This document shows positions 1-64,000 of a stretch of 64,000 nucleotides of DNA, one piece after another. Position 1 is the stretch's first letter. Every line of letters starts with the position of its first letter. The position numbers were made by a program, and so were the translations under genes. This stretch comes from Vibrio hyugaensis (lineage in GTDB: Bacteria > Pseudomonadota > Gammaproteobacteria > Enterobacterales > Vibrionaceae): NCBI RefSeq assembly GCF_002906655.1, contig NZ_CP025795.1:620001-684000 (forward strand), read 5' to 3'. The notes beneath the pieces were generated by a model that was given only the letters and a program-made list of their open reading frames with translations, searched no databases and was not told the DNA's origin.

Positions 1-592
1 CAAAAGGAAAATGCTCGCTCATGTGTGGGTTGCGTAACCACGTATGCTGGGGGTAGTGACCTAATTCATCATTAAACTCACCAGACAGAACAAAGATCTC
101 TTCCCCTCCAAAATGGCGATGAGGTTGAAACTTCTCATTTTTGGGCCATTTCACTAACGCCACATGCTCGTGTTCGAAATCGTGCAAGGGCATCACCTGC
201 AGTCCACCGATGCCTTGCAACCACGGGGCTTCGTTGGTGTCGATGCGCACCGTTTTCAGATCATCGGGAGCGAACTGGTTGAGCTTAACCAAAATTATGC
301 AGCCTTCTTTGCTAAAGGGCGCGTGTTGGCTTCCTGGCGGATTGCGTAAGTAAGTCCCGGTGGGGTAATCACCATGCTCGTCAGAAAACACCCCTTCGAG
401 CACCAGTATCTCTTCTCCATATGGGTGAGGGTGGGTCGAAAACTGTGAATTTGGCTCATAACGTACCACGCTAGTGGTGTGCCCAGATTCTTTGGCTTCT
501 CGTTCTAGTGGCTTTCGCCAAACGCCTAATGCTGGGCTGGCAATCCAATCTTGTTGTGCGGTGTTAATCACCAACCGTTGTGAAAAATCCAT
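1..592 (-). CDS. ChrR-like anti-sigma factor cupin domain protein (partial, cut by window edge)
   Basis: The reading frame starts at an ATG at 592 and stays open to base 1, so the C-terminus lies outside the window. The translated part (about 197 residues) begins MDFSQRLVINTAQQDW and holds two cupin repeats of the ChrR type. The first has HPHPYGEE followed by LVLEGVFSDEHGDYPTGTYLRNPPGS; the second repeats the plan with HRHFGGEE, FVLSGEFNDELGHYP and WLRNP. In the family these His/Glu residues bind a metal, and ChrR cupins can sense singlet oxygen or peroxide or act as stand-alone enzymes. There is no N-terminal zinc anti-sigma domain here and no sigma factor gene within the visible sequence, so a role in sigma control is not supported; it may be a free-standing cupin. 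The family call is firm, the role unknown. Confidence 0.75.
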   Translation of the reverse strand, partial: MDFSQRLVINTAQQDWIASPALGVWRKPLEREAKESGHTTSVVRYEPNSQFSTHPHPYGEEILVLEGVFSDEHGDYPTGTYLRNPPGSQHAPFSKEGCIILVKLNQFAPDDLKTVRIDTNEAPWLQGIGGLQVMPLHDFEHEHVALVKWPKNEKFQPHRHFGGEEIFVLSGEFNDELGHYPQHTWLRNPHMSEHFPF

Positions 593-638
593 GTTTAACA
601 TTGCTTGTTACCGGTGTCAGTCATGTTTGGAATAAGTA

Positions 639-905
639 TATACCCAAGTGACTTCAAGATGCAGGATTCAGAGCGTTGTCACTGATTTAAGTTCAAGGAA
701 AACAACGCAGCGTAATAGCAAGCTCTTTCCAAGTTGTTTGACGATGAAATTGCGTCAGTGACACGCTCCCAAAGGGCGAGTTGCCTTGGCTTGTATGCTT
801 CGTTAACAATTTTTTATTTAGAGCCACTAGATCTTCAAATTGTTGCCTCGCCTTCAAACCAAGTCATTCTCGCTGAACCTAGCACTTTGAGGTTACTTGG
901 GTATA
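639..905 (+). repeat. Dispersed ~270-bp repeat with terminal inverted repeats, copy A
   Basis: The element begins TATACCCAAGTGACTTCAAG and ends with the inverse, GGTTACTTGGGTATA. Full-length relatives lie at 12492-12773 (opposite orientation) and 39686-39951, and a shortened one near 46561. Inside, GAGCGTTGTCACTGA pairs with TCAGTGACACGCTC and AACAATTT pairs with AAATTGTT, giving two internal stems between the ends. No frame is conserved between copies, so the ORFs that cross it are chance. It resembles non-autonomous MITE/ERIC-like elements; the family name is not established here. Confidence 0.8.
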
Positions 906-1114
906 CACAGTTTCAAACTACGCGTGTCTTGTCTGTTTGGCGGCTCTGATTTTTATCGTTTTAGCTCGCTGAACAAACATGAGGTAAGGCGGGGAGATGC
1001 GATGAGCAAACTGGACGTGTGATGGTCAATAATCATTAACCTTATGATTATTATTGATAATGTTCACACAAAATGATTTTACAAATTGTTACATGCTTCG
1101 CTTTTTTTAATTTT

Positions 1115-1163
1115 TGTTATGTTATAACATCCGCGAAATATTTGATGGTGTTATAACATAACA
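1115..1163. promoter_or_regulatory. Pair of Zur-like operator dyads
   Basis: TGTTATGTTATAACA at 1115-1129 and its exact 15-base reverse complement TGTTATAACATAACA at 1149-1163 lie just before the GTG start at 1181. Both fit the gammaproteobacterial Zur core TGTTATA-N-TATAACA with one mismatch. The centres are 34 bp apart. Zinc-dependent repression of the downstream operon is the natural reading, inferred from motif and gene content. A weaker A/T-rich Fur-like stretch lies at about 1042-1062. Confidence 0.7.
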
Positions 1164-1180
1164 AAATAAGGAAAAACGTT

Positions 1181-2323
1181 GTGAATAAAAAATTGGTCTC
1201 TTTAGCGGTTGGTAGTTTGTTTGTTTCCCCAGTTTTCGCCGATACGCTTTCGAACCCTCAGATTGGCGTGGTACTAGACGGTTACTATCAAGATGGCCAG
1301 CGTCATAACTCAGAGCGTGAAGAAGGTTTTGGCCTGGGTCATACTGAGCTGAACATGTCTGCAAACATTGATGATAAATTCCACGGTGCACTAACGGCGG
1401 TTCTAGAAAGCCACGGTGATGAAACCGAGCTGATGCTTGAAGAGGCGTTTATTGAGACACTAGCACTACCATACGGCTTAAATGTACGTGCAGGTCGCTT
1501 CCTATCTGACTTTGGTTACCTGAACAACCAACACATGCACACAGACAGCTTTGTTGAGCGTCCAATTGCTTACCGTACTTTCCTTGGCTCGCATTACTAC
1601 GATGACGGTGTGCGTGCAAACATCGTTCTTCCAACTGACCTATATGTGAAGTTAGGTGTAGAAGCATTAAGCGGCAGCAAGATGTCTTCTGTTGAAGATG
1701 GTTCTGAAGTTGGCGTTTACACCACAACACTTAAGCTTGGCAGCGATTTCTCAGAGTCTTCAAGCTGGCAGTTTGGCCTGAGCTACCTACGTAACGAAAA
1801 CGGTAAGGTAACAGAGTTCGAAGATCATGATCACGGCCATGCAGACAAGCACGATCATGACCACAACCACGCAGCTGCGGTAACGGGTGAAAACTTATAC
1901 GGTGCAGACTTTGTATGGAAGTGGGCGCCAGATGGTAACTACAAGTACAGCAACTTCACGCTATCTGCGGAATACATGTTGCTAGACGGAGTGGTAGACA
2001 GCAAATACAAGAACGATGCTGAATCACCAGACAACCTAAGCGCATACTACGTATCGGGTGTTTACCGCTTTAACCCAAGCTGGTCAGCGGGACTTCGTTA
2101 CGGTGAAGCAGAAAGCTACGATGGCCATGCGCACGGCGACCACATGCACTTCACAGCACTGAACGATAAAGAAATGGATGCGATGATCGCATGGGATTCT
2201 TCTCACTTCGGAACTATCCGTGCGCAATACACTCGCATTGATAACCAAGACAGCGAGACAGACAACGTATTCACTCTGCAATACGTGATGACATTTGGAG
2301 CGCACGGTGCACATGCGTTCTAA
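1181..2323 (+). CDS. Outer-membrane beta-barrel protein with His-rich loops, putative zinc-regulated porin
   Basis: The 380-residue protein has a signal peptide (MNKKLVSLAVGSLFVSPVFA) and a C-terminal Phe typical of outer-membrane barrels. The body consists of alternating amphipathic strands of porin type. Two surface-loop-like segments are rich in histidine: DHDHGHADKHDHDHNH at about residues 213-228 and YDGHAHGDHMH near residue 312, which suggests capture of Zn or a similar cation. The start is a GTG preceded by AAGGAAAA. It is the first gene of an operon with a metal-binding protein and an ABC-3 permease, and two Zur-like boxes lie upstream. There is no TonB box or plug domain, so it is not a TonB-dependent receptor. 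The metal role is inferred from histidines, operators and neighbours. Confidence 0.75.
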   Translation: MNKKLVSLAVGSLFVSPVFADTLSNPQIGVVLDGYYQDGQRHNSEREEGFGLGHTELNMSANIDDKFHGALTAVLESHGDETELMLEEAFIETLALPYGLNVRAGRFLSDFGYLNNQHMHTDSFVERPIAYRTFLGSHYYDDGVRANIVLPTDLYVKLGVEALSGSKMSSVEDGSEVGVYTTTLKLGSDFSESSSWQFGLSYLRNENGKVTEFEDHDHGHADKHDHDHNHAAAVTGENLYGADFVWKWAPDGNYKYSNFTLSAEYMLLDGVVDSKYKNDAESPDNLSAYYVSGVYRFNPSWSAGLRYGEAESYDGHAHGDHMHFTALNDKEMDAMIAWDSSHFGTIRAQYTRIDNQDSETDNVFTLQYVMTFGAHGAHAF

Positions 2324-3239
2324 GCTGACATTAAATAAATGCAGTTTAGCGATAATGGCGGCGGGGGCTGCCATCATCTCTTCACCTGCTTTGGCTCTTA
2401 ACATCTTTGTTTGTGAGCCAGAATGGAAAGCTCTTCTCGAAAGTCACGCCCCAGACGCGACCATCTATTCTGCGACCACCGCCAAGCAAGATCCTCATTA
2501 CGTACAAGCTCGCCCTTCTTTGATTGCAAAGATGCGCCAAGCCGACATGGCCATGTGTTCTGGCGCGGAGTTAGAAGTAGGGTGGTTACCTATGCTGCAA
2601 GTTCGCAGTAGCAATGGTGCGGTACAAAACGGTTCACAAAGTATGATCTACGCGACCGATTTCGTGCGTATGTTAGACACTCATGATCATGTCGACCGCA
2701 GCATGGGGGACATTCATGCGCACGGAAACCCACATGTGCAGTTTGCGGCTAATGACATTATTCCCTTGTCACATGCGGTGACGAAACGGTTACAAGTGCT
2801 TGACCCAGACAACGCGCAAACCTATCAATTTAACGGCATGAAGTTCCGTGCCCATTGGCGTAAAAAGCTCAATGAGTGGAATGAGAAAGCTGCACCATTG
2901 AAAGGCAAGCAAGTTGTGGGGTATCACGCAACCTATCGCTACTTGTACGATTGGCTTGGCATGGAGCAAATTGCTGACTTAGAGCCTAAACCGGGCATCT
3001 CACCAACCACATCACATCTGCAGTCTTTGACTAAACTGGACACGAACTCTTTTGATGCGATCGTTTACTCGTCGCATCAAGACCAGCGTCCAGCAAACTG
3101 GCTACAGAAACAAACCAATAAGCCGCTGATTCAGCTGCCTTTAACGGTTTCTGATGGCGAAAGCTTAGATGAAATGTACGACCAAGTTATCGATGATTTG
3201 TTGGATGTGTTAGTGCAACCTGTTCCGGTGAAGATCTAA
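2313..3239 (+). CDS. Metal ABC transporter substrate-binding protein (ZnuA/cluster A-I family)
   Basis: ATG at 2313 overlaps the end of the preceding gene by 11 bases and gives a signal peptide ending SSPALALNIF; an upstream TTG at 2295 is possible but would lengthen the peptide needlessly. The 308-residue protein belongs to the ZnuA/MntC/PsaA-type periplasmic binding proteins. Candidate metal ligands are the His in DPHYVQARPS, the His residues in HAHGNPHVQF and the His in GYHATYRYLYDWLG, matching the family's three-His pattern. The long His-rich loop of classical ZnuA is absent. It should deliver metal to the permease encoded 3 bases downstream. Zinc is the favoured ligand because of the Zur-like boxes; Mn is not excluded. 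Confidence 0.82.
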   Translation: MRSKLTLNKCSLAIMAAGAAIISSPALALNIFVCEPEWKALLESHAPDATIYSATTAKQDPHYVQARPSLIAKMRQADMAMCSGAELEVGWLPMLQVRSSNGAVQNGSQSMIYATDFVRMLDTHDHVDRSMGDIHAHGNPHVQFAANDIIPLSHAVTKRLQVLDPDNAQTYQFNGMKFRAHWRKKLNEWNEKAAPLKGKQVVGYHATYRYLYDWLGMEQIADLEPKPGISPTTSHLQSLTKLDTNSFDAIVYSSHQDQRPANWLQKQTNKPLIQLPLTVSDGESLDEMYDQVIDDLLDVLVQPVPVKI

Positions 3240-3242
3240 GCC

Positions 3243-4037
3243 ATGGCAGATTATGCATGGCTATTACCCGCGGTGCTGTGTGGCTTGATCGCTCTGATAG
3301 GTAACGTGGTACTCGGACAGCAAGTGCTAAAGCGTCAGATTATCTTCATTGATTTGGCGGTGGCACAAGTTGCTGCCTTGGGGGCTGCACTGAGTCACTA
3401 TTGGTTGAACCAATACGATCTCTTCTCTGGTTCTTTCTTTGGTGAGATGGTTGGCCCTTGGGTGATGTCATTATTACTTTGCGGTCTGATCGCCTTAATG
3501 GAAAAACGATATCAGCAACATCTAGAACCGATGATTGGCAGCTTGTTTGTGGTATCCGCCTCTCTAGCGATATTACTGGTGAGCAAAGACCCGCACGGTG
3601 CCGATTTTATCCAAGGGATTCTCAACGGGCAGTTGTTGTGGTCAACATGGGATGATGTTTGGCCTTTGGCATTAATCACCGCAGCGATGTTGTTATTGGT
3701 GTGGCTCAAGCCAGAATTCATGCAGGGCAGTGGCTTCTATCTCATCTTCGCGATATTAATGCCGATTACGGTCAAGTTAACGGGCATCTATTTAGAATTT
3801 GCCTTGTTGGTGATTCCTGCCTTGTGTGCGGCAGCACTGAAAGGTACAAGATTCTTCGTTGCGAGCATCAGCATTGGCATCGTGGGGATATTGTCGGGCG
3901 TCGCGGCGTCAGCGTATTATGACTTACCAAGTGGGGCGAGTATCGTGATCACCTTGTTCATTGCAGGCATGTTGTTCAATCTTTTGCTTCAGCCTTGGCT
4001 GCAAAAAGCGCAATCCGTTCATGAAGAAACAGCATGA
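3243..4037 (+). CDS. Metal ABC transporter permease (ABC-3/ZnuB family)
   Basis: A 264-residue integral membrane protein of about eight hydrophobic segments, starting MADYAWLLPAVLCGLIALIG. The segment GQQVLKRQIIFIDLAVAQVAALG matches the early ZnuB/ABC-3 permease pattern in which the ATPase-contacting region follows the first helices. It begins 3 bases after the stop of the substrate-binding gene, so the two are translationally linked. No ATP-binding subunit is encoded before or after it; a terminator at 4091-4123 closes the unit and the next genes face the other way. An ATPase such as ZnuC would have to be supplied from elsewhere. Confidence 0.85.
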   Translation: MADYAWLLPAVLCGLIALIGNVVLGQQVLKRQIIFIDLAVAQVAALGAALSHYWLNQYDLFSGSFFGEMVGPWVMSLLLCGLIALMEKRYQQHLEPMIGSLFVVSASLAILLVSKDPHGADFIQGILNGQLLWSTWDDVWPLALITAAMLLLVWLKPEFMQGSGFYLIFAILMPITVKLTGIYLEFALLVIPALCAAALKGTRFFVASISIGIVGILSGVAASAYYDLPSGASIVITLFIAGMLFNLLLQPWLQKAQSVHEETA

Positions 4038-4090
4038 AAACAGGCTGAGGAACCTGCTCGAACGTTGACCTAGTACTTTGGCTTAATGAT

Positions 4091-4123
4091 AAAAAGGCTC
4101 CGCGTGAACGGAGCCTTTTGTTT
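4091..4123 (+). terminator. Rho-independent terminator of the metal-uptake operon
   Basis: GGCTCCGC / ACGGAGCC stem with a GTGA loop, preceded by five A and followed by TTTTGTTT; it can act in both directions and also faces the end of the DUF1501 gene. Confidence 0.8.
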
Positions 4124-4194
4124 AGCACTGCTTTTTCTTATTAGTAACCTTGCTAGTTATTAACTGATTACTTAGTTACTTATCTCTTTCTATA

Positions 4195-5541
4195 TTAGCA
4201 AGATTTGAACAGAGGGAGAGTCTGAGGTTGGATTGAATCTGTCAAAGTGTTATCTAGCGCAGGGAAAAGTCGATTAATTCCCTCTTCTGTAAGCCCCAAC
4301 CAAGCCATTAAGCTCGCATGTAACTGATCACTCGAGATGGTCGGAATTACACGACCGCGTGATAACAAGTAAGGGCTTTGCTCAGATAAGTCTGGGTATT
4401 CACCCACAACTGTTTGCCCTGCGACACCACCACCCATCACCAATGCGTGGCTAGCCCAGCCATGATCAGTACCATCAGTGCCATTTGGAATCAAAGTTCG
4501 ACCAAATTCTGAGTGGGTAAACGTGGTCACTTGGTCAAAGAGTCCGTGGTTTTGTAGGGCGAGTTGGAACGCAGCCATGGCTTCTGCCAGATCTTGCAAT
4601 AACCCCGTTTGGCGATTGAGCTGTGCCGAGTGCGTGTCAAATCCGCCTAACTTGCAACTAAAGTATTGCGCAGGGTGTTGGAATTGGTCTTTATGCAGAA
4701 TCAGTTTGAACACCGCTTTCAGCTGTTTGCCAATTCGGGTATCTGGGAACACGTCGGTAATCTCTGCATTCAAAATTGCGCTAAATTGCTCGTACATGTT
4801 GGTGGAATCCACCGCGACACTGGCATAGTGAGATTGAAAGACGTTGTTGTAACTGCCCGTGCTTTGTAGTCGATCGAACAGAGTGCGTGAGCGGTCATCA
4901 TTAAAAATGTCGCTTGGCGGTTGAGAGCCCACCGAGTTGGATTGTGCTTCAATGCAGTTCGTCCACACTTGTGTGCCACCAATATCAAACATCGGCGACA
5001 GTTCGTTCAAGTTTCGCAGCATTGAGCCTAGCTCGGTCGAGGTCTTAGCACCAAAGCCCTCTTTGGACAACGATTGTGTCGCATGCGATTGAACCATCGT
5101 TGATTGATGTGAATGGCTAAACAGATGCGCAGGGCGTGTGGTTTCATCATAAATGATGTTGTTCACACGTTGTGTTAATGGACCAAGATTGACCACTGGC
5201 ACTAGATTTGCGTTGTCCCAGTAAGGTTTTAGTGCCACCATCGCAGGGTTGAGCGCCAATTTCGCGGCATCATTGACGGCATCTAAGTGGATACAAGCAG
5301 AGTCATCCAATGCCAAGTTGCCACGCAAAGCTCGATATTGAGCATTGGCAGTAGCCGCCGTTGGGATCAACATGTTGTAGCCATCATTCCCCCCTGCTAA
5401 GTCGATACCCACGATAGCACGGTAGCCATTTTGGCATTGATTGAAAGAATTCGCGAAGGCCGGAAAAGCCGCTAAGTTAAGCGCAGAAATACCCACTCCA
5501 GCGGTACCCGCTTGTAAAAAACGACGACGAGTTAAGTTCAT
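4195..5541 (-). CDS. DUF1501 domain protein, Tat-exported
   Basis: The N-terminus MNLTRRRFLQAGTAGVGIS is a twin-arginine signal (TRRRFLQ), so the folded protein is exported by Tat. The body is a DUF1501 protein (alkaline-phosphatase-like fold; several members are described as sulfatase-like) with GIDLAGGNDGYNMLIP near the N-terminus, SHSHQSTMVQSH and HSEFGRTLIPNGTDGTDHGW, all family hallmarks. I chose ATG 5541 because the AGGGG ribosome site lies 8 bases before it; ATG 5547 overlaps the upstream stop codon and sits only 2 bases from that site. The gene follows a DUF1800 gene, and the two families are commonly encoded together in many bacteria. The substrate is unknown. Confidence 0.85.
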   Translation of the reverse strand: MNLTRRRFLQAGTAGVGISALNLAAFPAFANSFNQCQNGYRAIVGIDLAGGNDGYNMLIPTAATANAQYRALRGNLALDDSACIHLDAVNDAAKLALNPAMVALKPYWDNANLVPVVNLGPLTQRVNNIIYDETTRPAHLFSHSHQSTMVQSHATQSLSKEGFGAKTSTELGSMLRNLNELSPMFDIGGTQVWTNCIEAQSNSVGSQPPSDIFNDDRSRTLFDRLQSTGSYNNVFQSHYASVAVDSTNMYEQFSAILNAEITDVFPDTRIGKQLKAVFKLILHKDQFQHPAQYFSCKLGGFDTHSAQLNRQTGLLQDLAEAMAAFQLALQNHGLFDQVTTFTHSEFGRTLIPNGTDGTDHGWASHALVMGGGVAGQTVVGEYPDLSEQSPYLLSRGRVIPTISSDQLHASLMAWLGLTEEGINRLFPALDNTLTDSIQPQTLPLFKSC

Positions 5542-5546
5542 AATCA

Positions 5547-7031
5547 TTACCCCTGTGTGATGAATTCTGGTGATAGCAGTGCGTTCATAACGAGATTCTT
5601 AATCTCTTTGCGCCACTTAGATTGGCGGCTTGGGCACTGAGCGAGGTAATCGAGATAACATAAGCGCGCTTGCTCACTCATTTGGAAAGCAAACAAATGT
5701 TCGTTGAGGTAATCCACTACGCCCTCATCATCGAACGCGAGGTAACGGGTGAACAATTCTTCATCCATGTACCAATCTTTGGCCTCTTCTTCAAAACGTG
5801 CAACCAACTCTCGGAATTGAATCCCGTATTGGTAGATGTCGTGCCATTGATACACATTGAACTCTGGCGCCACTAAACCAGTGAAACTCGGGTGGTTAGG
5901 GGCATCGTCCGGTTGGTAGTAATAGAAGACCGAAGGGGCAGACAGAGGCAGTAGTCGCTCGTACCAGTTGAATTGTTTTGGCCACATCAGGACGCCGTCA
6001 CGTCGTTTGACTTTCAGCGCACGCATTGCATGCGTAAACACGGAAAGTGGGTCGCGTAATTTACCCACTGAGCTACCAGAGCGAAGCGCGTCTTTGTCGG
6101 TCAAAATCGCAATGATGAGCGTTTTCAGATCACCGTCAGAGCGCTTGAATGCACGGCGCGCACGGCGAATATAACCGGATCTTGGATTACTGGTCACAAG
6201 CTTATTGATGAAGAATTTCGTGACAAATGTATAGAGCGTGTTTTGGTTCATCAAGAGCTCAATCACCGCTTCTAGTTCTTCTTCTGCGGACAGGCCTGCG
6301 GCAAACTTCTTGCCTAATATGCGTTTTTCTCCCATATCATGCTCGCCGCGCGGCAACATTGGTTGGCTGTATTTTTCGTTGCCACGAATGTCGATGAACT
6401 TCCAACCGGTAAAGACACGTGCCAGTTCTTCGATGTCCTCTTGCGTATAAGATGGCACTTCGTTACCTTCGGCATCCAAACGTACTTCACCGTTGTTGCG
6501 CAGCTTAACAGGGCCAAGCGTGAACAACTGCAACAGCTCGCGTGCGTAGTTTTCATCTGGGGCAGTGAGCTCATTAGAAACGTTGTTTACGAAGGTCAGA
6601 TATTCACCCATGATTGGCGATGTCGACACAAAACGAATCACATCTCGGAAGTTAGCAAAAGCGTTGTCGAGCAACCCATCAAAGTATTGGCACATGTAGC
6701 GACGTTTAGAAGCTGCGCTAAAAGCCGGATCTTTTACGCTCACCACAAACAGTTGCGATAGAGTATAAGCAATGCGCTGACGCAAAATGTCTTGCCCATC
6801 TAGCGTCATTCTTGTCCAACTGCTCGCGTAGTACAGCCCTTGACCTAAATCGGGGACATTGGTTTCATCTTGTTCAAAATGGGTTAGCCAAGAAGACGGT
6901 GTAATTAGGGTTTGCTGAGCGACCCAGTTTTCAATACTTCCTGATTGAACTAGGTGATTGATGTCACTTTGGGATGGCCCAAAAGTGCACTGTTGCAGCG
7001 TTCTTGCTGCATCTATATAAGCCTGATTCAT
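5547..7031 (-). CDS. DUF1800 family protein
   Basis: DUF1800 members typically begin with an AARFLxQATFGP-like motif; here MNQAYIDAARTLQQCTFGPS stands at the very N-terminus if ATG 7031 is used. That start has a GGGAG ribosome site 6 bases upstream, so I prefer it over ATG 7088 or GTG 7100. Further family features are TRPRE-like ENYARELLQLFTLG, the DIEELARVFTGW segment and GEHDMGEKRILG. Length (494 residues) is normal. The stop codon overlaps the first possible ATG of the DUF1501 gene, so the two are co-translated. Neither protein has an assigned reaction; a joint exported or envelope function is inferred. Confidence 0.82.
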   Translation of the reverse strand: MNQAYIDAARTLQQCTFGPSQSDINHLVQSGSIENWVAQQTLITPSSWLTHFEQDETNVPDLGQGLYYASSWTRMTLDGQDILRQRIAYTLSQLFVVSVKDPAFSAASKRRYMCQYFDGLLDNAFANFRDVIRFVSTSPIMGEYLTFVNNVSNELTAPDENYARELLQLFTLGPVKLRNNGEVRLDAEGNEVPSYTQEDIEELARVFTGWKFIDIRGNEKYSQPMLPRGEHDMGEKRILGKKFAAGLSAEEELEAVIELLMNQNTLYTFVTKFFINKLVTSNPRSGYIRRARRAFKRSDGDLKTLIIAILTDKDALRSGSSVGKLRDPLSVFTHAMRALKVKRRDGVLMWPKQFNWYERLLPLSAPSVFYYYQPDDAPNHPSFTGLVAPEFNVYQWHDIYQYGIQFRELVARFEEEAKDWYMDEELFTRYLAFDDEGVVDYLNEHLFAFQMSEQARLCYLDYLAQCPSRQSKWRKEIKNLVMNALLSPEFITQG

Positions 7032-7470
7032 TTTATCTCCCGCAGGTTTTTTATCTTTGTCAGGTAAGGCGTCCTTTGTTACGTCCATATTTAAAAGCAC
7101 GCTGTATCTTTAAATCGTAATCGAGATTTTTGATATCAAGAATGTAATAACCACAGCTTTACTGTGACTTTGCTGCATAATCTGAGAATTAAATGGGTGA
7201 GCTTTAAATGAAAGAGTGCTTATTAAACAGAAGGCGCATTTGTTGAGCATGCTTGATGGGTAGAACGGTGACGGAAACGTGTTATTTGGCAAACCATCAT
7301 CAAGTTGTCTTGATTAGTTCACATACCCCTTCCAGACTGTTCCTATAGTTTGAAGTAAATATAAAAGACCCTGCGTATGAGAAGCGCAGCTGTAACGCGG
7401 CTAGGCATAAAAACAAAAAACGCTAGGGAAGAAAGCGAATTTGTAATCTCAACATTTAAGGAAGACCAAG
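7032..7470. other. Intergenic region between divergent genes
   Basis: About 440 bases holding the divergent promoters of the DUF1800 and SDR genes. No convincing sigma-70 pair, repeat or RNA was seen; short frames here lack ribosome sites. Confidence 0.5.
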
Positions 7471-8190
7471 ATGAAACCGGAAAAAGTAGCAGTAGTCACT
7501 GGTGCGGCTCGTGGTATTGGGCAGGCCATTTGTGAGCAATTACTGGAAGATGGGTTCCACGTCGTCGGGCTGGACATATCGCCTGTAGATTGGAGCCAGT
7601 CGGCACAGCTAAGCAGTTATCAAGTCAACTTGTGTGATGCCGCAGCCGTCAGCGAAGTGGTAGGAAGTATTGTAGAGCAATACGGAAGAATCGATGCCCT
7701 AGTTAACAATGCGGGCATCACTCGCGATGCACTGTTGCCAGACATGTTAGAGCAAGATTGGGACAGCGTTATCGACGTGAACCTAAAAGCGGTGTTCTTA
7801 CTCACCCAGCGTGTTGCTCCTGTGATGCTAGAGCAAGGCGCAGGTAGTATTGTCAGCATTTCTTCTATCGTAGGGACGGATGGCAATATAGGTCAGAGTA
7901 ACTATGGCGCAAGTAAAGGCGGCGTGATCTCGATGAGCAAAGGCTGGGCGAAAGAGCTATCGAGAAAGGGCGCGCAAATACGCGTCAATTGTGTCGCGCC
8001 AGGCTTTATCGCCACCGACATGACCAAGAACCTACCAGAAAAAGTCATTCAAATGATGGAGGGTAAAACCCCATTAGGACGAATGGGCTCAGTGCAAGAC
8101 ATCGCCAATGGTGTTGCCTTCTTAACCTCCGATAAGAGCGCTTACATCACTGGCCAAGTGCTCAAGATTGACGGTGGTTTAGTGCTTTAG
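7471..8190 (+). CDS. SDR family oxidoreductase, FabG/PhaB-like 3-ketoacyl reductase
   Basis: A 239-residue classical short-chain dehydrogenase. The NAD(P)-binding TGAARGIG lies at residues 10-17, the NNAG motif at 79-82, active-site serines at 131/132, and the catalytic YGASK with Tyr145 and Lys149. The C-terminal GRMGSVQDIANGVAFLTSD and ITGQVLKIDGG are typical of FabG and acetoacetyl-CoA reductases (PhaB), which reduce 3-oxoacyl thioesters with NADPH. The start is supported by AAGGAAG 8 bases upstream. The gene stands alone with its own terminator and is not next to other fatty-acid or PHA genes, so the substrate stays open. Confidence 0.85.
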   Translation: MKPEKVAVVTGAARGIGQAICEQLLEDGFHVVGLDISPVDWSQSAQLSSYQVNLCDAAAVSEVVGSIVEQYGRIDALVNNAGITRDALLPDMLEQDWDSVIDVNLKAVFLLTQRVAPVMLEQGAGSIVSISSIVGTDGNIGQSNYGASKGGVISMSKGWAKELSRKGAQIRVNCVAPGFIATDMTKNLPEKVIQMMEGKTPLGRMGSVQDIANGVAFLTSDKSAYITGQVLKIDGGLVL

Positions 8191-8216
8191 CCGATGAATT
8201 AATACCTCAAATAACA

Positions 8217-8248
8217 AACGCCCTTTCCTGTGTGAAGGGCGTTTTTTG
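8217..8248 (+). terminator. Rho-independent terminator after SDR gene
   Basis: AACGCCCTTTC / GAAGGGCGTT stem with a short loop and a TTTTTT tail. Confidence 0.85.
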
Positions 8249-8623
8249 TGAAGCGACATTATTGGGTAGCGGGTATAATGTTTCTCCATCAAGAGTGAGA
8301 AACAAGCAATGTCCTGATATCGAGCATTAGTTTTGTAACAACTATGCGAATGATACTCCCAATTTTAGATTAAGAGATTAAATTTTATTTTATTAAGTGA
8401 TTGATTTTAAGGTAAATAAAATTTAATGAAGAAATGCATATCTATTATTTTTACATGGTGTATAGTGTCGCCATCTCAAACGGTGAGTTATTGATAATAT
8501 ATTTAGTTCAAGATCTTCTCAGTTTTTTCGATTAAATTCGTCATATTTATCCTGCGATACCTTATTCTTTATTCCTTATTTAGTAGCTTTCTTTTTAACT
8601 CAATCAATGTATCGAGATATATT
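8249..8623 (+). other. AT-rich leader region of the cold-shock gene
   Basis: About 375 bases without an ORF. CspA-family genes usually carry a long structured 5' untranslated RNA, and this stretch is the right size and place for one; the transcription start is not visible. Confidence 0.4.
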
Positions 8624-8836
8624 ATGTCAAATAAAACAACTGGCTCAGTAAAATGGTTTAACGAATCTAAAGGTTTTGGATTTATCACTCCTGATAACGG
8701 CGGTTCTGACCTATTTGTTCACTTCAAATCAATTGTTAGTGAAGGCTTCAAAACATTATCTGAAGGCCAAAAGGTTTCTTTTATTGTTGAGCAAGGTAAC
8801 AAAGGTCCTCAAGCGGGTAACGTTACGTTAGTGTAA
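8624..8836 (+). CDS. CspA-family cold-shock protein
   Basis: A 70-residue single-domain cold-shock protein, an RNA chaperone that binds single-stranded nucleic acid. RNP1-type motif KGFGFITP is near residues 16-23 and RNP2-type DLFVHF near 30-35; the start [13 protein letters not shown] is diagnostic. It differs from the second copy at 23690-23899 at about one residue in four and retains all core aromatic residues. A strong terminator follows. Long AT-rich upstream DNA suggests leader-mediated cold control. Which paralogue name applies cannot be told from sequence alone. Confidence 0.92.
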
Positions 8837-8845
8837 GATATTTTA

Positions 8846-8877
8846 AAAAGGTCTCTTCTGTAGAGGAGACTTTTTTA
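8846..8877 (+). terminator. Terminator after first cold-shock gene
   Basis: GTCTC...GGAGAC stem with a run of T directly downstream of the stop codon. Confidence 0.75.
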
Positions 8878-8890
8878 CTTTACGTTTAAT

Positions 8891-8926
8891 AAAGATTCCA
8901 AAGATTCCAAAGATTCCAAAGATTCG
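8891..8926. repeat. Four tandem 9-bp repeats
   Basis: Unit AAAGATTCC occurs three times exactly and a fourth time as AAAGATTCG, just after the cold-shock terminator and before the next small ORF. The copy number may vary by slippage. Confidence 0.9.
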
Positions 8927-8973
8927 AAATACGAATAAAAATAAACGTTGGGATCGATAAGGTAAGAAGTAAT

Positions 8974-9174
8974 ATGAGAAAACCAGTAAGAAAATCAAGC
9001 AAGAAAACACAGAAACACAACTTCGAAGAAAGATTCGCTGCGATGGTAAAAGAATATCAAGAAGCGAAAGAAATTCTAGAGTCTATGACTGAAGGTTCAT
9101 CAGAATATTTAGCACAGAAAAAAGCATGCGATAAACTTTTTGCAAACGCTGAACGATACATCAATAAAAAATAA
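8974..9174 (+). CDS. Small basic helical protein of unknown function
   Basis: A 66-residue protein, very lysine-rich at the N-terminus (MRKPVRKSSKKTQKH), then a predicted helical stretch FEERFAAMVKEYQEAKEILESM and a second helix with KKACDKLFANAERYINKK. GGTAAGAAG lies upstream of the ATG. No family is recognised. It lies 140 bases after the cold-shock gene on the same strand but beyond that gene's terminator, so it likely has its own promoter near the 9-bp repeats. RNA or DNA binding would fit the charge but is only a guess. Confidence 0.6.
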   Translation: MRKPVRKSSKKTQKHNFEERFAAMVKEYQEAKEILESMTEGSSEYLAQKKACDKLFANAERYINKK

Positions 9175-9425
9175 TGAATTGAAATGGCTTTATTCTAACC
9201 TGAATAAAATTACCTAAAATTATTTTTCTTAGAATCGCTACATTTTTAAAAGCCTGAGTTTTAGTTTTCTGCAATCGTTGGTTCAATCCGTGTTGATCTC
9301 ATTTAGAAAAGTCATTGAATTACTGTTGCCCATTTATGTTCTGACTTGTGTAGTATCATTGTTGTTTTCATAGCCAATATGAACGCGGTGCGAAATTCAG
9401 TAAACCACCAAAAATAGGATGATAT

Positions 9426-9590
9426 ATGAGCAAGTTACCTAAACCGACACAAAAGCAGAAGCAATTTAGTATTAATCCGAAAGGGAAAGGGATTAAACGG
9501 ATACCAGAAGAGTTGAAAACAATGGGTGTTCGCAAACGCATAGAAGAGATTGAAGAACAAAAAGAATGGGATAAGGAGTGGGGACTATGA
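9426..9590 (+). CDS. Small basic protein, first gene of a two-gene unit
   Basis: A 54-residue frame starting MSKLPKPTQKQKQFSINPKG and ending EEQKEWDKEWGL. Its stop overlaps the ATG of the next small gene in an ATGA arrangement (9587-9590), and the AAGGAG ribosome site of that gene sits inside its last codons, a strong sign of real coupled coding. It is rich in Lys, Gln and Glu with a likely C-terminal helix. No family recognised. Confidence 0.5.
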   Translation: MSKLPKPTQKQKQFSINPKGKGIKRIPEELKTMGVRKRIEEIEEQKEWDKEWGL

Positions 9591-9802
9591 GCTCAAGAAA
9601 CCTCTCTGAGCTTATCAATACGACACTCCTCTTACATTCCGAAAAGCTGAGCAACTTGGACCGAGACATGCTTACAGGTTTACGAGATCAACTTAATCGT
9701 GAGCAAGCCTTGTCAGACAAACAAGTTAAACTGTGTCAAAGGCTAATACGAAAAACGAATCAAACCTGTGTATTTATTCACGACGTTCCAAACGAACCTT
9801 GA
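9587..9802 (+). CDS. Small hypothetical helical protein, second gene of the unit
   Basis: 71 residues from ATG 9587 (AAGGAG 8 bases upstream); a GTG at 9578 is part of that ribosome site and is not used. The protein MSSRNLSELINTTLLLHSEK has amphipathic helices and a Cys-containing C-terminal half (LCQRLIRKTNQTCVFIHDV). It is co-translated with the 54-residue gene. Function unknown; the pair lies between a cold-shock gene and a VOC gene without functional hints. Confidence 0.55.
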   Translation: MSSRNLSELINTTLLLHSEKLSNLDRDMLTGLRDQLNREQALSDKQVKLCQRLIRKTNQTCVFIHDVPNEP

Positions 9803-9815
9803 TTGCTAGCCAACG

Positions 9816-10025
9816 TCAGTCTTCACTGCTATCTACCCAGCCGTCATCAAGTGTCATTCGACTTAGCATCTGATCCATTAAATCTTTGATCTCAATTCGC
9901 ATTGCGCCTTCTGGCGCATGATGCTCTGCTGAGCGCTTAGCGTTCGTTAGACTTTTCATGAAGATAGCTTCGCTATCCATCACGGCGTGTTTCGCGTTGA
10001 AGTAAGTGACCTGATAGGTCGGCAT
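9816..10025 (-). CDS. Small hypothetical protein, convergent with the two-gene unit
   Basis: 69 residues from ATG 10025, which has AAAAGGAA 9 bases upstream; the longer frame to 10085 lacks a site. Sequence MPTYQVTYFNAKHAVMDSEA reads as beta strands followed by helices with a highly acidic end (DDGWVDSSED). It ends 13 bases from the preceding convergent gene. No family recognised; the compact alpha/beta composition suggests a folded small domain. Confidence 0.55.
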   Translation of the reverse strand: MPTYQVTYFNAKHAVMDSEAIFMKSLTNAKRSAEHHAPEGAMRIEIKDLMDQMLSRMTLDDGWVDSSED

Positions 10026-10411
10026 GGTACTATTCCTTTTGTGGAGAAGTGGTGATGTGACGCTTTCAATATAGCATTGTTTCACGCTTAAACGTTCGAA
10101 CTGACTTGGTTTCTCGCCAAAAGCTGACTAGGCAAGCAACTGATTATCAAGGAGTATGGACGGAAAAGACCCATCACACAATGGTTATTACCTCACCCCA
10201 CAAGCCTGCGCACTACGAGTATGTTTCATCGCTCCCCACTGTTTAAGCAACTTGACGCCCACTTACATTATTTGATGTGTACCCCATACATGTCATGGTT
10301 GCTACCCCCAAAGCTCGTCTGTTTGAAGAGCATCGTCTTTCTATGGGCAACCTTGTGTGGTTTTAAGTTTGTGGCGTTTTCAGCCCAGAGGTGTCCCAAA
10401 ATAATTTAGGC
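10026..10411. other. Intergenic region without supported gene
   Basis: A 62-codon frame at 10221-10409 exists but lacks a ribosome site, is full of rare aromatic/Cys runs and reads as chance. Nothing else seen. Confidence 0.45.
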
Positions 10412-10449
10412 AATAAAAATACCCACGAGACCAAAGATCTAGTGGGTAT
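10412..10449 (-). terminator. Terminator of the VOC gene
   Basis: Read on the minus strand, ATACCCAC ... GTGGGTAT forms an 8-bp stem followed by TTTTTATTG; it lies 28 bases after the VOC stop codon. Confidence 0.8.
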
Positions 10450-10477
10450 AGAACTTTCAACTTAAAGAGTGAAAGTA

Positions 10478-10969
10478 TTACTCGTAATCAGTAGCGTAAG
10501 TATCTTCGTAAGAGTGAGAGTAGAACTCAAATAAGTTACCAAACGGGTCTTCTAGATAAACCATTTGTGCTTGCTTTAACTCATCTTCTGGGTGGTAACG
10601 ATGAATATCCATGCGCACTTTGCCGCCGAACTCTTCTACACGTTTTATTGCTGATTCAAACTGCTCTTTTGGTAGTTGCAGACAGAAGTGGAAGATTCCA
10701 AGGCGGGAAAAGTCAACGTTATGACGTTCTTCACGCTCAACCATTTCGAACAGCTCTACACCGATACCGTCAGTGGTTACTAGGTGAGCAATGTTGAAGC
10801 CTTTGAAGCCCTCACCAAATACTGCAATACACATACGACCGATTGCTGATTCACGTTCTTCGATTACTTTAGTGTTGTTCATTACAACGCGAAGGCCAAG
10901 CGCATTAGTGTAGAACTCTACCGCTTTGTCCATATCGCCAACCATGATACCAACGTGATTCATTTTCAT
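10478..10969 (-). CDS. VOC family (glyoxalase/bleomycin-resistance fold) protein
   Basis: 163 residues from ATG 10969, chosen because GGAGAT lies 6 bases upstream. The protein starts MKMNHVGIMVGDMDKAVEFYTNALGLRVV, the first beta-alpha-beta-beta module of the vicinal oxygen chelate fold with a metal-ligand His at residue 4. Later modules contain GIFHFCLQLP (His ligand) and VYLEDPFGNLFEFYSH with a Glu ligand. Such proteins are metal-dependent lyases, dioxygenases or isomerases; the exact reaction is not evident. It is a single-gene unit with its own terminator. Confidence 0.85.
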   Translation of the reverse strand: MKMNHVGIMVGDMDKAVEFYTNALGLRVVMNNTKVIEERESAIGRMCIAVFGEGFKGFNIAHLVTTDGIGVELFEMVEREERHNVDFSRLGIFHFCLQLPKEQFESAIKRVEEFGGKVRMDIHRYHPEDELKQAQMVYLEDPFGNLFEFYSHSYEDTYATDYE

Positions 10970-11266
10970 AATTATCTCCAAAAACTGTGTTGATTAATTT
11001 ATTCGTATTTCGTTTCGATGTGGAGAAGTATAGGAGGGATTTAACATTTCTTGAAATTATCAAAAATTATATTTTTAATAATATTTACTTATCACAAGCT
11101 GCATTTTCGGCATTTTAATCGCAATGTTTAAGGGGATTCAATTATGTTCACAATTAGCACGTCGTAACTCAGAGTTGTCCAAAAATGAGTTCTATCGAAC
11201 ATAGATCTTGAAGACAAAAAATGCCCTTAACGTTATCGACAAGAGCATAATCCCCTCAATCCCGAA

Positions 11267-11800
11267 CTACTTTTGGCGCACGTAAGTCGTTTTCACTAAC
11301 GTATCCAAAATAACCTCGCTTTTAGTCACTTTGAAGTTGAGTGGTTGTTCCAAATCACCAAACAAAGGTGCGCCGCCGCCAAGTAGGATAGGGAAGCGCG
11401 TGATCACCATTTCATCAATAAGATCTTCTTTTAGGAAGTTCTGAACCGTCACACCGCCGTCGATGTAAAGCTCGTTAAAGCCTTTTGCATTTAAGTCAGC
11501 AAGCACATCTTTTAGCTCACCTTTTACTAAAAAGACTTTGTCTTCGTAGCCTTGTGGTACTTTCGTCATGGTGTTACTGAGTACGAACACTGGTTTGCTG
11601 TATGGCCAATCGCAATCAAAGCTCAGCACGACATCTAAGGTATTGCGTCCCATCACCAAGCCATCAATGCGTTCCATCAGTGAGAAGAAGCCAGTATCAA
11701 TGTTGTCTGGGTTTGGTACTGAATGTAGCCAGTCGAGTTTGCCCTGTTTATCTGCGATGTAACCGTCCAGACTGGTTGCAATAAATACGATATTTGCCAT
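11267..11800 (-). CDS. Dihydrofolate reductase-like (RibD C-terminal domain) protein
   Basis: 177 residues beginning MANIVFIATSLDGYIADKQG, the start of the DHFR/RibD-C fold, with DGLVMGRNTLDVVLSF, ELYIDGGVTVQNFL and FPILLGGGAPLFG matching the stand-alone YyaP/YwjB-type reductases that use NADPH. GAGGTACTC precedes the ATG. It is divergent from a TetR gene, and a perfect 17-bp palindrome lies between them, so it is probably the regulator's target. The substrate is unknown; it is not next to riboflavin or folate genes, and a detoxifying reductase role is an inference. Confidence 0.85.
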   Translation of the reverse strand: MANIVFIATSLDGYIADKQGKLDWLHSVPNPDNIDTGFFSLMERIDGLVMGRNTLDVVLSFDCDWPYSKPVFVLSNTMTKVPQGYEDKVFLVKGELKDVLADLNAKGFNELYIDGGVTVQNFLKEDLIDEMVITRFPILLGGGAPLFGDLEQPLNFKVTKSEVILDTLVKTTYVRQK

Positions 11801-11856
11801 GAGTACCTCATTAAAATGGTGGTGCTTGAGCCAAGCTAAAGATTAGGTTAAAATTA

Positions 11857-11873
11857 ATTCTACAATGTAGAAT
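11857..11873. promoter_or_regulatory. Perfect 17-bp palindromic operator for the TetR regulator
   Basis: ATTCTACAATGTAGAAT (half-site ATTCTACA, one central base) lies in the 99-bp divergent gap between the RibD-like and TetR genes. TetR regulators typically bind such palindromes and repress both directions. Assignment is by position and symmetry. Confidence 0.7.
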
Positions 11874-11899
11874 AATGCTGAGTTTATCGGGAAGATCAA

Positions 11900-12466
11900 A
11901 TGTCTGTCAACGAAAAGAAACGCGGAAGACCGGCCGCCAAGCAGTCACAGCTAAGCGCAGAAGGCATCTTAGAATCGGCCAAGCTATTGATGAAAAAGGA
12001 TGGAAAGGTACCAAGTATTCGCTCGTTAGCGACGCAATTAAATGTAGATCCTATGGCGATCTATCACTACTTCAAAAACAAGAATGCGTTGCTTGAAGCC
12101 TTAACCACATCGCTGGTGGAGGAAATTTATCAACCTCAAATGAATGAAGATTGGCAAGGTGAACTCAAAAGCCTGTCTGTTAGCTACATTGCACTGCTAC
12201 GTGAGTACAACGGGTTGTTGCAAACCATGTTGAGCATGACATCCCATGGCCCAGCTCAAGTGTTTTCCGAGCGTTATCGAATCATTGTTCAGCCTTTGGG
12301 GTTATCCTCGCAAGTGGAGAAAGACAGTTTGGACTTGCTGGCGGATTACCTACATGGGTTCGCGTTCTCGATCAGTTGTTGTCACGATGCAAGCTTGATT
12401 AAGAATGAGATGATGGATGGACCGCTGAAGCTGATCTGTTCCTCGTTGTTGGTATCTCGAACCTAG
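11900..12466 (+). CDS. TetR/AcrR family transcriptional regulator
   Basis: 188 residues. The N-terminal helix-turn-helix is clear: LSAEGILESAKLLMKK, then IRSLATQLNVDPMAIYHYFKNKNALLEAL at about residues 38-66. It is preceded by a basic arm KKRGRPAAKQ. The C-terminal ligand domain is unlike any I can name; it contains the unusual SCCHD. GGGAAG precedes ATG 11900. A perfect 17-bp palindrome 27-43 bases upstream is the probable operator, implying autorepression and control of the divergent RibD-like reductase. The inducer is unknown. Confidence 0.88.
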   Translation: MSVNEKKRGRPAAKQSQLSAEGILESAKLLMKKDGKVPSIRSLATQLNVDPMAIYHYFKNKNALLEALTTSLVEEIYQPQMNEDWQGELKSLSVSYIALLREYNGLLQTMLSMTSHGPAQVFSERYRIIVQPLGLSSQVEKDSLDLLADYLHGFAFSISCCHDASLIKNEMMDGPLKLICSSLLVSRT

Positions 12467-12491
12467 CTCACATTAACGCGTTGTTTTTACT

Positions 12492-12773
12492 TATACCCAA
12501 GTAACCCCGAGATGCTTGGTTCAGCGAGAATGACTTGGTTTGTAGACGAGGCGGCGATTTAAAGGTCTAGTGGGTCTAAATCAAGAATCGGCAACAAAGT
12601 ATACAAGCCAAGGCCCTTACTATTTGCAAAGAGTGCCCTTCGGGAGCGTGTCATTGAGCCGATTGCTGTGTCAAACAATTTGGAAAGAGCTAGCTATTAC
12701 GCTGCATTGTTTTCCTTGCTCTCGGAACAATGACAACGCTCTGAATCCAGCTTCTTGGGGTCACTTGGGTATA
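12492..12773 (-). repeat. Dispersed ~270-bp repeat, copy B (inverted relative to copy A)
   Basis: Starts TATACCCAAGTAACCCCGAG and ends CACTTGGGTATA; the interior matches copy A in reverse complement, with AAGTCATTCTCGCTGAACC and CCCTTTGGGAGCGTG-type blocks slightly diverged. It fills most of the gap between the TetR and YghU genes. The frame at 12570-12809 inside it is chance. Confidence 0.8.
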
Positions 12774-12961
12774 TACCCTGAAAGAAATTCCCATAACCAA
12801 AGGTTCTAACTAAAAGAGATTGAAGGACTTTTATTTGGCGAATTCGACCTAATATCTTGAGTAGGCTTTATCGCATTTGGCGATGGGGACATTTGATTAT
12901 GCTTGCTGGCGCGATTAGGACGTCAGTTTGAAGATGCATTCAAACACAATAAGGGATAACA

Positions 12962-13822
12962 ATGACTAACGAATATACTCCACCAAAAGTTTGGACAAAC
13001 GACAACGAAAACGGCGGCCAATGGGCAAGTATCAACCGTCCAGATTCTGGTGCACGACATGAGCAAGCGCTTCCAGTTGGCGAGCACCCATTCCAGCTTT
13101 ACTCAATGGGTACGCCAAATGGTCAGAAAGTCACGATCATGTTTGAAGAACTGTTAGCAGCAGGTGTAACGGAAGCAGAATACGACGCGTATTTGATCAA
13201 GATTGGTGATGGTGATCAGTTTGGCTCTGGCTTTGTGTCGGTGAACCCAAACTCGAAGATCCCTGCACTAGCGGATCATTCCGGTGATGAGCCAGTGAAC
13301 GTATTCGAATCTGGTAACATCTTGTTCTACCTCGCGGAGAAGTTTGGTCACTTCCTACCACAAGAAAGTGCAAAGCGCGCTGAGGTAATGAACTGGTTGT
13401 TCTGGCTGCAAGGTTCTGCGCCATACCTAGGCGGTGGTTTTGGTCACTTTTACGCGTACGCACCAGAGAAGTTCGAGTACCCAATTAACCGTTTCACGAT
13501 GGAAACAAAACGTCAGCTAGATGTACTGGATAAGCGTCTTGCGAACAATGAATTCCTTGGTGGCGATGAGTACAGCATCGCAGATATCGCAACCTGGCCT
13601 TGGTACGGCAACCTAGTATTGGGTCGTGCTTACGATGCGGCTGAATTCCTAGATGTAGCAAGCTACAAAAACGTCGTGCGTTGGGCAAAAGCGATTGATG
13701 AGCGTGAAGGTGTTAAACGTGGTCGCATTGTTAACCGCGCATGGGGTGAAGAGTGGGAGCAAGTGGCAGAGCGTCACAGCGCAGCAGACATTGATGTGGC
13801 GTTGGCGAAAAAGCCTGAATAA
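12962..13822 (+). CDS. yghU: YghU-type glutathione S-transferase / disulfide reductase
   Basis: 286 residues, very close in length and sequence plan to E. coli YghU. The N-terminal arm YTPPKVWTNDNENGGQW and GEHPFQLYSMGTPNGQKVTIMFEEL mark the Nu-class group, followed by a thioredoxin-like domain with the glutathione-contacting SKIPAL and FESGNILFYLAEKFG segments. The helical C-terminal GST domain includes LDKRLANNEFLGGDEYSIADIATWPW. Known members bind two glutathiones and show disulfide-bond reductase and peroxidase activity in the cytoplasm. The gene is monocistronic with its own terminator; its only unusual neighbour is the repeat upstream. Confidence 0.9.
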   Translation: MTNEYTPPKVWTNDNENGGQWASINRPDSGARHEQALPVGEHPFQLYSMGTPNGQKVTIMFEELLAAGVTEAEYDAYLIKIGDGDQFGSGFVSVNPNSKIPALADHSGDEPVNVFESGNILFYLAEKFGHFLPQESAKRAEVMNWLFWLQGSAPYLGGGFGHFYAYAPEKFEYPINRFTMETKRQLDVLDKRLANNEFLGGDEYSIADIATWPWYGNLVLGRAYDAAEFLDVASYKNVVRWAKAIDEREGVKRGRIVNRAWGEEWEQVAERHSAADIDVALAKKPE

Positions 13823-13841
13823 TCGACCCTTCTAAATAAGT

Positions 13842-13873
13842 AAAAAAGGAATGCTTCGGTATTCCTTTTTTTG
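13842..13873 (+). terminator. Terminator of yghU
   Basis: AAAAAAGGAATGC, a TTCG tetraloop region, and the complementary GTATTCC followed by seven T. Confidence 0.85.
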
Positions 13874-14040
13874 TTTCGTCGAGAGGCGTACGCAAAGTAA
13901 TAAGTGATCGCCTTGAAGCAAAGCTGCGTAGCAAAGGATGTCATAGGGCTAAGCCCGTTCCAGTGGTGAGTTAGTATCCCTTGACCAATAACTCATTGCG
14001 TTATTTGCCCCAACACCTTTGCGTTTGGGGCTTTTTTCTG
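13874..14040 (+). ncRNA. Candidate small RNA ending in an orphan terminator
   Basis: After the yghU terminator there is a second strong terminator (GCCCCAA...TTGGGGC plus TTTTTT, 14007-14037) with no gene in front of it. A separate stem TGAGTTA/TAACTCA lies at about 13967-13997. Two stems ending in a terminator is the layout of a trans-acting small RNA, but no clear promoter is seen and no known family is recognised. Confidence 0.35.
14007..14037 (+). terminator. Orphan rho-independent terminator
   Basis: GC-rich stem GCCCCAAC / GTTTGGGGC followed by CTTTTTT; no coding region precedes it on this strand. Confidence 0.75.
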
Positions 14041-14083
14041 TCTCTAGAGTTCAATGCTCATCATCAATAAACTAAAAATCCGC

Positions 14084-14113
14084 ATAAAAAACGAGCGCCG
14101 TAGTGACGCTCGT
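14084..14113 (-). terminator. Terminator of the BCCT transporter gene
   Basis: On the minus strand ACGAGCG ... CGCTCGT forms a stem followed by TTTTTTATG. Confidence 0.8.
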
Positions 14114-14164
14114 CTCTTGTTTTCGGCTTGAGGCGCAATTTATATGCGCATTCTCAAGAGTGAA

Positions 14165-15772
14165 TTAAGCAACAGAAGGTTTCTGCGCTGCGTTTTGATA
14201 CGCCGGTAATTCTGACCTTAGGCCTTTAATCAAGCTCACACACATGACCAATAGCACTAAGGTGAACGGTAAACCCGTTGCGACAACGCCAGACTGCAGC
14301 GCTTGCAGTGCCTCTTTACCACCAATCCAAAGCATGACGGCAGCGATAGAGCCTTCAATACATGCCCAGAAAATACGTTGCGGTACTGGTGCATCAATTT
14401 TACCGCCAGCGGTGATGCTATCGATAACCAGCGAGCCAGAGTCTGATGAGGTAATAAAGAACACCAAAATTAGAACGATAGACAGGATTGAAATGACTGA
14501 GCTAAATGGCATTGCGTCGTACACATGGAACAGCGTCAGTGAGATGTCTGTTAAGCCATTCGCGCCTAATTCACCGACTTTATTGACGACCTGATCAAGT
14601 GCGATACCACCGAATACGGCCATCCAAATTAAGGTTACTGTGGTTGGAATCACGATAACCGCGAAGATAAACTCTCGAACGGTACGCCCTTTCGATACAC
14701 GTGCGATAAACATACCCACGAATGGTGACCAAGATACCCACCACGCCCAATAGAAAACAGTCCAACCGTGCATCCATTCAGTGTCTTCACGACCAACAGG
14801 GTTGCTGAGTGCAAAGATGTTCTGTGCGTAAGCGACGGTGGTATCCCAAATGGATGTTGTCGCGATATCGAAGCTAATGAACATCACGAACGCCAGCAGT
14901 GCAAAAGCCACCGCCATGTTGATGTTACTCAGTAGTTTGACACCTCCATCGATACCTCGGATCACAGAAAGTACTGCGATAAAAGTAACGAATGCGATAA
15001 CAATCATTTGCGTACCAATGCCACCTTCTAAACCAAATACATGGTTAATGCCGCTGGTTGCTTGCTGTGCGCCTAAACCGAGAGACGTCGCTAGACCAAA
15101 TAGAGTGGAGAGTACCGCTAGAATATCGATAACGTGACCCAACCAGCCCCAAGCGCGGTCCCCAAAGATTGGATAAAACGCTGAGCGTAAAGAAAGTGGT
15201 AAGCCTTTATTAAAGGCGAAGAAGGCCAATGATAGTGCAACAATGGCGTAGATCGCCCAGCCGTGGATGCCCCAGTGGAACATGGTTGCGGCCATCGCGA
15301 GTGATTTTGCTTCTTCGGTATAAGGCTCTACCTTGAGAGGTGTGCCGAACCAATTGGTAAAGTAAGCGGTCGGTTCTGAAACACTCCAGAACAACAGTCC
15401 AATACCCATACCGGCAGCAAAAAGCATAGATAACCAAGAAATGGTTGAGTGTTCTGCAATGGCGTCTTTACCGCCGATTCTGATTTTTCCGAGAGGAGAA
15501 AAAAGAATCGCGATGGCGAATAAGATGAAGAAGTTTGCTGACCACATAAAGAACGAGTCGAAATCTGAAATGATGCCGTTCTTTAGGCCGTTTAGGGCAT
15601 CACGAGCAGTCGCAGGGTCAACAATAAGAAGAGAAGCAAGACAAAGAAGAACAAGACCAGCACTAATTCCGAATACTGGATTGTGGATATCGAATCCCCA
15701 CTTTTGAACGTTGTCTTGGCCAACCTGATAGTCGGTGGTGTCGATACTATATTTTTTTAGTGCATTATCCAT
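14165..15772 (-). CDS. BCCT family (betaine/choline/carnitine) transporter
   Basis: 535 residues with about twelve membrane helices. The glycine-rich unwound helix AAGMGIGLLFWSVSEP and the tryptophan box WAWWVSWSPFVGMFIARVSKGR are signatures of the BCCT family, sodium- or proton-coupled importers of quaternary amines such as glycine betaine. GMGIG rather than a carnitine-type motif favours betaine/choline/DMSP-like solutes. The N- and C-terminal tails are short, so osmotic sensing through a long tail as in BetP is not expected. It stands alone with its own terminator. Vibrios of this group carry several BCCT paralogues for osmoprotection; which one this is cannot be told. Confidence 0.9.
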   Translation of the reverse strand: MDNALKKYSIDTTDYQVGQDNVQKWGFDIHNPVFGISAGLVLLCLASLLIVDPATARDALNGLKNGIISDFDSFFMWSANFFILFAIAILFSPLGKIRIGGKDAIAEHSTISWLSMLFAAGMGIGLLFWSVSEPTAYFTNWFGTPLKVEPYTEEAKSLAMAATMFHWGIHGWAIYAIVALSLAFFAFNKGLPLSLRSAFYPIFGDRAWGWLGHVIDILAVLSTLFGLATSLGLGAQQATSGINHVFGLEGGIGTQMIVIAFVTFIAVLSVIRGIDGGVKLLSNINMAVAFALLAFVMFISFDIATTSIWDTTVAYAQNIFALSNPVGREDTEWMHGWTVFYWAWWVSWSPFVGMFIARVSKGRTVREFIFAVIVIPTTVTLIWMAVFGGIALDQVVNKVGELGANGLTDISLTLFHVYDAMPFSSVISILSIVLILVFFITSSDSGSLVIDSITAGGKIDAPVPQRIFWACIEGSIAAVMLWIGGKEALQALQSGVVATGLPFTLVLLVMCVSLIKGLRSELPAYQNAAQKPSVA

Positions 15773-16272
15773 AAATACAACATGTACGCTTTTTAAAAGT
15801 GCTGTCCTTTTTCAAGAAAAACACAAAAACCGCCCTCCATTTATTTTGAGTTCAAATTAAAAAATGCGACGAGATGATAATGTTTTATGTAAAAATATGC
15901 AAATTTGAGGCTAGTTTGCGCTTTTGTGAGAGGTTTGACCGTGCTCTTAGAGTAAAAAAGTTATGAGGTGTAATGTTTTGATGTGTAATCTTTTTGGGCT
16001 GAACACAGAGAATAAGGGTTGGAGGGTCGGGCGCTAAGAGGGAAAATCCGGATCTTTGCGAGCAGCGCTTTGGTATTTTGAATGGTGATGAATCAGTGAG
16101 GGGATATACGCTTAGCTGGCGTATTTATATGCTGGTTTTGTGCGCAATATTCTACCGACATCGCATTCTTTTCGACAAATATCGAGTAAACGTAACGAAT
16201 CGTAACAGAGCTGCTGTAACTGAACAGCGTTTCAATATACTCCACTTAGTTTGTAAGCCACAGAATGCTGCT
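15773..16272. other. Long divergent intergenic region
   Basis: 500 bases between the BCCT and carboxypeptidase genes. An open frame continues upstream of the true dacA start but lacks signal-peptide sense. I see no repeat, RNA or clear promoter box. Confidence 0.45.
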
Positions 16273-17442
16273 ATGAGAAAAAACACTTTATTCAATGCTA
16301 CGTTAGCGACTGCCCTGACTGCTGTATCTACTTTTAGTTTTGCTGCACCTACCGTTGTTCCTAATGCACCGGAGCTTAGCTCACGCGGTTACGTTTTAAT
16401 GGATTACCACACTGGTACAGTGTTGGTGGAAAGAGATGCTGATAAGCGTCTGAACCCAGCAAGTTTGACCAAGCTGATGACCGCCTATGTCGCGGGTCAA
16501 GAAGTCAAATCCGGGAACATCAGTCTGGATGACGACGTGGTGATCAGCCGTAACGCATGGGCAAAGAACTTCCCAGATTCTTCAAAAATGTTCATTGAGG
16601 TGGGCACCTCCGTTTCTTTGTCTGATCTATACCGTGGTTTGATTGTTCAATCGGGTAACGATGCAAGTGTGGCGATTGCTGAACACGTCGCAGGCAGTGA
16701 AGCCGGGTTTGTCGGATTGATGAACAGTTGGGCGAATCAGCTTGGTTTGTCAAATTCTGCATTTACCAATCCACACGGATTGGACAGCGATGGTTTGTAC
16801 TCGACTCCTCGTGATATTGCGACTCTCGGCCGTGCCATCATTCGTGACTTACCAGACATCTACCCGTTGTACAGCGAGACTTCGTTTACTTACAACGGCA
16901 TTACCCAATACAACCGTAACGGTTTGCTACGCGATCGCAGCATGAGTGTGGATGGCATGAAAACCGGCTACACCAGTGGCGCAGGTTACAGTCTTGCGAC
17001 ATCGGCAACTAATGGTGACATGCGTTTGGTCGCGGTTGTAATGGGCGCAAAAAGCCCAAGTGTGCGTGAGTCAGAAAGCAAACAACTGCTGAGTTACGGT
17101 TTTCGATTCTTTGATACGGTTGTACCAACTGAAGCCGGCAAAGAAGCCGCGACAGCGCGCGTTTGGATGGGTAATCAGGATGAAATGAAAGTCGGTGTTG
17201 ACCGCGATATCTACCTAACGCTACCAAAAGGCGATGTAAACAAGCTGCAAGCGGAAGTTGAATACAACGGCGATTTAATGGCCCCGATTCAAAAAGGCCA
17301 AGTGGTTGGCAAGGTTTTGTATAAGGTCGACGGTGACGTCGTGAAAGAAGCTGAGCTAGTGGCGTTAGAGCCAGTTGATGAAGGCAGCATCTTCAAACGT
17401 CTAATGGATTGGTTTAAGCGCTTGGTCGCGAGCTGGTTCTAA
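16273..17442 (+). CDS. dacA: D-alanyl-D-alanine carboxypeptidase (PBP5/6 family)
   Basis: The frame is open from 16078, but ATG 16273 begins a proper signal peptide (MRKNTLFNATLATALTAVST, cleavage after SFA) and gives 389 residues, the usual PBP5 size. The penicillin-binding motifs are all present: SLTK at residues 64-67, SGN at 127-129, KTG at 230-232. The C-terminal beta domain ends in an amphipathic helix, FKRLMDWFKRLVASWF, which in PBP5 anchors the enzyme to the periplasmic face of the inner membrane. It trims the terminal D-Ala from peptidoglycan pentapeptides. Many vibrios carry two dacA-like genes and this may be the second copy. The ribosome site is weak. Confidence 0.9.
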   Translation: MRKNTLFNATLATALTAVSTFSFAAPTVVPNAPELSSRGYVLMDYHTGTVLVERDADKRLNPASLTKLMTAYVAGQEVKSGNISLDDDVVISRNAWAKNFPDSSKMFIEVGTSVSLSDLYRGLIVQSGNDASVAIAEHVAGSEAGFVGLMNSWANQLGLSNSAFTNPHGLDSDGLYSTPRDIATLGRAIIRDLPDIYPLYSETSFTYNGITQYNRNGLLRDRSMSVDGMKTGYTSGAGYSLATSATNGDMRLVAVVMGAKSPSVRESESKQLLSYGFRFFDTVVPTEAGKEAATARVWMGNQDEMKVGVDRDIYLTLPKGDVNKLQAEVEYNGDLMAPIQKGQVVGKVLYKVDGDVVKEAELVALEPVDEGSIFKRLMDWFKRLVASWF

Positions 17443-17470
17443 ATCTCGATTACACACAAATTGATTTACT

Positions 17471-17499
17471 AAGGCGGCCGAAATGGTCGCCTTTTTGTT
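17471..17499 (+). terminator. Terminator of dacA
   Basis: AAGGCG...CGCCTT stem with a TTTTTG tail 28 bases after the stop. Confidence 0.8.
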
Positions 17500-17547
17500 T
17501 TGAGCACTCATTAAGAGAACCATTCAGAACAAAAAACGGAGTTACGT

Positions 17548-17955
17548 GTGCGCAAGATTCTATCTTTGGCCTTGGCTTTTTCCCTTACTGGCTGTGTGCT
17601 GCCGCAGCATCAACCTGTCGATTCTGGGCAATGTGTCGGCGTGATGTCATCGCAAGATGCTTATGGATATCTCAACCCAAATCACTACACGATGCAGGTA
17701 CTGGCACTCAAAAAAGAAAAGGATGTCAAAGAGTACATTCGCTATATCGATCCGAAACATCCGGTTTGGGTGAACTGGAAAAACAGCCGTGGTACGCGAT
17801 GGTATACCGTGACGGTTGGGGATTTCAAAACCAAGCAAGACGCCTATAACGCACTGTCTTCGTTGCCAAGTCGCGTTAAGCAATCTTCCCCGTTTGTACT
17901 GACATTTGGTGAAATGCAACGCAAGCAAGAGACCAGTGTGGTGCGAATGCGCTAA
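17548..17955 (+). CDS. Small lipoprotein with SPOR-like domain
   Basis: 135 residues from a GTG start (CGGAG 5 bases upstream). MRKILSLALAFSLTGC is a lipoprotein signal with lipobox LTGC, so Cys16 would be acylated. The remainder resembles a SPOR domain: YTMQVLALKKEKDVKEYI, then WYTVTVGDFKTKQDAYNALSSLP, the family's two beta-alpha-beta halves. SPOR domains bind denuded glycan strands at division sites. Its place directly after a peptidoglycan carboxypeptidase gene agrees with a wall role, though the dacA terminator separates them. Confidence 0.75.
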   Translation: MRKILSLALAFSLTGCVLPQHQPVDSGQCVGVMSSQDAYGYLNPNHYTMQVLALKKEKDVKEYIRYIDPKHPVWVNWKNSRGTRWYTVTVGDFKTKQDAYNALSSLPSRVKQSSPFVLTFGEMQRKQETSVVRMR

Positions 17956-18117
17956 CTTAGCTGGAGCCTTCTTGTGACTTCAAGAGGGCTTATTCTGCCT
18001 TTCTAGAAATCTAAATCTTCAGTCTACGCGAAAGATCACTGATCTAACGTGCTTTTGACTTTACTTCATATCGGGTATTTTCTAGTCTTCGCATCCCACT
18101 TTTTCGTTGGAGTCACC

Positions 18118-18822
18118 ATGAAGCAAGAAATGTACACCACCCATGTGCAACAATACGATTTGGTCGCGCAAGATAATTTGTACAACGCGCATTTTGAGCG
18201 CCCAAATACGCTTGAACTTATCGGTGATGTCTCAGGGAAAAAGGTACTGGATCTAGGTTGTGGTTCAGGACTTTATGCTCAGATTCTTTTAGCGCGAGGA
18301 GCAAGCGCGGTCACTTGTATCGATGCTTCTCAAGAAATGATTGAAATAGTAAAAGATAAGTTGGGAGAGACGGTTTCCGCTTACGCACAAGACCTATCAA
18401 AAGGGCTACCAGAAGAAGACGATGCGCAATACGATTTGGTGATTTGCCCTTTGATGATTCATTACATCCAAGATTTACGCCCACTGTTTAATGACGTCAA
18501 GCGGGTGCTTAAAGCAGGTGGTGAGTTTGTGTTTTCAACCCATCATCCTTTTGCGGATTATGAGTGTTCTTCGTCTGGCAACTATTACGAAAAAGAGTTG
18601 GTTAAAGATATGTGGAATACCATTGGTGACCCAGTACCCGTTGCCTTTTACCGTCGTTCATTACAGGACATTACAGACGCAATGACAGAGAGTGGAATGG
18701 CAATGTTGGCGCTCTCAGAAGGTAAGGTTAATGACAAGATTCGTGAGATCTCAGAAGAGGATTACCAACGACTTTCAACCTTTCCCAATTTCATATTCAT
18801 CAAGTGCTTTTCGATGAAGTAA
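18118..18822 (+). CDS. Class I SAM-dependent methyltransferase
   Basis: 234 residues from ATG 18118, which has GGAG 6 bases upstream; the upstream in-frame segment from 18049 is hydrophobic and lacks a ribosome site. Motif I VLDLGCGSGLYAQIL lies at about residues 42-56, motif II VTCIDASQEMIE follows and motif IV YDLVICPLMIHYI is clear, so the Rossmann-type methyltransferase fold is certain. The C-terminal part resembles small-molecule methyltransferases of the UbiE/Methyltransf_11 group. The substrate is unknown and no neighbour gives a clue. Confidence 0.82.
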   Translation: MKQEMYTTHVQQYDLVAQDNLYNAHFERPNTLELIGDVSGKKVLDLGCGSGLYAQILLARGASAVTCIDASQEMIEIVKDKLGETVSAYAQDLSKGLPEEDDAQYDLVICPLMIHYIQDLRPLFNDVKRVLKAGGEFVFSTHHPFADYECSSSGNYYEKELVKDMWNTIGDPVPVAFYRRSLQDITDAMTESGMAMLALSEGKVNDKIREISEEDYQRLSTFPNFIFIKCFSMK

Positions 18823-18847
18823 GCCCTTCAAAATAAGTTTGAACGCA

Positions 18848-18881
18848 ATAAAAAACGGAAACCAAATGGCTTCCGTTTACG
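18848..18881 (-). terminator. Terminator of the peroxiredoxin gene
   Basis: AAACGGAAGCC/GGTTTCCGTT stem with a T-rich tail on the minus strand; it lies between convergent genes and may serve both. Confidence 0.75.
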
Positions 18882-18896
18882 TTGTTCTTGCTTGAT

Positions 18897-19370
18897 TTAT
18901 AGCGCTGCTAGAATGGTTTCTGCTTTGCTCGCTTCGAATGTTTTTGGCTCTTCAACATTCAGCGTGGTCACTACGCCATTTTCGATGATCATTGCGTAAC
19001 GCTGTGAACGAACACCGCCAAAACCGCCCGTGTCCATTTCCAGACCAAGTGCTTTAGTGAAGCTTGCATCACCGTCACCTAACATGAGTAGCTCAGAAGC
19101 ATTTTGTGTTTCGCCCCAAGCTTTCATGACAAAGGCATCGTTGACCGATACACAAGCAATCAGGTCAACACCTTTCGTTTTCAATTGGTCTGCTAATACA
19201 ACGTAACCAGGTAAGTGAGCTTCAGAACATGTTGGCGTAAATGCACCTGGTACCGCAAACAACACGACTTTCTTGTCGGCAAACAGTTCGGTTACTTCGT
19301 GATTTACCATACCATCCGCAGTAAGTTCGCTAAGCGTTGCGGCAGGTAGTGCTTGGCCTTGTTGAATCAT
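18897..19370 (-). CDS. Peroxiredoxin, Prx5/AhpE-like (Redoxin family)
   Basis: 157 residues from ATG 19370 (AGGAAG 7 bases upstream); the longer frame to 19517 has no site. The peroxidatic motif PGAFTPTCS lies at residues 41-49 with Cys48, followed by HLPGY, which places it in the Prx5 subfamily. It reduces H2O2 and alkyl hydroperoxides. No fused glutaredoxin domain is present, unlike Haemophilus-type hybrid Prx5, so a separate glutaredoxin/glutathione or thioredoxin must recycle it. There are no flanking redox genes; a terminator follows. Confidence 0.9.
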   Translation of the reverse strand: MIQQGQALPAATLSELTADGMVNHEVTELFADKKVVLFAVPGAFTPTCSEAHLPGYVVLADQLKTKGVDLIACVSVNDAFVMKAWGETQNASELLMLGDGDASFTKALGLEMDTGGFGGVRSQRYAMIIENGVVTTLNVEEPKTFEASKAETILAAL

Positions 19371-19794
19371 GATTTTCTTCCTTTTTTGGGTAGCTTTATA
19401 AAGCTCACTCAGTCTAGCGCCAAAAGTGTTCCCTAACCACAGACGAATTGTAAGGACATCATTGGCTTCATAAAAACAAACCGCCTGAGTGGCGGTCTGA
19501 TAATGCTTACATCGCACTTATCCCCGAGAGCTTGTGAGAACAGAACAAAGATATGTACCAATTGAAAGCATTCGCAGCAGACGCTTTGAAAGAGCTTATT
19601 GATATTGCAATGTAATGGCATTCTTTCCGTATCAACGATCCAAACCATTAATGGTTGAGAGGGCGATGTGCACTTGCAGCGGAAGTTCTCGATAAACTAT
19701 TAAATGTAGGTTGATATATCGGTCAAACTAAATAGCCGATTCGTTATTAACAAACTAAACTATATGTATAACCATACCTTTGATAAGGTCTTTT
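19371..19794. other. Intergenic region with a hairpin
   Basis: 424 bases. A stem ACCGCC-tgagt-GGCGGT lies at 19480-19496; on the minus strand it is followed by TTTGTTTTTATG and so could end a leftward transcript, but no gene is seen upstream of it. The short frames here are not supported. Confidence 0.4.
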
Positions 19795-21501
19795 GTGCGT
19801 ATCGTCAATTTTTCATTTAAAAGCGTTCGAACTAAATTTGTCGTTACGTATTCATTAATGACTATTTGCTTCGTCTTGATTCTCTTCGCGGTGCTGTACT
19901 TTAAAGAGCGGCAACGGATCTTTAATGTTGCCCTCGAAAACTCTATTCAAGTCTCTAACCTGCATTCTGACGTGATTAGCCAAGAGCTACAAAGACATAT
20001 TGCTTCACTGCAAACCATTAGTGGTCATCAACGCGTTCAGGAAGGGGACATCGACTTTATCGTCGAAGAGTTAAAGTGGTTAAAAAGTATGTCCAAACAA
20101 TCAGTGATCAATACTTTGTTTGTGGATAAGGATTGGAATTTAATTGATCACAAAAGCAGAACGATAAAAGTTGAACGAACGGAGTTTATTGATGATGTCA
20201 GATGGCAGAAAGAGGGTTATCACATCTCAGCCCCTCACGTTGGTTTGATTGTCAAAACGCCTATCGTGGCGCTTGGTGTGCCTGTTTACGACGAATACAA
20301 TAATTGGACTGGCATTGTTGGCGTTTCGATCTCTGTGGAATATTTAGCGCAGCGTTTGTCCAAAGTGAAGCTTGGTAATAGCAGCTATGCTTGGATATCG
20401 GACAGCAGTGGTACTGTCGTTTCGCATCCCGATACCTCGTTAATTCTTCATGCTAACATTTTTGAAGGGGAGCGAGTTGGCTTTGATGGCTTTGCGGATA
20501 TTGCGGTACAAACCAATTGGGACAGTGTTGGGCACGGTCATTACTACGACAGAAGGGTTGGTGAAGCCAAGATTGTCACGTTTGCCAAAATAGATACATT
20601 GCCTAACTGGACACTCTTCGTGACCACGGAAGAATCCGATATTTTCCTTGATATTAATGAGTTACTTGAAGACGTTGCCATCACGTCATCGGTGGTGATT
20701 GTAGTCTTTATGCCGATCGTGTTTTATCTCACCAATTCCATCACTCGACCTATCTTGGATCTGACCTACGATGTGGAAAATGCGGTGAACAATCAATACA
20801 GCATGTTTTCCGGATACGACTCTAAAGATGAAATCGGGCAGCTTTCCAACGCATTTAAGAACACCTTCGATGAGATCCATCAAAACAATAGAAAGTTGGA
20901 AGATGTGGTTGCACTTCGTACACAAGAGCTTAATACGGCGAACCAAGAACTGGCTTATTCCGTCAATCTACTCAACAAAAACAACCATAAACTGACGTGG
21001 TTAGCGATGCATGATCCGTTGACTAACTTGTTCAACCGACGTGCGCTCATCACTAAAGTACATGATCAAATACAGAAAGCACGAGCGCATAGCCTGCCTT
21101 TGTCATTAATCTTGCTCGATCTCGACCATTTTAAAGAGGTGAATGATACCTTTGGTCACGATGCTGGCGACCAAGTGCTAAAACACGTAGCAGAGTTTTT
21201 TGCACAAGCCTCAGGGCAAGATACCCTACTAGCAAGATGGGGTGGGGAAGAGTTTGTCTTGGTTGTTGCTGAATCGACCCTTGCGCAAGCAAAGCGATTC
21301 GCTGAACGATTAATGGAGGATCTCAAGCGCGAAGACTTTTATCCTGTGCCGAACATTACCTTTAGCGCAGGTGTGGCAAGTTTAGTGTCCGATGAGAGCT
21401 TTGATGAACTAGTCGCTAGGGCAGATAAAGCACTCTATGCCGCGAAGCAACAAGGTCGGCAATGCGTGCTAATCGCGGAAGAGATAGGGCTAGAGGTCTA
21501 G
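19795..21501 (+). CDS. Membrane diguanylate cyclase with dCACHE and HAMP domains
   Basis: About 568 residues from GTG 19795 (AAGG 7 bases upstream); TTG 19780 is the alternative. Architecture: a first membrane helix YSLMTICFVLILFAVLYF at about residues 19-36, a periplasmic double-CACHE sensor (DKDWNLIDH, VGVSISVEYL, SYAWISDSSGTVVSHP), a second helix near residues 300-320, a HAMP segment ending DEIGQLSNAFKNTFDE, a short coiled coil, then a GGDEF domain with RWGGEEF. The intact GGEEF signature indicates synthesis of cyclic di-GMP. The periplasmic domain would sense a small ligand. There is no adjacent phosphodiesterase. It ends 12 bases from the convergent deaminase gene. Confidence 0.92.
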   Translation: MRIVNFSFKSVRTKFVVTYSLMTICFVLILFAVLYFKERQRIFNVALENSIQVSNLHSDVISQELQRHIASLQTISGHQRVQEGDIDFIVEELKWLKSMSKQSVINTLFVDKDWNLIDHKSRTIKVERTEFIDDVRWQKEGYHISAPHVGLIVKTPIVALGVPVYDEYNNWTGIVGVSISVEYLAQRLSKVKLGNSSYAWISDSSGTVVSHPDTSLILHANIFEGERVGFDGFADIAVQTNWDSVGHGHYYDRRVGEAKIVTFAKIDTLPNWTLFVTTEESDIFLDINELLEDVAITSSVVIVVFMPIVFYLTNSITRPILDLTYDVENAVNNQYSMFSGYDSKDEIGQLSNAFKNTFDEIHQNNRKLEDVVALRTQELNTANQELAYSVNLLNKNNHKLTWLAMHDPLTNLFNRRALITKVHDQIQKARAHSLPLSLILLDLDHFKEVNDTFGHDAGDQVLKHVAEFFAQASGQDTLLARWGGEEFVLVVAESTLAQAKRFAERLMEDLKREDFYPVPNITFSAGVASLVSDESFDELVARADKALYAAKQQGRQCVLIAEEIGLEV

Positions 21502-21512
21502 CCCTATTTGGT

Positions 21513-22517
21513 TTAGTGATTTTCTAGGTAGTGCACGACTTGCGTGCAGTACTTCGCTTTCATTTCTTCACTGATGAAACTAGCGTTAATGGCATTGATC
21601 GTGAACTGAGCAATTTCTTGTTTCGTCATGGCATGAGCATCACTTACCGCCATAAAGTTATCCGTCATATAGCCGCCAAAATATGCTGGGTCATCGGAGT
21701 TTATGGTGACCGCAACGCCTTTACGCAGTAATTCAACAATGTTGTGTTGTTCCATTTGATCAAATACACACAGTTTGATGTTCGACAGCGGACAGACCGT
21801 TAGTGGCATTTGGGTCTCAATTAATGCTTCCACCAAAGAAGCATCTTCCACACAGCGTACGCCATGGTCGACGCGGCTTACACCAAGCATCTCTAGCGCA
21901 TCAACAATGTTTTGAGCTGGGCCTTCCTCTCCGGCATGAGCAACCGTCAGTAAGCCCGCCTCTTTCGCTTGTTGAAAAGCGCGTTTGAATTTCTCTGGTG
22001 GATGACCAAGTTCTGAAGAATCTAAACCAACGCCAATGATTTTGTCTTGATGTTTCAAGATAGATTGCAGCGTTTCAATCGCGCTTTCTTCAGATAAGTG
22101 GCGTAAGAAACAAGCAATGATTTGTGAGGTGATACCGAGCTTCTCTTGCCCGTCTTGCATGGCGCGATGAATGCCGCGGATGACGATATCGAATTCGATA
22201 CCGCGGTCGGTGTGCGTTTGTGGGTCGAAAAAGATTTCAGTATGAATGACGTTGTCGGCTTTACAGCGTTCTAGATATGCCCAAGTCAAATCGTAGAAGT
22301 CTTGCTCGGTACGCAGCGCGTTTGCACCTTGGTAGTAAATATCTAGGAAAGATTGTAAATCTTCGAACTCGTAAGCCTTGCGCAGTGCTTGCGGAGATTC
22401 ATAAGGAATGTCGATGTTGTTGCGTTGTGCTAGCTCAAACAACAATTCTGGTTCTAACGAACCTTCGATATGTAAATGTAGCTCTACTTTTGGAAGACCT
22501 TGAATAAATGCATTCAT
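21513..22517 (-). CDS. add: Adenine deaminase (adenosine-deaminase superfamily, type 2), riboswitch-controlled
   Basis: 334 residues with the metal-hydrolase core of the adenosine deaminase superfamily: HLHIEG with His14 and His16, HAGEEG with His194 and Glu197, His218, and SDDP with Asp275/Asp276. The forms VELHLHIEGSLEPELLF and DDPAYFGGYM are characteristic of the adenine deaminase branch (yeast Aah1, Pseudomonas and Streptomyces enzymes) rather than of classical adenosine deaminase, so conversion of adenine to hypoxanthine is expected. In Vibrio genomes the gene is usually called add. GGGAG lies 7 bases before the ATG. An adenine-type purine riboswitch and a PurR-like box lie upstream; sensing free adenine fits an adenine-using enzyme. 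Confidence 0.88.
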   Translation of the reverse strand: MNAFIQGLPKVELHLHIEGSLEPELLFELAQRNNIDIPYESPQALRKAYEFEDLQSFLDIYYQGANALRTEQDFYDLTWAYLERCKADNVIHTEIFFDPQTHTDRGIEFDIVIRGIHRAMQDGQEKLGITSQIIACFLRHLSEESAIETLQSILKHQDKIIGVGLDSSELGHPPEKFKRAFQQAKEAGLLTVAHAGEEGPAQNIVDALEMLGVSRVDHGVRCVEDASLVEALIETQMPLTVCPLSNIKLCVFDQMEQHNIVELLRKGVAVTINSDDPAYFGGYMTDNFMAVSDAHAMTKQEIAQFTINAINASFISEEMKAKYCTQVVHYLENH

Positions 22518-22598
22518 AATAAACTCCCACTTTTTCTTATGGTTGTTGTGGATGCAGTTACTCTAAGAATAGGTATAGATTGGAAAAAATCGAACGCC

Positions 22599-22641
22599 AT
22601 TACAAAGAGTAAGATCCACAGTGATCTCAACTCTTCGTAAT
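22599..22641 (-). promoter_or_regulatory. Alternative stem of the add riboswitch (expression platform)
   Basis: ATTACGAAGAGT pairs with ACTCTTTGTAAT, extended by GATC/GATC nearer the loop. The 5' arm includes the aptamer's P1 3' strand, so this stem and the ligand-bound aptamer exclude each other. A T6 run comes about nine bases after the stem, making it a possible but imperfect terminator. Confidence 0.6.
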
Positions 22642-22699
22642 CAACACTTTAAGGGTGCTGGTAGAGACCCCCAAACCATATCATTGGGGTTATACGAAG
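22633..22699 (-). ncRNA. Adenine riboswitch aptamer
   Basis: Read on the minus strand the 67 bases match the purine aptamer consensus: P1 CTTCGTA/TACGAAG, TATAA, P2 arms CCCCAA/TTGGGG enclosing TGATATGG, GTCTCTACC between P2 and P3, then a P3 hairpin CAGCAC/GTGTTG and TGATTACG. The base that chooses between guanine (C) and adenine (T) at the position called 74 is T in GATTACG, so adenine is the ligand. It is closely similar to the V. vulnificus add aptamer. The start codon is about 115 bases downstream. Confidence 0.93.
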
Positions 22700-22717
22700 C
22701 AAACGGTTGCGATTATA
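22697..22717 (-). promoter_or_regulatory. Promoter -10 of add overlapped by a PurR-like box
   Basis: On the minus strand a consensus TATAAT (plus-strand 22712-22717) lies 13 bases before the aptamer. Immediately downstream AAGCAAACGGTTGCGA (22697-22712) is a near-match to the PurR operator core GCAAACGTTTGC, covering the expected transcription start. The -35 is weak. PurR binding here is predicted, not shown. Confidence 0.6.
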
Positions 22718-23036
22718 CGCAAAAAATTGGGGTTGGCTAGCGCTGCTAGAAAAGGATTTGTGGTTGTGAAATGAAGAAGAAGGTGGGTTTTATAAACTTT
22801 ATTGAAGCCATTTCGTCGCGGGGTGTTTCGGTTCCAGCACACACCTAGCTGAGAATCGAGCATTCAGTGGCTAATACTGAATGACACCTTGCGAGAATTT
22901 TGGCGTTTAATATCAAGTTTACTGTGCGTTGCTCATTGTGAACTGAGAAGGGGTGGCGATACCTTGCACATCGATATAGTAAATAGATAAGAATGATGAG
23001 AAGAGTATGGAGGGACTTCATTCATTGGTTTAAACA

Positions 23037-23177
23037 TTAAAGCTCAAACAATTTATCAAACTCTCTTTGTTCCATAATGTCTTCAATACGACGGCGCGTT
23101 TGTTGTTTTACCGCAGCGGCGTTTTGTTCAGACTCTTTCTTTTCTTGCTCTATTTGTTTTTTACTTTTTCTGGCCAT
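23037..23177 (-). CDS. 46-residue highly charged small protein
   Basis: ATG 23177 has GGAAGG 8 bases upstream. The peptide begins MARKSKKQIEQEKKESEQN and ends RRRIEDIMEQREFDKLFEL, a mostly helical, basic-then-acidic polypeptide. Short gammaproteobacterial proteins with a similar (R/K)RxIE...L end exist as unnamed DUF families, but I cannot assign one. It is the last of three closely spaced small frames on this strand. Confidence 0.5.
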   Translation of the reverse strand: MARKSKKQIEQEKKESEQNAAAVKQQTRRRIEDIMEQREFDKLFEL

Positions 23178-23228
23178 TTGAATACCTTCCTAGTTATTCG
23201 CACTACTAATTAATGCATCAAAATAGAT

Positions 23229-23438
23229 TTATTTGATACTAAAACTTCCTAACTTTGAACCTGAGTCACACAGTATTTCACCTGAGTAGCTCTTCTCACA
23301 GTATTTAAAATCAATGAGATAACAAGTTGATTGAAGCTTTGGGAGTATATGGCGCCTTAAAATGTCACCGTTGAGTTGATGTATTTTGGCGTTCCAAGAA
23401 ATGTCGGGTTGTTTTAAACGGAATTCAATTTCTAACAT
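23229..23438 (-). CDS. 69-residue hypothetical protein
   Basis: Starts MLEIEFRLKQPDISWNAKIH with AGGAG 7 bases upstream, a good ribosome site. The product contains two cysteines in the middle (CYLIDFKYCEK) and one near the end (ILCDSGS). Its start lies inside the end of the 28-codon frame upstream, suggesting coupled translation. No family recognised. Confidence 0.55.
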   Translation of the reverse strand: MLEIEFRLKQPDISWNAKIHQLNGDILRRHILPKLQSTCYLIDFKYCEKSYSGEILCDSGSKLGSFSIK

Positions 23439-23518
23439 CTATTCTCCTGTTTCTTTGTGACTTTTTCTTTATTTGATAATTGATACCAGTGTCTTTGACG
23501 ACCTGTTCTTTTAGACAT
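23432..23518 (-). CDS. 28-residue basic peptide ORF overlapping the next gene
   Basis: ATG 23518 follows TTAGGA at a normal distance and opens a frame MSKRTGRQRHWYQLSNKEKV ending in Cys before TAG, overlapping the next start by 7 bases. It contains the next gene's ribosome site. Length, charge and coupling suggest a leader or very small protein; chance cannot be excluded. Confidence 0.35.
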   Translation of the reverse strand: MSKRTGRQRHWYQLSNKEKVTKKQENRC

Positions 23519-23583
23519 AATTTTTCCTAATTTTAATATGTGCTGCGGATTAATTTTAGGCAGCAGAAAACCGAGCAAAATTT

Positions 23584-23609
23584 TATTGATTATTGATTAT
23601 TGATTATTG
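23584..23609. repeat. Short 7-bp tandem repeat
   Basis: TATTGAT is repeated three times with a fourth partial unit, between a small ORF and the second cold-shock gene. Confidence 0.8.
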
Positions 23610-23650
23610 CTTAGTGTTAAGTCTGAGGAATTTTTTGAAGGGGGGAGAGT

Positions 23651-23678
23651 TTGGTGCAGCAAGGAGATGCTGCACCAA
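23651..23678. other. Perfect 11-bp hairpin after second cold-shock gene
   Basis: TTGGTGCAGCA-aggaga-TGCTGCACCAA; it lies 12 bases after the cold-shock stop codon. No U-tract follows on the minus strand (C-rich instead), so it may stabilise the 3' end or end transcription inefficiently. Confidence 0.6.
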
Positions 23679-23689
23679 GAAAAGCTATC

Positions 23690-23899
23690 TTATAGAGGAG
23701 TAACTTCAGTCGCTTGAGGACCTTTTTTACCGTCTTCTACATTGAAGCTTACTTTCTGACCTTCAGTCAAAGTTTTGAAACCGTCAGAAACGATAGCGTT
23801 GAAGTGTACGAATACATCTTGGCCGCCGTTGTCTTGAGATAGGAAACCAAAACCTTTAGTTTCGTTAAACCATTTTACTGAACCAGTTACTTTAGACAT
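23690..23899 (-). CDS. CspA-family cold-shock protein (second copy)
   Basis: 69 residues, [19 protein letters not shown], with RNP1-like KGFGFLSQ and RNP2-like DVFVHF. It is a paralogue of the 8624-8836 protein and should likewise act as a cytoplasmic RNA chaperone. AGAGG lies 6 bases before the ATG. Around 320 gene-free bases upstream can hold the long leader usual for cold-induced csp genes. Confidence 0.92.
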
Positions 23900-24223
23900 A
23901 AAAACCTCTGAATTTAAACAATAATATACGAGTTGTAGTGGATCTTTTTTAAGCTATTGAATGTGCAATCAAGAGGAAGTTTTACGCAGGTGTCTGAATT
24001 GAGGGATTCAAGAATTTACTGAGAGGGAACTTAAACTAAATGTAGCATTAACAGCTCTCTTCTAAGAGCCAGCCATCACTATACAGCTTGTTTGAAAAAT
24101 AGCTACCTTTATTTTTCAATTATTTTTGTTCGAAAAAATCGATGGAGTAGAACAAATCCACTTACTCATGATTTTCTCTCGTCCTTTCTACAATAAATCC
24201 ATATCAATAAGGGAGACAAGATT
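23900..24223. other. Divergent region: csp leader and pirin promoter
   Basis: 324 bases without ORF. The left part is the likely 5' leader of the minus-strand cold-shock gene; no defined cold box or riboswitch was recognised. Confidence 0.4.
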
Positions 24224-25072
24224 ATGAGTTCTGTGAGAGAGGTTTGTCAGGTTATCCGTTCGCACGCAACCGCTGATGGAGATGGCGTAAAGATTCGTCG
24301 AGTAGCCGGTTTTAATAACGCCAGCTTTTCCCCGTTCTTGATGGTGGATGAATTGAAATCAGATCAGCGTGCCGATTATGTCGGTGGTTTTCCTCCGCAT
24401 CCTCATCGTGGTATCGAGACTCTAACTTACATGATGAGAGGGCATTTCCAGCATCGTGACCACATGAACAATGTCGGCGAACTTCGTTCCGGTGGCGCTC
24501 AATGGATGGCGGCAGGGCGTGGTGTTGTTCATAGTGAAATGCCAATCATGCAAGACGGCGAGCTGCATGGTTTCCAGATTTGGATTAACCAGCCTGCTCA
24601 CGACAAAATGACGCCAGCGCAATACCACGATTTTCAACCTGAAACGATCACGGAATACTACCAAGAAACGCAAGGTCTGGTGCGAGTACTCTCTGGTGAC
24701 TTGAATGTAAATGGTGAAGTGATCCGAGGCCCGTTAGACAAAACGGGTGTACCCGTTACGGTTGCTGATTGGCGCGCTACTTCTGGAGATTACCTAAACC
24801 TTGTCACGCCTTCGCATCACAACATGATGGTTTATGTCTACAAAGGCGATATAAACCTTGGCGATCGTTCTGTTAAACAGGATGAAATGGCGTTGTTGTT
24901 TCAAGGTGAAGGGATTGAGTTGAAAGCCAATGGACACAGCGGCGTGCTTGTCTTTATTGGTGAACCGATTGACGAGCCGGTGGTGCACTATGGTCCATTT
25001 GTCATGAACAGCATCGAAGAAATTGAACAAGCGATTCAAGATTACAACGCAGGTTTGTTTGAGACCTACTAA
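24224..25072 (+). CDS. Pirin family protein
   Basis: 282 residues of the bicupin pirin family. The iron-binding PHPHRGIETLTYMMRG segment (residues about 57-72), a further His in FQHRDH, and GRGVVHSEMP are the metal site of pirin/YhhW proteins, some of which show quercetin 2,3-dioxygenase activity; others modulate pyruvate dehydrogenase or regulators. GGGAGACAAG precedes the ATG. The second cupin is degenerate as usual. Monocistronic; the physiological substrate is unknown. Confidence 0.9.
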   Translation: MSSVREVCQVIRSHATADGDGVKIRRVAGFNNASFSPFLMVDELKSDQRADYVGGFPPHPHRGIETLTYMMRGHFQHRDHMNNVGELRSGGAQWMAAGRGVVHSEMPIMQDGELHGFQIWINQPAHDKMTPAQYHDFQPETITEYYQETQGLVRVLSGDLNVNGEVIRGPLDKTGVPVTVADWRATSGDYLNLVTPSHHNMMVYVYKGDINLGDRSVKQDEMALLFQGEGIELKANGHSGVLVFIGEPIDEPVVHYGPFVMNSIEEIEQAIQDYNAGLFETY

Positions 25073-25216
25073 GCCAAGGCGGTTAAATACGAATACGTTT
25101 GGATATGGCGCTGTATGACCGAGCAGCGTCCCAGAAATAGCGCAAAGTGATTTAGAACTCCTTTATTGAGTTCTCCTGCTAGCAAAGACGATATCCACTG
25201 CCATCGAATTTGCATT

Positions 25217-25246
25217 GGCTACACCAACTCGGTGTGGCTTTTTTTG
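25217..25246 (+). terminator. Rho-independent terminator downstream of the pirin gene
   Basis: GGCTACACC-aactc-GGTGTGGCT with a T7 tail, 145 bases after the pirin stop. The intervening stretch has no gene and may be a 3' UTR or carry a small RNA. Confidence 0.75.
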
Positions 25247-25260
25247 TTGAGTTTGGGTAC

Positions 25261-26118
25261 CTAGCTTTGCTTCCAGCGTTCAATGGCGTGTTTACCAAAC
25301 TCAACCCCAAGTTCATACGCTTTACGCAATGGCTCTGGCGAACGGCTTAGGCGTTTAAGTTTGAACCCTTCCGGTGGACAGACTTGGATGATCTCAACGC
25401 CTGTTGGTGGGTTGTCTATCAGTTCCAAAGATTGGTTATAGCGAACATGGCGAGTGAGCATCGGCTCCACCAAAGCAGGGTGATCTTTCAGTAAACGCGT
25501 AGTGAGCTTTTCAAATTTTGGCTTGGATTTTCGATAACTTGCTGGCCGGCTACGCAGGACCATAATCTTTGTTGCCCCTCGTTTGATTGCTTCCGCTACT
25601 GGAATAGCGTCCGCGACACCCCCATCGACATATTTCGTGCCGTCTAAGATGACGCCATTGCGATACATAATGGGTAATGCACTACTGGCTTTCATGGTTT
25701 CGGCGAGCATATCAATTGTTGGGGTTAGGTATTCTGCTTGCCCATTGTCTTGGCGGGTGACACCAAGAAAGAAAGGACGAGAATCTGCACTTAAAACGTC
25801 TCGGTCGATCCCCAGTTCTTCTAAAGTAATCTTCCACATCCAATCTAAATCCATCATGTCTCCGCCACGCAAAAGCTGAGTTGGAGAGATGAATTCATTG
25901 CGCAAGCTGTAATCAAGATAAATTTTGAGGTTTCGACCTGGCATGTTCGCAAGGTAAGCCGCTAGGTTGCTTGCTCCAGCAGAAACACCCCAAAAGCTGT
26001 CAAAAGGTGAGAAGCTTTCTGCCATGAAGTGATCGAGTATGCCGCAGGAAAAAACGCCACGCATTGCGCCGCCTTCCACGATGAGGGCACGAGAGCCAAC
26101 TTGTTCCATCCTTGCCAT
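25261..26118 (-). CDS. Patatin-like phospholipase family protein
   Basis: 285 residues. The oxyanion loop EGGAMRGVFSCG lies near residues 15-26, the nucleophile elbow WGVSAGAS at about 43-50, and the catalytic Asp in VDGGVADAIP near residue 165, giving the Ser-Asp dyad of patatins. The form is that of YjjU-type cytoplasmic patatins, which are presumed phospholipases or acyl hydrolases. No signal peptide or membrane segment. The ribosome site is weak and a second ATG 9 bases in is possible. Confidence 0.87.
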   Translation of the reverse strand: MARMEQVGSRALIVEGGAMRGVFSCGILDHFMAESFSPFDSFWGVSAGASNLAAYLANMPGRNLKIYLDYSLRNEFISPTQLLRGGDMMDLDWMWKITLEELGIDRDVLSADSRPFFLGVTRQDNGQAEYLTPTIDMLAETMKASSALPIMYRNGVILDGTKYVDGGVADAIPVAEAIKRGATKIMVLRSRPASYRKSKPKFEKLTTRLLKDHPALVEPMLTRHVRYNQSLELIDNPPTGVEIIQVCPPEGFKLKRLSRSPEPLRKAYELGVEFGKHAIERWKQS

Positions 26119-26271
26119 CCGTTTTGATTTTTCTGATTTGGGATATCGGGGTTCTAGAGTAACGGATCTAATTCATATACCCAAGTTTGTGTAAGACTAA
26201 GCACGCTTGTCTTGTGATTCACTGTCTTATCTTGGGTTTTCTCTGAGCTACCTTAATGAAGCTTTAAATGC

Positions 26272-26284
26272 GTTATAAAATAAC
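26272..26284. promoter_or_regulatory. Zur-like dyad before the regulator remnant
   Basis: GTTATAAAATAAC is a perfect 5-3-5 palindrome resembling the Zur-like boxes at 1115-1163, 50 bases before the degraded regulator start. Probably a relic of autoregulation. Confidence 0.35.
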
Positions 26285-26333
26285 AATTATCATGAAGTGA
26301 ATTGGGTGGCACAAATCTTTTGTGAGGTGGGTA

Positions 26334-26480
26334 ATGAGCGATATCGACACGGTGATTAAGCATGTAGAGAAAATCGGCAAAGCTTGAGGTAGGCAACTGA
26401 CATCTAGCCGGAAGTTCGTACAGAAAGCCGAATTGAATTGATTGCTGAGCATCAGTTCGAAGATAAACTTCTCGTCTGAA
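26334..26480 (+). pseudogene. Remnant of a Fur/Zur-family regulator N-terminus
   Basis: From ATG 26334 (GAGGTGGG upstream) the frame reads MSDIDTVIKHVEKIGKA, stop, GRQLTSSRKFVQKAELN, stop. This lines up with the start of Zur-type proteins (AEKICAQRNVRLTPQRLEVL in E. coli), with the Arg codon CGA changed to TGA and the following helix partly preserved. Downstream the similarity vanishes, so most of the gene is lost. It lies beside a metal exporter gene. Short length keeps confidence moderate. Confidence 0.4.
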
Positions 26481-26644
26481 AAATGTCATAGAATCGACTT
26501 AGTGGGGCGTTGTGTCCGATAAGATTCGATGCTCTTTGTTCTCCACCGTTAGCCCTTAATCTTCAAGTTGCTCCTGCCAAACATAATCTAAAGCCTCACC
26601 ATCACAAACCTTTCAAAACCATGTTGTCTTTCTATCTAACTAAG

Positions 26645-26698
26645 TTGACATTGTTTGATTGTCAAACTAAATTGAATTCAAATAATTTGATAATCAAA
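26645..26698 (+). promoter_or_regulatory. Promoter and paired MarR-type operators of the CDF operon
   Basis: TTGACA at 26645-26650 and TAAATT at 26668-26673 form a sigma-70 promoter with a 17-bp spacer. The inverted repeat TTTGA-N3-TCAAA occurs at 26654-26666 inside that spacer and again at 26686-26698, with centres 32 bp (about three turns) apart. Repression by the MarR protein encoded by the second gene is the obvious inference. Confidence 0.7.
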
Positions 26699-26723
26699 CT
26701 AAATTTAGAGATTAGGTATCGCA

Positions 26724-27626
26724 ATGGCAGCAATTCAACATTCCCATGACTTCGTGTCTCACAATCAAAAGGGTGAGAAACGAACGCTTTACGTACTTAT
26801 TTTGACGGTAGTCACCATGGTGGTAGAAATTACCGCAGGCACTATGTTTGGCTCGATGGCCTTGCTAGCCGATGGTTGGCACATGGGTACTCACGCAGCC
26901 GCATTTTGTATTACCCTGTTTGCTTATCGTTACGCGAAACAAAACGCGGATAATGATCGTTTTTCATTTGGTACTGGTAAGGTCAGCGTATTAGGTGGTT
27001 TTACCAGTGCGATTGCGCTTGGGATTGTCGCTCTGATGATGATGGTGGAATCGGTCCATCGTCTGTTCAACCCAGAGAGTATTCAATTCAATGAGGCGAT
27101 TATGGTGGCGGTGATCGGTCTTGTAGTGAACTTAGCCAGTATGCTGCTTTTGCAAGATCATCACCACACCCATGGCCATGATCATCATGGTCACAAACAC
27201 GAGCATCATCATGACCACAACTTAACGGCGGCGTATTTTCATGTGTTAGCGGATACGCTGACTTCGTTACTGGCTATTGTGGCTCTTATTGTTGGTAAAT
27301 TTTACGGTTGGGTGTCGTTAGATGCGCTGATGGGTATTGTCGGTGCCATCGTGATAGGTAAGTGGACACTGGGTTTGATGAAGCAAACCGCCCCTGTGCT
27401 ATTAGATGAGAGTATTGATCAATCTTACCGAAACGAAATTGTAGAGACCCTTTCGCCTTATGCTGAGGTTGTCGACCTACACATTTGGAAAGTCAGTGGT
27501 CATCACTATTCAGCGGCGATAGCGTTGAAGAATCAGAGCGATAAAACACTGGATGAATTTAAGCAATTATTGAGTAAGTTTGATAAGATTCATCATCTTA
27601 CTTTGGAAGTTCAAACGACTGAGTGA
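26724..27626 (+). CDS. CDF family cation efflux transporter (DmeF-like) with His-rich loop
   Basis: 300 residues with six membrane helices. Metal-site residues are ADGWHMGTH (Asp50, His53, His57) in helix 2 and HVLAD (His173, Asp177) in helix 5. A loop of 21 residues at 146-166 contains more than ten histidines between helices 4 and 5. The DRFSFGTGKVSVLGGFTSAI segment is typical of the DmeF subgroup, proton-driven exporters of Co, Ni, Zn or Cd from the cytoplasm. The cytoplasmic C-terminal domain is short but present. The stop overlaps the start of a MarR regulator by one base. Control is probably by that regulator at two inverted repeats. Confidence 0.9.
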   Translation: MAAIQHSHDFVSHNQKGEKRTLYVLILTVVTMVVEITAGTMFGSMALLADGWHMGTHAAAFCITLFAYRYAKQNADNDRFSFGTGKVSVLGGFTSAIALGIVALMMMVESVHRLFNPESIQFNEAIMVAVIGLVVNLASMLLLQDHHHTHGHDHHGHKHEHHHDHNLTAAYFHVLADTLTSLLAIVALIVGKFYGWVSLDALMGIVGAIVIGKWTLGLMKQTAPVLLDESIDQSYRNEIVETLSPYAEVVDLHIWKVSGHHYSAAIALKNQSDKTLDEFKQLLSKFDKIHHLTLEVQTTE

Positions 27627-28042
27627 TGCGCGAATTAGAAAAGCTGAATCAAATGCTTACCGAGTTCTATGACAAAATGTCTTCTTGGGAGCAATCTGTA
27701 GTGAAAGGAACCGGTTATTCACTGGCTCAAATCCACACCATTGAAGTGCTAGGTGGGCATGGTGCGCTACGTATGAAAGAACTGGCGGAAAAGCTAGGGG
27801 TTACCACAGGCACATTGACGGTTCAAATTGAAAAACTGGTGAATGCTGAACTGATAGAGCGCTGTCCTCATCCAGAAGACCGCCGTGCTATTGTTGTGAA
27901 GTTAACATCGGCTGGTGAAGAGATTCATCGTCATCACAACCAACTGCATTTAGACTTAGTGCAAGATTTGACGCGTAATATCGACGCTGAACACCAAGAT
28001 ATACTGTTTGCCTGCCTTAAAAAAATGAACCAAGAATTCTGA
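27626..28042 (+). CDS. MarR family transcriptional regulator
   Basis: 138 residues from ATG 27626, coupled to the transporter by a TGATG overlap. The winged helix is evident: MKELAEKLGVTTGTLTVQIEKLVNAELIERCPHPEDRRAIVVKLT at about residues 47-91, including the DRR wing tip. Being in the same operon as a metal exporter it may sense a metal or a stress compound; several His residues (HRHHNQLH) lie just after the wing and could bind metal. Two TTTGA-N3-TCAAA inverted repeats in the operon promoter are its likely targets. Confidence 0.88.
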   Translation: MRELEKLNQMLTEFYDKMSSWEQSVVKGTGYSLAQIHTIEVLGGHGALRMKELAEKLGVTTGTLTVQIEKLVNAELIERCPHPEDRRAIVVKLTSAGEEIHRHHNQLHLDLVQDLTRNIDAEHQDILFACLKKMNQEF

Positions 28043-28072
28043 GTTCGCTAACGTTAAGACCCAAATAGCAAA

Positions 28073-28103
28073 AAAGTAGAGCGCCGAAGTGCTCTACTTT
28101 TTA
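28073..28103 (+). terminator. Terminator of the CDF-MarR operon
   Basis: AAAGTAGAGC / GCTCTACTTT stem with loop and T-rich tail. Confidence 0.85.
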
Positions 28104-28183
28104 TACCAATCACAGTAAATCAATGTTCAGATACAGCGTTATAGTAAGCTAGAGTGAACCGTTATTTACTACGACTGGTATTA

Positions 28184-28312
28184 TTATAAGCTTGATAAAA
28201 TTTGTTCTATTGGCAGTTGTGTGAACGCATAAGTAACGCCAACACAAAAGGCGGAACCAGTGATACCTATCCCAACTGTCGTTGCGAGTAAGAGAAGCGT
28301 AATTTTAGGCAT
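28184..28312 (-). CDS. 42-residue small membrane protein
   Basis: The frame MPKITLLLLATTVGIGITGS contains a single hydrophobic helix, then a short polar tail (QLPIEQILSSL). Its ATG shares a base with the stop of the preceding small gene (TAATG), a sign of coupled translation. AAAAAGGAG of the upstream frame lies within range. No family recognised. Confidence 0.45.
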   Translation of the reverse strand: MPKITLLLLATTVGIGITGSAFCVGVTYAFTQLPIEQILSSL

Positions 28313-28440
28313 TAGAGGCTAAACTCCTTTTTGAAGGTTGGGTACATAATCCCGTTTGCTTCTTGATAAGTTTTAAAACCATAACCGAATGCCAGCGCTG
28401 CCATCACAATGGCAAATGCTGCAATATTTCTTCCTTTCAT
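28312..28440 (-). CDS. 42-residue small membrane protein
   Basis: Begins MKGRNIAAFAIVMAALAFGY, one hydrophobic segment with a basic start, then a soluble tail GFKTYQEANGIMYPTFKKEF. It is followed without gap by another tiny membrane protein gene and preceded at 83 bases by a 111-residue protein with a C-terminal membrane helix. Function unknown. Confidence 0.45.
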   Translation of the reverse strand: MKGRNIAAFAIVMAALAFGYGFKTYQEANGIMYPTFKKEFSL

Positions 28441-28523
28441 CCCTAAACTCTCAACTGTTGTAGGCAAAGTGACAACCACTCTGCCAATTGCGTTTCTATC
28501 GCTTATTGATCTTGGATGGCCAA

Positions 28524-28859
28524 TTACTGGTTAAAGCACACAAATACGACCCACGCTGTCATCAGCACAAGTAGCGGAGTGAATACTTTTTGAATTGATG
28601 CACCATCGGTCAAATCGTAAATTACGATCGATTCTTTATAGAATGCGCGTTTGAATGAACCAAAGCTGATTTCATTTTTCACATCAGATTGCTCGTACCG
28701 TTGACGTGCAGATTCTGTCATTTGAGACTCAAGATCTTGCATCTCATATTCTTTGTTAAAAAATGCATCCCACGCCGAAATACGAGCAATAGCTTTTGGT
28801 GAGTGATTGCTCTTTAGCTTTTCTAGACGTTTTGCGTATGCAGCTTGATATTTATCCAC
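28524..28859 (-). CDS. Hypothetical protein with C-terminal membrane anchor
   Basis: 111 residues from a GTG start (GGAA upstream). The soluble N-terminal part is charged and helical (MDKYQAAYAKRLEKLKS, MQDLESQMTESARQRYEQ); the last 20 residues (FTPLLVLMTAWVVFVCFNQ) form a tail-type membrane helix. It seems to be the first gene of an operon with two 42-residue membrane proteins. No family recognised and no link to the neighbouring ugp genes. Confidence 0.55.
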   Translation of the reverse strand: MDKYQAAYAKRLEKLKSNHSPKAIARISAWDAFFNKEYEMQDLESQMTESARQRYEQSDVKNEISFGSFKRAFYKESIVIYDLTDGASIQKVFTPLLVLMTAWVVFVCFNQ

Positions 28860-28860
28860 G

Positions 28861-29079
28861 ATGAATTCCTACATGAATAGACTGTTATACAGAACACCGC
28901 TTGAGATGTTCTGCTCAGTGGTTGTAAAAGCAAAAAATGGGAAGTTAAAGGTGTACTTTTACGAGAAAGAATGGGGACTAATCGGTATACAGCATTTGAT
29001 TGTTAAAGAGCGAAAAGGAATATCATCCCCTGTGTTGCGGATAATATGGGCTGCTCTTGGATGCGACAAACAAAAATAA
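28861..29079 (+). CDS. Doubtful 72-residue ORF
   Basis: Divergent from the anchored protein and directly abutting its start, so its upstream region would overlap that gene. The product MNSYMNRLLYRTPLEMFCSV shows some structure (KAKNGKLKVYFYEKEWGLIGI). No ribosome site is visible. May be chance or a decayed gene. Confidence 0.2.
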   Translation: MNSYMNRLLYRTPLEMFCSVVVKAKNGKLKVYFYEKEWGLIGIQHLIVKERKGISSPVLRIIWAALGCDKQK

Positions 29080-29213
29080 TTAGTCAAAATAACAAGCAAT
29101 CTTTGTTGCGAGATATATGGAAGTGGGCATTGAGAGCGAAACAAAAAGGAAAGATCGTAGAGCTTACCTCGCTTTACATGCCATTTTACGACTTTGATAG
29201 TTTAAGCACTTGA
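29046..29213 (+). CDS. Doubtful 55-residue ORF
   Basis: Reads MGCSWMRQTKIISQNNKQSL, then WKWALRAKQKGKIVELTSLY and a C-terminal PFYDFDSLST. It overlaps the previous doubtful frame in another phase; together they could be a frameshifted single gene. The strong terminator at 29345-29402 shows that something is transcribed rightward here. Confidence 0.25.
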   Translation: MGCSWMRQTKIISQNNKQSLLRDIWKWALRAKQKGKIVELTSLYMPFYDFDSLST

Positions 29214-29344
29214 GGCAAAGAAAATTCGTGCCTGCTAACTCCAAAAGTAGGGTAAACGCTATTCTTTTTCTCGTTGGAGTGTTTATAAAGATTGGGAATT
29301 TTGATTTTTCTCATGCAATCCGCCGCAGTCTTTACTCCTTCTCT

Positions 29345-29402
29345 CGCTCAATCCGTGGTATTTCCCCCCCTCTCTATGGATACCCGGATTGAGTGTTTTT
29401 TT
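29345..29402 (+). terminator. Long-stem rho-independent terminator
   Basis: CTCAATCCG-tGG-AT-TCC pairs with GGATaCCCGGATTGAG around a C-rich loop, followed by TGTTTTTTT. No confident gene precedes it, so it marks an unknown transcript. Confidence 0.75.
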
Positions 29403-29503
29403 GCATCGTGCTTTTAAGACAAGATGAACGCCGATTTATACATGGTTTGTTTACCAAAGAGTCATCGACGCCTTCCTATTTATAGTGTGTAACCGCGAGT
29501 GAT

Positions 29504-30328
29504 TTATGCGCTAGCGTTGTTGTATTTTTTAGCCTGTACAATCAGGCTTGCTAACTGTGCGAAGCCAAACCCGCCATATTCAGAAGTCAGATAACTCGGT
29601 TGATGTTTTAAGCTATCTAACAATGGGCGAATGTTCTTCACACCAAAAGTCATGGGTAACCACTCAAACATCCCCTCATCGTTTAATGAATCTCCAACGT
29701 AAGTCACGTGATCCAAATTTGGTAAGTCACCATGATTAAACTGCTTAATGTAGGTTTCGCCGCTGCTTCGTTTGCTGTGATTTCCAATCCATGCATTGAT
29801 ATGAATGGAGCTTAGGGTAGCGTTGACTGGGTTTGATTCTACGTTAAGACTTAAAATACGGTTGAGGATCTCCATCGTAGTTGAAGTCGCTACAGGGGGG
29901 CGATCTTGGGCAATGTTGACCGCCACATCGCAGAACCGAAAGCTCTGATCTTGGCTTAACTCTACGTCAGAATACTCCGCTAAAATGCCAGAGATACTTT
30001 CACATAGTGCTTGCTGTTCTTTTCGCATTTGCTGTGCTGGGCGGGCAAAAGTGGAGCTGAAACCATGTTGGTCTTTCCGCATCCAAAACGCGCCGTTTTC
30101 ACCTATGATCCCATGCAGCGGCCACATTTTTGCCATTTGGTCACACCAACCAGCACAAGCGCCAGTGACCGCTACGACTTTCACGCCAACTTGCTCTAGC
30201 TCGGCGAGCGCAATTAAAGTGTCTGGCGGCAGCTTCCCTTGCCAAGTTAATGTGTCGTCTACGTCGGTTAACAACCATTCAATGTTTCTCAGATACTCTG
30301 TATTGAGCTCTGATAGTGGGTTAGGCAT
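29504..30328 (-). CDS. HAD superfamily (type IIB) phosphatase in the ugp operon
   Basis: 274 residues. Motif I DVDDTLTWQG (Asp22, Asp24) near the N-terminus, Thr/Ser motif II in VVAVTGACAGWC, and motif IV YVGDSLNDEGMF define a Cof/sucrose-phosphatase-like HAD-IIB enzyme. Its ATG overlaps the end of ugpC by 8 bases with AAGGAG inside that gene, so it belongs to the ugp operon, where many bacteria instead have ugpQ. Dephosphorylation of glycerol 3-phosphate or another imported phosphoester is a reasonable inference; the true substrate is unknown. Confidence 0.82.
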   Translation of the reverse strand: MPNPLSELNTEYLRNIEWLLTDVDDTLTWQGKLPPDTLIALAELEQVGVKVVAVTGACAGWCDQMAKMWPLHGIIGENGAFWMRKDQHGFSSTFARPAQQMRKEQQALCESISGILAEYSDVELSQDQSFRFCDVAVNIAQDRPPVATSTTMEILNRILSLNVESNPVNATLSSIHINAWIGNHSKRSSGETYIKQFNHGDLPNLDHVTYVGDSLNDEGMFEWLPMTFGVKNIRPLLDSLKHQPSYLTSEYGGFGFAQLASLIVQAKKYNNASA

Positions 30329-31466
30329 TCACCACTCCTTGCTGTGTCTGCTTGTTATTTATCGTACTTTTAACTGGCGTTGATAACGCGGCTTTGAGTG
30401 AGCAATCAATGCGCTTTTCGGTATTGGCATTAAATAAGTGAAGGTGCTTGGGCTTGATATCTAAGCCAAGTTTGTCCCCGATTTGAATCGGAGTATGACC
30501 TTCCACTCGAACCACGAGCTTTTGTGAATCAGTACCTTCTGTGCAGCAATACAGTAATAAGTCTGCGCCCAAGGATTCAATCAATTCCACTTCGACGTGC
30601 AGCCAAGGCTTATCTTCACTGAGTTGTAAATGCTCAGGTCTCAGCCCAAGTTTGACCTTACCTAAATCTAGGTCATTCGTCGATACTGGCAGTTGGGCAT
30701 CACCAATCGTTATCCCGTCCTTGGTGATGTTTGCGTCTAAGGTGTTCATCGATGGAGAGCCGATAAAGGTCGCAACAAATAGAGAGGCAGGTGCGTCGTA
30801 AATGTCGAGTGGTGTACCCACTTGTTCTACATTGCCTTTGTTGAGCACCACTAGTTTGTCCGCCAGCGTCATGGCTTCCACTTGGTCGTGGGTCACGTAA
30901 ACCGAGGTTGTACCAAGGCGACGCTGAAGCTTTTTGATCTCTAAGCGCATTTGTACACGCAGTTTGGCATCTAAGTTAGACAGAGGCTCGTCGAACAGAA
31001 ACACTTTTGGTTCGCGTACAATCGCTCTACCCATCGCGACACGTTGACGTTGTCCGCCAGACAGTTGTCCCGGTTTTCGGTCGAGTAGGTGATCCAACTC
31101 CAGCATCTTTGCTGCTTCATGCACCAGTCGCTCAATTTCCGCTTTCGGTGTTTTGCGGTTGCGCAGACCATAAGCCATGTTGTTGTATACCGTCATGTGC
31201 GGGTACAAGGCGTAGTTTTGGAACACCATGGCAATATCACGTTCACCAGGTTCTAGGTTGTTCACGGTGGTGTCATCAATATTCAACTCGCCTGAGCTGA
31301 TTTCTTCTAATCCGGCAATCATGCGAAGTAGGGTGGATTTACCACAACCACTCGGACCAACCAACACGACCATTTCACCATCGCAGATATCAAGATTGAG
31401 TTTTTGGATCGCCTGATAACCGTTCGGATAACATTTAGCGATATTAGAAAGAGTTAACGTGGACAT
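30321..31466 (-). CDS. ugpC: sn-glycerol-3-phosphate ABC transporter ATPase
   Basis: 381 residues of the MalK/UgpC ATPase group. Walker A GPSGCGKST is at residues 37-45, signature LSGGQRQR near 135, Walker B VFLFDEPLSNLDA near 155, and an H-loop in YVTHDQVEAMTLAD. The C-terminal TOBE-type regulatory domain is present (KLGLRPEHLQL). It energises import of G3P or glycerophosphodiesters through UgpA/UgpE. The ATG directly follows the ugpE stop and CGGAG precedes it. Confidence 0.92.
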   Translation of the reverse strand: MSTLTLSNIAKCYPNGYQAIQKLNLDICDGEMVVLVGPSGCGKSTLLRMIAGLEEISSGELNIDDTTVNNLEPGERDIAMVFQNYALYPHMTVYNNMAYGLRNRKTPKAEIERLVHEAAKMLELDHLLDRKPGQLSGGQRQRVAMGRAIVREPKVFLFDEPLSNLDAKLRVQMRLEIKKLQRRLGTTSVYVTHDQVEAMTLADKLVVLNKGNVEQVGTPLDIYDAPASLFVATFIGSPSMNTLDANITKDGITIGDAQLPVSTNDLDLGKVKLGLRPEHLQLSEDKPWLHVEVELIESLGADLLLYCCTEGTDSQKLVVRVEGHTPIQIGDKLGLDIKPKHLHLFNANTEKRIDCSLKAALSTPVKSTINNKQTQQGVVNA

Positions 31467-32315
31467 TTATTTCTCCGAATCTACCAGACCTTTAACAAAG
31501 GCTTTTTGCATTGCAATTACCACAATCACTGGTGGCAACATGGCGATAATGGTGGTGGCCATAATCTTGTTCCATTCCACAACACCATCAACCACTCCAA
31601 GCATCTGTTTAATGCCCATCACGATGGTGTAGTACTGCACATCAGTGGTGATCAGCAGTGGCCATAGATATTGGTTCCAGCCGTAAATGAAAGTGATGAC
31701 GAACAGTGCAGCGATGTTGGTACGCGACAGAGGCAACAAGATATCGAAGAAGAACTTGATTGGTCCTGCGCCATCAATTCGCGCTGCTTCCACCAACTCA
31801 TTCGGCACAGTTAAGAAGAACTGACGGAACAAGAAAGTGGCGGTTGCACTGGCAATCAGCGGAATGGTTAAGCCGTAAAATGAGTTGAGCATGTTGAGGT
31901 TCGTAATCACCTCAAACGTCGGCATGATGCGCACTTCAACGGGTAACATCAGCGTGAAGAAGATCATCCAGAACGCCAGCATTCGTCCCGGAAAACGGAA
32001 GAACACGACTGCATACGCTGACATGATGGAAATGCTCAACTTACCGATAGTAATGCACATCGCCATGATGAAGGAGTTCAGTAGCATGCTACCAATGGGC
32101 AAGGTATTGTTGTTGTATTGGGTATCGTTGCTCAATAAGTCAGTGAACACACTAAAGCCCAAGTCCCCAAACCAAAGTGGAGTGCCAGTGGCGAACGCGC
32201 TGTTCTCGTGCGTGGTTGCGACGATCGCAATCCAAACCGGAAGCGCAATCGAAATGATGCCAAGAATCAAAATGACATGGCAAAACAGATTAAAAAACGG
32301 TCTTCTTTCTACCAT
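31467..32315 (-). CDS. ugpE: sn-glycerol-3-phosphate ABC transporter permease
   Basis: 282 residues and about six membrane helices, starting [19 protein letters not shown]. The EAA loop EAARIDGAGPIKFFFDILLPL contacts the ATPase. Length and the ordered context ugpB-A-E-C identify it as UgpE. Start and stop overlap neighbours by one base or abut, so translation is coupled throughout. Confidence 0.92.
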   Translation of the reverse strand: MVERRPFFNLFCHVILILGIISIALPVWIAIVATTHENSAFATGTPLWFGDLGFSVFTDLLSNDTQYNNNTLPIGSMLLNSFIMAMCITIGKLSISIMSAYAVVFFRFPGRMLAFWMIFFTLMLPVEVRIMPTFEVITNLNMLNSFYGLTIPLIASATATFLFRQFFLTVPNELVEAARIDGAGPIKFFFDILLPLSRTNIAALFVITFIYGWNQYLWPLLITTDVQYYTIVMGIKQMLGVVDGVVEWNKIMATTIIAMLPPVIVVIAMQKAFVKGLVDSEK

Positions 32316-33196
32316 CAGTACGCCACCTTCTTCTCAACATACTTAAATTGAATCACAGTCAGGGAGGCGACCAAGATCATCAGGATCACCGACTGCGCTG
32401 CTGATGAGCCTAAATCCAGCCCGATAAAGCCATCGTTGTAGACTTTGTAAACCAAGGTAGAGGTGCTGTTACTCGGACCGCCTTGTGTCATCGCGTGGAT
32501 GATGGCGAACGTATCAAAGAACGCATAAACAAAGTTCACGACCAACAAGAAAAAGCTGGTTGGTGAAATCAGCGGGAAGCTAATGGTGATAAAACGTTTG
32601 ATCGGGCCGCTACCATCAATTGCTGCGGCTTCGTGCAAAGACTTCGGCACGGACTGCAGCGCAGCTAAGAAGAACAGGAAGTTGTAACTGATTTGCTTCC
32701 ACGTCGAGGTGATGATCACCATCCACATCGCATGGGTCCCATTGAGCGTTGGATTCCAGTCTACGCCAAACAGGTTCAATAGTTCGGTCATCACACCGAT
32801 GGTTGGATCGAATAAAAATAGCCATAACGAACCTGCGACAACCGGAGCGACCGCATAAGGCCAAATCAAGAAGGTGCGATACATGGTCGCACCACGGATG
32901 ATTTGTTCGGCGAAAGCGGAAAGAACAAGTGCGCTGACCAACGCGAGTACCGCAACACTGATGCTAAATTGCAGCGTGGTCATTAATGAATCTAAGTAAA
33001 GTGGATCATGAAGGAGCTTCTCGAAGTTCTCCAAGCCCACAAATTCGCGGCTAATACCGAAAGCATCTTCAAGTTGTGAAGATTGAAAAACAGCTTGCCC
33101 AGCAGGCCAGATGAAGAACACTAAGGTGATCACCAACTGAGGCGCAATTAAAGCAACGGGCAGCCATTTATGTTTAAAAACAACGGGTGAGGACAT
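32315..33196 (-). CDS. ugpA: sn-glycerol-3-phosphate ABC transporter permease
   Basis: 293 residues from ATG 33196. This start reproduces the E. coli UgpA beginning (MSS..VF...WLP..L.APQL), while the longer frame from GTG 33244 would start within the intercistronic stem-loop. The EAA loop [21 protein letters not shown] and the conserved [10 protein letters not shown] and [15 protein letters not shown] follow. Six membrane helices. It pairs with UgpE as the channel. The ribosome site is weak, so its translation may depend on ugpB mRNA. Confidence 0.92.
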
Positions 33197-33236
33197 ACAA
33201 ATACCAAAGTAAAGCAGGCAAAGGTGTGTGAACGTG

Positions 33237-33261
33237 TTCCCCACCCATTTTAGGTGGGGAA
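33237..33261 (-). promoter_or_regulatory. Intercistronic stem-loop between ugpB and ugpA
   Basis: Perfect 9-bp stem TTCCCCACC/GGTGGGGAA with a 7-base loop and no U-tract. It may protect ugpB mRNA ends so that the binding protein is made in excess over the permeases, as in other ABC operons. Confidence 0.65.
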
Positions 33262-33324
33262 AGTGCGTTTCTGAGTACCTATTTGAATAAAACTCAGCGC
33301 ATCATTGTTCGTTATTAATATTCG

Positions 33325-34632
33325 TTATTTCTGTGTACGCTCAAAGCGACGTAGCTGCTCGTCACCACGACGAACCGCATTGTTTAGCGCAGCTTGTGCC
33401 GTTACTTTGCCTGCCCACACTGCTTCCAGTTCTTCGTTGATGATGTCACGCGTTTGTAGGAAGTTACCGAAGCGAATGCCTTTCGAGTTTTCCGTTGGCT
33501 CTGTCGACGTCATTTGTAGAACCGCGGTGTCTGTGCCAGGGTTTTTAGCGTAGAAGCCTTGCTCTTTTGTTAGCTCATAAGCCGCTTTGGTGATTGGAAG
33601 GTAGCCAGTAAACTGGTGCCAATCAGCTTGAACCTCTGCGCTTGATAAGTAAGTAAAGAACTTCGCTACGCCTTTGTATTCTTCATTCGAATGCCCACGA
33701 AGCACCCAAAGTGATGCACCGCCGATGATAGTGTTTTGAGGTTTAGCAACCAGCTCAGAGTCGTAAGGCAATTGGGCTACGCCGATGTCTACGTCTTTCA
33801 TGTTCTCTTGAATGCCAGCCAGTCCAGCAGAAGAGCCCATGGTCATCGCACACTCTTGGGTATAGAACAGCGGCATGCCATCTGATTGGCGACCACCGTA
33901 CTTGAAGATACCTTCTTTCGACCATTTGCCCATTTGGTCAATATGGCGAACAAAAGCAGAGTCATTGAACTTGAATTTCGTGTCTAAGCCAGCAAAACCA
34001 TTATTGTTGTTGGCGACAGGGACGTTATTACGCGCACCAAAGTTTTCGATTTGAGTCCATGATTGCCATGTGGTGCTGAAACCACACTTCGCGCCAGATG
34101 CCAGCAACTTACGAGAAATCTCTTCCATCTCTTTCCAAGTCTTTGGTGGGTTTGCTACGCCAGCTTTTGCGAACATGTCTTTGTTGTAGTAAAGCACTGG
34201 CGTTGAGCTGTTAAATGGCAGCGAAAGCATGTTGCCTTCGTTAGTGGTGTAGTAACCCGTTACGGCTGCAAGATAATCATCTGGATTGAACGACTCTTTG
34301 GTGTCTTCCATCAATTGATAAACTGGGTAAGTGGCTTTTTCAGCGCCCATCATGGTCGCTGTGCCCACTTCAAATACTTGTACGATGGCTGGTTGTTCTT
34401 TTGCGCGGAAGGCAGCAATCGCACTGGTCATGGTTTCTGCGTAACTGCCTTTGTAAACAGGTTTGATTTCGTATTCCGATTGGCTTGCATTAAAGTCAGC
34501 GGCAATCTCGTTGACCTTTTGACCCAACGCGCCACCCATAGCGTGCCACCATTCGACCTCTGTTTTTGCTTGTGCTTGCGTGCTGATTAATGCCGCGGCA
34601 ACGGCAAGTCCTGTGAGGTGTTTAATAGCCAT
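33325..34632 (-). CDS. ugpB: sn-glycerol-3-phosphate-binding periplasmic protein
   Basis: 435 residues with signal peptide MAIKHLTGLAVAAALISTQA cleaved after AQA, then KTEVEWWHAMGGALGQKVNEI, the UgpB N-terminus. Further matches are PFNSSTPVLYYNKDMFAKAG and GGASLWVLRGHSNEEYKG. It captures G3P or glycerophosphodiesters in the periplasm for UgpAEC. AAGGAATC precedes the ATG. It heads a five-gene operon and is divergent from ugpQ, with palindromic operators and a weak Pho-box-like motif between them. Confidence 0.93.
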   Translation of the reverse strand: MAIKHLTGLAVAAALISTQAQAKTEVEWWHAMGGALGQKVNEIAADFNASQSEYEIKPVYKGSYAETMTSAIAAFRAKEQPAIVQVFEVGTATMMGAEKATYPVYQLMEDTKESFNPDDYLAAVTGYYTTNEGNMLSLPFNSSTPVLYYNKDMFAKAGVANPPKTWKEMEEISRKLLASGAKCGFSTTWQSWTQIENFGARNNVPVANNNNGFAGLDTKFKFNDSAFVRHIDQMGKWSKEGIFKYGGRQSDGMPLFYTQECAMTMGSSAGLAGIQENMKDVDIGVAQLPYDSELVAKPQNTIIGGASLWVLRGHSNEEYKGVAKFFTYLSSAEVQADWHQFTGYLPITKAAYELTKEQGFYAKNPGTDTAVLQMTSTEPTENSKGIRFGNFLQTRDIINEELEAVWAGKVTAQAALNNAVRRGDEQLRRFERTQK

Positions 34633-34643
34633 AATGATTCCTT

Positions 34644-34847
34644 TTCATTTGATGATTTGAACAGGTTGATCCCTTGCGGTTTTTCATTTTGATAATGAAT
34701 CCACTTCAAAAAATTCAAATGAACACTAAATGAGCCAAATGACGTTCTAGTTACAGAAAAGTGAACTTATTTGAACATTATTGCGGTCATTTTTTTGTAA
34801 TCAAATCGTCATTCGGGGCTGAGATAGTTCATTTGAAAACAAATGAA
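34644..34847. promoter_or_regulatory. Divergent ugpB-ugpQ control region with repeated TTCATTTG/CAAATGAA sites
   Basis: TTCATTTGAAAACAAATGAA at 34828-34847 is a perfect 8-4-8 palindrome just before ugpQ. Related sites are TTCATTTGATGATTTGAAC (34644-34662), TTCAAATGAAC (34714-34724) and TTATTTGAAC (34768-34777). They are good candidates for the DeoR/GlpR-like repressor. On the minus strand CTGTAAC-TAGA-ACGTCAT (34739-34756) has Pho-box spacing but only 10 of 14 consensus bases. Confidence 0.6.
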
Positions 34848-34863
34848 AAAGACGGAATAAAAA

Positions 34864-35616
34864 ATGAAAATAACAGCGCACCGCGGCTTATCCAGTTTGG
34901 CTCCTGAAAACACTTTATCGGCGATGCAACGTGCAATCGAGTTCGGCTGTGAATGGATTGAAATTGACGTTCAACTCAGTGCGGACAATATCCCAATGAT
35001 CATCCACGACAAGACAGTCAATCGTTGCACCAATGGTCAGGGCAAAGTGAAGGACCTCACATGGTATGAACTTAGGCTTCTTGATGCTGGCTTGTGGTTT
35101 GGTGATGATTTTGCTGGCGAGTACATTCCCACTTTGGAAGAAACGCTTGAGCTAACGGTAAATGCCGGGGTAAAGCTGAATATTGAATTGAAGATCTACT
35201 CTGGTGATGAGGTTGATCTTCTGTGCGAGAAAGTCGCCGAAGTCATTGAACGTTTAGCGATAAAAGCGGACGCAATTTTGTTCTCTAGTTTTAACATCGA
35301 AGCACTGATGACGATGAAAAATTATTTGCCAGAAGTCAGAAGAGGTCAGCTTTGGCAAGAGATCCCTGACGACTTTGCCATTGTGTTACAACAAGTTGAT
35401 GCTTACAGCGTGCATTGCGATTACCGTTTTTTAAATGAAGAGCAGGCGAAGCGTATCAAACAGTTTGGCTATCGATTGTTTTGCTATACGCCCAATTTTC
35501 CCCAATTAGTAGCGTCGCATTGGCAGTGGGGCGTGGATATGATGATTACCGATACACCACAGCGTTATAAAGTCGAAGAGTTGAAAGCAATTCGAGAACT
35601 CGCCTTGAATGAATAA
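34864..35616 (+). CDS. ugpQ: Glycerophosphodiester phosphodiesterase
   Basis: 250 residues without signal peptide, so cytoplasmic like UgpQ. The GDPD motifs are clear: ITAHRGLSSLAPENT (His6, Arg7) at the N-terminus, EWIEIDVQLSADN, IIHDKTVNRCTNG, and LNIELKIY. It splits glycerophosphodiesters brought in by Ugp to G3P and an alcohol. Divergent from ugpB and overlapping the following regulator gene by 8 bases. Confidence 0.92.
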   Translation: MKITAHRGLSSLAPENTLSAMQRAIEFGCEWIEIDVQLSADNIPMIIHDKTVNRCTNGQGKVKDLTWYELRLLDAGLWFGDDFAGEYIPTLEETLELTVNAGVKLNIELKIYSGDEVDLLCEKVAEVIERLAIKADAILFSSFNIEALMTMKNYLPEVRRGQLWQEIPDDFAIVLQQVDAYSVHCDYRFLNEEQAKRIKQFGYRLFCYTPNFPQLVASHWQWGVDMMITDTPQRYKVEELKAIRELALNE

Positions 35617-36361
35617 CCTTACTATTCGCCAACAAAGCATTATTGAACTGGTTCATCAGCAAGAATATTGTTCGATAGAGGATCTTGCTCAGCAGTTTGA
35701 GGTCACAACACAAACCATTCGACGTGACATTAATGAGCTCTGTCAGTTAGGACTCACCCTGCGCCATCATGGTGGAGTAGGGCTTCCTGCAACACTCAGC
35801 AACCGCAGCTACGCCTCTCGTCAAATCACCAATCAACAAGAAAAGCAGATCATTTCCGATGAGGTGGTCACAGCTATCCCGAACGGTGCGACTCTGTTTC
35901 TAGGCATTGGAACAACCATCGCTTCGATTGCTGAGCGTCTAGCCAATCACAGTGAGTTACGCGTGGTGACCAATAACTTCGAAGCGGCGCATGTTCTTTC
36001 TCACTTTGAGAACATCGAAACTTGGATTCCGGGTGGGCGTATTCGTACCAACGATCGCGACGTGGTGGATGGCTCGGCGGAGCACTTCTTCGGTCAGTTT
36101 TCAGCAGATATTGGCATTATTGGTTGCGCGGGCGTAACCGAAATCGCGCAGTCTCATTCCGACATGATCAACCTCGGCAGCACAACGATTGATACTCAGC
36201 CGTTCGCGATGGAACATGAGTTGCGAGAAGCCAAAGTGAGCAAGGCTATTTTAGCCAACTCCAAACAAAAGTGGCTGGTGGCAAACAAGAGTAAATGGCA
36301 GCGAAGAGCCAACACTAAGGTGGCGCCACTTAATTATTTCGATCGCGTTTTCAGTAACTAA
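35609..36361 (+). CDS. DeoR/GlpR family transcriptional repressor
   Basis: 250 residues. The N-terminal helix-turn-helix RQQSIIELVHQQEYCSIEDL and VTTQTIRRDINEL, followed by LTLRHHGGVGLP, closely follow E. coli GlpR. The C-terminal sugar-phosphate-isomerase-like domain contains LFLGIGTTIASIAERL, which binds a phosphorylated effector. The gene overlaps ugpQ, so it is most simply the local repressor of the divergent ugp and ugpQ units with G3P or a related phosphate ester as inducer (inference). It is probably distinct from the main GlpR of the glp regulon. Confidence 0.85.
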   Translation: MNNLTIRQQSIIELVHQQEYCSIEDLAQQFEVTTQTIRRDINELCQLGLTLRHHGGVGLPATLSNRSYASRQITNQQEKQIISDEVVTAIPNGATLFLGIGTTIASIAERLANHSELRVVTNNFEAAHVLSHFENIETWIPGGRIRTNDRDVVDGSAEHFFGQFSADIGIIGCAGVTEIAQSHSDMINLGSTTIDTQPFAMEHELREAKVSKAILANSKQKWLVANKSKWQRRANTKVAPLNYFDRVFSN

Positions 36362-36478
36362 GCTTTTATTCTCCTTGCTTGTCTAGCCCTTGGAAAATCC
36401 GTTCTCTATCTGCATTGTGTGATGCTTTTTCATCGCGATTCGTTATGCTTAGATGATTGAAAATAAAGAGGTCGTGCC

Positions 36479-36697
36479 ATGTTTGAATCGGATAAAACCA
36501 AAGTAAAAAACTTACTTATTGCAACACGTTTTGGCGTCTCTGCCTCTGAAATGCCGACCATTATTGGGGTGAAGCAAGATAAAGCGCTCAAGCTAATTAA
36601 CGAGCTCAAACAAGAAGGCGAAGATATTCACTCGTTAGGGGAAGGGAATAACCCAGATGAGTTGGTGCTGTATTCGATTGGTGAAATAGAGCCCTAA
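36479..36697 (+). CDS. Small winged-helix-like hypothetical protein
   Basis: 72 residues, MFESDKTKVKNLLIATRFGV. AGAGG lies 9 bases before the ATG. The middle SASEMPTIIGVKQDKALKLINELKQEGEDIHSL has the rhythm of a helix-turn-helix with a following wing, suggesting a very small DNA-binding protein, but this is only a pattern judgement. A bidirectional terminator follows. Confidence 0.6.
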   Translation: MFESDKTKVKNLLIATRFGVSASEMPTIIGVKQDKALKLINELKQEGEDIHSLGEGNNPDELVLYSIGEIEP

Positions 36698-36716
36698 TTG
36701 AACCAATAAGAAACAC

Positions 36717-36748
36717 AAAAAAAGCCGCCTATCGTTGGCGGCTTTTTG
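36717..36748. terminator. Bidirectional terminator between convergent genes
   Basis: AAAAAGCCGCC / GGCGGCTTTTT stem, T-runs usable on both strands. Confidence 0.85.
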
Positions 36749-36763
36749 GATCGTTCATTCAAA

Positions 36764-37189
36764 CTACTCGTGAATCGGCACAACCAGAATATCTACCGGA
36801 GACTTGTTGATTAGATGTCTTGAGTAAGAAATGATCTTGCTCCAGAAATCTTGGTGGTGACCACAAATCAGTAGATCAACTTCTTGCTCTTTGATGGTCA
36901 CTTCCAGTTTGTCCGCCAAGTCACCAGTGCCTACGAAGAAGTGCTTCAATGGCTGCTCCATGTAATCGCTAAAGGACTTCAAGCACTCCATCGAATGTTC
37001 ATTCAACGGTCTTTGGTCTGGGTTTGCTTTAATATCGACAAGCTCACGATAAATTTCGCCATGAGTACCATCGATATGAATAAATGAAATCTCGGCACCG
37101 AGATAACTCGCCATAGATACCGCTCGGTCAATCAACACAGTACTCTCATCAGACAGTTCCAGTGCGACTAGGATATGTTTGTATTTCAT
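36764..37189 (-). CDS. Universal stress protein family (UspA-like)
   Basis: 141 residues from ATG 37189, 7 bases after AGGG. MKYKHILVALELSDESTVLID is the UspA beginning, and DLLICGHHQDF...PVDILVVPI at the end is its usual final strand-loop-strand. The ATP-binding G-2x-G-9x-G(S/T) motif is replaced by GHHQDFWSKIISYSRH, so it is of the non-ATP-binding UspA type. A general stress or stationary-phase role is expected. Monocistronic. Confidence 0.88.
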   Translation of the reverse strand: MKYKHILVALELSDESTVLIDRAVSMASYLGAEISFIHIDGTHGEIYRELVDIKANPDQRPLNEHSMECLKSFSDYMEQPLKHFFVGTGDLADKLEVTIKEQEVDLLICGHHQDFWSKIISYSRHLINKSPVDILVVPIHE

Positions 37190-37389
37190 AACCACGCCCT
37201 CTTGTGGAATACACTACCAATAGCATAGTACGCCTTTAACAAAAAATGTGTTGATAAGATCCCGAAATCGCTCAAAGTTTTGGCAAATTATCACCAGCCT
37301 AAGAGCGAGAGGAGACAGAGGGGAGGGCGAAAAAAGAGCCAGTACTAATACCAGCTCAATTCAATCTCTAGTGGCATGTCACAACGTAT

Positions 37390-37596
37390 TCATTCTCCAC
37401 ACATCTCATCGGATGCGTTGAGGTGAACCAGTTTTGCTGAGGAGTATCCTTCTCCTCGAAAGTGGTCTCTTGCCTCGCAGAGGCTGGCAAACTTGAGTGG
37501 GCTTTTGTGCTCGTTCAAGATCAATGATCTAGTTTGGTTTTGTACGTTGTAAGCGAGGTAGATACCACCCTCGACCGATTCAATCAAAAGATTCAT
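37390..37596 (-). CDS. Small DUF6482-like hypothetical protein
   Basis: 68 residues, MNLLIESVEGGIYLAYNVQN ... SLCEARDHFRGEGYSSAKLVH ... DEMCGE. The pattern of an opening beta hairpin, SLxEAR helix and a final LVH..A.DEM(I/C)G resembles the DUF6482 family common in marine gammaproteobacteria. The function of that family is unknown. GGGAAACGGC precedes the ATG. Confidence 0.6.
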   Translation of the reverse strand: MNLLIESVEGGIYLAYNVQNQTRSLILNEHKSPLKFASLCEARDHFRGEGYSSAKLVHLNASDEMCGE

Positions 37597-37962
37597 AGCC
37601 GTTTCCCATTGGTGTTTTCACTCCTTGGCTATTACGGCGAGCGATGGATTTTAGTTCACTTCTGGATCGAACCGATTCATGTGATGACAGAAGTTGCTTG
37701 CTTTTTATACAAGAAAACCTTTAGACTTTGCCCATCACTTCTTTAGGAGATTACGCCAACATGAACAACTAAACCTGTCATCCAACTCTCATTTTATTTT
37801 TTGGATTTACAGGGTTAGTAGGCGTAGCTCACTTTCCGATATTTCTTTGCAATTACCATTTTTTGTTTGAAGCGCTTCTATGGGCGCGTGTGTTTGCATC
37901 GATCTCATCTCTAGATTTATCTCAAGCTACGGCTGTTGTCCCTGTCATACAGGAGGCAAATT
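37597..37962. other. Intergenic region before the ABC-F gene
   Basis: About 365 bases. The frame at 37534-37746 overlaps the previous gene and is not supported. No attenuator-type leader could be demonstrated, although ABC-F genes often have one. Confidence 0.4.
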
Positions 37963-39534
37963 ATGCCAGTCTTACAGGCTTATAATATCAGTCATCAATT
38001 TGGTAATGGCGAAACACTGTTTCAGCAAATCTCATGTTCTATAACCAAACGTCGTGTTGGGTTAGTCGGACGCAACGGTGTCGGAAAATCGGTGTTTGCA
38101 TCGATACTCAGCGGTGAGCAAACCTCAACCAGCGGTACAGTAACCTTACCAAGGTCCTTTGCGGTGTATCGCCAGCAACCATCTCACTTGTTGGCGGGAG
38201 AGCTTTCGATTGCCCAGTTTTTAGCAAAGGACAAAGTGCTAAGCGCACTCAAGCAGATCGAAATGGGCGATTGCTCTGAGCATCTGTTTGAGGTGGTGGG
38301 CGAACAATGGGATTTGCCCATCCAACTTGCTAAGCAGTTAGAAACCATGGGTTTGCCACCACAGCCAGACTTTCCTTGCTCACAATTGAGTGGCGGACAG
38401 TTAGCGCGTTTGCAACTGTGGCAATTGTTCGAAAGCGAAGTGGAATTGCTGATCCTTGATGAACCGTCGAACCACCTCGATAAACACGCCAAGCTATGGT
38501 TGATTCATTCGATGCGCAATTTTTCAGGAGCGATTTTGCTCATCAGTCACGACCGAGAATTACTACGCGAGATGGAGGAAATCTGGGAACTATCCGGTTT
38601 AGGCTTGCAAGTGTTTGGCGGCAATTTCGACGTGTATGCCGAGCAAAAGCGAACCGAATTACAAGCGGTGGAACGCCAATTAGCTGCTGTCGATAAACAA
38701 AAAAAGCAATTAGAAGAACAAGCTCAGCGCAATCGGGAGAAAGCAGAACAAAGAGCGGCTCAAGGGAACAAATTGAGAAAGGATGGCAGCCAGCCGAAAA
38801 TCTTACTGGATGGTATGAAAGACAAAGCCACAGCCCGAGCAGCCAGTCGTAATAAAAACGAGCAACTTCGCCAAGCGCATCTGCAAGAGAAAGAGCAAAG
38901 TTTGCGAGTGCGTAAAGAGCAAATCAAAGGGCAAAAACTGTATTTGGCAGAAAGTCAAAGTCGCTCACGAAAAGTCATATCGCTTTTAGAAGGCGTATTG
39001 CCATTTGGGTCGGCTCAGCCCATCACTGCGCAAGTTCATGCGGATGATAAATTGCATTTGTTGGGCAAAAACGGGTGCGGTAAATCGACCTTACTGAAAA
39101 CCCTCTTGGGCGAGTTCTTATTGCAAAGTGGTGAGCTACAAATCAATACGCCGCTTTATTATCTCGACCAGCACTTTGGTGCGATACAGCCTGAAATCTC
39201 CATGTTGGAAAACCTAATGCAACATTGTGAGAGGATGAAAGAAAGCGATGCCAGAACATTACTAGCAGGCATTGGCTTTCGCCGAGACAGTGTGTTTCGT
39301 TTGGGCTGCGTATTGAGTGGCGGCGAAAAAATGAAGCTTGCTATGTTGATTGTCAGTCATCAACCAACACAGCCTTTGTTGCTCTTGGATGAGCCGGATA
39401 ATCACCTCGATTTGGATTCGAAAATCATGCTTGCTCAGGCATTGAGTGCGTATCGAGGCGGCTTTATTCTTATCAGTCATGACCAAGATTTCGCTGCGGA
39501 GTCGGGTGTGTCCCGAAGCATTGAACTGAGCTAA
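37963..39534 (+). CDS. ABC-F family ATPase
   Basis: 523 residues from ATG 37963, preceded by AGGAGG. Two nucleotide-binding domains: Walker A GRNGVGKS with signature QLSGGQLARLQL in the first, and GKNGCGKST with VLSGGEKMKLAML in the second; Walker B LLILDEPSNHLD and LLLLDEPDNHLD. They are joined by a highly charged linker of the P-site-tRNA-interaction type (residues about 230-340, rich in KQKKQLEEQAQRNREKAEQR-like sequence). There are no membrane segments. ABC-F proteins act on ribosomes in translation control or antibiotic protection; the subgroup is not certain. The N-terminus PVLQAYNISHQF is shared by a marine gammaproteobacterial group. Confidence 0.88.
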   Translation: MPVLQAYNISHQFGNGETLFQQISCSITKRRVGLVGRNGVGKSVFASILSGEQTSTSGTVTLPRSFAVYRQQPSHLLAGELSIAQFLAKDKVLSALKQIEMGDCSEHLFEVVGEQWDLPIQLAKQLETMGLPPQPDFPCSQLSGGQLARLQLWQLFESEVELLILDEPSNHLDKHAKLWLIHSMRNFSGAILLISHDRELLREMEEIWELSGLGLQVFGGNFDVYAEQKRTELQAVERQLAAVDKQKKQLEEQAQRNREKAEQRAAQGNKLRKDGSQPKILLDGMKDKATARAASRNKNEQLRQAHLQEKEQSLRVRKEQIKGQKLYLAESQSRSRKVISLLEGVLPFGSAQPITAQVHADDKLHLLGKNGCGKSTLLKTLLGEFLLQSGELQINTPLYYLDQHFGAIQPEISMLENLMQHCERMKESDARTLLAGIGFRRDSVFRLGCVLSGGEKMKLAMLIVSHQPTQPLLLLDEPDNHLDLDSKIMLAQALSAYRGGFILISHDQDFAAESGVSRSIELS

Positions 39535-39685
39535 CAAGCTCTTGTCTATAACTCCACATTGAGGGGGGATCACCGAAGCTAAGCGGTTAGTTTGGCTTTG
39601 GTGACTTTAAAACCTTTACCAAGTAATTTTCTCAAAGCCATTAGAATCCTTACTTCGATATGGGTAAGATGCTTGATGCATTGCA
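39535..39685. other. Intergenic, with imperfect stem after the ABC-F gene
   Basis: TCACCGAAGC pairs with GGCTTTGGTGA at about 39570-39604 without a U-tract; a weak terminator at best. Confidence 0.4.
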
Positions 39686-39951
39686 TATACTCAAGTGACT
39701 TCATCATGCTGGGTCCAGAGCGTTGTCACTGATTCAAGTTCAAGGAAAACGACGAAGCGGAATAGCTAGCTCTTTCCAAGTTGTTTGGCGAAGAAATTGT
39801 TTCAGTGACACGCTCCCAAAGGGCGAGTTGCCTTGCTTCGCATGCTTCGTTAACAATTTTCGATTTAGAACCACTAGATCTTTAAATTGTTGCCTCGCCT
39901 TCAAACCAAGTCATTCTCGCTGAACCAAGCATCTTGAGGTTACTTGAGTAT
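39686..39951 (+). repeat. Dispersed ~270-bp repeat, copy C
   Basis: Same orientation as copy A; the blocks GACACGCTCCCAAAGGGCGA and CCAAGTCATTCTCGCTGAAC are identical. Its right end stops 25 bases before the next ATG, so it supplies most of the oligopeptidase gene's upstream region. The frame at 39723-39923 inside is chance. Confidence 0.85.
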
Positions 39952-39976
39952 TAAACAAAAACAGAAAAGGAAGTCT

Positions 39977-42133
39977 ATGAAAAAGAAAACCTTAGCACTG
40001 GTGACCGCGTTTGCGATGTCGGGCGTATTACCGGGTGCTTACGCTGAAGACTCAACACAGGAGTTGGTTGAACACGTACAAAAAATGGCTGTGAAGTACC
40101 CAACGACAAAGAAAGTCGATGTGGTAGATGAGTATTTTGGCACCAAAGTCAGTGACCCATATCGCTGGTTAGAAGATGACCGCAGTAAAGAAACGGCTGA
40201 TTGGGTGAAAGCGCAGAACCAAGTCACGTTCGATTACTTGGCGCAAATTCCTTATCGTCACCAGATTGAAGAACGCTTAACTCAGTTGATGGATTACGAG
40301 AAGTTAGGGCGTCCATTCAAAGAAGGCAAATATACCTATTTCTACAGGAACGACGGTTTGCAAAACCAAGATGTGCTTTACCGCCAACTCGATGATGGCA
40401 AGGCAGAAGTTTTCCTCGACCCAAATACCTTTAGCGAAGATGGCACGACTTCGATGGCGAATGTGAGCTTCACCAAAGATGGTTCTTTAGTCGCTTACAG
40501 CATTTCAGAGGGCGGTAGCGACTGGCGCAAAGTGATTGTGCTTGATGCCGAAACCAAAAAGCCTGTCGGTGAGACGCTAGTGGATATTAAGTTCAGTGGC
40601 GTAAACTGGTTAGGCAACAAAGGTTTCTACTACTCAAGTTACGATAAGCCAGAAGGCAGCGAGCTTTCGGCAAAAACCGACCAACACAAGCTTTATTACC
40701 ACGAGCTAGGCACTAAGCAGAGTGAAGACAAGCTTATCTTCGGTGGCACAGAGGCAGAGAAGCACCGATACGTTCGTGGTTACACTTCGGACGACCAACG
40801 TTACCTATTTATTTCGGCAAGCACTTCAACGTCTGGCAATAAGCTTTTCTTCAAAGATTTGACCAAGCCAGACAGTCCGCTGAAAACCATTTTGGATGAC
40901 ACCAATTCTGATACTTGGGTGATTGATAGCAAAGGCACCAAGCTGTATTTGGTCACCAACTTAGATGCACCAAACAAACGAGTGGTGACGGTGGATGCAA
41001 GCAATCCTGAGCCAAAGAATTGGAAAGATTTAATTCCTGAAACTGACAATGTGCTTAGTCCATCAACTGCGGGCGGTTACCTGTTCGCAAGCTACATTGT
41101 TGATGCGCTTTCTATGGTCAAACAATACGATATGGACGGTAAGTTCATTCGTGAAATCAAGCTACCAGACATCGGCAGTGCTTACGGCTTTTGGGGTAAG
41201 AAAGAAGACGCTGAAGTCTACTACTCTTTCACCAACTACAAGACGCCAAGCACGACCTATCGCCTAGACATCAAAGATGGTGACAGCGAGGTTTACCACA
41301 AATCGAACGCACCATTCGATCCGGCACAATTTGAATCTCGTCAGGTGTTCTACAAATCGAAAGACGGGACCAAGATTCCAATGATCATCACTTACAAAAA
41401 AGGCACGCCGATGGACGGCACCGCACCAACGATTTTGTATGGTTATGGTGGTTTCAATATCAGCCTGACGCCTTACTTCAGTCCAAGTCGAGCGGCATGG
41501 TTGGAAATGGGTGGTATCTACGCTGTTGCTAACATCCGTGGTGGTGGTGAGTACGGCAAAGAGTGGCACAATGCCGGCACCAAGTTAGAGAAGCAAAACT
41601 CGTTTGATGACTTTATTGCCGGAGCTGAGTTCCTTATCGATCAAGACTACACCTCGTCAGACAAGCTCGCGATTAACGGTGGGTCTAATGGCGGCTTGCT
41701 TGTTGGTACAGTGATGACTCAGCGTCCAGAACTGTTCAAAGTGGCACTGCCGGCGGTGGGTGTATTAGACATGCTTCGTTACCACACCTTTACGGCAGGG
41801 GCGGGCTGGGCTTATGACTACGGTACGGCAGAACAAAGTAAAGAGATGTTCGATTACCTCAAAGGATACTCGCCAGTACACAACGTAAAAGCCGGCGTTA
41901 AATACCCAGCAACTATGGTAACAACGGGTGACCACGATGACCGTGTGGTGCCAGCGCACTCGTACAAATTTGCTGCTGAGCTACAGTCGAAGCAAGCGGG
42001 TACAAACCCAACTTTGATTCGAATAGAAACCAACGCAGGTCACGGTGCAGGCACACCGACCAGCAAGGTTATTGAGAAAACCGCCGATGTTTACAGCTTT
42101 ACCTTGTTCAATATGGGCGTTGAAAAGCTGTAA
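39977..42133 (+). CDS. Prolyl oligopeptidase family serine peptidase (S9A), exported
   Basis: 718 residues from ATG 39977 with AAGGAAG 4-5 bases upstream; the frame is open from 39944 but that start lies in the repeat. The signal peptide [20 protein letters not shown] is cleaved after AYA. The beta-propeller N-terminal half starts [18 protein letters not shown], typical of S9A. The catalytic triad lies in [10 protein letters not shown] (Ser), DDRVVPAHS (Asp) and AGHGAGTP (His). It cleaves short peptides after proline, probably in the periplasm. Expression must come from a promoter in or before the adjacent repeat. Confidence 0.92.
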
Positions 42134-42182
42134 GCGAGAGGGCGGATTCACCGAAGAGCTTAAGCTCATTCACATTGGAATT

Positions 42183-42210
42183 AAAACGCAGTCTTCGGGC
42201 TGCGTTTTTT
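42183..42210 (+). terminator. Terminator of the oligopeptidase gene
   Basis: AACGCAG-tcttcgg-CTGCGTT with T6 tail. Confidence 0.85.
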
Positions 42211-42763
42211 GTTTTAGGTAGAACAGAAAAATGTGCGATGCCAACGTAGTTCACATAAATGATATTGAAGAATTTCCAAGAAGTGGAAGTATCGAACTCC
42301 AAGATGAAATAACATTTTATTAATGAAAATACTCTACAGTTGTAGAATATATGTTTAAGCCAACATGACTTATTTATTGGTGAAATCGCTGAAAAAGTAT
42401 ATAGCTAAACGTCTAGGTGGTTTCATCTTTCAATTGACCGTTTATTTTCTCTTTGGTTTGATTTCACATGTTCAATCTATATTAACTGAGCATTCATTGT
42501 TTGTTGTGATATCTACTATTTAGATAATTGTTAATCTAAATTTCATTTCAAATCTAAACCAAAATTTAGGTTATAACTCATATAACTATAGGTGATTGAA
42601 CTTACCGTTATCCTCTATTTAATTTAAATGCAGCGTTAAACAACCTGTTATTCGTAAATTCGCGTTGGAAATTGAACTTTCCGAGGCTCGATTCAGCTCG
42701 TCCGCGATTTATGCAGGTTTGATGACGCGTGCGTTTAATTGAATAAAAGATGGATAAAATCCT
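42211..42763. other. Long AT-rich intergenic region
   Basis: About 550 bases without a supported gene. Contains a dyad TCTACA-gt-TGTAGA at 42333-42346 and A/T-rich inverted stretches; likely the control region of the following outer-membrane gene. Confidence 0.45.
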
Positions 42764-43555
42764 ATGAATATGGTGAAACCGTCTGTTGTCGTGATGGCAG
42801 CAGCAATCCAGTTTGCGTCCCCCGTTTTTGCTGAGACAGATACAGATAAAGAACTACAAGATATGTCCGATCCTCTTGCGGTTTATACCCAAGCTGGCTT
42901 TGGCATTACGGACAAAGGGGCAAACATTAAGATAGGCCAAACCTATAAAGCGTCTCAACCGGGCACGATGGCAATGAACGTTATCGAAGTCAAAGGTATT
43001 GGTGGCGAACTGTTTGGCATTCGAGATGAAGATGACCCGTTGTACAGCAAAGTGGATGACAGTATTGATTCCTTCCGCCTGCGTAATTTCCAAGTTGAAG
43101 TTGCGAAAGGATTGGGACGTCAGCTTGATGTGAACTACGACGTGGATGCTGACAAGTTGGATGCATCGTATAGCTTCATCAAGGCCTTGCCGAAGCTCGG
43201 TGTTGTCCAGCTTTACCCATTAGCTGGTGCAGGTGTGACGATCGCCAATGACTTCAGTGGTGAAGACAACGGCTATGAGATTCCGGGCACGTTTACTGTG
43301 GTCGGTATGTACTCGAAAATCGATATTACCGACAAAATTTGGATCAACTACAACCCGATGTATATGCACACCTTGTCGGGCTCAAGTGTTTATAAAGACA
43401 CGTATTATGCGGGTGAGGATAATATCTTAACGCATGAATTTGCGATTTCTTACCAAATAACACCGCGTTCAAATATTCGTTACTTCGCTAACTGGAATGA
43501 GCAAGTCGACTTTGGAGATGGTGACCACCGCATCGAATACAACTACCAATTCTAA
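42764..43555 (+). CDS. Putative outer-membrane beta-barrel protein
   Basis: 263 residues with signal peptide MNMVKPSVVVMAAAIQFASP cleaved after VFA. The mature part alternates hydrophobic and polar residues in strands and ends YNYQF, the C-terminal Phe signature of outer-membrane barrels. The predicted strands GGELFGIRDEDDPLYSKVDD to RLRNFQVEVAKGLGRQ suggest an 8-10-strand barrel. No named family recognised. It is the first of three barrel genes in a row; a weak stem at 43710-43724 separates it from the FadL-like gene. Confidence 0.65.
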   Translation: MNMVKPSVVVMAAAIQFASPVFAETDTDKELQDMSDPLAVYTQAGFGITDKGANIKIGQTYKASQPGTMAMNVIEVKGIGGELFGIRDEDDPLYSKVDDSIDSFRLRNFQVEVAKGLGRQLDVNYDVDADKLDASYSFIKALPKLGVVQLYPLAGAGVTIANDFSGEDNGYEIPGTFTVVGMYSKIDITDKIWINYNPMYMHTLSGSSVYKDTYYAGEDNILTHEFAISYQITPRSNIRYFANWNEQVDFGDGDHRIEYNYQF

Positions 43556-43841
43556 TACGACTCATAAGATAAAAATAATTTACGTATTTTTGCTGTGTGA
43601 TGTTTGGTCACACATTAAGTGGAAATAACAAGGCGCATCAAATTTTAAGCGCGTTCGTCGTTGGTTTTATTTCAGACGACAAGATGAAAACAAAAATAGA
43701 AGAAAGACCAACCGCTTAGTCGGTTTTATTTCTCATTCAATCCACAAATTGCCTGTGCTGTGTGTGATGGTCAGTCCTTTCACTGATATACAACCAACGC
43801 CGCAGTACGGGTTTTCTCTTAACATACTTATAGGTTTTAGT

Positions 43842-44963
43842 ATGAAAAATCTTACCAAAATCGTTGCTGTGGGGTCCCTCATCTCGTGTGCAGCAGCGCA
43901 AGCAGGAGGTCTGTACTTGTACGAGACTTCCACCACAGACATTGGTTTAGCGTCTGCGGGTATGGCGGCAAGAGCGCAGGATGCCTCGGTCATGGCGGCG
44001 AACCCAGCAGGTCTGTCAAACGTGGCGGGTCAGTCATTCTCAGGTCATTTGATCAGCTTATATGGCGACACAACACTGGACACATTTGGTGGTGGTGACG
44101 CAGGAAACATCATTGGCTACGTGCCGCTTGGTTCTGCGTTTTACAGCCAACAAGTGAACGACAAGTGGACGCTTGGTATTGGTATGTACGGCAACTACGG
44201 CTTGGGTCTGGAATACGACAAGCTGTTCAGCCGTATTGATATTCCTAATGCAATTACTCAGGCCGTGACGGTTCAACCCTCTGCTTCATACCGTATTAAC
44301 GATCAATGGTCTGTAGGTGCTGCATTAGGCATCCATTACGGCATTTTAGATATGGATGTCAAAGTTGATGGTACGACACTCGCTGGTGGCATTGAAGATA
44401 CAGACACTCAAGTGAATGGCCGCGTTGGTGTGCTGTATGAATTGACTTCAGGTACTCGCTTAGGTCTGTCTTACTCGAATGAAACTGAGTTCGAATTCGA
44501 TGATAAGGACTTCTCGACCAGTGCCGTTGCGCCTCAGCAGTTTGTATTCAGTGCTTACCATGAGCTCAACGACAAACTGGCGGTGATGGGTAACCTGAAC
44601 TGGCAAGATTGGAGTGCTTACCAAACGCTGATGGATGTAGAAACACAAGACACCTACCAGATTGCTTTTGGTACACAGTACAAGGTTAATAGCAAAGTGA
44701 TGTGGAATGCAGGTTTCGCATTTGACTCAAGCATGTACACAGACCAATCCAACGGTGATCTGACTATCCCAACTGGCAACGCTTACCGTCTAGGTACGGG
44801 CATTGATTACAAGATTGATGAAGCAAGCACGGTTTCAGTTGCCTTTGAAGCGACCTTGATTGAATCGTCTGAAGTGAAAGGTCGAGCGGGTAACACGATT
44901 GCAAGCTTTGATGATCCAGCGTTGTACTTCTTGAGCATTGGCTACAGCTGGAAAAACCAATAA
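43842..44963 (+). CDS. OmpP1/FadL/TodX family outer-membrane transporter
   Basis: 373 residues from ATG 43842; the frame open from 43749 lacks a site. The signal peptide ends SCAAAQA, then GGLYLYETSTTDIGLASAGMAARAQDASVMAANPAGLS, with the family's NPAG motif in the hatch region. FadL channels carry long-chain fatty acids or other hydrophobic compounds across the outer membrane. It is somewhat shorter than E. coli FadL and ends IGYSWKNQ without a C-terminal aromatic, as in several OmpP1 proteins. Sits between two unnamed barrel genes. Confidence 0.85.
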   Translation: MKNLTKIVAVGSLISCAAAQAGGLYLYETSTTDIGLASAGMAARAQDASVMAANPAGLSNVAGQSFSGHLISLYGDTTLDTFGGGDAGNIIGYVPLGSAFYSQQVNDKWTLGIGMYGNYGLGLEYDKLFSRIDIPNAITQAVTVQPSASYRINDQWSVGAALGIHYGILDMDVKVDGTTLAGGIEDTDTQVNGRVGVLYELTSGTRLGLSYSNETEFEFDDKDFSTSAVAPQQFVFSAYHELNDKLAVMGNLNWQDWSAYQTLMDVETQDTYQIAFGTQYKVNSKVMWNAGFAFDSSMYTDQSNGDLTIPTGNAYRLGTGIDYKIDEASTVSVAFEATLIESSEVKGRAGNTIASFDDPALYFLSIGYSWKNQ

Positions 44964-45008
44964 TCCGGCGTTAACGCAATCACTAGATTAGCGATACGAC
45001 GAAAAGCA

Positions 45009-45044
45009 GCGGTAAGCACGTCCTAGGCTTACCGCCGTTTTTGT
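45009..45044 (+). terminator. Terminator after the FadL-like gene
   Basis: GCGGTAAGC-N9-GCTTACCGC stem, then CGTTTTTGTTT. Confidence 0.85.
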
Positions 45045-45125
45045 TTGTAGCGGGACGGTATCAATTCAACTGAACAAAAAGCACAAAGTAAAAAGACGAT
45101 AGCGAACTCGTCGAGGAAATTTGAA

Positions 45126-45923
45126 ATGAACAACACGTTTTGGCTGGCATGTGCAGCGTTAGTTTTAAGCTCGTCGGCTCTGGCTAGCGAACGCGTTCCC
45201 AAAGAGAACAAAAACAAATTAGCCGATGATCCAACAAAGGTGATCACCAAGTTCGGTGCGGCTTATTCCAACAACTATGATTTTGATGACCAGAACATCT
45301 CATTCTCTGGTTCCTTAGCATTGGATGAAGCACGCAAGATTAATGTCCGTATCAATGATGATGCAAGTGAGTGGCGTGTGGGCGGCTCTTGGTTGTTTCC
45401 CGTTGGTATCGTGAACTTCAACTTTGGTAAGAATGAGTACACCAATGGCGCAGACCAAACCAATTATAGTGTTGGAACGTTTGTACCTCTGAGTTACTTC
45501 GGTATCGAGCCTGCGGGCTTCCAGATCTTCCCAATGGCAGGCTACACCTATAACGATGGCGATGTGCCTGTTTGTGACGGTGCAGGGGAAAGTGCATGTT
45601 CGGATCCTGGTTTCAGTGGTACACCTAGCCCCGAGAATGGGTTCAACATGATGAATTCTTCTGGTAGTAGCGGCTATTTAGGCGCATTTACGTTAAAACC
45701 TTTGACAGAGCAACTAACGTTGATGGGGTTTGCTGGTGGATCTTACGGTTCGGAAAACAGTGAAGGGGATAATTACCAAGGCGTTTTTGGTGGAGTAGGC
45801 ATGAGTTATCTGGTGCAGAAACGTCACTCCTTTAATGTGATGACGTTTGCCATGGACAACAACACTTATCTCGATGACCCTGACAAGCGTGTCATCTTCT
45901 CATACCAATATCAGTTTGAATAA
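45126..45923 (+). CDS. Putative outer-membrane beta-barrel protein
   Basis: 265 residues; GAGG 9 bases before ATG 45126. Signal peptide MNNTFWLACAALVLSSSALA, then barrel-like strands such as ARKINVRINDDASEWRVGGS and GIVNFNFGKNEYTNGADQ. A cysteine pair in VPVCDGAGESACSDPG could form a loop disulfide. It ends FSYQYQFE, one residue beyond the usual terminal Phe. Weak similarity of layout to the 42764 product (both about 265 residues, N-terminal acidic segment, terminal QYQF/NYQF) suggests they are distant paralogues. Function unknown. Confidence 0.6.
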   Translation: MNNTFWLACAALVLSSSALASERVPKENKNKLADDPTKVITKFGAAYSNNYDFDDQNISFSGSLALDEARKINVRINDDASEWRVGGSWLFPVGIVNFNFGKNEYTNGADQTNYSVGTFVPLSYFGIEPAGFQIFPMAGYTYNDGDVPVCDGAGESACSDPGFSGTPSPENGFNMMNSSGSSGYLGAFTLKPLTEQLTLMGFAGGSYGSENSEGDNYQGVFGGVGMSYLVQKRHSFNVMTFAMDNNTYLDDPDKRVIFSYQYQFE

Positions 45924-45935
45924 TCGAGCATGTGT

Positions 45936-45965
45936 CATACCACTCGCTACTTCACGAGTGGTATG
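45936..45965. other. Perfect 11-bp inverted repeat after the barrel gene
   Basis: CATACCACTCG-N8-CGAGTGGTATG, 13 bases after the stop and 40 bases from the convergent speG stop. There is no U-tract on either strand, so it is a 3'-end stem or a rho-assisted end. Confidence 0.6.
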
Positions 45966-46005
45966 TCCAATCTCGTTCACCCAACCGTGTGAAAGGGATT
46001 TGCGC

Positions 46006-46536
46006 TTATTGGTCAATTTCAAATTTTGTACGAAATTGATTTTGCAAAATGTACATACGTTTCACATCTCTATAGCTGCCATTAATGAAGAACTCTTGCA
46101 CTAAATGACCTTCCTCAATAAAGCCACATTTCTCATAGAGATGAATGGCCTTTTCGTTGTCGAGCGCCACCAATAGATAAATTTTGTGCAAGTTTAAGAT
46201 TGAAAACGAATAATCAAGTGCACGATTAATGACTTCTTCCGCGTAACCTCTACCTTGATGATCAGGGGCGATAATAATTTGGAACTCGGCGCTACGGTGA
46301 ATATAGTTAATTTCAATAAGCTCTACGAGGCCAATAAGTACGCCTTGCTCATCCTCTACTACAAAGCGACGTTCTGCATCATCATGAATGTGCTTTCTGT
46401 ACAATTCTTCTAATTCATCATGCGACTCATACGGTTCCTCAAACCAATACGTCATGATATTACGGTTATTGTTGAGATCGTGAATAAAACGCAAATCAGA
46501 ACGTTCTAAAGCGCGAATTGTGAGTCCATTTTTCAT
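46006..46536 (-). CDS. speG: Spermidine N1-acetyltransferase
   Basis: 176 residues nearly matching V. cholerae SpeG over recognisable stretches: [57 protein letters not shown]. The acetyl-CoA loop is [10 protein letters not shown]. SpeG acetylates spermidine and spermine in the cytoplasm and is a dodecamer with an allosteric polyamine site in Vibrio. GGGAGAAAGACA precedes the ATG. Monocistronic; no polyamine biosynthesis genes nearby. Confidence 0.95.
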
Positions 46537-46560
46537 TGTCTTTCTCCCAATAGGATTCGA

Positions 46561-46640
46561 TATCCAAGTTGCCTCAAGAAACTAAGTTTTAGCGAGAATG
46601 ACTTGGTTTGGTTAACCTCATCATAGCGTAATAGGGGGAA
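46561..46640 (-). repeat. Truncated copy D of the dispersed repeat
   Basis: TATCCAAGTTGCCTCAAGA, then AGCGAGAATGACTTGGTTTG matches the start of copy B; the rest is mostly deleted with only a trace (ATAGCGTAATAG). It lies just upstream of speG. Confidence 0.6.
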
Positions 46641-46839
46641 ATCTCCCCTTTACTTATGCGAAGCTGAATGCGTAAAAGCGAACTCTATCAAACCTTAACA
46701 AAGCCTTGAAAAACAAGGCTTATAACAATAATAAATGTTAATCATAACGACAAAAAATCTGATTAGGCTAAGGGGGCGATTTCAGCTTAAATACCGCCAA
46801 CGACTTAAGGTCATAATCTACATAAACAGGGTATTAAAT

Positions 46840-46992
46840 ATGTTTTCAATCGGTGACGTAGTAGTAGCTACTAAAGGTATCGATCTTGGTGAAATGGTTG
46901 TTACAGGTCTAAGCAGCGGCGGTTTTTACGTACGCGTTAAAGCTGGCGAAGCAACGCTAACTTACCCAGCTAAAGACGTTAAGAAAGCATAA
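46840..46992 (+). CDS. 50-residue small hypothetical protein
   Basis: ATG 46840 with CAGGG upstream gives MFSIGDVVVATKGIDLGEMV and ends YPAKDVKKA; the open frame further upstream is not needed. The all-beta sequence with V.. and G at regular spacing (VVATKGIDLGEMVVTGLSSGGFYVRV) resembles a tiny SH3/KOW-like barrel. A strong terminator follows. Conserved-looking codon use and both signals support a real gene; function unknown. Confidence 0.6.
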   Translation: MFSIGDVVVATKGIDLGEMVVTGLSSGGFYVRVKAGEATLTYPAKDVKKA

Positions 46993-47010
46993 TTTAATTT
47001 GCTGACTTGC

Positions 47011-47041
47011 AAAAAAGGTAGCTTACGAGCTGCCTTTTTTT
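47011..47041 (+). terminator. Terminator after the 50-residue gene
   Basis: AAAAAAGGTAGC / GCTGCCTTTTTTT stem-loop. Confidence 0.85.
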
Positions 47042-47153
47042 GTGCCCATATTATTTTCCTTTACCCCTTCCACCATTCTTACTTTATTTCGTTCTGAATT
47101 ATTTTCAATCGAATTTAATATGTTTGGTTAATATATTGGAGCTCCCGTCATTT

Positions 47154-47167
47154 TTGACTCATATCAA
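47154..47167 (+). promoter_or_regulatory. FNR-like site upstream of the cytochrome peroxidase gene
   Basis: TTGACTCATATCAA matches TTGAT-N4-ATCAA with one mismatch, about 195 bases before the start codon. E. coli yhjA, the homologue, is FNR-activated, which supports the reading. The surrounding 370 bases (46993-47360) are AT-rich with no gene. Confidence 0.55.
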
Positions 47168-47360
47168 TAAAAGTTCTAGTTTTAAGTTGTTGTTTTTATG
47201 TTGTATTTTTTACGTTCGTCGGCAAGTGTCTGTTTTAAAAAACTATTAGATGTTAAATCCGCTTCTCATCTAAATATTCGATTAATATCTATTCCTTTTT
47301 CCCATTTTTAAAAATATCGGTATTTCAATAACTTTTGCCGCAACGGATTAGGGGAAAGTG

Positions 47361-48767
47361 ATGAATAAAAAGAAAATTACGCTAGGGATCGTTGGAGCAG
47401 GCTTAGTGGCTTACTTAGGTACTGTCTACATGGTGAAGCAAGACGATCAAAAAGTGGCTCAACAACAGTTAGCGCAGTTCAGTTCTCTGGATAAATCGAC
47501 GCTAGACTATCAAGCAATGAAGGTGCTCTCAGACAAAGGCTGTGGTTATTGTCATACGCCAAACAGCGAAATGCCGTTCTACTCAGAAATGCCAGTAGCA
47601 AAACAAATCATGGAAGCGGATGTTCGTGTTGCGATGCGTCATTTCGATATGACCAACCTGTTTGATGATGTCAAACAAGATGATTTGGTCTCTGAAGTCG
47701 CACTTGCTCGTCTTGAGAAGGTGCTTTACGACGACTCAATGCCGCCAGCGATTTACCTCACGATGCACTGGTCAGCAAGCATGTCGAAAGAAGAGAAGCA
47801 TACATTGTTGAAATGGATTCGTGAGAAGCGTGCAGAGCGTCATGCCCAGTCTCCGGTATCTGAAGAACGTAAAACCAAAGTTCTACAACCAATTTACACC
47901 ACGTTCGACACCGATTCAGACAAGGCTGAGCTGGGTAAGGTGCTTTATCACGACACGCGACTATCAGGAGACAATAGTGTCTCATGTGCGTCATGCCATG
48001 GCCTTGATACAGGCGGCGTGGACCGACTCGTAACGTCTGTTGGTATTCACGGCCAAGTTGGTGGCATTAACGCGCCAACCGTATTTAACGCTGTGTACAA
48101 CAAACTGCAATTCTGGGATGGCCGTGCTGCGGATCTGCAAGACCAAGCGGGTGGTCCTCCGTTTAACCCTATTGAAATGGGTTCTGTGGATTGGGATGAA
48201 ATCGTCGACAAGTTAAGCCAAGACCCAGAAATGGTTGCGATGTTCAAAAAGGTTTACTCAGGTGAGATTAATGGCAACAACATTACGGATGCGATTGCCG
48301 AATTTGAGAAAACCCTAACCACACCAAATAGCCGCTTCGACCAATACATGATGGGTGATACTCAAGCGCTGGACTCGCACGAGAAATACGGTTTAATGTT
48401 GTTCAAGAAGTACGATTGTCAAACCTGTCACGCAGGTGAAGCGATGGGTGGTGAAACGTTTGAAACCATGGGCATGAAAGCGGACTACTTTGCTGAGCGT
48501 GGTACTGATATGACGGACGCAGACCTTGGTCGTTACAACTTCACTGGTAACAAAGAAGACAAACACAAGTTTAAAGTGCCAACCTTGCGCAACATTGAAC
48601 TGACACCACCATACTTCCACGATGGTCATGCTGATACGCTAGAAAAAGCCATCTACGACATGGGTAAGTACCAAGTCGGAGTGGAAATGTCGGATGAAGA
48701 AGTGGATGCCATCAAAGCGTTCTTGAAAACACTGACGGGTGATTATGAAGGCCGTCCTTTAAGTTAA
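47361..48767 (+). CDS. Tri-heme cytochrome c peroxidase (YhjA/Ccp type)
   Basis: 468 residues from ATG 47361 (AGGGGAAAG upstream). An N-terminal membrane helix ITLGIVGAGLVAYLGTVYMV anchors it to the inner membrane facing the periplasm. Three CxxCH haem sites are present: CGYCH at 61-65 in an extra N-terminal domain, CASCH at 209-213 and CQTCH at 353-357 in the classical di-haem peroxidase core. This matches E. coli YhjA, a quinol peroxidase that lets cells use H2O2 as electron acceptor under low oxygen. An FNR-like box upstream fits. Confidence 0.93.
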   Translation: MNKKKITLGIVGAGLVAYLGTVYMVKQDDQKVAQQQLAQFSSLDKSTLDYQAMKVLSDKGCGYCHTPNSEMPFYSEMPVAKQIMEADVRVAMRHFDMTNLFDDVKQDDLVSEVALARLEKVLYDDSMPPAIYLTMHWSASMSKEEKHTLLKWIREKRAERHAQSPVSEERKTKVLQPIYTTFDTDSDKAELGKVLYHDTRLSGDNSVSCASCHGLDTGGVDRLVTSVGIHGQVGGINAPTVFNAVYNKLQFWDGRAADLQDQAGGPPFNPIEMGSVDWDEIVDKLSQDPEMVAMFKKVYSGEINGNNITDAIAEFEKTLTTPNSRFDQYMMGDTQALDSHEKYGLMLFKKYDCQTCHAGEAMGGETFETMGMKADYFAERGTDMTDADLGRYNFTGNKEDKHKFKVPTLRNIELTPPYFHDGHADTLEKAIYDMGKYQVGVEMSDEEVDAIKAFLKTLTGDYEGRPLS

Positions 48768-48821
48768 GCTAGGGCATAACCAACAAGTTTGTCACCGATA
48801 AAACGATAGACTTCGCAATCG

Positions 48822-48852
48822 AGACCACCTTTGATTAAGGTGGTCTTTTTTA
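48822..48852 (+). terminator. Terminator of the cytochrome peroxidase gene
   Basis: AGACCACCTT-tgatt-AAGGTGGTCT with T6 tail. Confidence 0.85.
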
Positions 48853-48882
48853 TGGAACAAATTCAATCAAGTAGGGATAGAT

Positions 48883-49245
48883 ATGATTGATCATTTTGAA
48901 ATCAAAGTTGTGGATTTTGATGCTTGTGTCGCTTTTTACTCCAAGGTGCTTACCCCTCTGGGCATCGAACTAAAATGGTTGGACGAAGCAGCGGCAGGCT
49001 TTGGATTAGTTGGTGAACCCAATACGCGTTTTCTGATAGAAAAGAGTGACCAAAGTGCCCCTTGCCACATTGCGTTTAAAGCGAATGACAAAGCGTCCGT
49101 CGAGGCTTTTCATAGAACAGGTATCGAAGCTGGGTTTACTTGTCATGGAGAGCTAGGTTTACGTGAACACTATGCGCCAAATTACTACGCAGCGTTCTTT
49201 TATGATCCCGATGGTAACAACATCGAAGCGGTGGTTTTTTTATAG
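48883..49245 (+). CDS. VOC family protein
   Basis: 120 residues, MIDHFEIKVVDFDACVAFYS with metal-ligand His4, a second His in CHIAFKANDKAS and an end YDPDGNNIEAVVFL carrying the Glu ligand. A compact two-module glyoxalase/bleomycin-resistance-like protein; possible lactoylglutathione-lyase-type or drug-binding role. Begins a run of small single-domain enzyme genes. Confidence 0.85.
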   Translation: MIDHFEIKVVDFDACVAFYSKVLTPLGIELKWLDEAAAGFGLVGEPNTRFLIEKSDQSAPCHIAFKANDKASVEAFHRTGIEAGFTCHGELGLREHYAPNYYAAFFYDPDGNNIEAVVFL

Positions 49246-49372
49246 GGCGTTAGCTATGGGATGATCCAGAGGGTATTTACTGATCGAACGATCGTTAGGT
49301 CATTGGTTTTACGATCAAGATAGAAGATAATCGAGCTCCTATTTCATCCCTATAAAAAGAACGAAAAATACT

Positions 49373-49888
49373 ATGAAAGTTGTCGTCACAAAGGCACAAA
49401 AACAGCACGCTCAAGGCATTACCGAAGTTCTCAATCCCATCATAGAAGAGGGCTTATATACAATCCTTGATACCACCTTCACCCCAGAAGAGGAAGAAGG
49501 CTTCATTGAAAGCTTTCCTGAATCGGGTGTGTTCAATGTGGCATTGAATGTAAAAGAAGGGAACGAGGAAGACAGCGCCGTGCTGGGTTTCCAAAACGTA
49601 GAGCCTTTCGCCAGTTATACCAAGGCGTTTGCTCACGTTGGTATTATTGGTACGTTCGTCGATGCCAAATGCCGCCGACAAGGTGTCGCTTCAGCGCTGT
49701 TTACCGCCACCTTTGCTGATGCTAAATCCAAAGGCTATGAAAAGCTGTTTGCCTATGTACGAGAAGACAACCCCAACGCGCTCGCAACGTATCTAAAACA
49801 TGGCTTTGAAGTGGTCGGTACCGCAAAGAAGCATGCCAAAGTTAACGGCCAGTACATCAATGAAGTCATGATCGAGAAGTTTCTCTAA
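49373..49888 (+). CDS. GNAT family N-acetyltransferase
   Basis: 171 residues, MKVVVTKAQKQHAQGITEVL. The acetyl-CoA-binding CRRQGVASALFTATFADAKS follows beta strand IIGTFVDA, and LATYLKHGFEVVGTAKKHAK is the usual C-terminal motif. The layout resembles phosphinothricin/ L-amino-acid acetyltransferases, but the substrate is not clear. It ends 19 bases before a Nudix gene, so the two may be co-transcribed. Confidence 0.83.
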   Translation: MKVVVTKAQKQHAQGITEVLNPIIEEGLYTILDTTFTPEEEEGFIESFPESGVFNVALNVKEGNEEDSAVLGFQNVEPFASYTKAFAHVGIIGTFVDAKCRRQGVASALFTATFADAKSKGYEKLFAYVREDNPNALATYLKHGFEVVGTAKKHAKVNGQYINEVMIEKFL

Positions 49889-49907
49889 CGCTTAGAAGGA
49901 AAACAAG

Positions 49908-50306
49908 ATGCACAAGTCTGCAGGTATCATCATTAAAGACGGCGCGTTGCTAGTGCTGCGCTCAAAAGGCAAAGACACCTTCTATGCGCCGGGTGGAAAA
50001 CTGGATAGTGGCGAAACGTCAGAGCAAGCGTTGTGTCGTGAACTGCAAGAAGAAGTAAGCATTGTCGTGGCGGAAGATGCCTTAACGCTGTTTGGTCGCT
50101 TTGAGGCGCCTGCACACGATAAAGACGGCATTACTTTAGTCATGGACGTGTTCTTCGTTAATGATTATTCGGGCGAGGTGGTTGCCAGTAACGAAATCGA
50201 AGAGTGCCAATGGGTAGATTCTTCAAACGTGGATGACATCGCGATAAGCACGATTTTCCGCAATGAGGTTTTCCCGAGCTTGGTTGAACAAGGACTAGTG
50301 AAATAA
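49908..50306 (+). CDS. Nudix hydrolase family protein
   Basis: 132 residues with AGAAGGA upstream. The Nudix box reads GKLDSGETSEQALCRELQEE then VSI: G-x5-E-x7-RE-L-x-EE is intact, but the usual Gly near the end is Ser. It should hydrolyse a nucleoside diphosphate linked to some moiety with Mg2+. It follows a GNAT gene closely and ends at a strong terminator. The substrate is not predictable. Confidence 0.85.
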   Translation: MHKSAGIIIKDGALLVLRSKGKDTFYAPGGKLDSGETSEQALCRELQEEVSIVVAEDALTLFGRFEAPAHDKDGITLVMDVFFVNDYSGEVVASNEIEECQWVDSSNVDDIAISTIFRNEVFPSLVEQGLVK

Positions 50307-50326
50307 CGCTAAATCTCGGCCAGAAT

Positions 50327-50366
50327 AAAAACGCCCACAATGTAAATGCATTGTGGGCGTTTTTTT
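50327..50366 (+). terminator. Terminator of the GNAT-Nudix unit
   Basis: AAAAACGCCCACAATG / CATTGTGGGCGTTTTTTT, a long perfect stem usable in both directions. Confidence 0.9.
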
Positions 50367-50388
50367 GAATCTTTTTCTACAATTCATG

Positions 50389-50419
50389 TTGACCTGTCTA
50401 TAACTCTACAGTTTAAGAT
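50389..50419 (+). promoter_or_regulatory. MerR-type promoter with 19-bp spacer
   Basis: TTGACC (-35) and TAAGAT (-10) are separated by exactly 19 bp holding the dyad CTGT...ACAG around CTATAACTCT. Over-long spacers with a central dyad are the hallmark of MerR-activated promoters. It lies 28 bases before the MerR-fusion start, implying autoregulation. Confidence 0.75.
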
Positions 50420-50446
50420 GCTTTCATCAGTGCTGAGGAAAATTAC

Positions 50447-51610
50447 ATGTATCGGATAACGGAACTGGCAGAGATGCTGGGTTTGTCTCGCACCACATTG
50501 CTCTATTACGAGAAGATTGAGCTCATCAAAGGGCAACGGTTAAGCAACGGCTACCGCGCTTATAGCGATGCAGATCTACAACGCTTGCGTTTGATCCAGC
50601 AATTGCAGAGCGGCGGACTGACGCTCAAGGAATGTAAAGCTTGCCTAGAAGCCAAAGTGGATCGCCAGTTGATGCTAGAAAGGCTCAAGCAGCTCGATGA
50701 AGAGATTGAACAAAAGCAGAAATCTCGTCAGTTACTGGCAGCATTGCTTGGTGAAAAACCGTTAACCGATTGGCATGAATCATTGGATGAAGTCGCGCCG
50801 GATGCGCACTTGAATTGGCTGATGACGCAAGGTTTTAGCGAGAAAGAAGCCCTTCACTTACGTTGGTTATCAAAAGACATGAATACTCACGACGACTACA
50901 TGGCGGACTTCTTCCGCGTATTTGAAGCCTTGGAGTTTTGGGGGCCTGGTTCAGAGCAAGATACGTTGAAAGCGTTGAACCTATTACCAACTCAACCTGA
51001 TGAAATATTGGAGATCGGCTGCGGGCAGGGCATTGCGACTCGTACTTTGGCAAAACATGCACACGTCACTGCGGTCGATAACGACGAGCCGTCTTTGCAG
51101 CGTTTGCAAAGCAAAGCTCAAGCTCTTGGCTTAAGTGACAATATCACCACGGTGTGCGCAAGCATGACAGAGCTGCCATTTACAGAAGGTTCAAACGGTC
51201 TGATTTGGGCAGAAGGCAGCGCGTATATCATGGGGGTAGAGAGCGCATTTAAAGCGTGGCGACCTTTGCTGAAAGACGGCGGCATTTTAGTGGTGAGTGA
51301 TCTGGTTTGGAACACGGATACGCCAAGCGAAGATACGGTGGTATTTTGGCAAAAAGAATACCCAGATATGGGCAGTGTTGAGAGACGTATTGCGCAGGCG
51401 AAATCGGCAGGTTATCGAGTGCTAGAGACGTTCCCAATTCGCCAGCAGGCATGGGATAACTACTACGTTCCTTTAGATGAGCGTGTGCAAAGTTTGAAAG
51501 CTGAGATGCCAGCATCACAAGCATTAAAAGACATACAAGTTGAATTAGATATCGTTAAACGCCGTGGCAATGAAGTGGCGTATCAGATGTATATCTTACA
51601 AAAATATTGA
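50447..51610 (+). CDS. MerR-type regulator fused to a SAM-dependent methyltransferase
   Basis: 387 residues. Residues 1-70 are a MerR winged helix (MYRITELAEMLGLSRTTLLY, then YYEKIELIKG, NGYRAYSDADLQRL); 70-100 are the dimer coiled coil (LMLERLKQLDEEIEQKQKSR). From about 150 the chain is a class I methyltransferase with motif I EILEIGCGQGIATRT at 186-200 and LIWAEGSAYIMG as motif IV. In place of the usual small effector domain there is thus an enzyme-like domain, so it may sense SAM or a methyl acceptor, or methylate the inducer. It is followed by a GNAT gene after 7 bases. Confidence 0.85.
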   Translation: MYRITELAEMLGLSRTTLLYYEKIELIKGQRLSNGYRAYSDADLQRLRLIQQLQSGGLTLKECKACLEAKVDRQLMLERLKQLDEEIEQKQKSRQLLAALLGEKPLTDWHESLDEVAPDAHLNWLMTQGFSEKEALHLRWLSKDMNTHDDYMADFFRVFEALEFWGPGSEQDTLKALNLLPTQPDEILEIGCGQGIATRTLAKHAHVTAVDNDEPSLQRLQSKAQALGLSDNITTVCASMTELPFTEGSNGLIWAEGSAYIMGVESAFKAWRPLLKDGGILVVSDLVWNTDTPSEDTVVFWQKEYPDMGSVERRIAQAKSAGYRVLETFPIRQQAWDNYYVPLDERVQSLKAEMPASQALKDIQVELDIVKRRGNEVAYQMYILQKY

Positions 51611-51617
51611 TAGAAAA

Positions 51618-52190
51618 ATGAACGAAACAACAAATCAAAATACTCAAAAATCTAACTACACACTTTCTCAATATGAGAGATGCATGAGCAGCGAGATGAT
51701 CGCTTTGTTTACTCAAACCTTTTCTGATTCTGAAGGCGAAGCAGAAGGCAAAACCATTGGCGCATTAGTCAGCGATTTGTTGAGCGCGACACCCGAGCAA
51801 GAACTGAAAGGTTTTGTAGCGAAACAAGATGAAAGCTTGATTGCAGGCGTGTTGTTTACGCCGTTACGCTTTGAGAATGGTGAAGTGGGCTACCTGTTGT
51901 CCCCAATGGCAACACTAACAGAGTGCCAAGGTAAAGGCGTAGGACAAGCCCTGATCAACTTTGGCCTTGAACGCTTGAAACAACAAGGTATCGAGTTGGT
52001 GTTTACCTACGGCGATCCTAACTTCTACTCACGCGTTGGTTTCCAACAAGTGACGGAAGCGCAGTTCAAAGCGCCTCATACTTTGAGCTTTCCACATGGT
52101 TGGTTGGCACAATCACTTGTAGGTGAATTGACGCCAATCCAAGGCACGTCCTCTTGCGTGCAAGGTTTGGATAGCCCTGCTTACTGGTAA
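51618..52190 (+). CDS. GNAT family acetyltransferase (YhbS-like)
   Basis: 190 residues from ATG 51618, 7 bases after the MerR-fusion stop; the overlapping longer frame is not needed. The first 20 residues are polar and unstructured (MNETTNQNTQKSNYTLSQYE). The acetyl-CoA loop is CQGKGVGQALINFGLERLKQ and FTYGDPNFYSRVGFQ is the YhbS-type end. Likely in one operon with the MerR-methyltransferase, thus perhaps a resistance or modification pair. Substrate unknown. Confidence 0.83.
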   Translation: MNETTNQNTQKSNYTLSQYERCMSSEMIALFTQTFSDSEGEAEGKTIGALVSDLLSATPEQELKGFVAKQDESLIAGVLFTPLRFENGEVGYLLSPMATLTECQGKGVGQALINFGLERLKQQGIELVFTYGDPNFYSRVGFQQVTEAQFKAPHTLSFPHGWLAQSLVGELTPIQGTSSCVQGLDSPAYW

Positions 52191-52233
52191 CCCATGAAGC
52201 TCCGGTCATTGGTTGGCCTAATCTGAACGAAGA

Positions 52234-52270
52234 AGCCCCTCTGCGAGGAACTTGCAGAGGGGCTTTTTAA
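52234..52270 (+). terminator. Terminator of the MerR-GNAT operon
   Basis: AGCCCCTCTGC-gaggaactt-GCAGAGGGGCT with T5 tail. Confidence 0.9.
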
Positions 52271-52279
52271 TGCGTTCTA

Positions 52280-52576
52280 TAAGGGTCTGTTGACCTTTCG
52301 CGGTTAAATTTTGTTCGGATGGGGACGCCTAGTCAAAATCGTTTTAGGCGAGGCAAGGAGTGTGTCGCCTAGTCACTCTAAGCAAATGCGCCTTAACAAA
52401 GCATAAAACGATTTTAGTCGGGGGCGCCTAGCCGAACCCTTTGGGCAGCGTTTGTTGGTCATTTCTACTGCGTTATCGACTTCTCATGTAGGCTAGCTAC
52501 ATAGCAAAGTCTCTGCCTTGTATAAATACCCAACAATTCGCTGCAAAAATCAGCTCGAAAGGTCAACAGACCCTAA
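52280..52576. mobile_element. ~295-bp non-autonomous element with perfect 19-bp terminal inverted repeats
   Basis: AGGGTCTGTTGACCTTTCG at 52282-52300 is exactly complementary to CGAAAGGTCAACAGACCCT at 52556-52574. TAA on both sides (52280-52282, 52574-52576) may be a target duplication. The interior has its own inverted stretches (CAAAATCGTTTTA / TAAAACGATTTTA) and no ORF. MITE-like; no parent transposase is present. Confidence 0.75.
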
Positions 52577-52590
52577 TGTAGAGATAGGTA

Positions 52591-53640
52591 TTACTTCACG
52601 GTAAGAACCATCTTGCCTACATGTCCTTTCTCTTGGAATGCCGCTTGCGCTTGGTTGATGCCTTCAAGTGGGAACGTCTGTGCGACCAATGGTTTGATGT
52701 TGCCTTGTTCAATATGATGAACCAAGTTTCCAAACACTTCAGGCTCAAGGACGGTACAACCAAAGAAGCTGAGATCTTTGAGATACAGAGTGCGCACGTC
52801 TAACTCAACCATCGCACCGCCAATGGCACCTGATACCGCGTAACGACCTTTCGGGCGCAAGACTTCAAGGAACTGTGACCATTGGTCGCCAGCAACCAAA
52901 TCAATCACCACATCGATGCTGTTATTGCCAAGTGCTTCAACAAGATTTGCGTTGCGTGGCACTACTTCATCTGCGCCCAGTTCCAACACTTGTTCATTTT
53001 TGCTTGGACTTGTAATGGCAATAACGGTGGCACCGCGCGCTTTGGCAAGTTGAATCGCCGCAGAGCCGACCCCGCCAGATGCACCAGAAATCAGGACACG
53101 ATCCCCTTTGGCTACACGAGATCGAGTCAGCATGTTTTCTGCCGTTGAGTACGAACATGGGAAAGAAGCCAATTCAACATCAGTCAGGGCAGTATTCATT
53201 TTGTACGCATGCTTTGCAGAAACAACGGTGTACTCGGCGAAACCACCATCGCATTCTGAGCCATAGTACCAAGGTGGATTAATGGTTTCACCGTTCACAT
53301 CGCTCAAGCAAGGTTCAATCAACACGCGTTCACCTATACGGCGTTCATCTACCATACTGCCAACGGCAACGATCTCGCCACAGACGTCAGCGCCTTGAAT
53401 ACGTGGGAGAACCAGTGCATTGCCGCTCCAACTTGCATCCTCGCTGTCGTTGTCACCTTTTGAATACCAGCCGATACGCGTATTGATATCGGTATTGTTC
53501 ACGCCTGCAGCGGATACACGAATCAGCACTTCGTTCTCCTTTGGTTTCGGGACAGGAATATCCTGGCGATACTCCAACATTTCTGGGCCGCCATGGCCAA
53601 TCAACAGTACGCCTTTCATTGTGGTTGGTAGAGTCGTCAT
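52591..53640 (-). CDS. Zinc-type MDR / quinone oxidoreductase-like dehydrogenase
   Basis: 349 residues from ATG 53640 (AGGAAG 8 bases upstream), 2 bases after the TetR stop. Medium-chain dehydrogenase features: AAGVNNTDINTRIGWY in the catalytic domain, GADVCGEIVAVG, and the cofactor loop ISGASGGVGSAAIQLAKARGA, which has the quinone-reductase AxxGGVG form. The classical catalytic-zinc Cys is not at the usual place (NNTD instead of C-x-TD), so it is likely a zinc-free NADPH reductase. It is co-transcribed with its presumed TetR repressor; the substrate is perhaps a reactive electrophile or quinone. Confidence 0.85.
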   Translation of the reverse strand: MTTLPTTMKGVLLIGHGGPEMLEYRQDIPVPKPKENEVLIRVSAAGVNNTDINTRIGWYSKGDNDSEDASWSGNALVLPRIQGADVCGEIVAVGSMVDERRIGERVLIEPCLSDVNGETINPPWYYGSECDGGFAEYTVVSAKHAYKMNTALTDVELASFPCSYSTAENMLTRSRVAKGDRVLISGASGGVGSAAIQLAKARGATVIAITSPSKNEQVLELGADEVVPRNANLVEALGNNSIDVVIDLVAGDQWSQFLEVLRPKGRYAVSGAIGGAMVELDVRTLYLKDLSFFGCTVLEPEVFGNLVHHIEQGNIKPLVAQTFPLEGINQAQAAFQEKGHVGKMVLTVK

Positions 53641-53642
53641 GA

Positions 53643-54158
53643 TCAGTCTTCCTTTAGCAATCTTAAAACAGTTTGTTGTGCCGAGTTTAGAGCCTCTTCT
53701 CCTAACACAGGCCAAGCACTAGAGACGCCTTCATGAACTAAAAACAGTTGCGTAGCAAGATCTTCGCGAAGGCTCTGTTTACCCAAAAATTGTCGAACGT
53801 CTTCTTTGTGTGCTTTGACGGTTTGGTTGATGATGTTGTGTTCTGGAAAAGCGGCAATGGCGTTCATCGACATACAGCCATGTGGTGCGTAGTCTTCCAT
53901 CCATTGTTTGAGCTTGTTGAATACGTGTTGAGTGGCCTCTAGCCCGGCTTGTGGTGAATTATCCAGAAGGAAGTTTAGATAGCGTTGATGGCGGTGCTCC
54001 AGAGCGGCCACGATCATGTCTTCCTTGGATGGGTAATGTTTGTACAAGGTGCGCAGGCTAACGCCACAGGCAGCCTTGAGCTGTGCAACACTCGGCTCTG
54101 CAAACCCAAGCTCGCTAAAAGCTTGTTCTAGACTGGCGGCGATCTGTTCTTTCAACAT
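53643..54158 (-). CDS. TetR/AcrR family repressor of the MDR operon
   Basis: 171 residues. Helix-turn-helix PSVAQLKAACGVSLRTLYKHYPSKEDMIVAAL at about residues 22-53. The C-terminal domain includes HGCMSMNAIAAFPE. ATG 54158 follows AAGAAGACG. Two copies of GTAGAG-N6-TTCTAC stand 16-60 bases upstream and are probable operators, so it is autoregulated and controls the reductase gene that follows after 2 bases. Confidence 0.88.
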   Translation of the reverse strand: MLKEQIAASLEQAFSELGFAEPSVAQLKAACGVSLRTLYKHYPSKEDMIVAALEHRHQRYLNFLLDNSPQAGLEATQHVFNKLKQWMEDYAPHGCMSMNAIAAFPEHNIINQTVKAHKEDVRQFLGKQSLREDLATQLFLVHEGVSSAWPVLGEEALNSAQQTVLRLLKED

Positions 54159-54173
54159 AGCGTCTTCTTATGG

Positions 54174-54216
54174 GTAGAGTGAATGTTCTACCTTTAGAGT
54201 AGAGCGATCGTTCTAC
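54174..54216. promoter_or_regulatory. Two tandem TetR operators
   Basis: GTAGAG-N6-TTCTAC occurs at 54174-54191 (N6 = TGAATG) and 54199-54216 (N6 = CGATCG), centres 25 bp apart, directly before the TetR start codon. Confidence 0.72.
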
Positions 54217-54241
54217 CGGTGTCAATCAGAATTGATCGCAT

Positions 54242-54270
54242 AAAAAACGGAGCTCGAAAGCTCCGTTTAA
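54242..54270 (-). terminator. Terminator of the beta-lactamase gene
   Basis: On the minus strand AAACGGAGCT-ttcg-AGCTCCGTTT with a T6 tail 18-20 bases after the stop codon. Confidence 0.85.
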
Positions 54271-54286
54271 AATCATTAATTTAGCG

Positions 54287-55138
54287 TTATATATTATTGT
54301 ATTCGTCCAACACCAATTGGCTAATTTGAGCGATGACTTGGTCGCGTGCCTGCAACGATAAGTCGGTTTCAGTGATGTAAATACTGATGTAAACCGGTTT
54401 GTGGTTTTCCTTCCAGATCATTGCAGTAATGCCGCGTGAGCCAAAACCACCTGTACCGGCGCGATCTGCGATAGACCAGCCCTTAGGTAATACGGAACGC
54501 ATCAAGGAATCAGAGACTTTGTTGTCTTGCATCCAGATCTTTAATTGAATTCGAGATTCGTACGACAACGCATCCCCTTCTAACAATGTCTGTAGGGTGT
54601 TTACCATGGCGTTAGGCGTTGTGGTGTCTTGTTTATCACCTGGTTTGGCTTCATTCAATCTTGGTTCAAAGCGATCTAGACGTGTTGCTTTGTCACCAAT
54701 GTTGCGTAAGAACATGGTTACGCCACGTGGCCCACCAATGCTGCGTAAAACAATGTTCGCAGCTGTGTTGTCGCTCATTAACATCGCAGCTTCACATGCA
54801 TGCTCAATACGAGTGGATTGGCCGACCATGCGATCCATGACTGGTGACCACACCACCATGTTACGCTCTTCTACTTTAGCGGTCGCGTTCTTATCAAGCT
54901 TTTCATTGTCCATGTCTTTTAGCATGGTCGCACACGCAAGGGTTTTGAAGGTGCTCATCATGGGAAAGCGTTCATCACCGCGATAGTCCCAATGCTCTTC
55001 GGTTTGTGTATCCCAAACGGATACACCGATTCGACCCGAAATATGCTCTTCAATCGCAGTGAGGTCTTCATTGAGTTTGGCGGCGTACGTTGCGCTCGAA
55101 CAGGCTAACAATCCGAGTAGCAGAAATAGCTTTTTCAT
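54287..55138 (-). CDS. blaCARB: Class A beta-lactamase, CARB/PSE (carbenicillin-hydrolysing) family
   Basis: 283 residues with a signal peptide ending SSATYA. Active-site STFK has Ser62/Lys65 in precursor numbering (Ambler 70/73), followed by MSDNTAAN (SDN loop), EPRLNEAKPGD (omega loop with Glu166) and DRAGTGGFGSRG in the KTG position. Arg instead of Lys in that motif marks the CARB group. GRIGVSVWDTQT and FPMMSTFKTLACA agree with the intrinsic enzymes of V. parahaemolyticus and V. alginolyticus. It hydrolyses penicillins in the periplasm. There are no flanking integron or IS genes, so it is an inborn chromosomal gene here. Vibrio CARB genes can be induced by the VbrK/VbrR system; no site for that is visible. 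Confidence 0.95.
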   Translation of the reverse strand: MKKLFLLLGLLACSSATYAAKLNEDLTAIEEHISGRIGVSVWDTQTEEHWDYRGDERFPMMSTFKTLACATMLKDMDNEKLDKNATAKVEERNMVVWSPVMDRMVGQSTRIEHACEAAMLMSDNTAANIVLRSIGGPRGVTMFLRNIGDKATRLDRFEPRLNEAKPGDKQDTTTPNAMVNTLQTLLEGDALSYESRIQLKIWMQDNKVSDSLMRSVLPKGWSIADRAGTGGFGSRGITAMIWKENHKPVYISIYITETDLSLQARDQVIAQISQLVLDEYNNI

Positions 55139-55350
55139 TCTTGATTTTCTTAGTGTTATTTATCCCAGTTCGCTGGTTTGCGAAGTGAGACGGAACTATA
55201 GCGAGTGAATACTCTAATCACTGTTAGATTCTTGTCTTTTTTCTGTAGGAATCCTTGCATATGCCAAGCTTTACGTGCTTTTACGCTTATTGACGTTGCT
55301 TTACATATGGACAGCTAAAGTAAAGTTGTCGATTAACCGAGTAACCAATC

Positions 55351-56682
55351 ATGAAAACAGTCCGCAATATCATCTGGGCAATGATCGCCGTGATGTCCGT
55401 ATTATGGTTTGCGATGGAGCCTCAGCTTTTCTCTTCAACAAATGTCTTTGAATGGCGTTCTGCCATGATCCAATATTCAGGCATTCTGTCGTTGATGCTG
55501 ATGTCGATCACCATGGTGTTGGCGATGCGTCTGCCTGTGGTTGAAAACTGGCTACATGGCATGGACAAAGCGTATCGAGTTCACAAATGGCTCGGTATCG
55601 GTGGCGTTGCATTAGGTTTGGCGCATTGGCTTTGGTATCAGGTACCGAAATGGCTAGTCATGTCTGGTGTATTAGCAAGACCGGTGAAACACTCAGGTGC
55701 AGGACGGGAGGGGAATGTCTCTGGAATCGAGGCTTGGATTCATGGTTTGCGCGACCTTGCTCAAGGCATAGGTGAGTGGGGCTTCTACATGCTGTTGGTT
55801 TTGCTGGTGGTTTCTCTATGGGGCGCTGTGAAATACAAACCCTTTAAACTATCGCACCGCTTTATGTCTGTGGCGTACTTGCTGATCGCGATTCACTCTG
55901 TACTGCTGCTCAAACGCGCGTATTGGGGCGAGCCTGTTTACTATCTTACTGTTGGGTTTGCAGTCGTGGGTTCGATTGCCGCACTTTACAGTTTGTTTGG
56001 CTTCGTTGGTCGTCGCAATAAACATTCTGCGGTTTTGGCGTCGACACGTTACTTCCCTCAAGCTGAAGTGATGGAATTGGTCGTCAAACCAAATGCGTCT
56101 TGGCAAGGTCATAAAGCGGGGCAATTTGCTTACTTGTGTTTTGGTGATGAAGATGCCCATCCGTTTACTATCGTATCAGGCAGTGAAAGCAACGAATTAC
56201 GTTTCTTAATCAAGGAGCTAGGTGACTTTACCACTGGACTGTATGAACGCGTAAAAGCGGGCGATGCTGTGATGGTAGAAGGGCCTTACGGACGTTTGGA
56301 GTTTGATTTAGAGAAACCTCAAATCTGGATCGCTGGTGGGGTAGGGATTGCTTCTTTCTTTGCCGCTTTGGAAGCATTGAAAGTGCAATCGCAAGCTAGC
56401 GACGTTCATCTGTTTTACTGCAGTCGTGGTATCGACGGTCAGTTGGTCGATGAACTTTGGCACTTAGCGCACCAAGCAAGCGTCAAACTGCATGTGATAG
56501 ATACCATAAAATCGCCACGTTTGAATGCTGAACGAATTGCGGCTCAGTGTGGTGATTTGAACCAGTATGAAATGTATTTCTGTGGACCAGAAGCTTTCTC
56601 AAAAACACTGAAAAAAGAGTTGGGTGTGTGCCAATTTAATATCGATAAAAACTATCATGAAGAGCTGTTTGTGATGAGATAA
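55351..56682 (+). CDS. Ferric reductase-like transmembrane flavocytochrome
   Basis: 443 residues. The first half has about six membrane helices with haem-ligand histidines in VHKWLGIGG/LGLAHWLWY and KLSHRFMSVAYLLIAIHS, as in the FRD/NOX-type ferric reductase domain. The second half is a ferredoxin-NADP-reductase unit: FAD-binding HPFTIVSGS near residue 270 and the NAD-binding IAGGVGIASFFAALE and CGPEAF motifs. It passes electrons from cytoplasmic NAD(P)H across the inner membrane, plausibly to iron or copper. Divergent from blaCARB and close to a copper efflux set. Confidence 0.87.
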   Translation: MKTVRNIIWAMIAVMSVLWFAMEPQLFSSTNVFEWRSAMIQYSGILSLMLMSITMVLAMRLPVVENWLHGMDKAYRVHKWLGIGGVALGLAHWLWYQVPKWLVMSGVLARPVKHSGAGREGNVSGIEAWIHGLRDLAQGIGEWGFYMLLVLLVVSLWGAVKYKPFKLSHRFMSVAYLLIAIHSVLLLKRAYWGEPVYYLTVGFAVVGSIAALYSLFGFVGRRNKHSAVLASTRYFPQAEVMELVVKPNASWQGHKAGQFAYLCFGDEDAHPFTIVSGSESNELRFLIKELGDFTTGLYERVKAGDAVMVEGPYGRLEFDLEKPQIWIAGGVGIASFFAALEALKVQSQASDVHLFYCSRGIDGQLVDELWHLAHQASVKLHVIDTIKSPRLNAERIAAQCGDLNQYEMYFCGPEAFSKTLKKELGVCQFNIDKNYHEELFVMR

Positions 56683-56704
56683 AAATCATAATTGAACTGG
56701 AAAG

Positions 56705-56731
56705 AAAGGAGCTGAAATGTCAGCTCCTTTT
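56705..56731. terminator. Bidirectional terminator between the ferric-reductase and copper genes
   Basis: AAAGGAGCTG-aaatgt-CAGCTCCTTT, with short T-runs on both strands. Confidence 0.75.
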
Positions 56732-56749
56732 GTGGTGTGCAAGTACGAT

Positions 56750-57301
56750 TTACAGCGTAATGCTCTTCGTCATGCCCGCTTCTGCATGGCCCGGAATGTT
56801 GCACGCGAACTCAACGTTGTTGTCACCGTGGAAATGCCACAACAACTGCTTCGCTTTGCCCGGCTCTACTGTCACAGAGTTACCAGAGTCGTGTATGTGA
56901 TCGCCGCTCATTGTCTTCATCATTTCGCGATGTTCTAGCTGCTCTTTAGCAGAGCCGATTGTGAACTCGTGGTTGATCTTACCTGTGTTCATGACTACGA
57001 ACTGCACAACATCGTTTGGCTCAATTTTAACGTCTTTTTTGAACTTGATGGTCATGTCATCACCCAAGACAACGTGTACCACCTTGTCTGGCTTTGCGCC
57101 TTTCGCTGGCATACCAACTGCCGACATGCCCGGCATATCCATCATGTTTGAATGGTCCATCTTCATGCTGCCGTGGTCCATATTTTCATGCTTCATGTTG
57201 CTATGATCCATGTTCGCGTGGTCCATGTTTGAATGATCCATTTGGGCAAACGCAGTCGTTGTTGTTAGGGCTAGAGCAAGAGTGATTAGTGTCTTTTTCA
57301 T
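56750..57301 (-). CDS. copI: CopI-like periplasmic cupredoxin with Met/His repeats
   Basis: 183 residues, signal peptide ending TTAFA. Then a repeat region of MDHSNM/MDHANM/MKHENM units (residues about 20-55) able to bind many copper ions. The C-terminal cupredoxin carries a type 1 copper site: His in KINHEFTIG, and Cys-His-Met in CNIPGHAEAGM. It corresponds to the CopI family that protects the periplasm from copper. It is the last gene of the cus-like set on this strand, 80 bases after cusA, and a bidirectional terminator follows. The symbol follows family naming and is inferred. Confidence 0.83.
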   Translation of the reverse strand: MKKTLITLALALTTTTAFAQMDHSNMDHANMDHSNMKHENMDHGSMKMDHSNMMDMPGMSAVGMPAKGAKPDKVVHVVLGDDMTIKFKKDVKIEPNDVVQFVVMNTGKINHEFTIGSAKEQLEHREMMKTMSGDHIHDSGNSVTVEPGKAKQLLWHFHGDNNVEFACNIPGHAEAGMTKSITL

Positions 57302-57378
57302 TTTTATATCCTTGTTTTAATTCATTAATAACTTGGTTGCTTCCCCTCAAAACGGCATGTTTAAGGGGAAGGTAGGGA

Positions 57379-60300
57379 TTAAGCCTTGTTGCCAGTGCGA
57401 TCTGTGCTGTCGGCGTTTTCGATTTGGTGGCCAGTTTGCGTGCTTGCTTGACTCGGAGTTGAGTTACTTGGGCGCAACTCGCGTTGTTTCCAAAGCTTGA
57501 AGATGGCAGGAAGCACTAACAGCGTCAGCAGCAGTGCTGATGCCATACCGCCAATCATTGGCGCGGCGATACGTTGCATTACTTCTGATCCTGTACCTTC
57601 GCCGTACATGATCGGAATCAGACCAATAATGACCGTCAATACCGTCATCATTACTGGGCGAACACGCAGGCCTGCACCTTCACGAATGGCATCGGTTAGG
57701 TCTTTCGCCTCAAGCTTTTGTTTACCCTCTTCCGCATCCAGCTTTTTGTAGTGCCACGCTTGGTTAAGGTAGACGAGCATGATGACCCCAATTTCAACCG
57801 CGACGCCTGCTAGGGCAATAAAGCCGACCCCAACGGCAATCGAGAAGTTGTAGTTGAGGATATGCATGAGCCACAAACCACCAACCATAGCGAGTGGTAG
57901 GGTAAGCATGATGATCATCACTTCGCCAACGCGACGGAAGCTGAAGTAAAGCAACAGCATAATGATGGCGATGGTGATTGGAACCACAACGCTCAAGCGG
58001 TCTTTCGCACGCTCCATGTATTCGTATTGACCAGACCAAGCCAGTGAGTAACCTGCAGGAAGCTCCAGCTGATCGGCCACGACTTGCTGTGCTTCTACGA
58101 CGTAAGAGCCAAGGTCACGACCATCGATATCGACAAACACCCAGCCGTTTGGACGCGCGTTTTCTGTCTTGATCATCGGAGGGCCGTCTTCGTAACGAAT
58201 GTCCGCTACATCAGCCAGCGCAATACGAGCGCCATTTGGTGTCACCAATGGTAGGTTTTGCAGTTTAACCACTGAGTCGCGGTAGTCTTGTGGGTAACGA
58301 ACGTTGATTGGGTAACGCTCCAAGCCTTCGATGGTTTCACCCACATTCATACCACCCACCGCAGTGGAGATCACCTGCTGAACGTCTTTGATGCTCAAGC
58401 CATAACGCGCTGCGGCACGACGTTTAATGTCGATCGTGACATAACGACCACCTGCTACACGTTCTGCGTAAACCGATGCGGTGCCTTGTACGCCGTTAAG
58501 AATTGGCTCCAACTGAGAGCCGATCTTCTCAATCACTTTCAGATCAGGGCCCGCGATCTTAATGCCGATAGGGGTTTTGATGCCCGTTGCCAGCATGTCG
58601 ATACGTGTTTTGATAGGCATTACCCAAGCGTTAGTAAGACCAGGGAATTGAACCAGCTTGTCGAACTCTTTGCGCAGTGACTCGGTTGTTACCCCTTCAC
58701 GCCATTGATCGCGTGGCTTCAACTGAATCACGGTTTCAATCATGGTGAGTGGCGCTGGATCGGTTGCGGTCTCAGCTCGGCCAATCTTGCCCCATACGGT
58801 TTTCACTTCTGGAACGGTTTTGATCAGCTTATTGGTTTGTTGTAGAAGCTCGCGTGCTTTACCAATCGAGATACCCGGATAGGTCGTTGGCATGTACATC
58901 AAGTCGCCTTCATCCAGCGGCGGGATGAACTCACTACCCAGTTTACTGGTTGGGTAGTAAGCCGACGCCATTAGACCTAATGCAATAACAATCATGGTCT
59001 TAGGGTATTTTAAGCTGGTGTTCAACAGCGGGCGGTACAACGCGACCAAGCCACGGTTAACCGGGTTTTTGTGTTCCGGTAACACCTTACCGCGAATGAA
59101 GTAGCCCATAAGAACAGGGACGAGTGTGATTGCCAAACCTGCGGCCGCTGCCATGGCGTAAGTCTTAGTGAACGCAAGTGGTGAGAACATCTTGCCTTCC
59201 TGACCTTCTAAGGCGAACACTGGTACGAAGCTAAGAGTAATGATCAGCAACGAGAAGAACAGCGGTGCGCCGACCTCTTCTGCGGCTTTGCCAATTACTT
59301 GCCAGCGGTTCTTGTCGGTCAGTGGCGTTCGTTCAATGTGCTTGTGAACGTTTTCAATCATCACGATTGCACCATCCACCATGGCACCGATGGCAATCGC
59401 AATACCACCCAAAGACATGATGTTGGCGTTGATGCCTTGCCAATGCATTACGATAAACGCACTAAGAATACCGACCGGTAGGCTCAGAGCGATAACCAAT
59501 GAAGAACGAATGTGGAACAGGAACAACGCACACACAATCGCGACGACGATGAACTCTTCTGCAAGCTTTTTCCATAGGTTTTCTACCGCTGAATCGATAA
59601 GGGTAGAGCGATCGTAAGTTGCAACAATTTCCACGCCTTCTGGCAGGCTGCGTTGTAGGTCTGCAAGTTTGTCTTTGACTTTCGCAATCACTTCACTGGC
59701 GTTCTCACCGAAGCGCATCACGATTACGCCACCGACCGCTTCACCTTCGCCATTCAGCTCTGAGATACCTCGTCGCATTTGTGGACCAAGGTTAATGTCT
59801 GCGATGTCTCCTAATAGCAACGGTGTGCCTTTCTCGGTGACTTTTAGAGGCAGTGATTTGATGTCTTCAATGCTGGTTAGGTAACCCGTGGTACGAACCA
59901 TGTGTTCGGCTTCCGCAACTTCGATAACGGACGCTCCAGTTTCTTGGTTGCCGTTTTGGATTGCCATGTTCACTTGTTGCAAAGTGAGGTTGTACGCACG
60001 CAGCTTGGCAGGATCAATCTGCACTTGATACTGCTTCACCATACCGCCAACGGTCGCGACTTCAGAGACACCATCAACGGTTTGCAATTCGTACTTCAAA
60101 AACCAGTCTTGCAGGCTGCGAAGATCTGCCAAATCGTGTTTGCCAGTTTTGTCTTGTAATACGTAACTGTAAACCCAGCCCACGCCCGTCGCATCAGGAC
60201 CTAGGGTTGGTTTTGCGTTCGGTGGCAACTTTGGCGCTACTTGGCTTAAGTACTCCAACACGCGTGAACGTGCCCAGTACATGTCGGTATCATCGTTGAA

Positions 60301-60588
60301 AATGATATAAACGTAAGAGTCACCAAAGAAGGAATAACCACGAACTGTCTCAGCACCCGGCACGGCAAGCATGGCGGTGGTGAGTGGGTAAGTGACTTGA
60401 TCCTCGACGACTTGAGGAGCTTGACCCGGATAGCTTGTCTTGATGATCACTTGCACATCAGAAAGATCCGGAATCGCATCTACAGGCGTATTCTTTACAC
60501 TGTAAAGTCCGCCTAATACAAGGGCTAAGGTCGCGACCAACACTAGGAATCGGTTGCTCAGTGACCAACGAATAATAGCATTGATCAT
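57379..60588 (-). CDS. cusA: Copper/silver efflux RND transporter
   Basis: 1069 residues, a heavy-metal RND pump. MINAIIRWSLSNRFLVLVAT and PVDAIPDLSDVQVIIKTSYP are the CusA/CzcA start. The three methionines that relay Cu(I)/Ag(I) in E. coli CusA (573, 623, 672) are conserved in context: LMYMPTT, PLTMIETV and RIDMLATG. This argues for monovalent copper/silver rather than divalent Zn/Co/Cd. Twelve membrane helices with GGIAIAIGAMVDGAIVMIEN in helix 4. ATG is 2 bases from the cusB stop with GAGGG inside cusB. Confidence 0.94.
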   Translation of the reverse strand: MINAIIRWSLSNRFLVLVATLALVLGGLYSVKNTPVDAIPDLSDVQVIIKTSYPGQAPQVVEDQVTYPLTTAMLAVPGAETVRGYSFFGDSYVYIIFNDDTDMYWARSRVLEYLSQVAPKLPPNAKPTLGPDATGVGWVYSYVLQDKTGKHDLADLRSLQDWFLKYELQTVDGVSEVATVGGMVKQYQVQIDPAKLRAYNLTLQQVNMAIQNGNQETGASVIEVAEAEHMVRTTGYLTSIEDIKSLPLKVTEKGTPLLLGDIADINLGPQMRRGISELNGEGEAVGGVIVMRFGENASEVIAKVKDKLADLQRSLPEGVEIVATYDRSTLIDSAVENLWKKLAEEFIVVAIVCALFLFHIRSSLVIALSLPVGILSAFIVMHWQGINANIMSLGGIAIAIGAMVDGAIVMIENVHKHIERTPLTDKNRWQVIGKAAEEVGAPLFFSLLIITLSFVPVFALEGQEGKMFSPLAFTKTYAMAAAAGLAITLVPVLMGYFIRGKVLPEHKNPVNRGLVALYRPLLNTSLKYPKTMIVIALGLMASAYYPTSKLGSEFIPPLDEGDLMYMPTTYPGISIGKARELLQQTNKLIKTVPEVKTVWGKIGRAETATDPAPLTMIETVIQLKPRDQWREGVTTESLRKEFDKLVQFPGLTNAWVMPIKTRIDMLATGIKTPIGIKIAGPDLKVIEKIGSQLEPILNGVQGTASVYAERVAGGRYVTIDIKRRAAARYGLSIKDVQQVISTAVGGMNVGETIEGLERYPINVRYPQDYRDSVVKLQNLPLVTPNGARIALADVADIRYEDGPPMIKTENARPNGWVFVDIDGRDLGSYVVEAQQVVADQLELPAGYSLAWSGQYEYMERAKDRLSVVVPITIAIIMLLLYFSFRRVGEVMIIMLTLPLAMVGGLWLMHILNYNFSIAVGVGFIALAGVAVEIGVIMLVYLNQAWHYKKLDAEEGKQKLEAKDLTDAIREGAGLRVRPVMMTVLTVIIGLIPIMYGEGTGSEVMQRIAAPMIGGMASALLLTLLVLPAIFKLWKQRELRPSNSTPSQASTQTGHQIENADSTDRTGNKA

Positions 60589-60590
60589 AA

Positions 60591-62324
60591 TTAACCCTCG
60601 ACGGCTGTTGTTGCAGGAACTAGCTGTTTAAGTACGTAGTCAGTTCCTTGTTTTTCAACTAGAAACCGAACTTTCTGTCCTTCTTCAAAACTCGATAAAT
60701 CAACGTCTTCACCTACTGAGAAGTTCATATCGCCCGCATCCCAGTTCCATTCTGCAACCGGTAGGTGGTTTAAGGTGATCATGCCAAAGTCGGCCATTAG
60801 CATGGTGATGTCACCAGTTAGCCAAACTTCTGCAGCAATGACGCTTTTATCAGCAGTGCTTTTTGATGAATGGAAGTCGATGATTTGGTACTGACCGGAC
60901 TCCGTCTTTTGCATTTCAAATTCGATAGCCTGACCTTTTTTCAAGTCACCCATCTCAACGCCATCTGCGAAAGTGAAGTTCATTACCATGCCCGGCCAAT
61001 CCCATTCTGGTACAGGTTGGTGGTTGATGGTCAGCATGCGGTGATCTTTCATTACGTCTGTGATCTCACCTTTAGCCCATGCTGTTTCTGCCGCTGCTTC
61101 TACACCATTGATGCGAGACAGATCTGCCGACTGGCTTGATTCAGAGTCGAGCATAAAGTGAGATGAAGTAACGATCTTATCGTCTTGTTTAAGCCCTTGT
61201 AATACTTCGATTTGTTCGCCAGCTTCACGGCCAACTTCAATTCGAGCTGAGCGGTATTTGCCTTCGCCCTCAGCCAGAACAACGCGAGTCATACCCCCAG
61301 AGCGGATAACAGATGATTTAGGAATCGTTAACACTGCGTCGTCAGTGACAGGCTGCAAGGCAATATTGGCGAACATGTTTGGCTTCAATGCGCCATCTGG
61401 GTTAGGGAATTTAAGACGCACACGCAACGTACGTGTTTTCGGATCGAGGATTGGGTACACGTAATCCACGACACCTTGCCACTCATTGCCCGGGATCGCA
61501 TCAAGGGTCATCGTGGCTTGAGAACCCGCTTTCATCCAGTGTGCTTGACGCTCAAAGACTTCCGCATCAACCCAAACATTGTCCAAAGGACCTGCACTGA
61601 TCACCGCTTGAGCAGGGGACAAATAGCCACCTTCACGCACGTTTAAGCTTGCGATAACACCATCAGCAGGTGCTTTGATTTCAATGGTTTGTGATGCTTT
61701 ACCACTACGAGTAATGGATTTGATTTGAGCACGGTCAACACCAAGTGTTACCAAGCGTTCGGTCGCCCCTTTTACAAGACCTTTGCGGCCAGTGCGGTAA
61801 GCATTCAGTAATTCTTCTTGTGCTTTAACCAGTTCTGGAGAGTAGAGCGTGAAAAGCACATCGCCTTTCTTCACTTTCTCACCCACAGCATTGATGTAGA
61901 GTTTTTCTACCCAACCCGCCACACGAACGTTGGTTTGCCATAACAGACTTTCATCAAAGGCAATATAACCAACGGTTTCGATGCGTGGTGATAGCTGTTG
62001 TAGTGTCGCGTTTGCGGTTTTAACCCCGAGGTTATTTTCTACTGAAGGGTCAATAGTCACTGTACCTGGTGCGTCTTGTTCACCGGATAGATCTTCTGCG
62101 TAAACCGGGATCAAATCCATGCCCATTGGGGATTTACCCGGCTTGTCGCGTTTGTAGTTCGGATCCATTGGGGCAACCCAGTAAAGTGGATCATTAGAGC
62201 TTGCAGCAGATTCGCCACTCATTGCACTCATGTCGTGAGCCGAGCCCGCAAGAAAATGATTAGCACCAAACCCTAAAGCACCACCAACAATCAGCGCGAT
62301 GGTTGCAATCTTTAATGTTTTCAT
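60591..62324 (-). CDS. cusB: Efflux RND periplasmic adaptor with two C-terminal CusF-like domains
   Basis: 577 residues, about 170 longer than E. coli CusB. After an N-terminal anchor helix comes a heavy-metal-binding domain (YWVAPMDPNYKRDKPGKSP, MGMDLIPVY). Then the adaptor body (GWVEKLYINAVGEKVKKGDV, ELVKAQEELLNAYRTG). Beyond residue about 410 lie two CusF-type copper chaperone domains. The first has NHQPVPEWDWPGMVMNF with the His-Trp-Met-Met ligand set intact. The second, NHLPVAEWNWDAGDMNF, keeps His, Trp and one Met. In E. coli CusF is a separate protein; here it is fused, and doubled. It links CusA to CusC. Confidence 0.92.
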   Translation of the reverse strand: MKTLKIATIALIVGGALGFGANHFLAGSAHDMSAMSGESAASSNDPLYWVAPMDPNYKRDKPGKSPMGMDLIPVYAEDLSGEQDAPGTVTIDPSVENNLGVKTANATLQQLSPRIETVGYIAFDESLLWQTNVRVAGWVEKLYINAVGEKVKKGDVLFTLYSPELVKAQEELLNAYRTGRKGLVKGATERLVTLGVDRAQIKSITRSGKASQTIEIKAPADGVIASLNVREGGYLSPAQAVISAGPLDNVWVDAEVFERQAHWMKAGSQATMTLDAIPGNEWQGVVDYVYPILDPKTRTLRVRLKFPNPDGALKPNMFANIALQPVTDDAVLTIPKSSVIRSGGMTRVVLAEGEGKYRSARIEVGREAGEQIEVLQGLKQDDKIVTSSHFMLDSESSQSADLSRINGVEAAAETAWAKGEITDVMKDHRMLTINHQPVPEWDWPGMVMNFTFADGVEMGDLKKGQAIEFEMQKTESGQYQIIDFHSSKSTADKSVIAAEVWLTGDITMLMADFGMITLNHLPVAEWNWDAGDMNFSVGEDVDLSSFEEGQKVRFLVEKQGTDYVLKQLVPATTAVEG

Positions 62325-62488
62325 TGTTTTACCTTATTTTTCCCTTCACATTTGACGCTACAGCGTTGTTGCCTGCTCTCGTTCACCCAAATCACATAGA
62401 AGATCCCTTAGTTTGTTAGGGAAAGTGCTCATGGGATTCTCTCGTTTGCCGCCTAGCTGTAGCCCCAACTGTCTTGGGGAATCACAAA

Positions 62489-63880
62489 TTAATATGTCGA
62501 AATAGAGCGAGCTTCCGGTGAAGTCACTTGATAGTCGAAACCACCGAGTAGGGTGGCTAAATTGCTGTTTGCGATGTTGAGGTCGGTCATCAGACGTTGT
62601 TGCTCTAATTGCAGAGCCAACTCATCAGTCGTGGCAGAAATCACATCGTTAAATTGCGCTGTGTTGTTTTGATAACCCCGCTCAACGGCTTGAATGCGCG
62701 CTTTCGCTTGAGGCAATAAGGTGGATTGATAACGTTCTAAACGCTGGGTTAAGTTGCCGCGATCAACCAGCAAAGTGTTTACCTTGGCATTCATCTGCGT
62801 TAGTAAGGTGTCTTTTTGCGATTGTGCCGCGCCAACTTGGTATTGAGCGGCAGCAAGATTGCGATCTTGGCGGTCACCCGTGAATAGGGGAATGTCCATG
62901 GTGAGGTAAGCGCTGACCAAATCAGAGGCGGGTTCACCCATCATGTTGTCGGCTTGGCGGTAGGCATACATTACTTCGACGCCAAACTGCGGGTTGTAGG
63001 CTTGCTCAGCAATTTCTACCTGAGTTTTATTGGCAGAAATGCTGACGTCGGCCATCTTAACCATCGGGTGTTGGCTGAGTTGCTGATAATGCTTGGTCGA
63101 ATTCTGACTGGCAGAGAGTTTGCTGTTCAGTGTGTCCCAGTTCAATTGATTGCTCGCGTGCAGAGCCTGTTCGTTCGCCAACCAGTCTGATCCCAACCAT
63201 TCGGAAAGTTGAGAGATAAGACGACGTTGCATCTGTGCATTGGCTTGCAGTTTCTCATCCAACTTGCTGACTTGAAGTTGGGCGTTGAGCAGATCTTGCG
63301 CTTCACTCTTACCAATCGAATAGTTGGTTTGAATAAAGCTTTCCATCTCCTTCATCAACTTGCGATTCTCAAGCATGATTTGTTTAGCTTTTTGTTGGTA
63401 ACCAAGCTCTAACCAAAGTTGAGTCATGCTGTTGGCTACCTCAAGCTCACGAGCATGAACTTGAAGCCCAAGGCCGTCGGCTTGTTGATTGGCTTTCTTC
63501 TGCTGTAAATCAAGCGTAGAGCCACGCTCAAACTGTTGCATTAAACCAACGGAGATGTTGGTCATTGGGTCTTCATCGAATTTGAAGCTGTCGACAGGCA
63601 AGCCACCAAAACCCACTTTCAGTTTTGGGTCCATCAAGGTCGCGCTCGCGACGCCCGTTTCACGCATGGCAGCAGATTGCGCTGAGTATTGCTTACGATT
63701 GCCATCATTACTCAAAGCGACGTTGATCAGTTTGGCAAGCTTGGTCGTTGAAGCTCGCTCACTTGATGCGGAATTTTTCGCTGCATGTGTCTCTTTACCA
63801 GCGGCGTTAACCAAGGTTGGCGCAGCGACCAGAGCTACCATAAAAATAGGTGCAGCTAAGCGGTATGGTTTGATATCCAT
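62489..63880 (-). CDS. cusC: TolC-family outer-membrane factor of the Cus system
   Basis: 463 residues with signal peptide MDIKPYRLAAPIFMVALVAA, cleavage after VNA. The long amphipathic helices (MTQLWLELGYQQKAKQIMLE, SEAQDLLNAQLQVSKLDEKL, and RGYQNNTAQFNDVISATTDE) belong to the outer-membrane efflux duct family. No lipobox Cys is present, unlike E. coli CusC. It is the first gene of the cusC-B-A order on this strand, with 164 bases before cusB. The promoter lies in 63881-64000; I could not recognise a CueR or CusR box there. Confidence 0.85.
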   Translation of the reverse strand: MDIKPYRLAAPIFMVALVAAPTLVNAAGKETHAAKNSASSERASTTKLAKLINVALSNDGNRKQYSAQSAAMRETGVASATLMDPKLKVGFGGLPVDSFKFDEDPMTNISVGLMQQFERGSTLDLQQKKANQQADGLGLQVHARELEVANSMTQLWLELGYQQKAKQIMLENRKLMKEMESFIQTNYSIGKSEAQDLLNAQLQVSKLDEKLQANAQMQRRLISQLSEWLGSDWLANEQALHASNQLNWDTLNSKLSASQNSTKHYQQLSQHPMVKMADVSISANKTQVEIAEQAYNPQFGVEVMYAYRQADNMMGEPASDLVSAYLTMDIPLFTGDRQDRNLAAAQYQVGAAQSQKDTLLTQMNAKVNTLLVDRGNLTQRLERYQSTLLPQAKARIQAVERGYQNNTAQFNDVISATTDELALQLEQQRLMTDLNIANSNLATLLGGFDYQVTSPEARSISTY

Positions 63881-64000
63881 AATCTAAATCCAGTGTTCGC
63901 CGGATCGATGGAGGTGCGGATTTTATTGCGGGAACAGTAAAGCCTTGTTACCTCATCGTTCTGGCGCATTAAAACAACCTGCGATATACGCGCAGGGTCG

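Follow-up and report, generated by a model that had tools for sequence, protein, structure and literature searches.

Adenine switches the pbuE riboswitch of B. subtilis ON, and the hairpin that competes with P1 in its leader is a terminator. RNA biophysics uses the add riboswitch of Vibrio vulnificus as a standard model, and the gene behind it has been named both ways: the available text of PMC5847336 calls it an adenosine deaminase, whereas that of PMC8191784 and PMC9561414 calls it an adenine deaminase.

Here we describe a purine riboswitch ahead of a deaminase gene of Vibrio hyugaensis, within a window of 64,000 nucleotides (contig NZ_CP025795.1, positions 620,001 to 684,000) to which all coordinates below refer (Table 1). 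The riboswitch resembles pbuE as a predicted adenine ON switch with a hairpin competing with P1. It is like V. vulnificus add, as far as the accessible portions of PMC5847336 and PMC8191784 describe that system, in its U-type purine aptamer, its deaminase-superfamily gene and, probably, its translational ON output. It differs in that the V. vulnificus leader is short, with a P1 3′ strand directly complementary to the start region, and precedes a gene of another family (27% identical). Aptamers of this class, enzymes of this family and the combination of the two are already of known kinds. In the literature searched, which covered few subscription journals, we found no description of the relay, of the division into two families with two platforms, or of the PurR overlap presented here.

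An adenine-type aptamer precedes the deaminase gene

A sequence-only reading of the window had claimed a complete purine aptamer in the minus-strand leader of the gene at 21513-22517, with the T of GATTACG as an adenine-type specificity base. The covariance-model search bore out both points: the full RF00167 model (1-102) matched at 22618-22717 (minus strand) with a score of 75.3 bits (E 1.5e-11; gathering score, 37), and the alignment has T/U at the specificity position. This was the sole RF00167 match reported for the 5.6 Mb genome (two contigs). On sequence criteria, the aptamer ahead of the deaminase gene is an adenine-type purine riboswitch. Folding of the whole leader gave a z of -2.35, with 3 of 200 shuffles equally good. 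The window also holds two cspA thermoregulator leaders (RF01766), at 23648-24073 (minus strand) and 8470-8877 (plus strand), one of them some 0.9 kb upstream of the riboswitch.

Table 1. Features of the riboswitch locus, in window coordinates
Feature	Coordinates	Strand	Basis or remark
-10 element TATAAT, TAGCCA 16 nt upstream	22712..22717	minus	promoter consensus scan, 10/12 matches
PurR-type box, CGCAACCGTTTGC	22699..22711	minus	between the -10 element and P1, overlaps the 5′ edge of P1
Purine aptamer core, P1-P2-P3	22632..22700	minus	RF00167 match, P1-P2-P3 above gathering cutoff
P1 strands	5′ strand 22700-22693, 3′ strand 22639-22632	minus	RF00167 alignment
Specificity base U (adenine type), GA-T-TACG	22640	minus	RF00167 alignment
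Segment A, P1 3′ strand and extension, GATTACGAAGAGTTGAGATC	22623..22642	minus	pairs with the P1 5′ strand (aptamer) or with B (unconstrained fold)
Segment B, GTGGATCTTACTCTTTGTAAT	22599..22619	minus	pairs with A or C
Segment C, AGAGTAACTGCATCCAC	22548..22564	minus	pairs with B (UUACUCU/AGAGUAA, GUGGAU/AUCCAC); start-region pairing proposed
Segment D, Shine-Dalgarno-like GTGGGAG and start codon ATG	22515..22530	minus	C:D swap test, family level
Putative adenine deaminase gene, PA0148 type, 334 aa, intact ORF	21513..22517	minus	NF006850, PF00962, PDB 3ou8, tree

The gene product is predicted to be a PA0148-type adenine deaminase

The protein encoded at 21513-22517 belongs to Pfam family PF00962 and is named adenosine deaminase by two NCBIfam models, NF006850 (558.6 bits) and TIGR01430. 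It carries LHIEGSLEPE and DDPAYFGGY, the motif set from which an adenine deaminase had been proposed, and its top PDB matches were 3ou8, 3pan, 3pao and 3pbm (435.7 bits for 3ou8), followed by 3rys (361.6 bits); Ada chains that we take to come from Salmonella and V. cholerae reached 127.8 and 122.5 bits, respectively. Identity was 59% to the 3ou8 protein and 50% to 3rys, versus 24-26% to three Ada proteins. A phylogeny with reference deaminases (19 rows, midpoint-rooted) agreed with the proposal, a single 100/100 branch setting the window enzyme, together with 3ou8 and 3rys, apart from the Ada side. The PA0148-type adenine deaminase of 3ou8, 3pan, 3pao and 3pbm is of the same family as the window enzyme, with HxH[IL]EG and DDPAYFGGY common to both. 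We take 3ou8 to be PA0148 of P. aeruginosa, and PA0148 to be UniProt entry Q9I6Y4. This P. aeruginosa enzyme, Q9I6Y4, is used as an adenine deaminase in the available part of PMC13316717. The prediction that the window gene encodes an adenine deaminase of the PA0148 type is well founded, and the name adenosine deaminase (NF006850) for this family would mislead pathway reconstruction.

Aptamer type agrees with gene type at most of the fetched Vibrionaceae loci

RF00167 was matched in 199 of 329 Vibrionaceae genomes. From the genome match lists we fetched 263 purine-riboswitch loci and classified the downstream genes; searches over 40 genomes used stricter filters, and weaker RF00167 matches may be absent from this set. 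A U-type aptamer preceded a gene of the adenine-deaminase family at 126 loci and one of a second deaminase family (HLDG type) at 32, a C-type aptamer preceded an NCS2-type permease at 95 (one permease was tested by profile, PF00860), and divergent aptamers at nine loci were classed as other. The specificity base was T at all 158 deaminase loci fetched and C at 95 of 96 permease loci, the remaining one (L250) having been aligned on the wrong strand and reading GACTA by eye. The base agrees with the gene type at the fetched loci, bar L250 and the nine divergent loci, although base calls of low-scoring aptamers (for example L210, L249 and L318) are uncertain. With the window included, IEG was found in 127 of 127 adenine-deaminase-family proteins behind leaders and DDPAYFGGY in 115, the other 12 being without the motif or cut short. 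Both kinds of riboswitch-associated deaminase occurred together in at least four genomes (G080, G134, G198 and G253).

The sequence-only reading had gone further, suggesting that Vibrio genes named add after this riboswitch may often be adenine deaminases. This extension appears half right: it would hold for most of the fetched loci, with 126 of the 158 U-type deaminase loci in the adenine-deaminase family under the NCBIfam name adenosine deaminase, but not for the namesake, the V. vulnificus archetype, whose gene is of the HLDG family.

The nearest named relatives by window protein were Vibrio owensii, V. jasicida and V. rotiferianus (90-93%). Among the 80 named loci nearest to the window protein, an aptamer at the gathering threshold accompanied 23 (16 of 20, 7 of 20 and 0 of 40, in order), and the carriers include Photobacterium, Moritella and one Kiloniella. 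The last 40 of these 80 loci, with no purine riboswitch at that threshold, comprise PA0148-type relatives that include Pseudomonas and most other distant relatives. The Kiloniella laminariae locus (L039), outside Vibrionaceae, has the aptamer, the B:C pairing described below and a 69% identical enzyme, which suggests transfer of the whole riboswitch-enzyme unit. Two adenine-deaminase paralogues were seen in Vibrio crassostreae (L012 and L033) and in Photobacterium arenosum (L019 and L044), in each case one with a riboswitch and the other without one at the gathering threshold.

The V. vulnificus archetype is probably an adenosine deaminase

The V. vulnificus add construct printed in the available text of PMC5847336 matches three of the fetched loci exactly (L187, L189 and L190), and the genes of all three are of the HLDG-type family, the L187 protein beginning MNYFDLPKIDLHCHLDG. 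This protein shows 31-32% identity with Ada proteins, 25% with the 3ou8 protein and 27% with the window enzyme, and its family lies on the Ada side of the 100/100 branch in the midpoint-rooted tree. L087, which is 77% identical to L187, scored 168-172 bits against Ada chains; its scores against 3rys and 3ou8 were 134 and 119. In place of IEG and DDPAYFGGY, the HLDG-type proteins have LDG (31 of 32) and TDNR (30 of 32). A PA0148-type gene was not found in the L187, L189 and L190 genomes.

Over the 329 genomes, canonical Add was present in 189, the V. vulnificus type in 118 and both in 7 (Fisher p 1.6e-50, relatedness ignored). Canonical Add was called at a best E below 1e-140, with G030, G037 and G100 (middling scores) counted as without it, and the V. 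vulnificus type at an identity of at least 60%; both lists were read off by hand. Read most simply, this distribution has the V. vulnificus type standing in for canonical Add, in which case adenosine deaminase would probably be the right name there. Since only 7 of the 118 genomes with the V. vulnificus type have canonical Add too, the add archetype is probably an adenosine deaminase, as it is usually named, and the adenine-deaminase name in the available text of PMC8191784 and PMC9561414 is probably wrong on this point. Judged by sequence, the two names come apart: the archetype sits with adenosine-deaminase-type enzymes, and the larger Vibrionaceae set with adenine deaminase, where the ligand would be the substrate. 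At two loci, G167:C3:1034019-1034997 (L085) and G186:C79:48601-49577, the V. vulnificus-type deaminase was split in two pieces.

The leader contains helices that compete for segment B

Downstream of P1, the leader sequence contains two competing helices, A:B and B:C. In the window, the A:B hairpin was computed at -19.1 kcal/mol (mean -18.0 over 124 leaders) and B:C at -15.4 kcal/mol, for which 7 of 1000 shuffles were equally good; C:D was no better than shuffles (342 of 1000 as good). Without constraint, the window leader folded into A:B with a paired start, and with the aptamer out of play it folded into B:C.

These helices were assessed at family level by swapping segments among 47 representative leaders, with the window added by hand and relatedness not fully removed. 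Mean energies of own versus swapped pairings were -18.8 versus -15.5 for A:B, -16.2 versus -11.6 for B with the downstream segment and -13.6 versus -10.8 for the downstream segment with D, with 0 of 5000 permutations for each of the three helices. The own pairing bettered the row median in 39, 43 and 39 of 47 rows, respectively, and the own partner ranked first in only 4, 6 and 2. From the swap and shuffle tests, 3 of the 127 leaders were dropped: L158 and L279 for distance, and L212 for having no B motif. B:C beat shuffles (at most 5 of 100 as good) in 39 of the 47 representatives and C:D in 14, and the B:C stretch overlapped the stretch that pairs best with the start region in 37. Equally good shuffles for B:C numbered 1, 1 and 0 of 300 in Moritella L040 and L042 and Kiloniella L039, and 132 of 300 in L035 (Vibrio), where the pairing was no better than shuffles; for C:D, the counts were 24 (L040), 16 (L042), 34 (L039) and 47 (L035) of 300.

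The cost of opening the start region was compared between the ligand-free and the aptamer-sequestered state in 147 distinct leaders (119 adenine-deaminase and 28 HLDG type), none over 300 nt. For the 119 adenine-deaminase leaders, the difference averaged +2.53 kcal/mol, against +0.56 for shuffles; it was positive in 101 and above all 12 own shuffles in 55. The window runs opposite, at 8.65 ligand-free and 9.53 sequestered (about -0.87).

Within clades, alignments A2 and A3 keep the helices well, and A1 does so for A:B and B:C; two-sided changes are few. Over 35 leaders of the window's clade, the main A:B helix was 97% paired and B:C 92.5%, with covariation not above column shuffles. Neither state of A1 exceeded column shuffles, its C:D as drawn being 53-86% paired, and no two-sided change was found in B:C of A2. 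A3, which comprises 14 of the 30 leaders of its group (the other 16 are unaligned), scored higher for covariation than most column shuffles (7 and 8 of 500). Two of its leaders, L132 and L208, have B, C and D altered together, from GATTAA/TTAATC/GATTAA to GATGAA/TTCATC/GATGAA; L097 has an altered D without a matching C. The between-clade swap test is the stronger evidence for the predicted pairings, compared with clade covariation.

A candidate leader peptide (ATG at 22600, 28 codons, stop overlapping the gene start) was rejected: read by eye, its ATG is absent in L129 and L153 of the same clade and L146 has an early stop, and no Shine-Dalgarno sequence was seen before the ATG. In L158, an insert of about 1 kb separates the aptamer from segment B; it is flanked by a repeat of GGTTTAGAT and looks transposon-like by eye, with inverted repeats at its ends.

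A PurR-type box lies between the -10 element and P1

The promoter match of the window is weak alone, shuffles yielding 0.9 such sites per region; in 46 of the 127 adenine-deaminase leaders, TATAAT stood upstream of P1 at no more than about 50 nt. The pattern CGCAANCGTTTNC had 18 matches at 16 distinct sites in the V. hyugaensis genome, against 14 for a reversed-pattern control, so that the count alone is not enriched. Eleven of the other 15 sites adjoin purT, purB, folD, prs, glyA, purE, purM, cvpA (below the NCBIfam cutoff), a nucleosidase gene, fhs and pyrC, and a 12th adjoins an NCS2-like permease gene named by eye; at the last three are a serine/threonine-transporter-like gene, an OmpA-like gene and a gene for a protein without a family match.

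We used ANGCAANCGNTTNCNT as what we take to be the PurR box consensus. Of the 127 adenine-deaminase leaders, 61 had an upstream box with no more than two mismatches to it, at least 42 of these at the window's position, as did 77 of 95 C-type permease leaders (for example L293 and L291); none of the 32 V. vulnificus-type leaders had one, a further difference from the add system. The 3′ half of the window box coincides with P1, a region that is constrained anyway. Since the count is not enriched and the 3′ half lies within P1, the case for PurR rests on the gene list and the 5′ half. An operator-like PurR-type box stands at the promoter of the deaminase gene. The likeness to the PurR regulon of gamma-proteobacteria is that, in this genome, such a box stands before purE, purM, purT, purB and others, as it does before the deaminase gene; what sets the window apart is that its predicted PurR site accompanies an adenine riboswitch and that the gene concerned serves salvage. 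In E. coli, the corepressors of PurR are hypoxanthine and guanine.

Proposed mechanism and alternative platforms

We consider it likely that an adenine riboswitch induces a PA0148-type adenine deaminase in response to the enzyme's substrate, acting through a translational relay and with PurR probably co-repressing. The enzyme would convert adenine to hypoxanthine. Without adenine, A and B would form a long hairpin, leaving C available to mask the ribosome-binding site and the start. With adenine bound, A, the 3′ strand of P1, would be kept inside the aptamer; B would then be free to capture C, the start region would open and translation would go up (an ON switch). PurR with hypoxanthine or guanine would probably lower transcription via the promoter box, and an adenine ON switch together with PurR repression would have the gene made when adenine is high and hypoxanthine and guanine are low. 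The aptamer, its U base, the enzyme family and the competing A:B and B:C helices are legible in the sequence; we infer that C covers the start in the window leader, that translation is the output, and that the ligand binds, the enzyme is active and PurR binds. With somewhat less assurance, we favour a broader view in which two non-orthologous Vibrionaceae deaminases would share one aptamer class but be run by two machines, a two-segment one for the adenosine type and, for adenine deaminase, a four-segment relay with a PurR-type box ahead of it in 61 of the 127 leaders, in which the substrate would induce translation and the product side would repress transcription.

A transcriptional platform, in which the A:B hairpin and a U-run would make a terminator that adenine disrupts, as in B. 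subtilis pbuE, seems unlikely. The hairpin of pbuE is a terminator, but 112 of 124 leaders here are without a T-run of five after the hairpin, and the consensus scan gave no terminator-like site within the platform, its only minus-strand match (22722-22707) lying at the promoter; the downstream B:C pairing, moreover, would be left without a role. On the scan and the T-run count, we rejected a terminator as the general platform. Some attenuation of transcription may nevertheless occur, given the run of six T about 10 nt after the window's A:B hairpin, the 12 of 124 leaders with a T-run of at least five within 22 nt after B, and the Moritella leader L042, which has seven T close to the hairpin.

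Still less probable is a platform of the V. vulnificus add type, with two segments and the P1 3′ strand pairing directly with the ribosome-binding site. The distance from specificity base to start has a median of 112 nt in the 127 adenine-deaminase leaders (123 nt in the window) versus 49 nt in the 32 V. vulnificus-type leaders, and the mean energies computed for direct A:D pairing are -2.6 kcal/mol for 125 adenine-deaminase leaders and -7.4 for the 32 HLDG-type ones; in the unconstrained folds of adenine-deaminase leaders shown, A pairs with B instead. What such a platform has on its side is the same aptamer class, likely the same ON logic and, in the available text of PMC8191784, PMC5847336 and PMC8342710, a Shine-Dalgarno sequence that is sequestered without adenine. 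We give slightly less weight again to an enzyme that is an adenosine deaminase or has dual activity, so that ligand and substrate would differ: the names given by NF006850 and TIGR01430 point that way, against the 59% identity to the 3ou8 protein and the motifs that both proteins carry, and the genome has a separate Ada (L002) that is 87% identical to V. cholerae Ada. For the preferred translational relay, the 118 distinct adenine-deaminase leaders, with their relay-like platform and some compensatory changes, would offer a test bed for wiring an aptamer to a distant start codon.

Divergent aptamers at other Vibrionaceae loci

Several RF00167 matches were divergent, with CTACA or CTACG in place of the usual CTACC and an altered J3/1 (L227, L297, L300, L303, L305, L314, L331 and L333); matches of the CTACA/CTACG type were also seen at L249, L318 and L319. 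These aptamers may possibly have a variant ligand. A Na+ nucleoside transporter gene (PF07662, PF01773) lies behind the aptamers of L227 and L314; by eye, a permease gene follows those of L249 and L318 and a nucleosidase-like gene that of L319.
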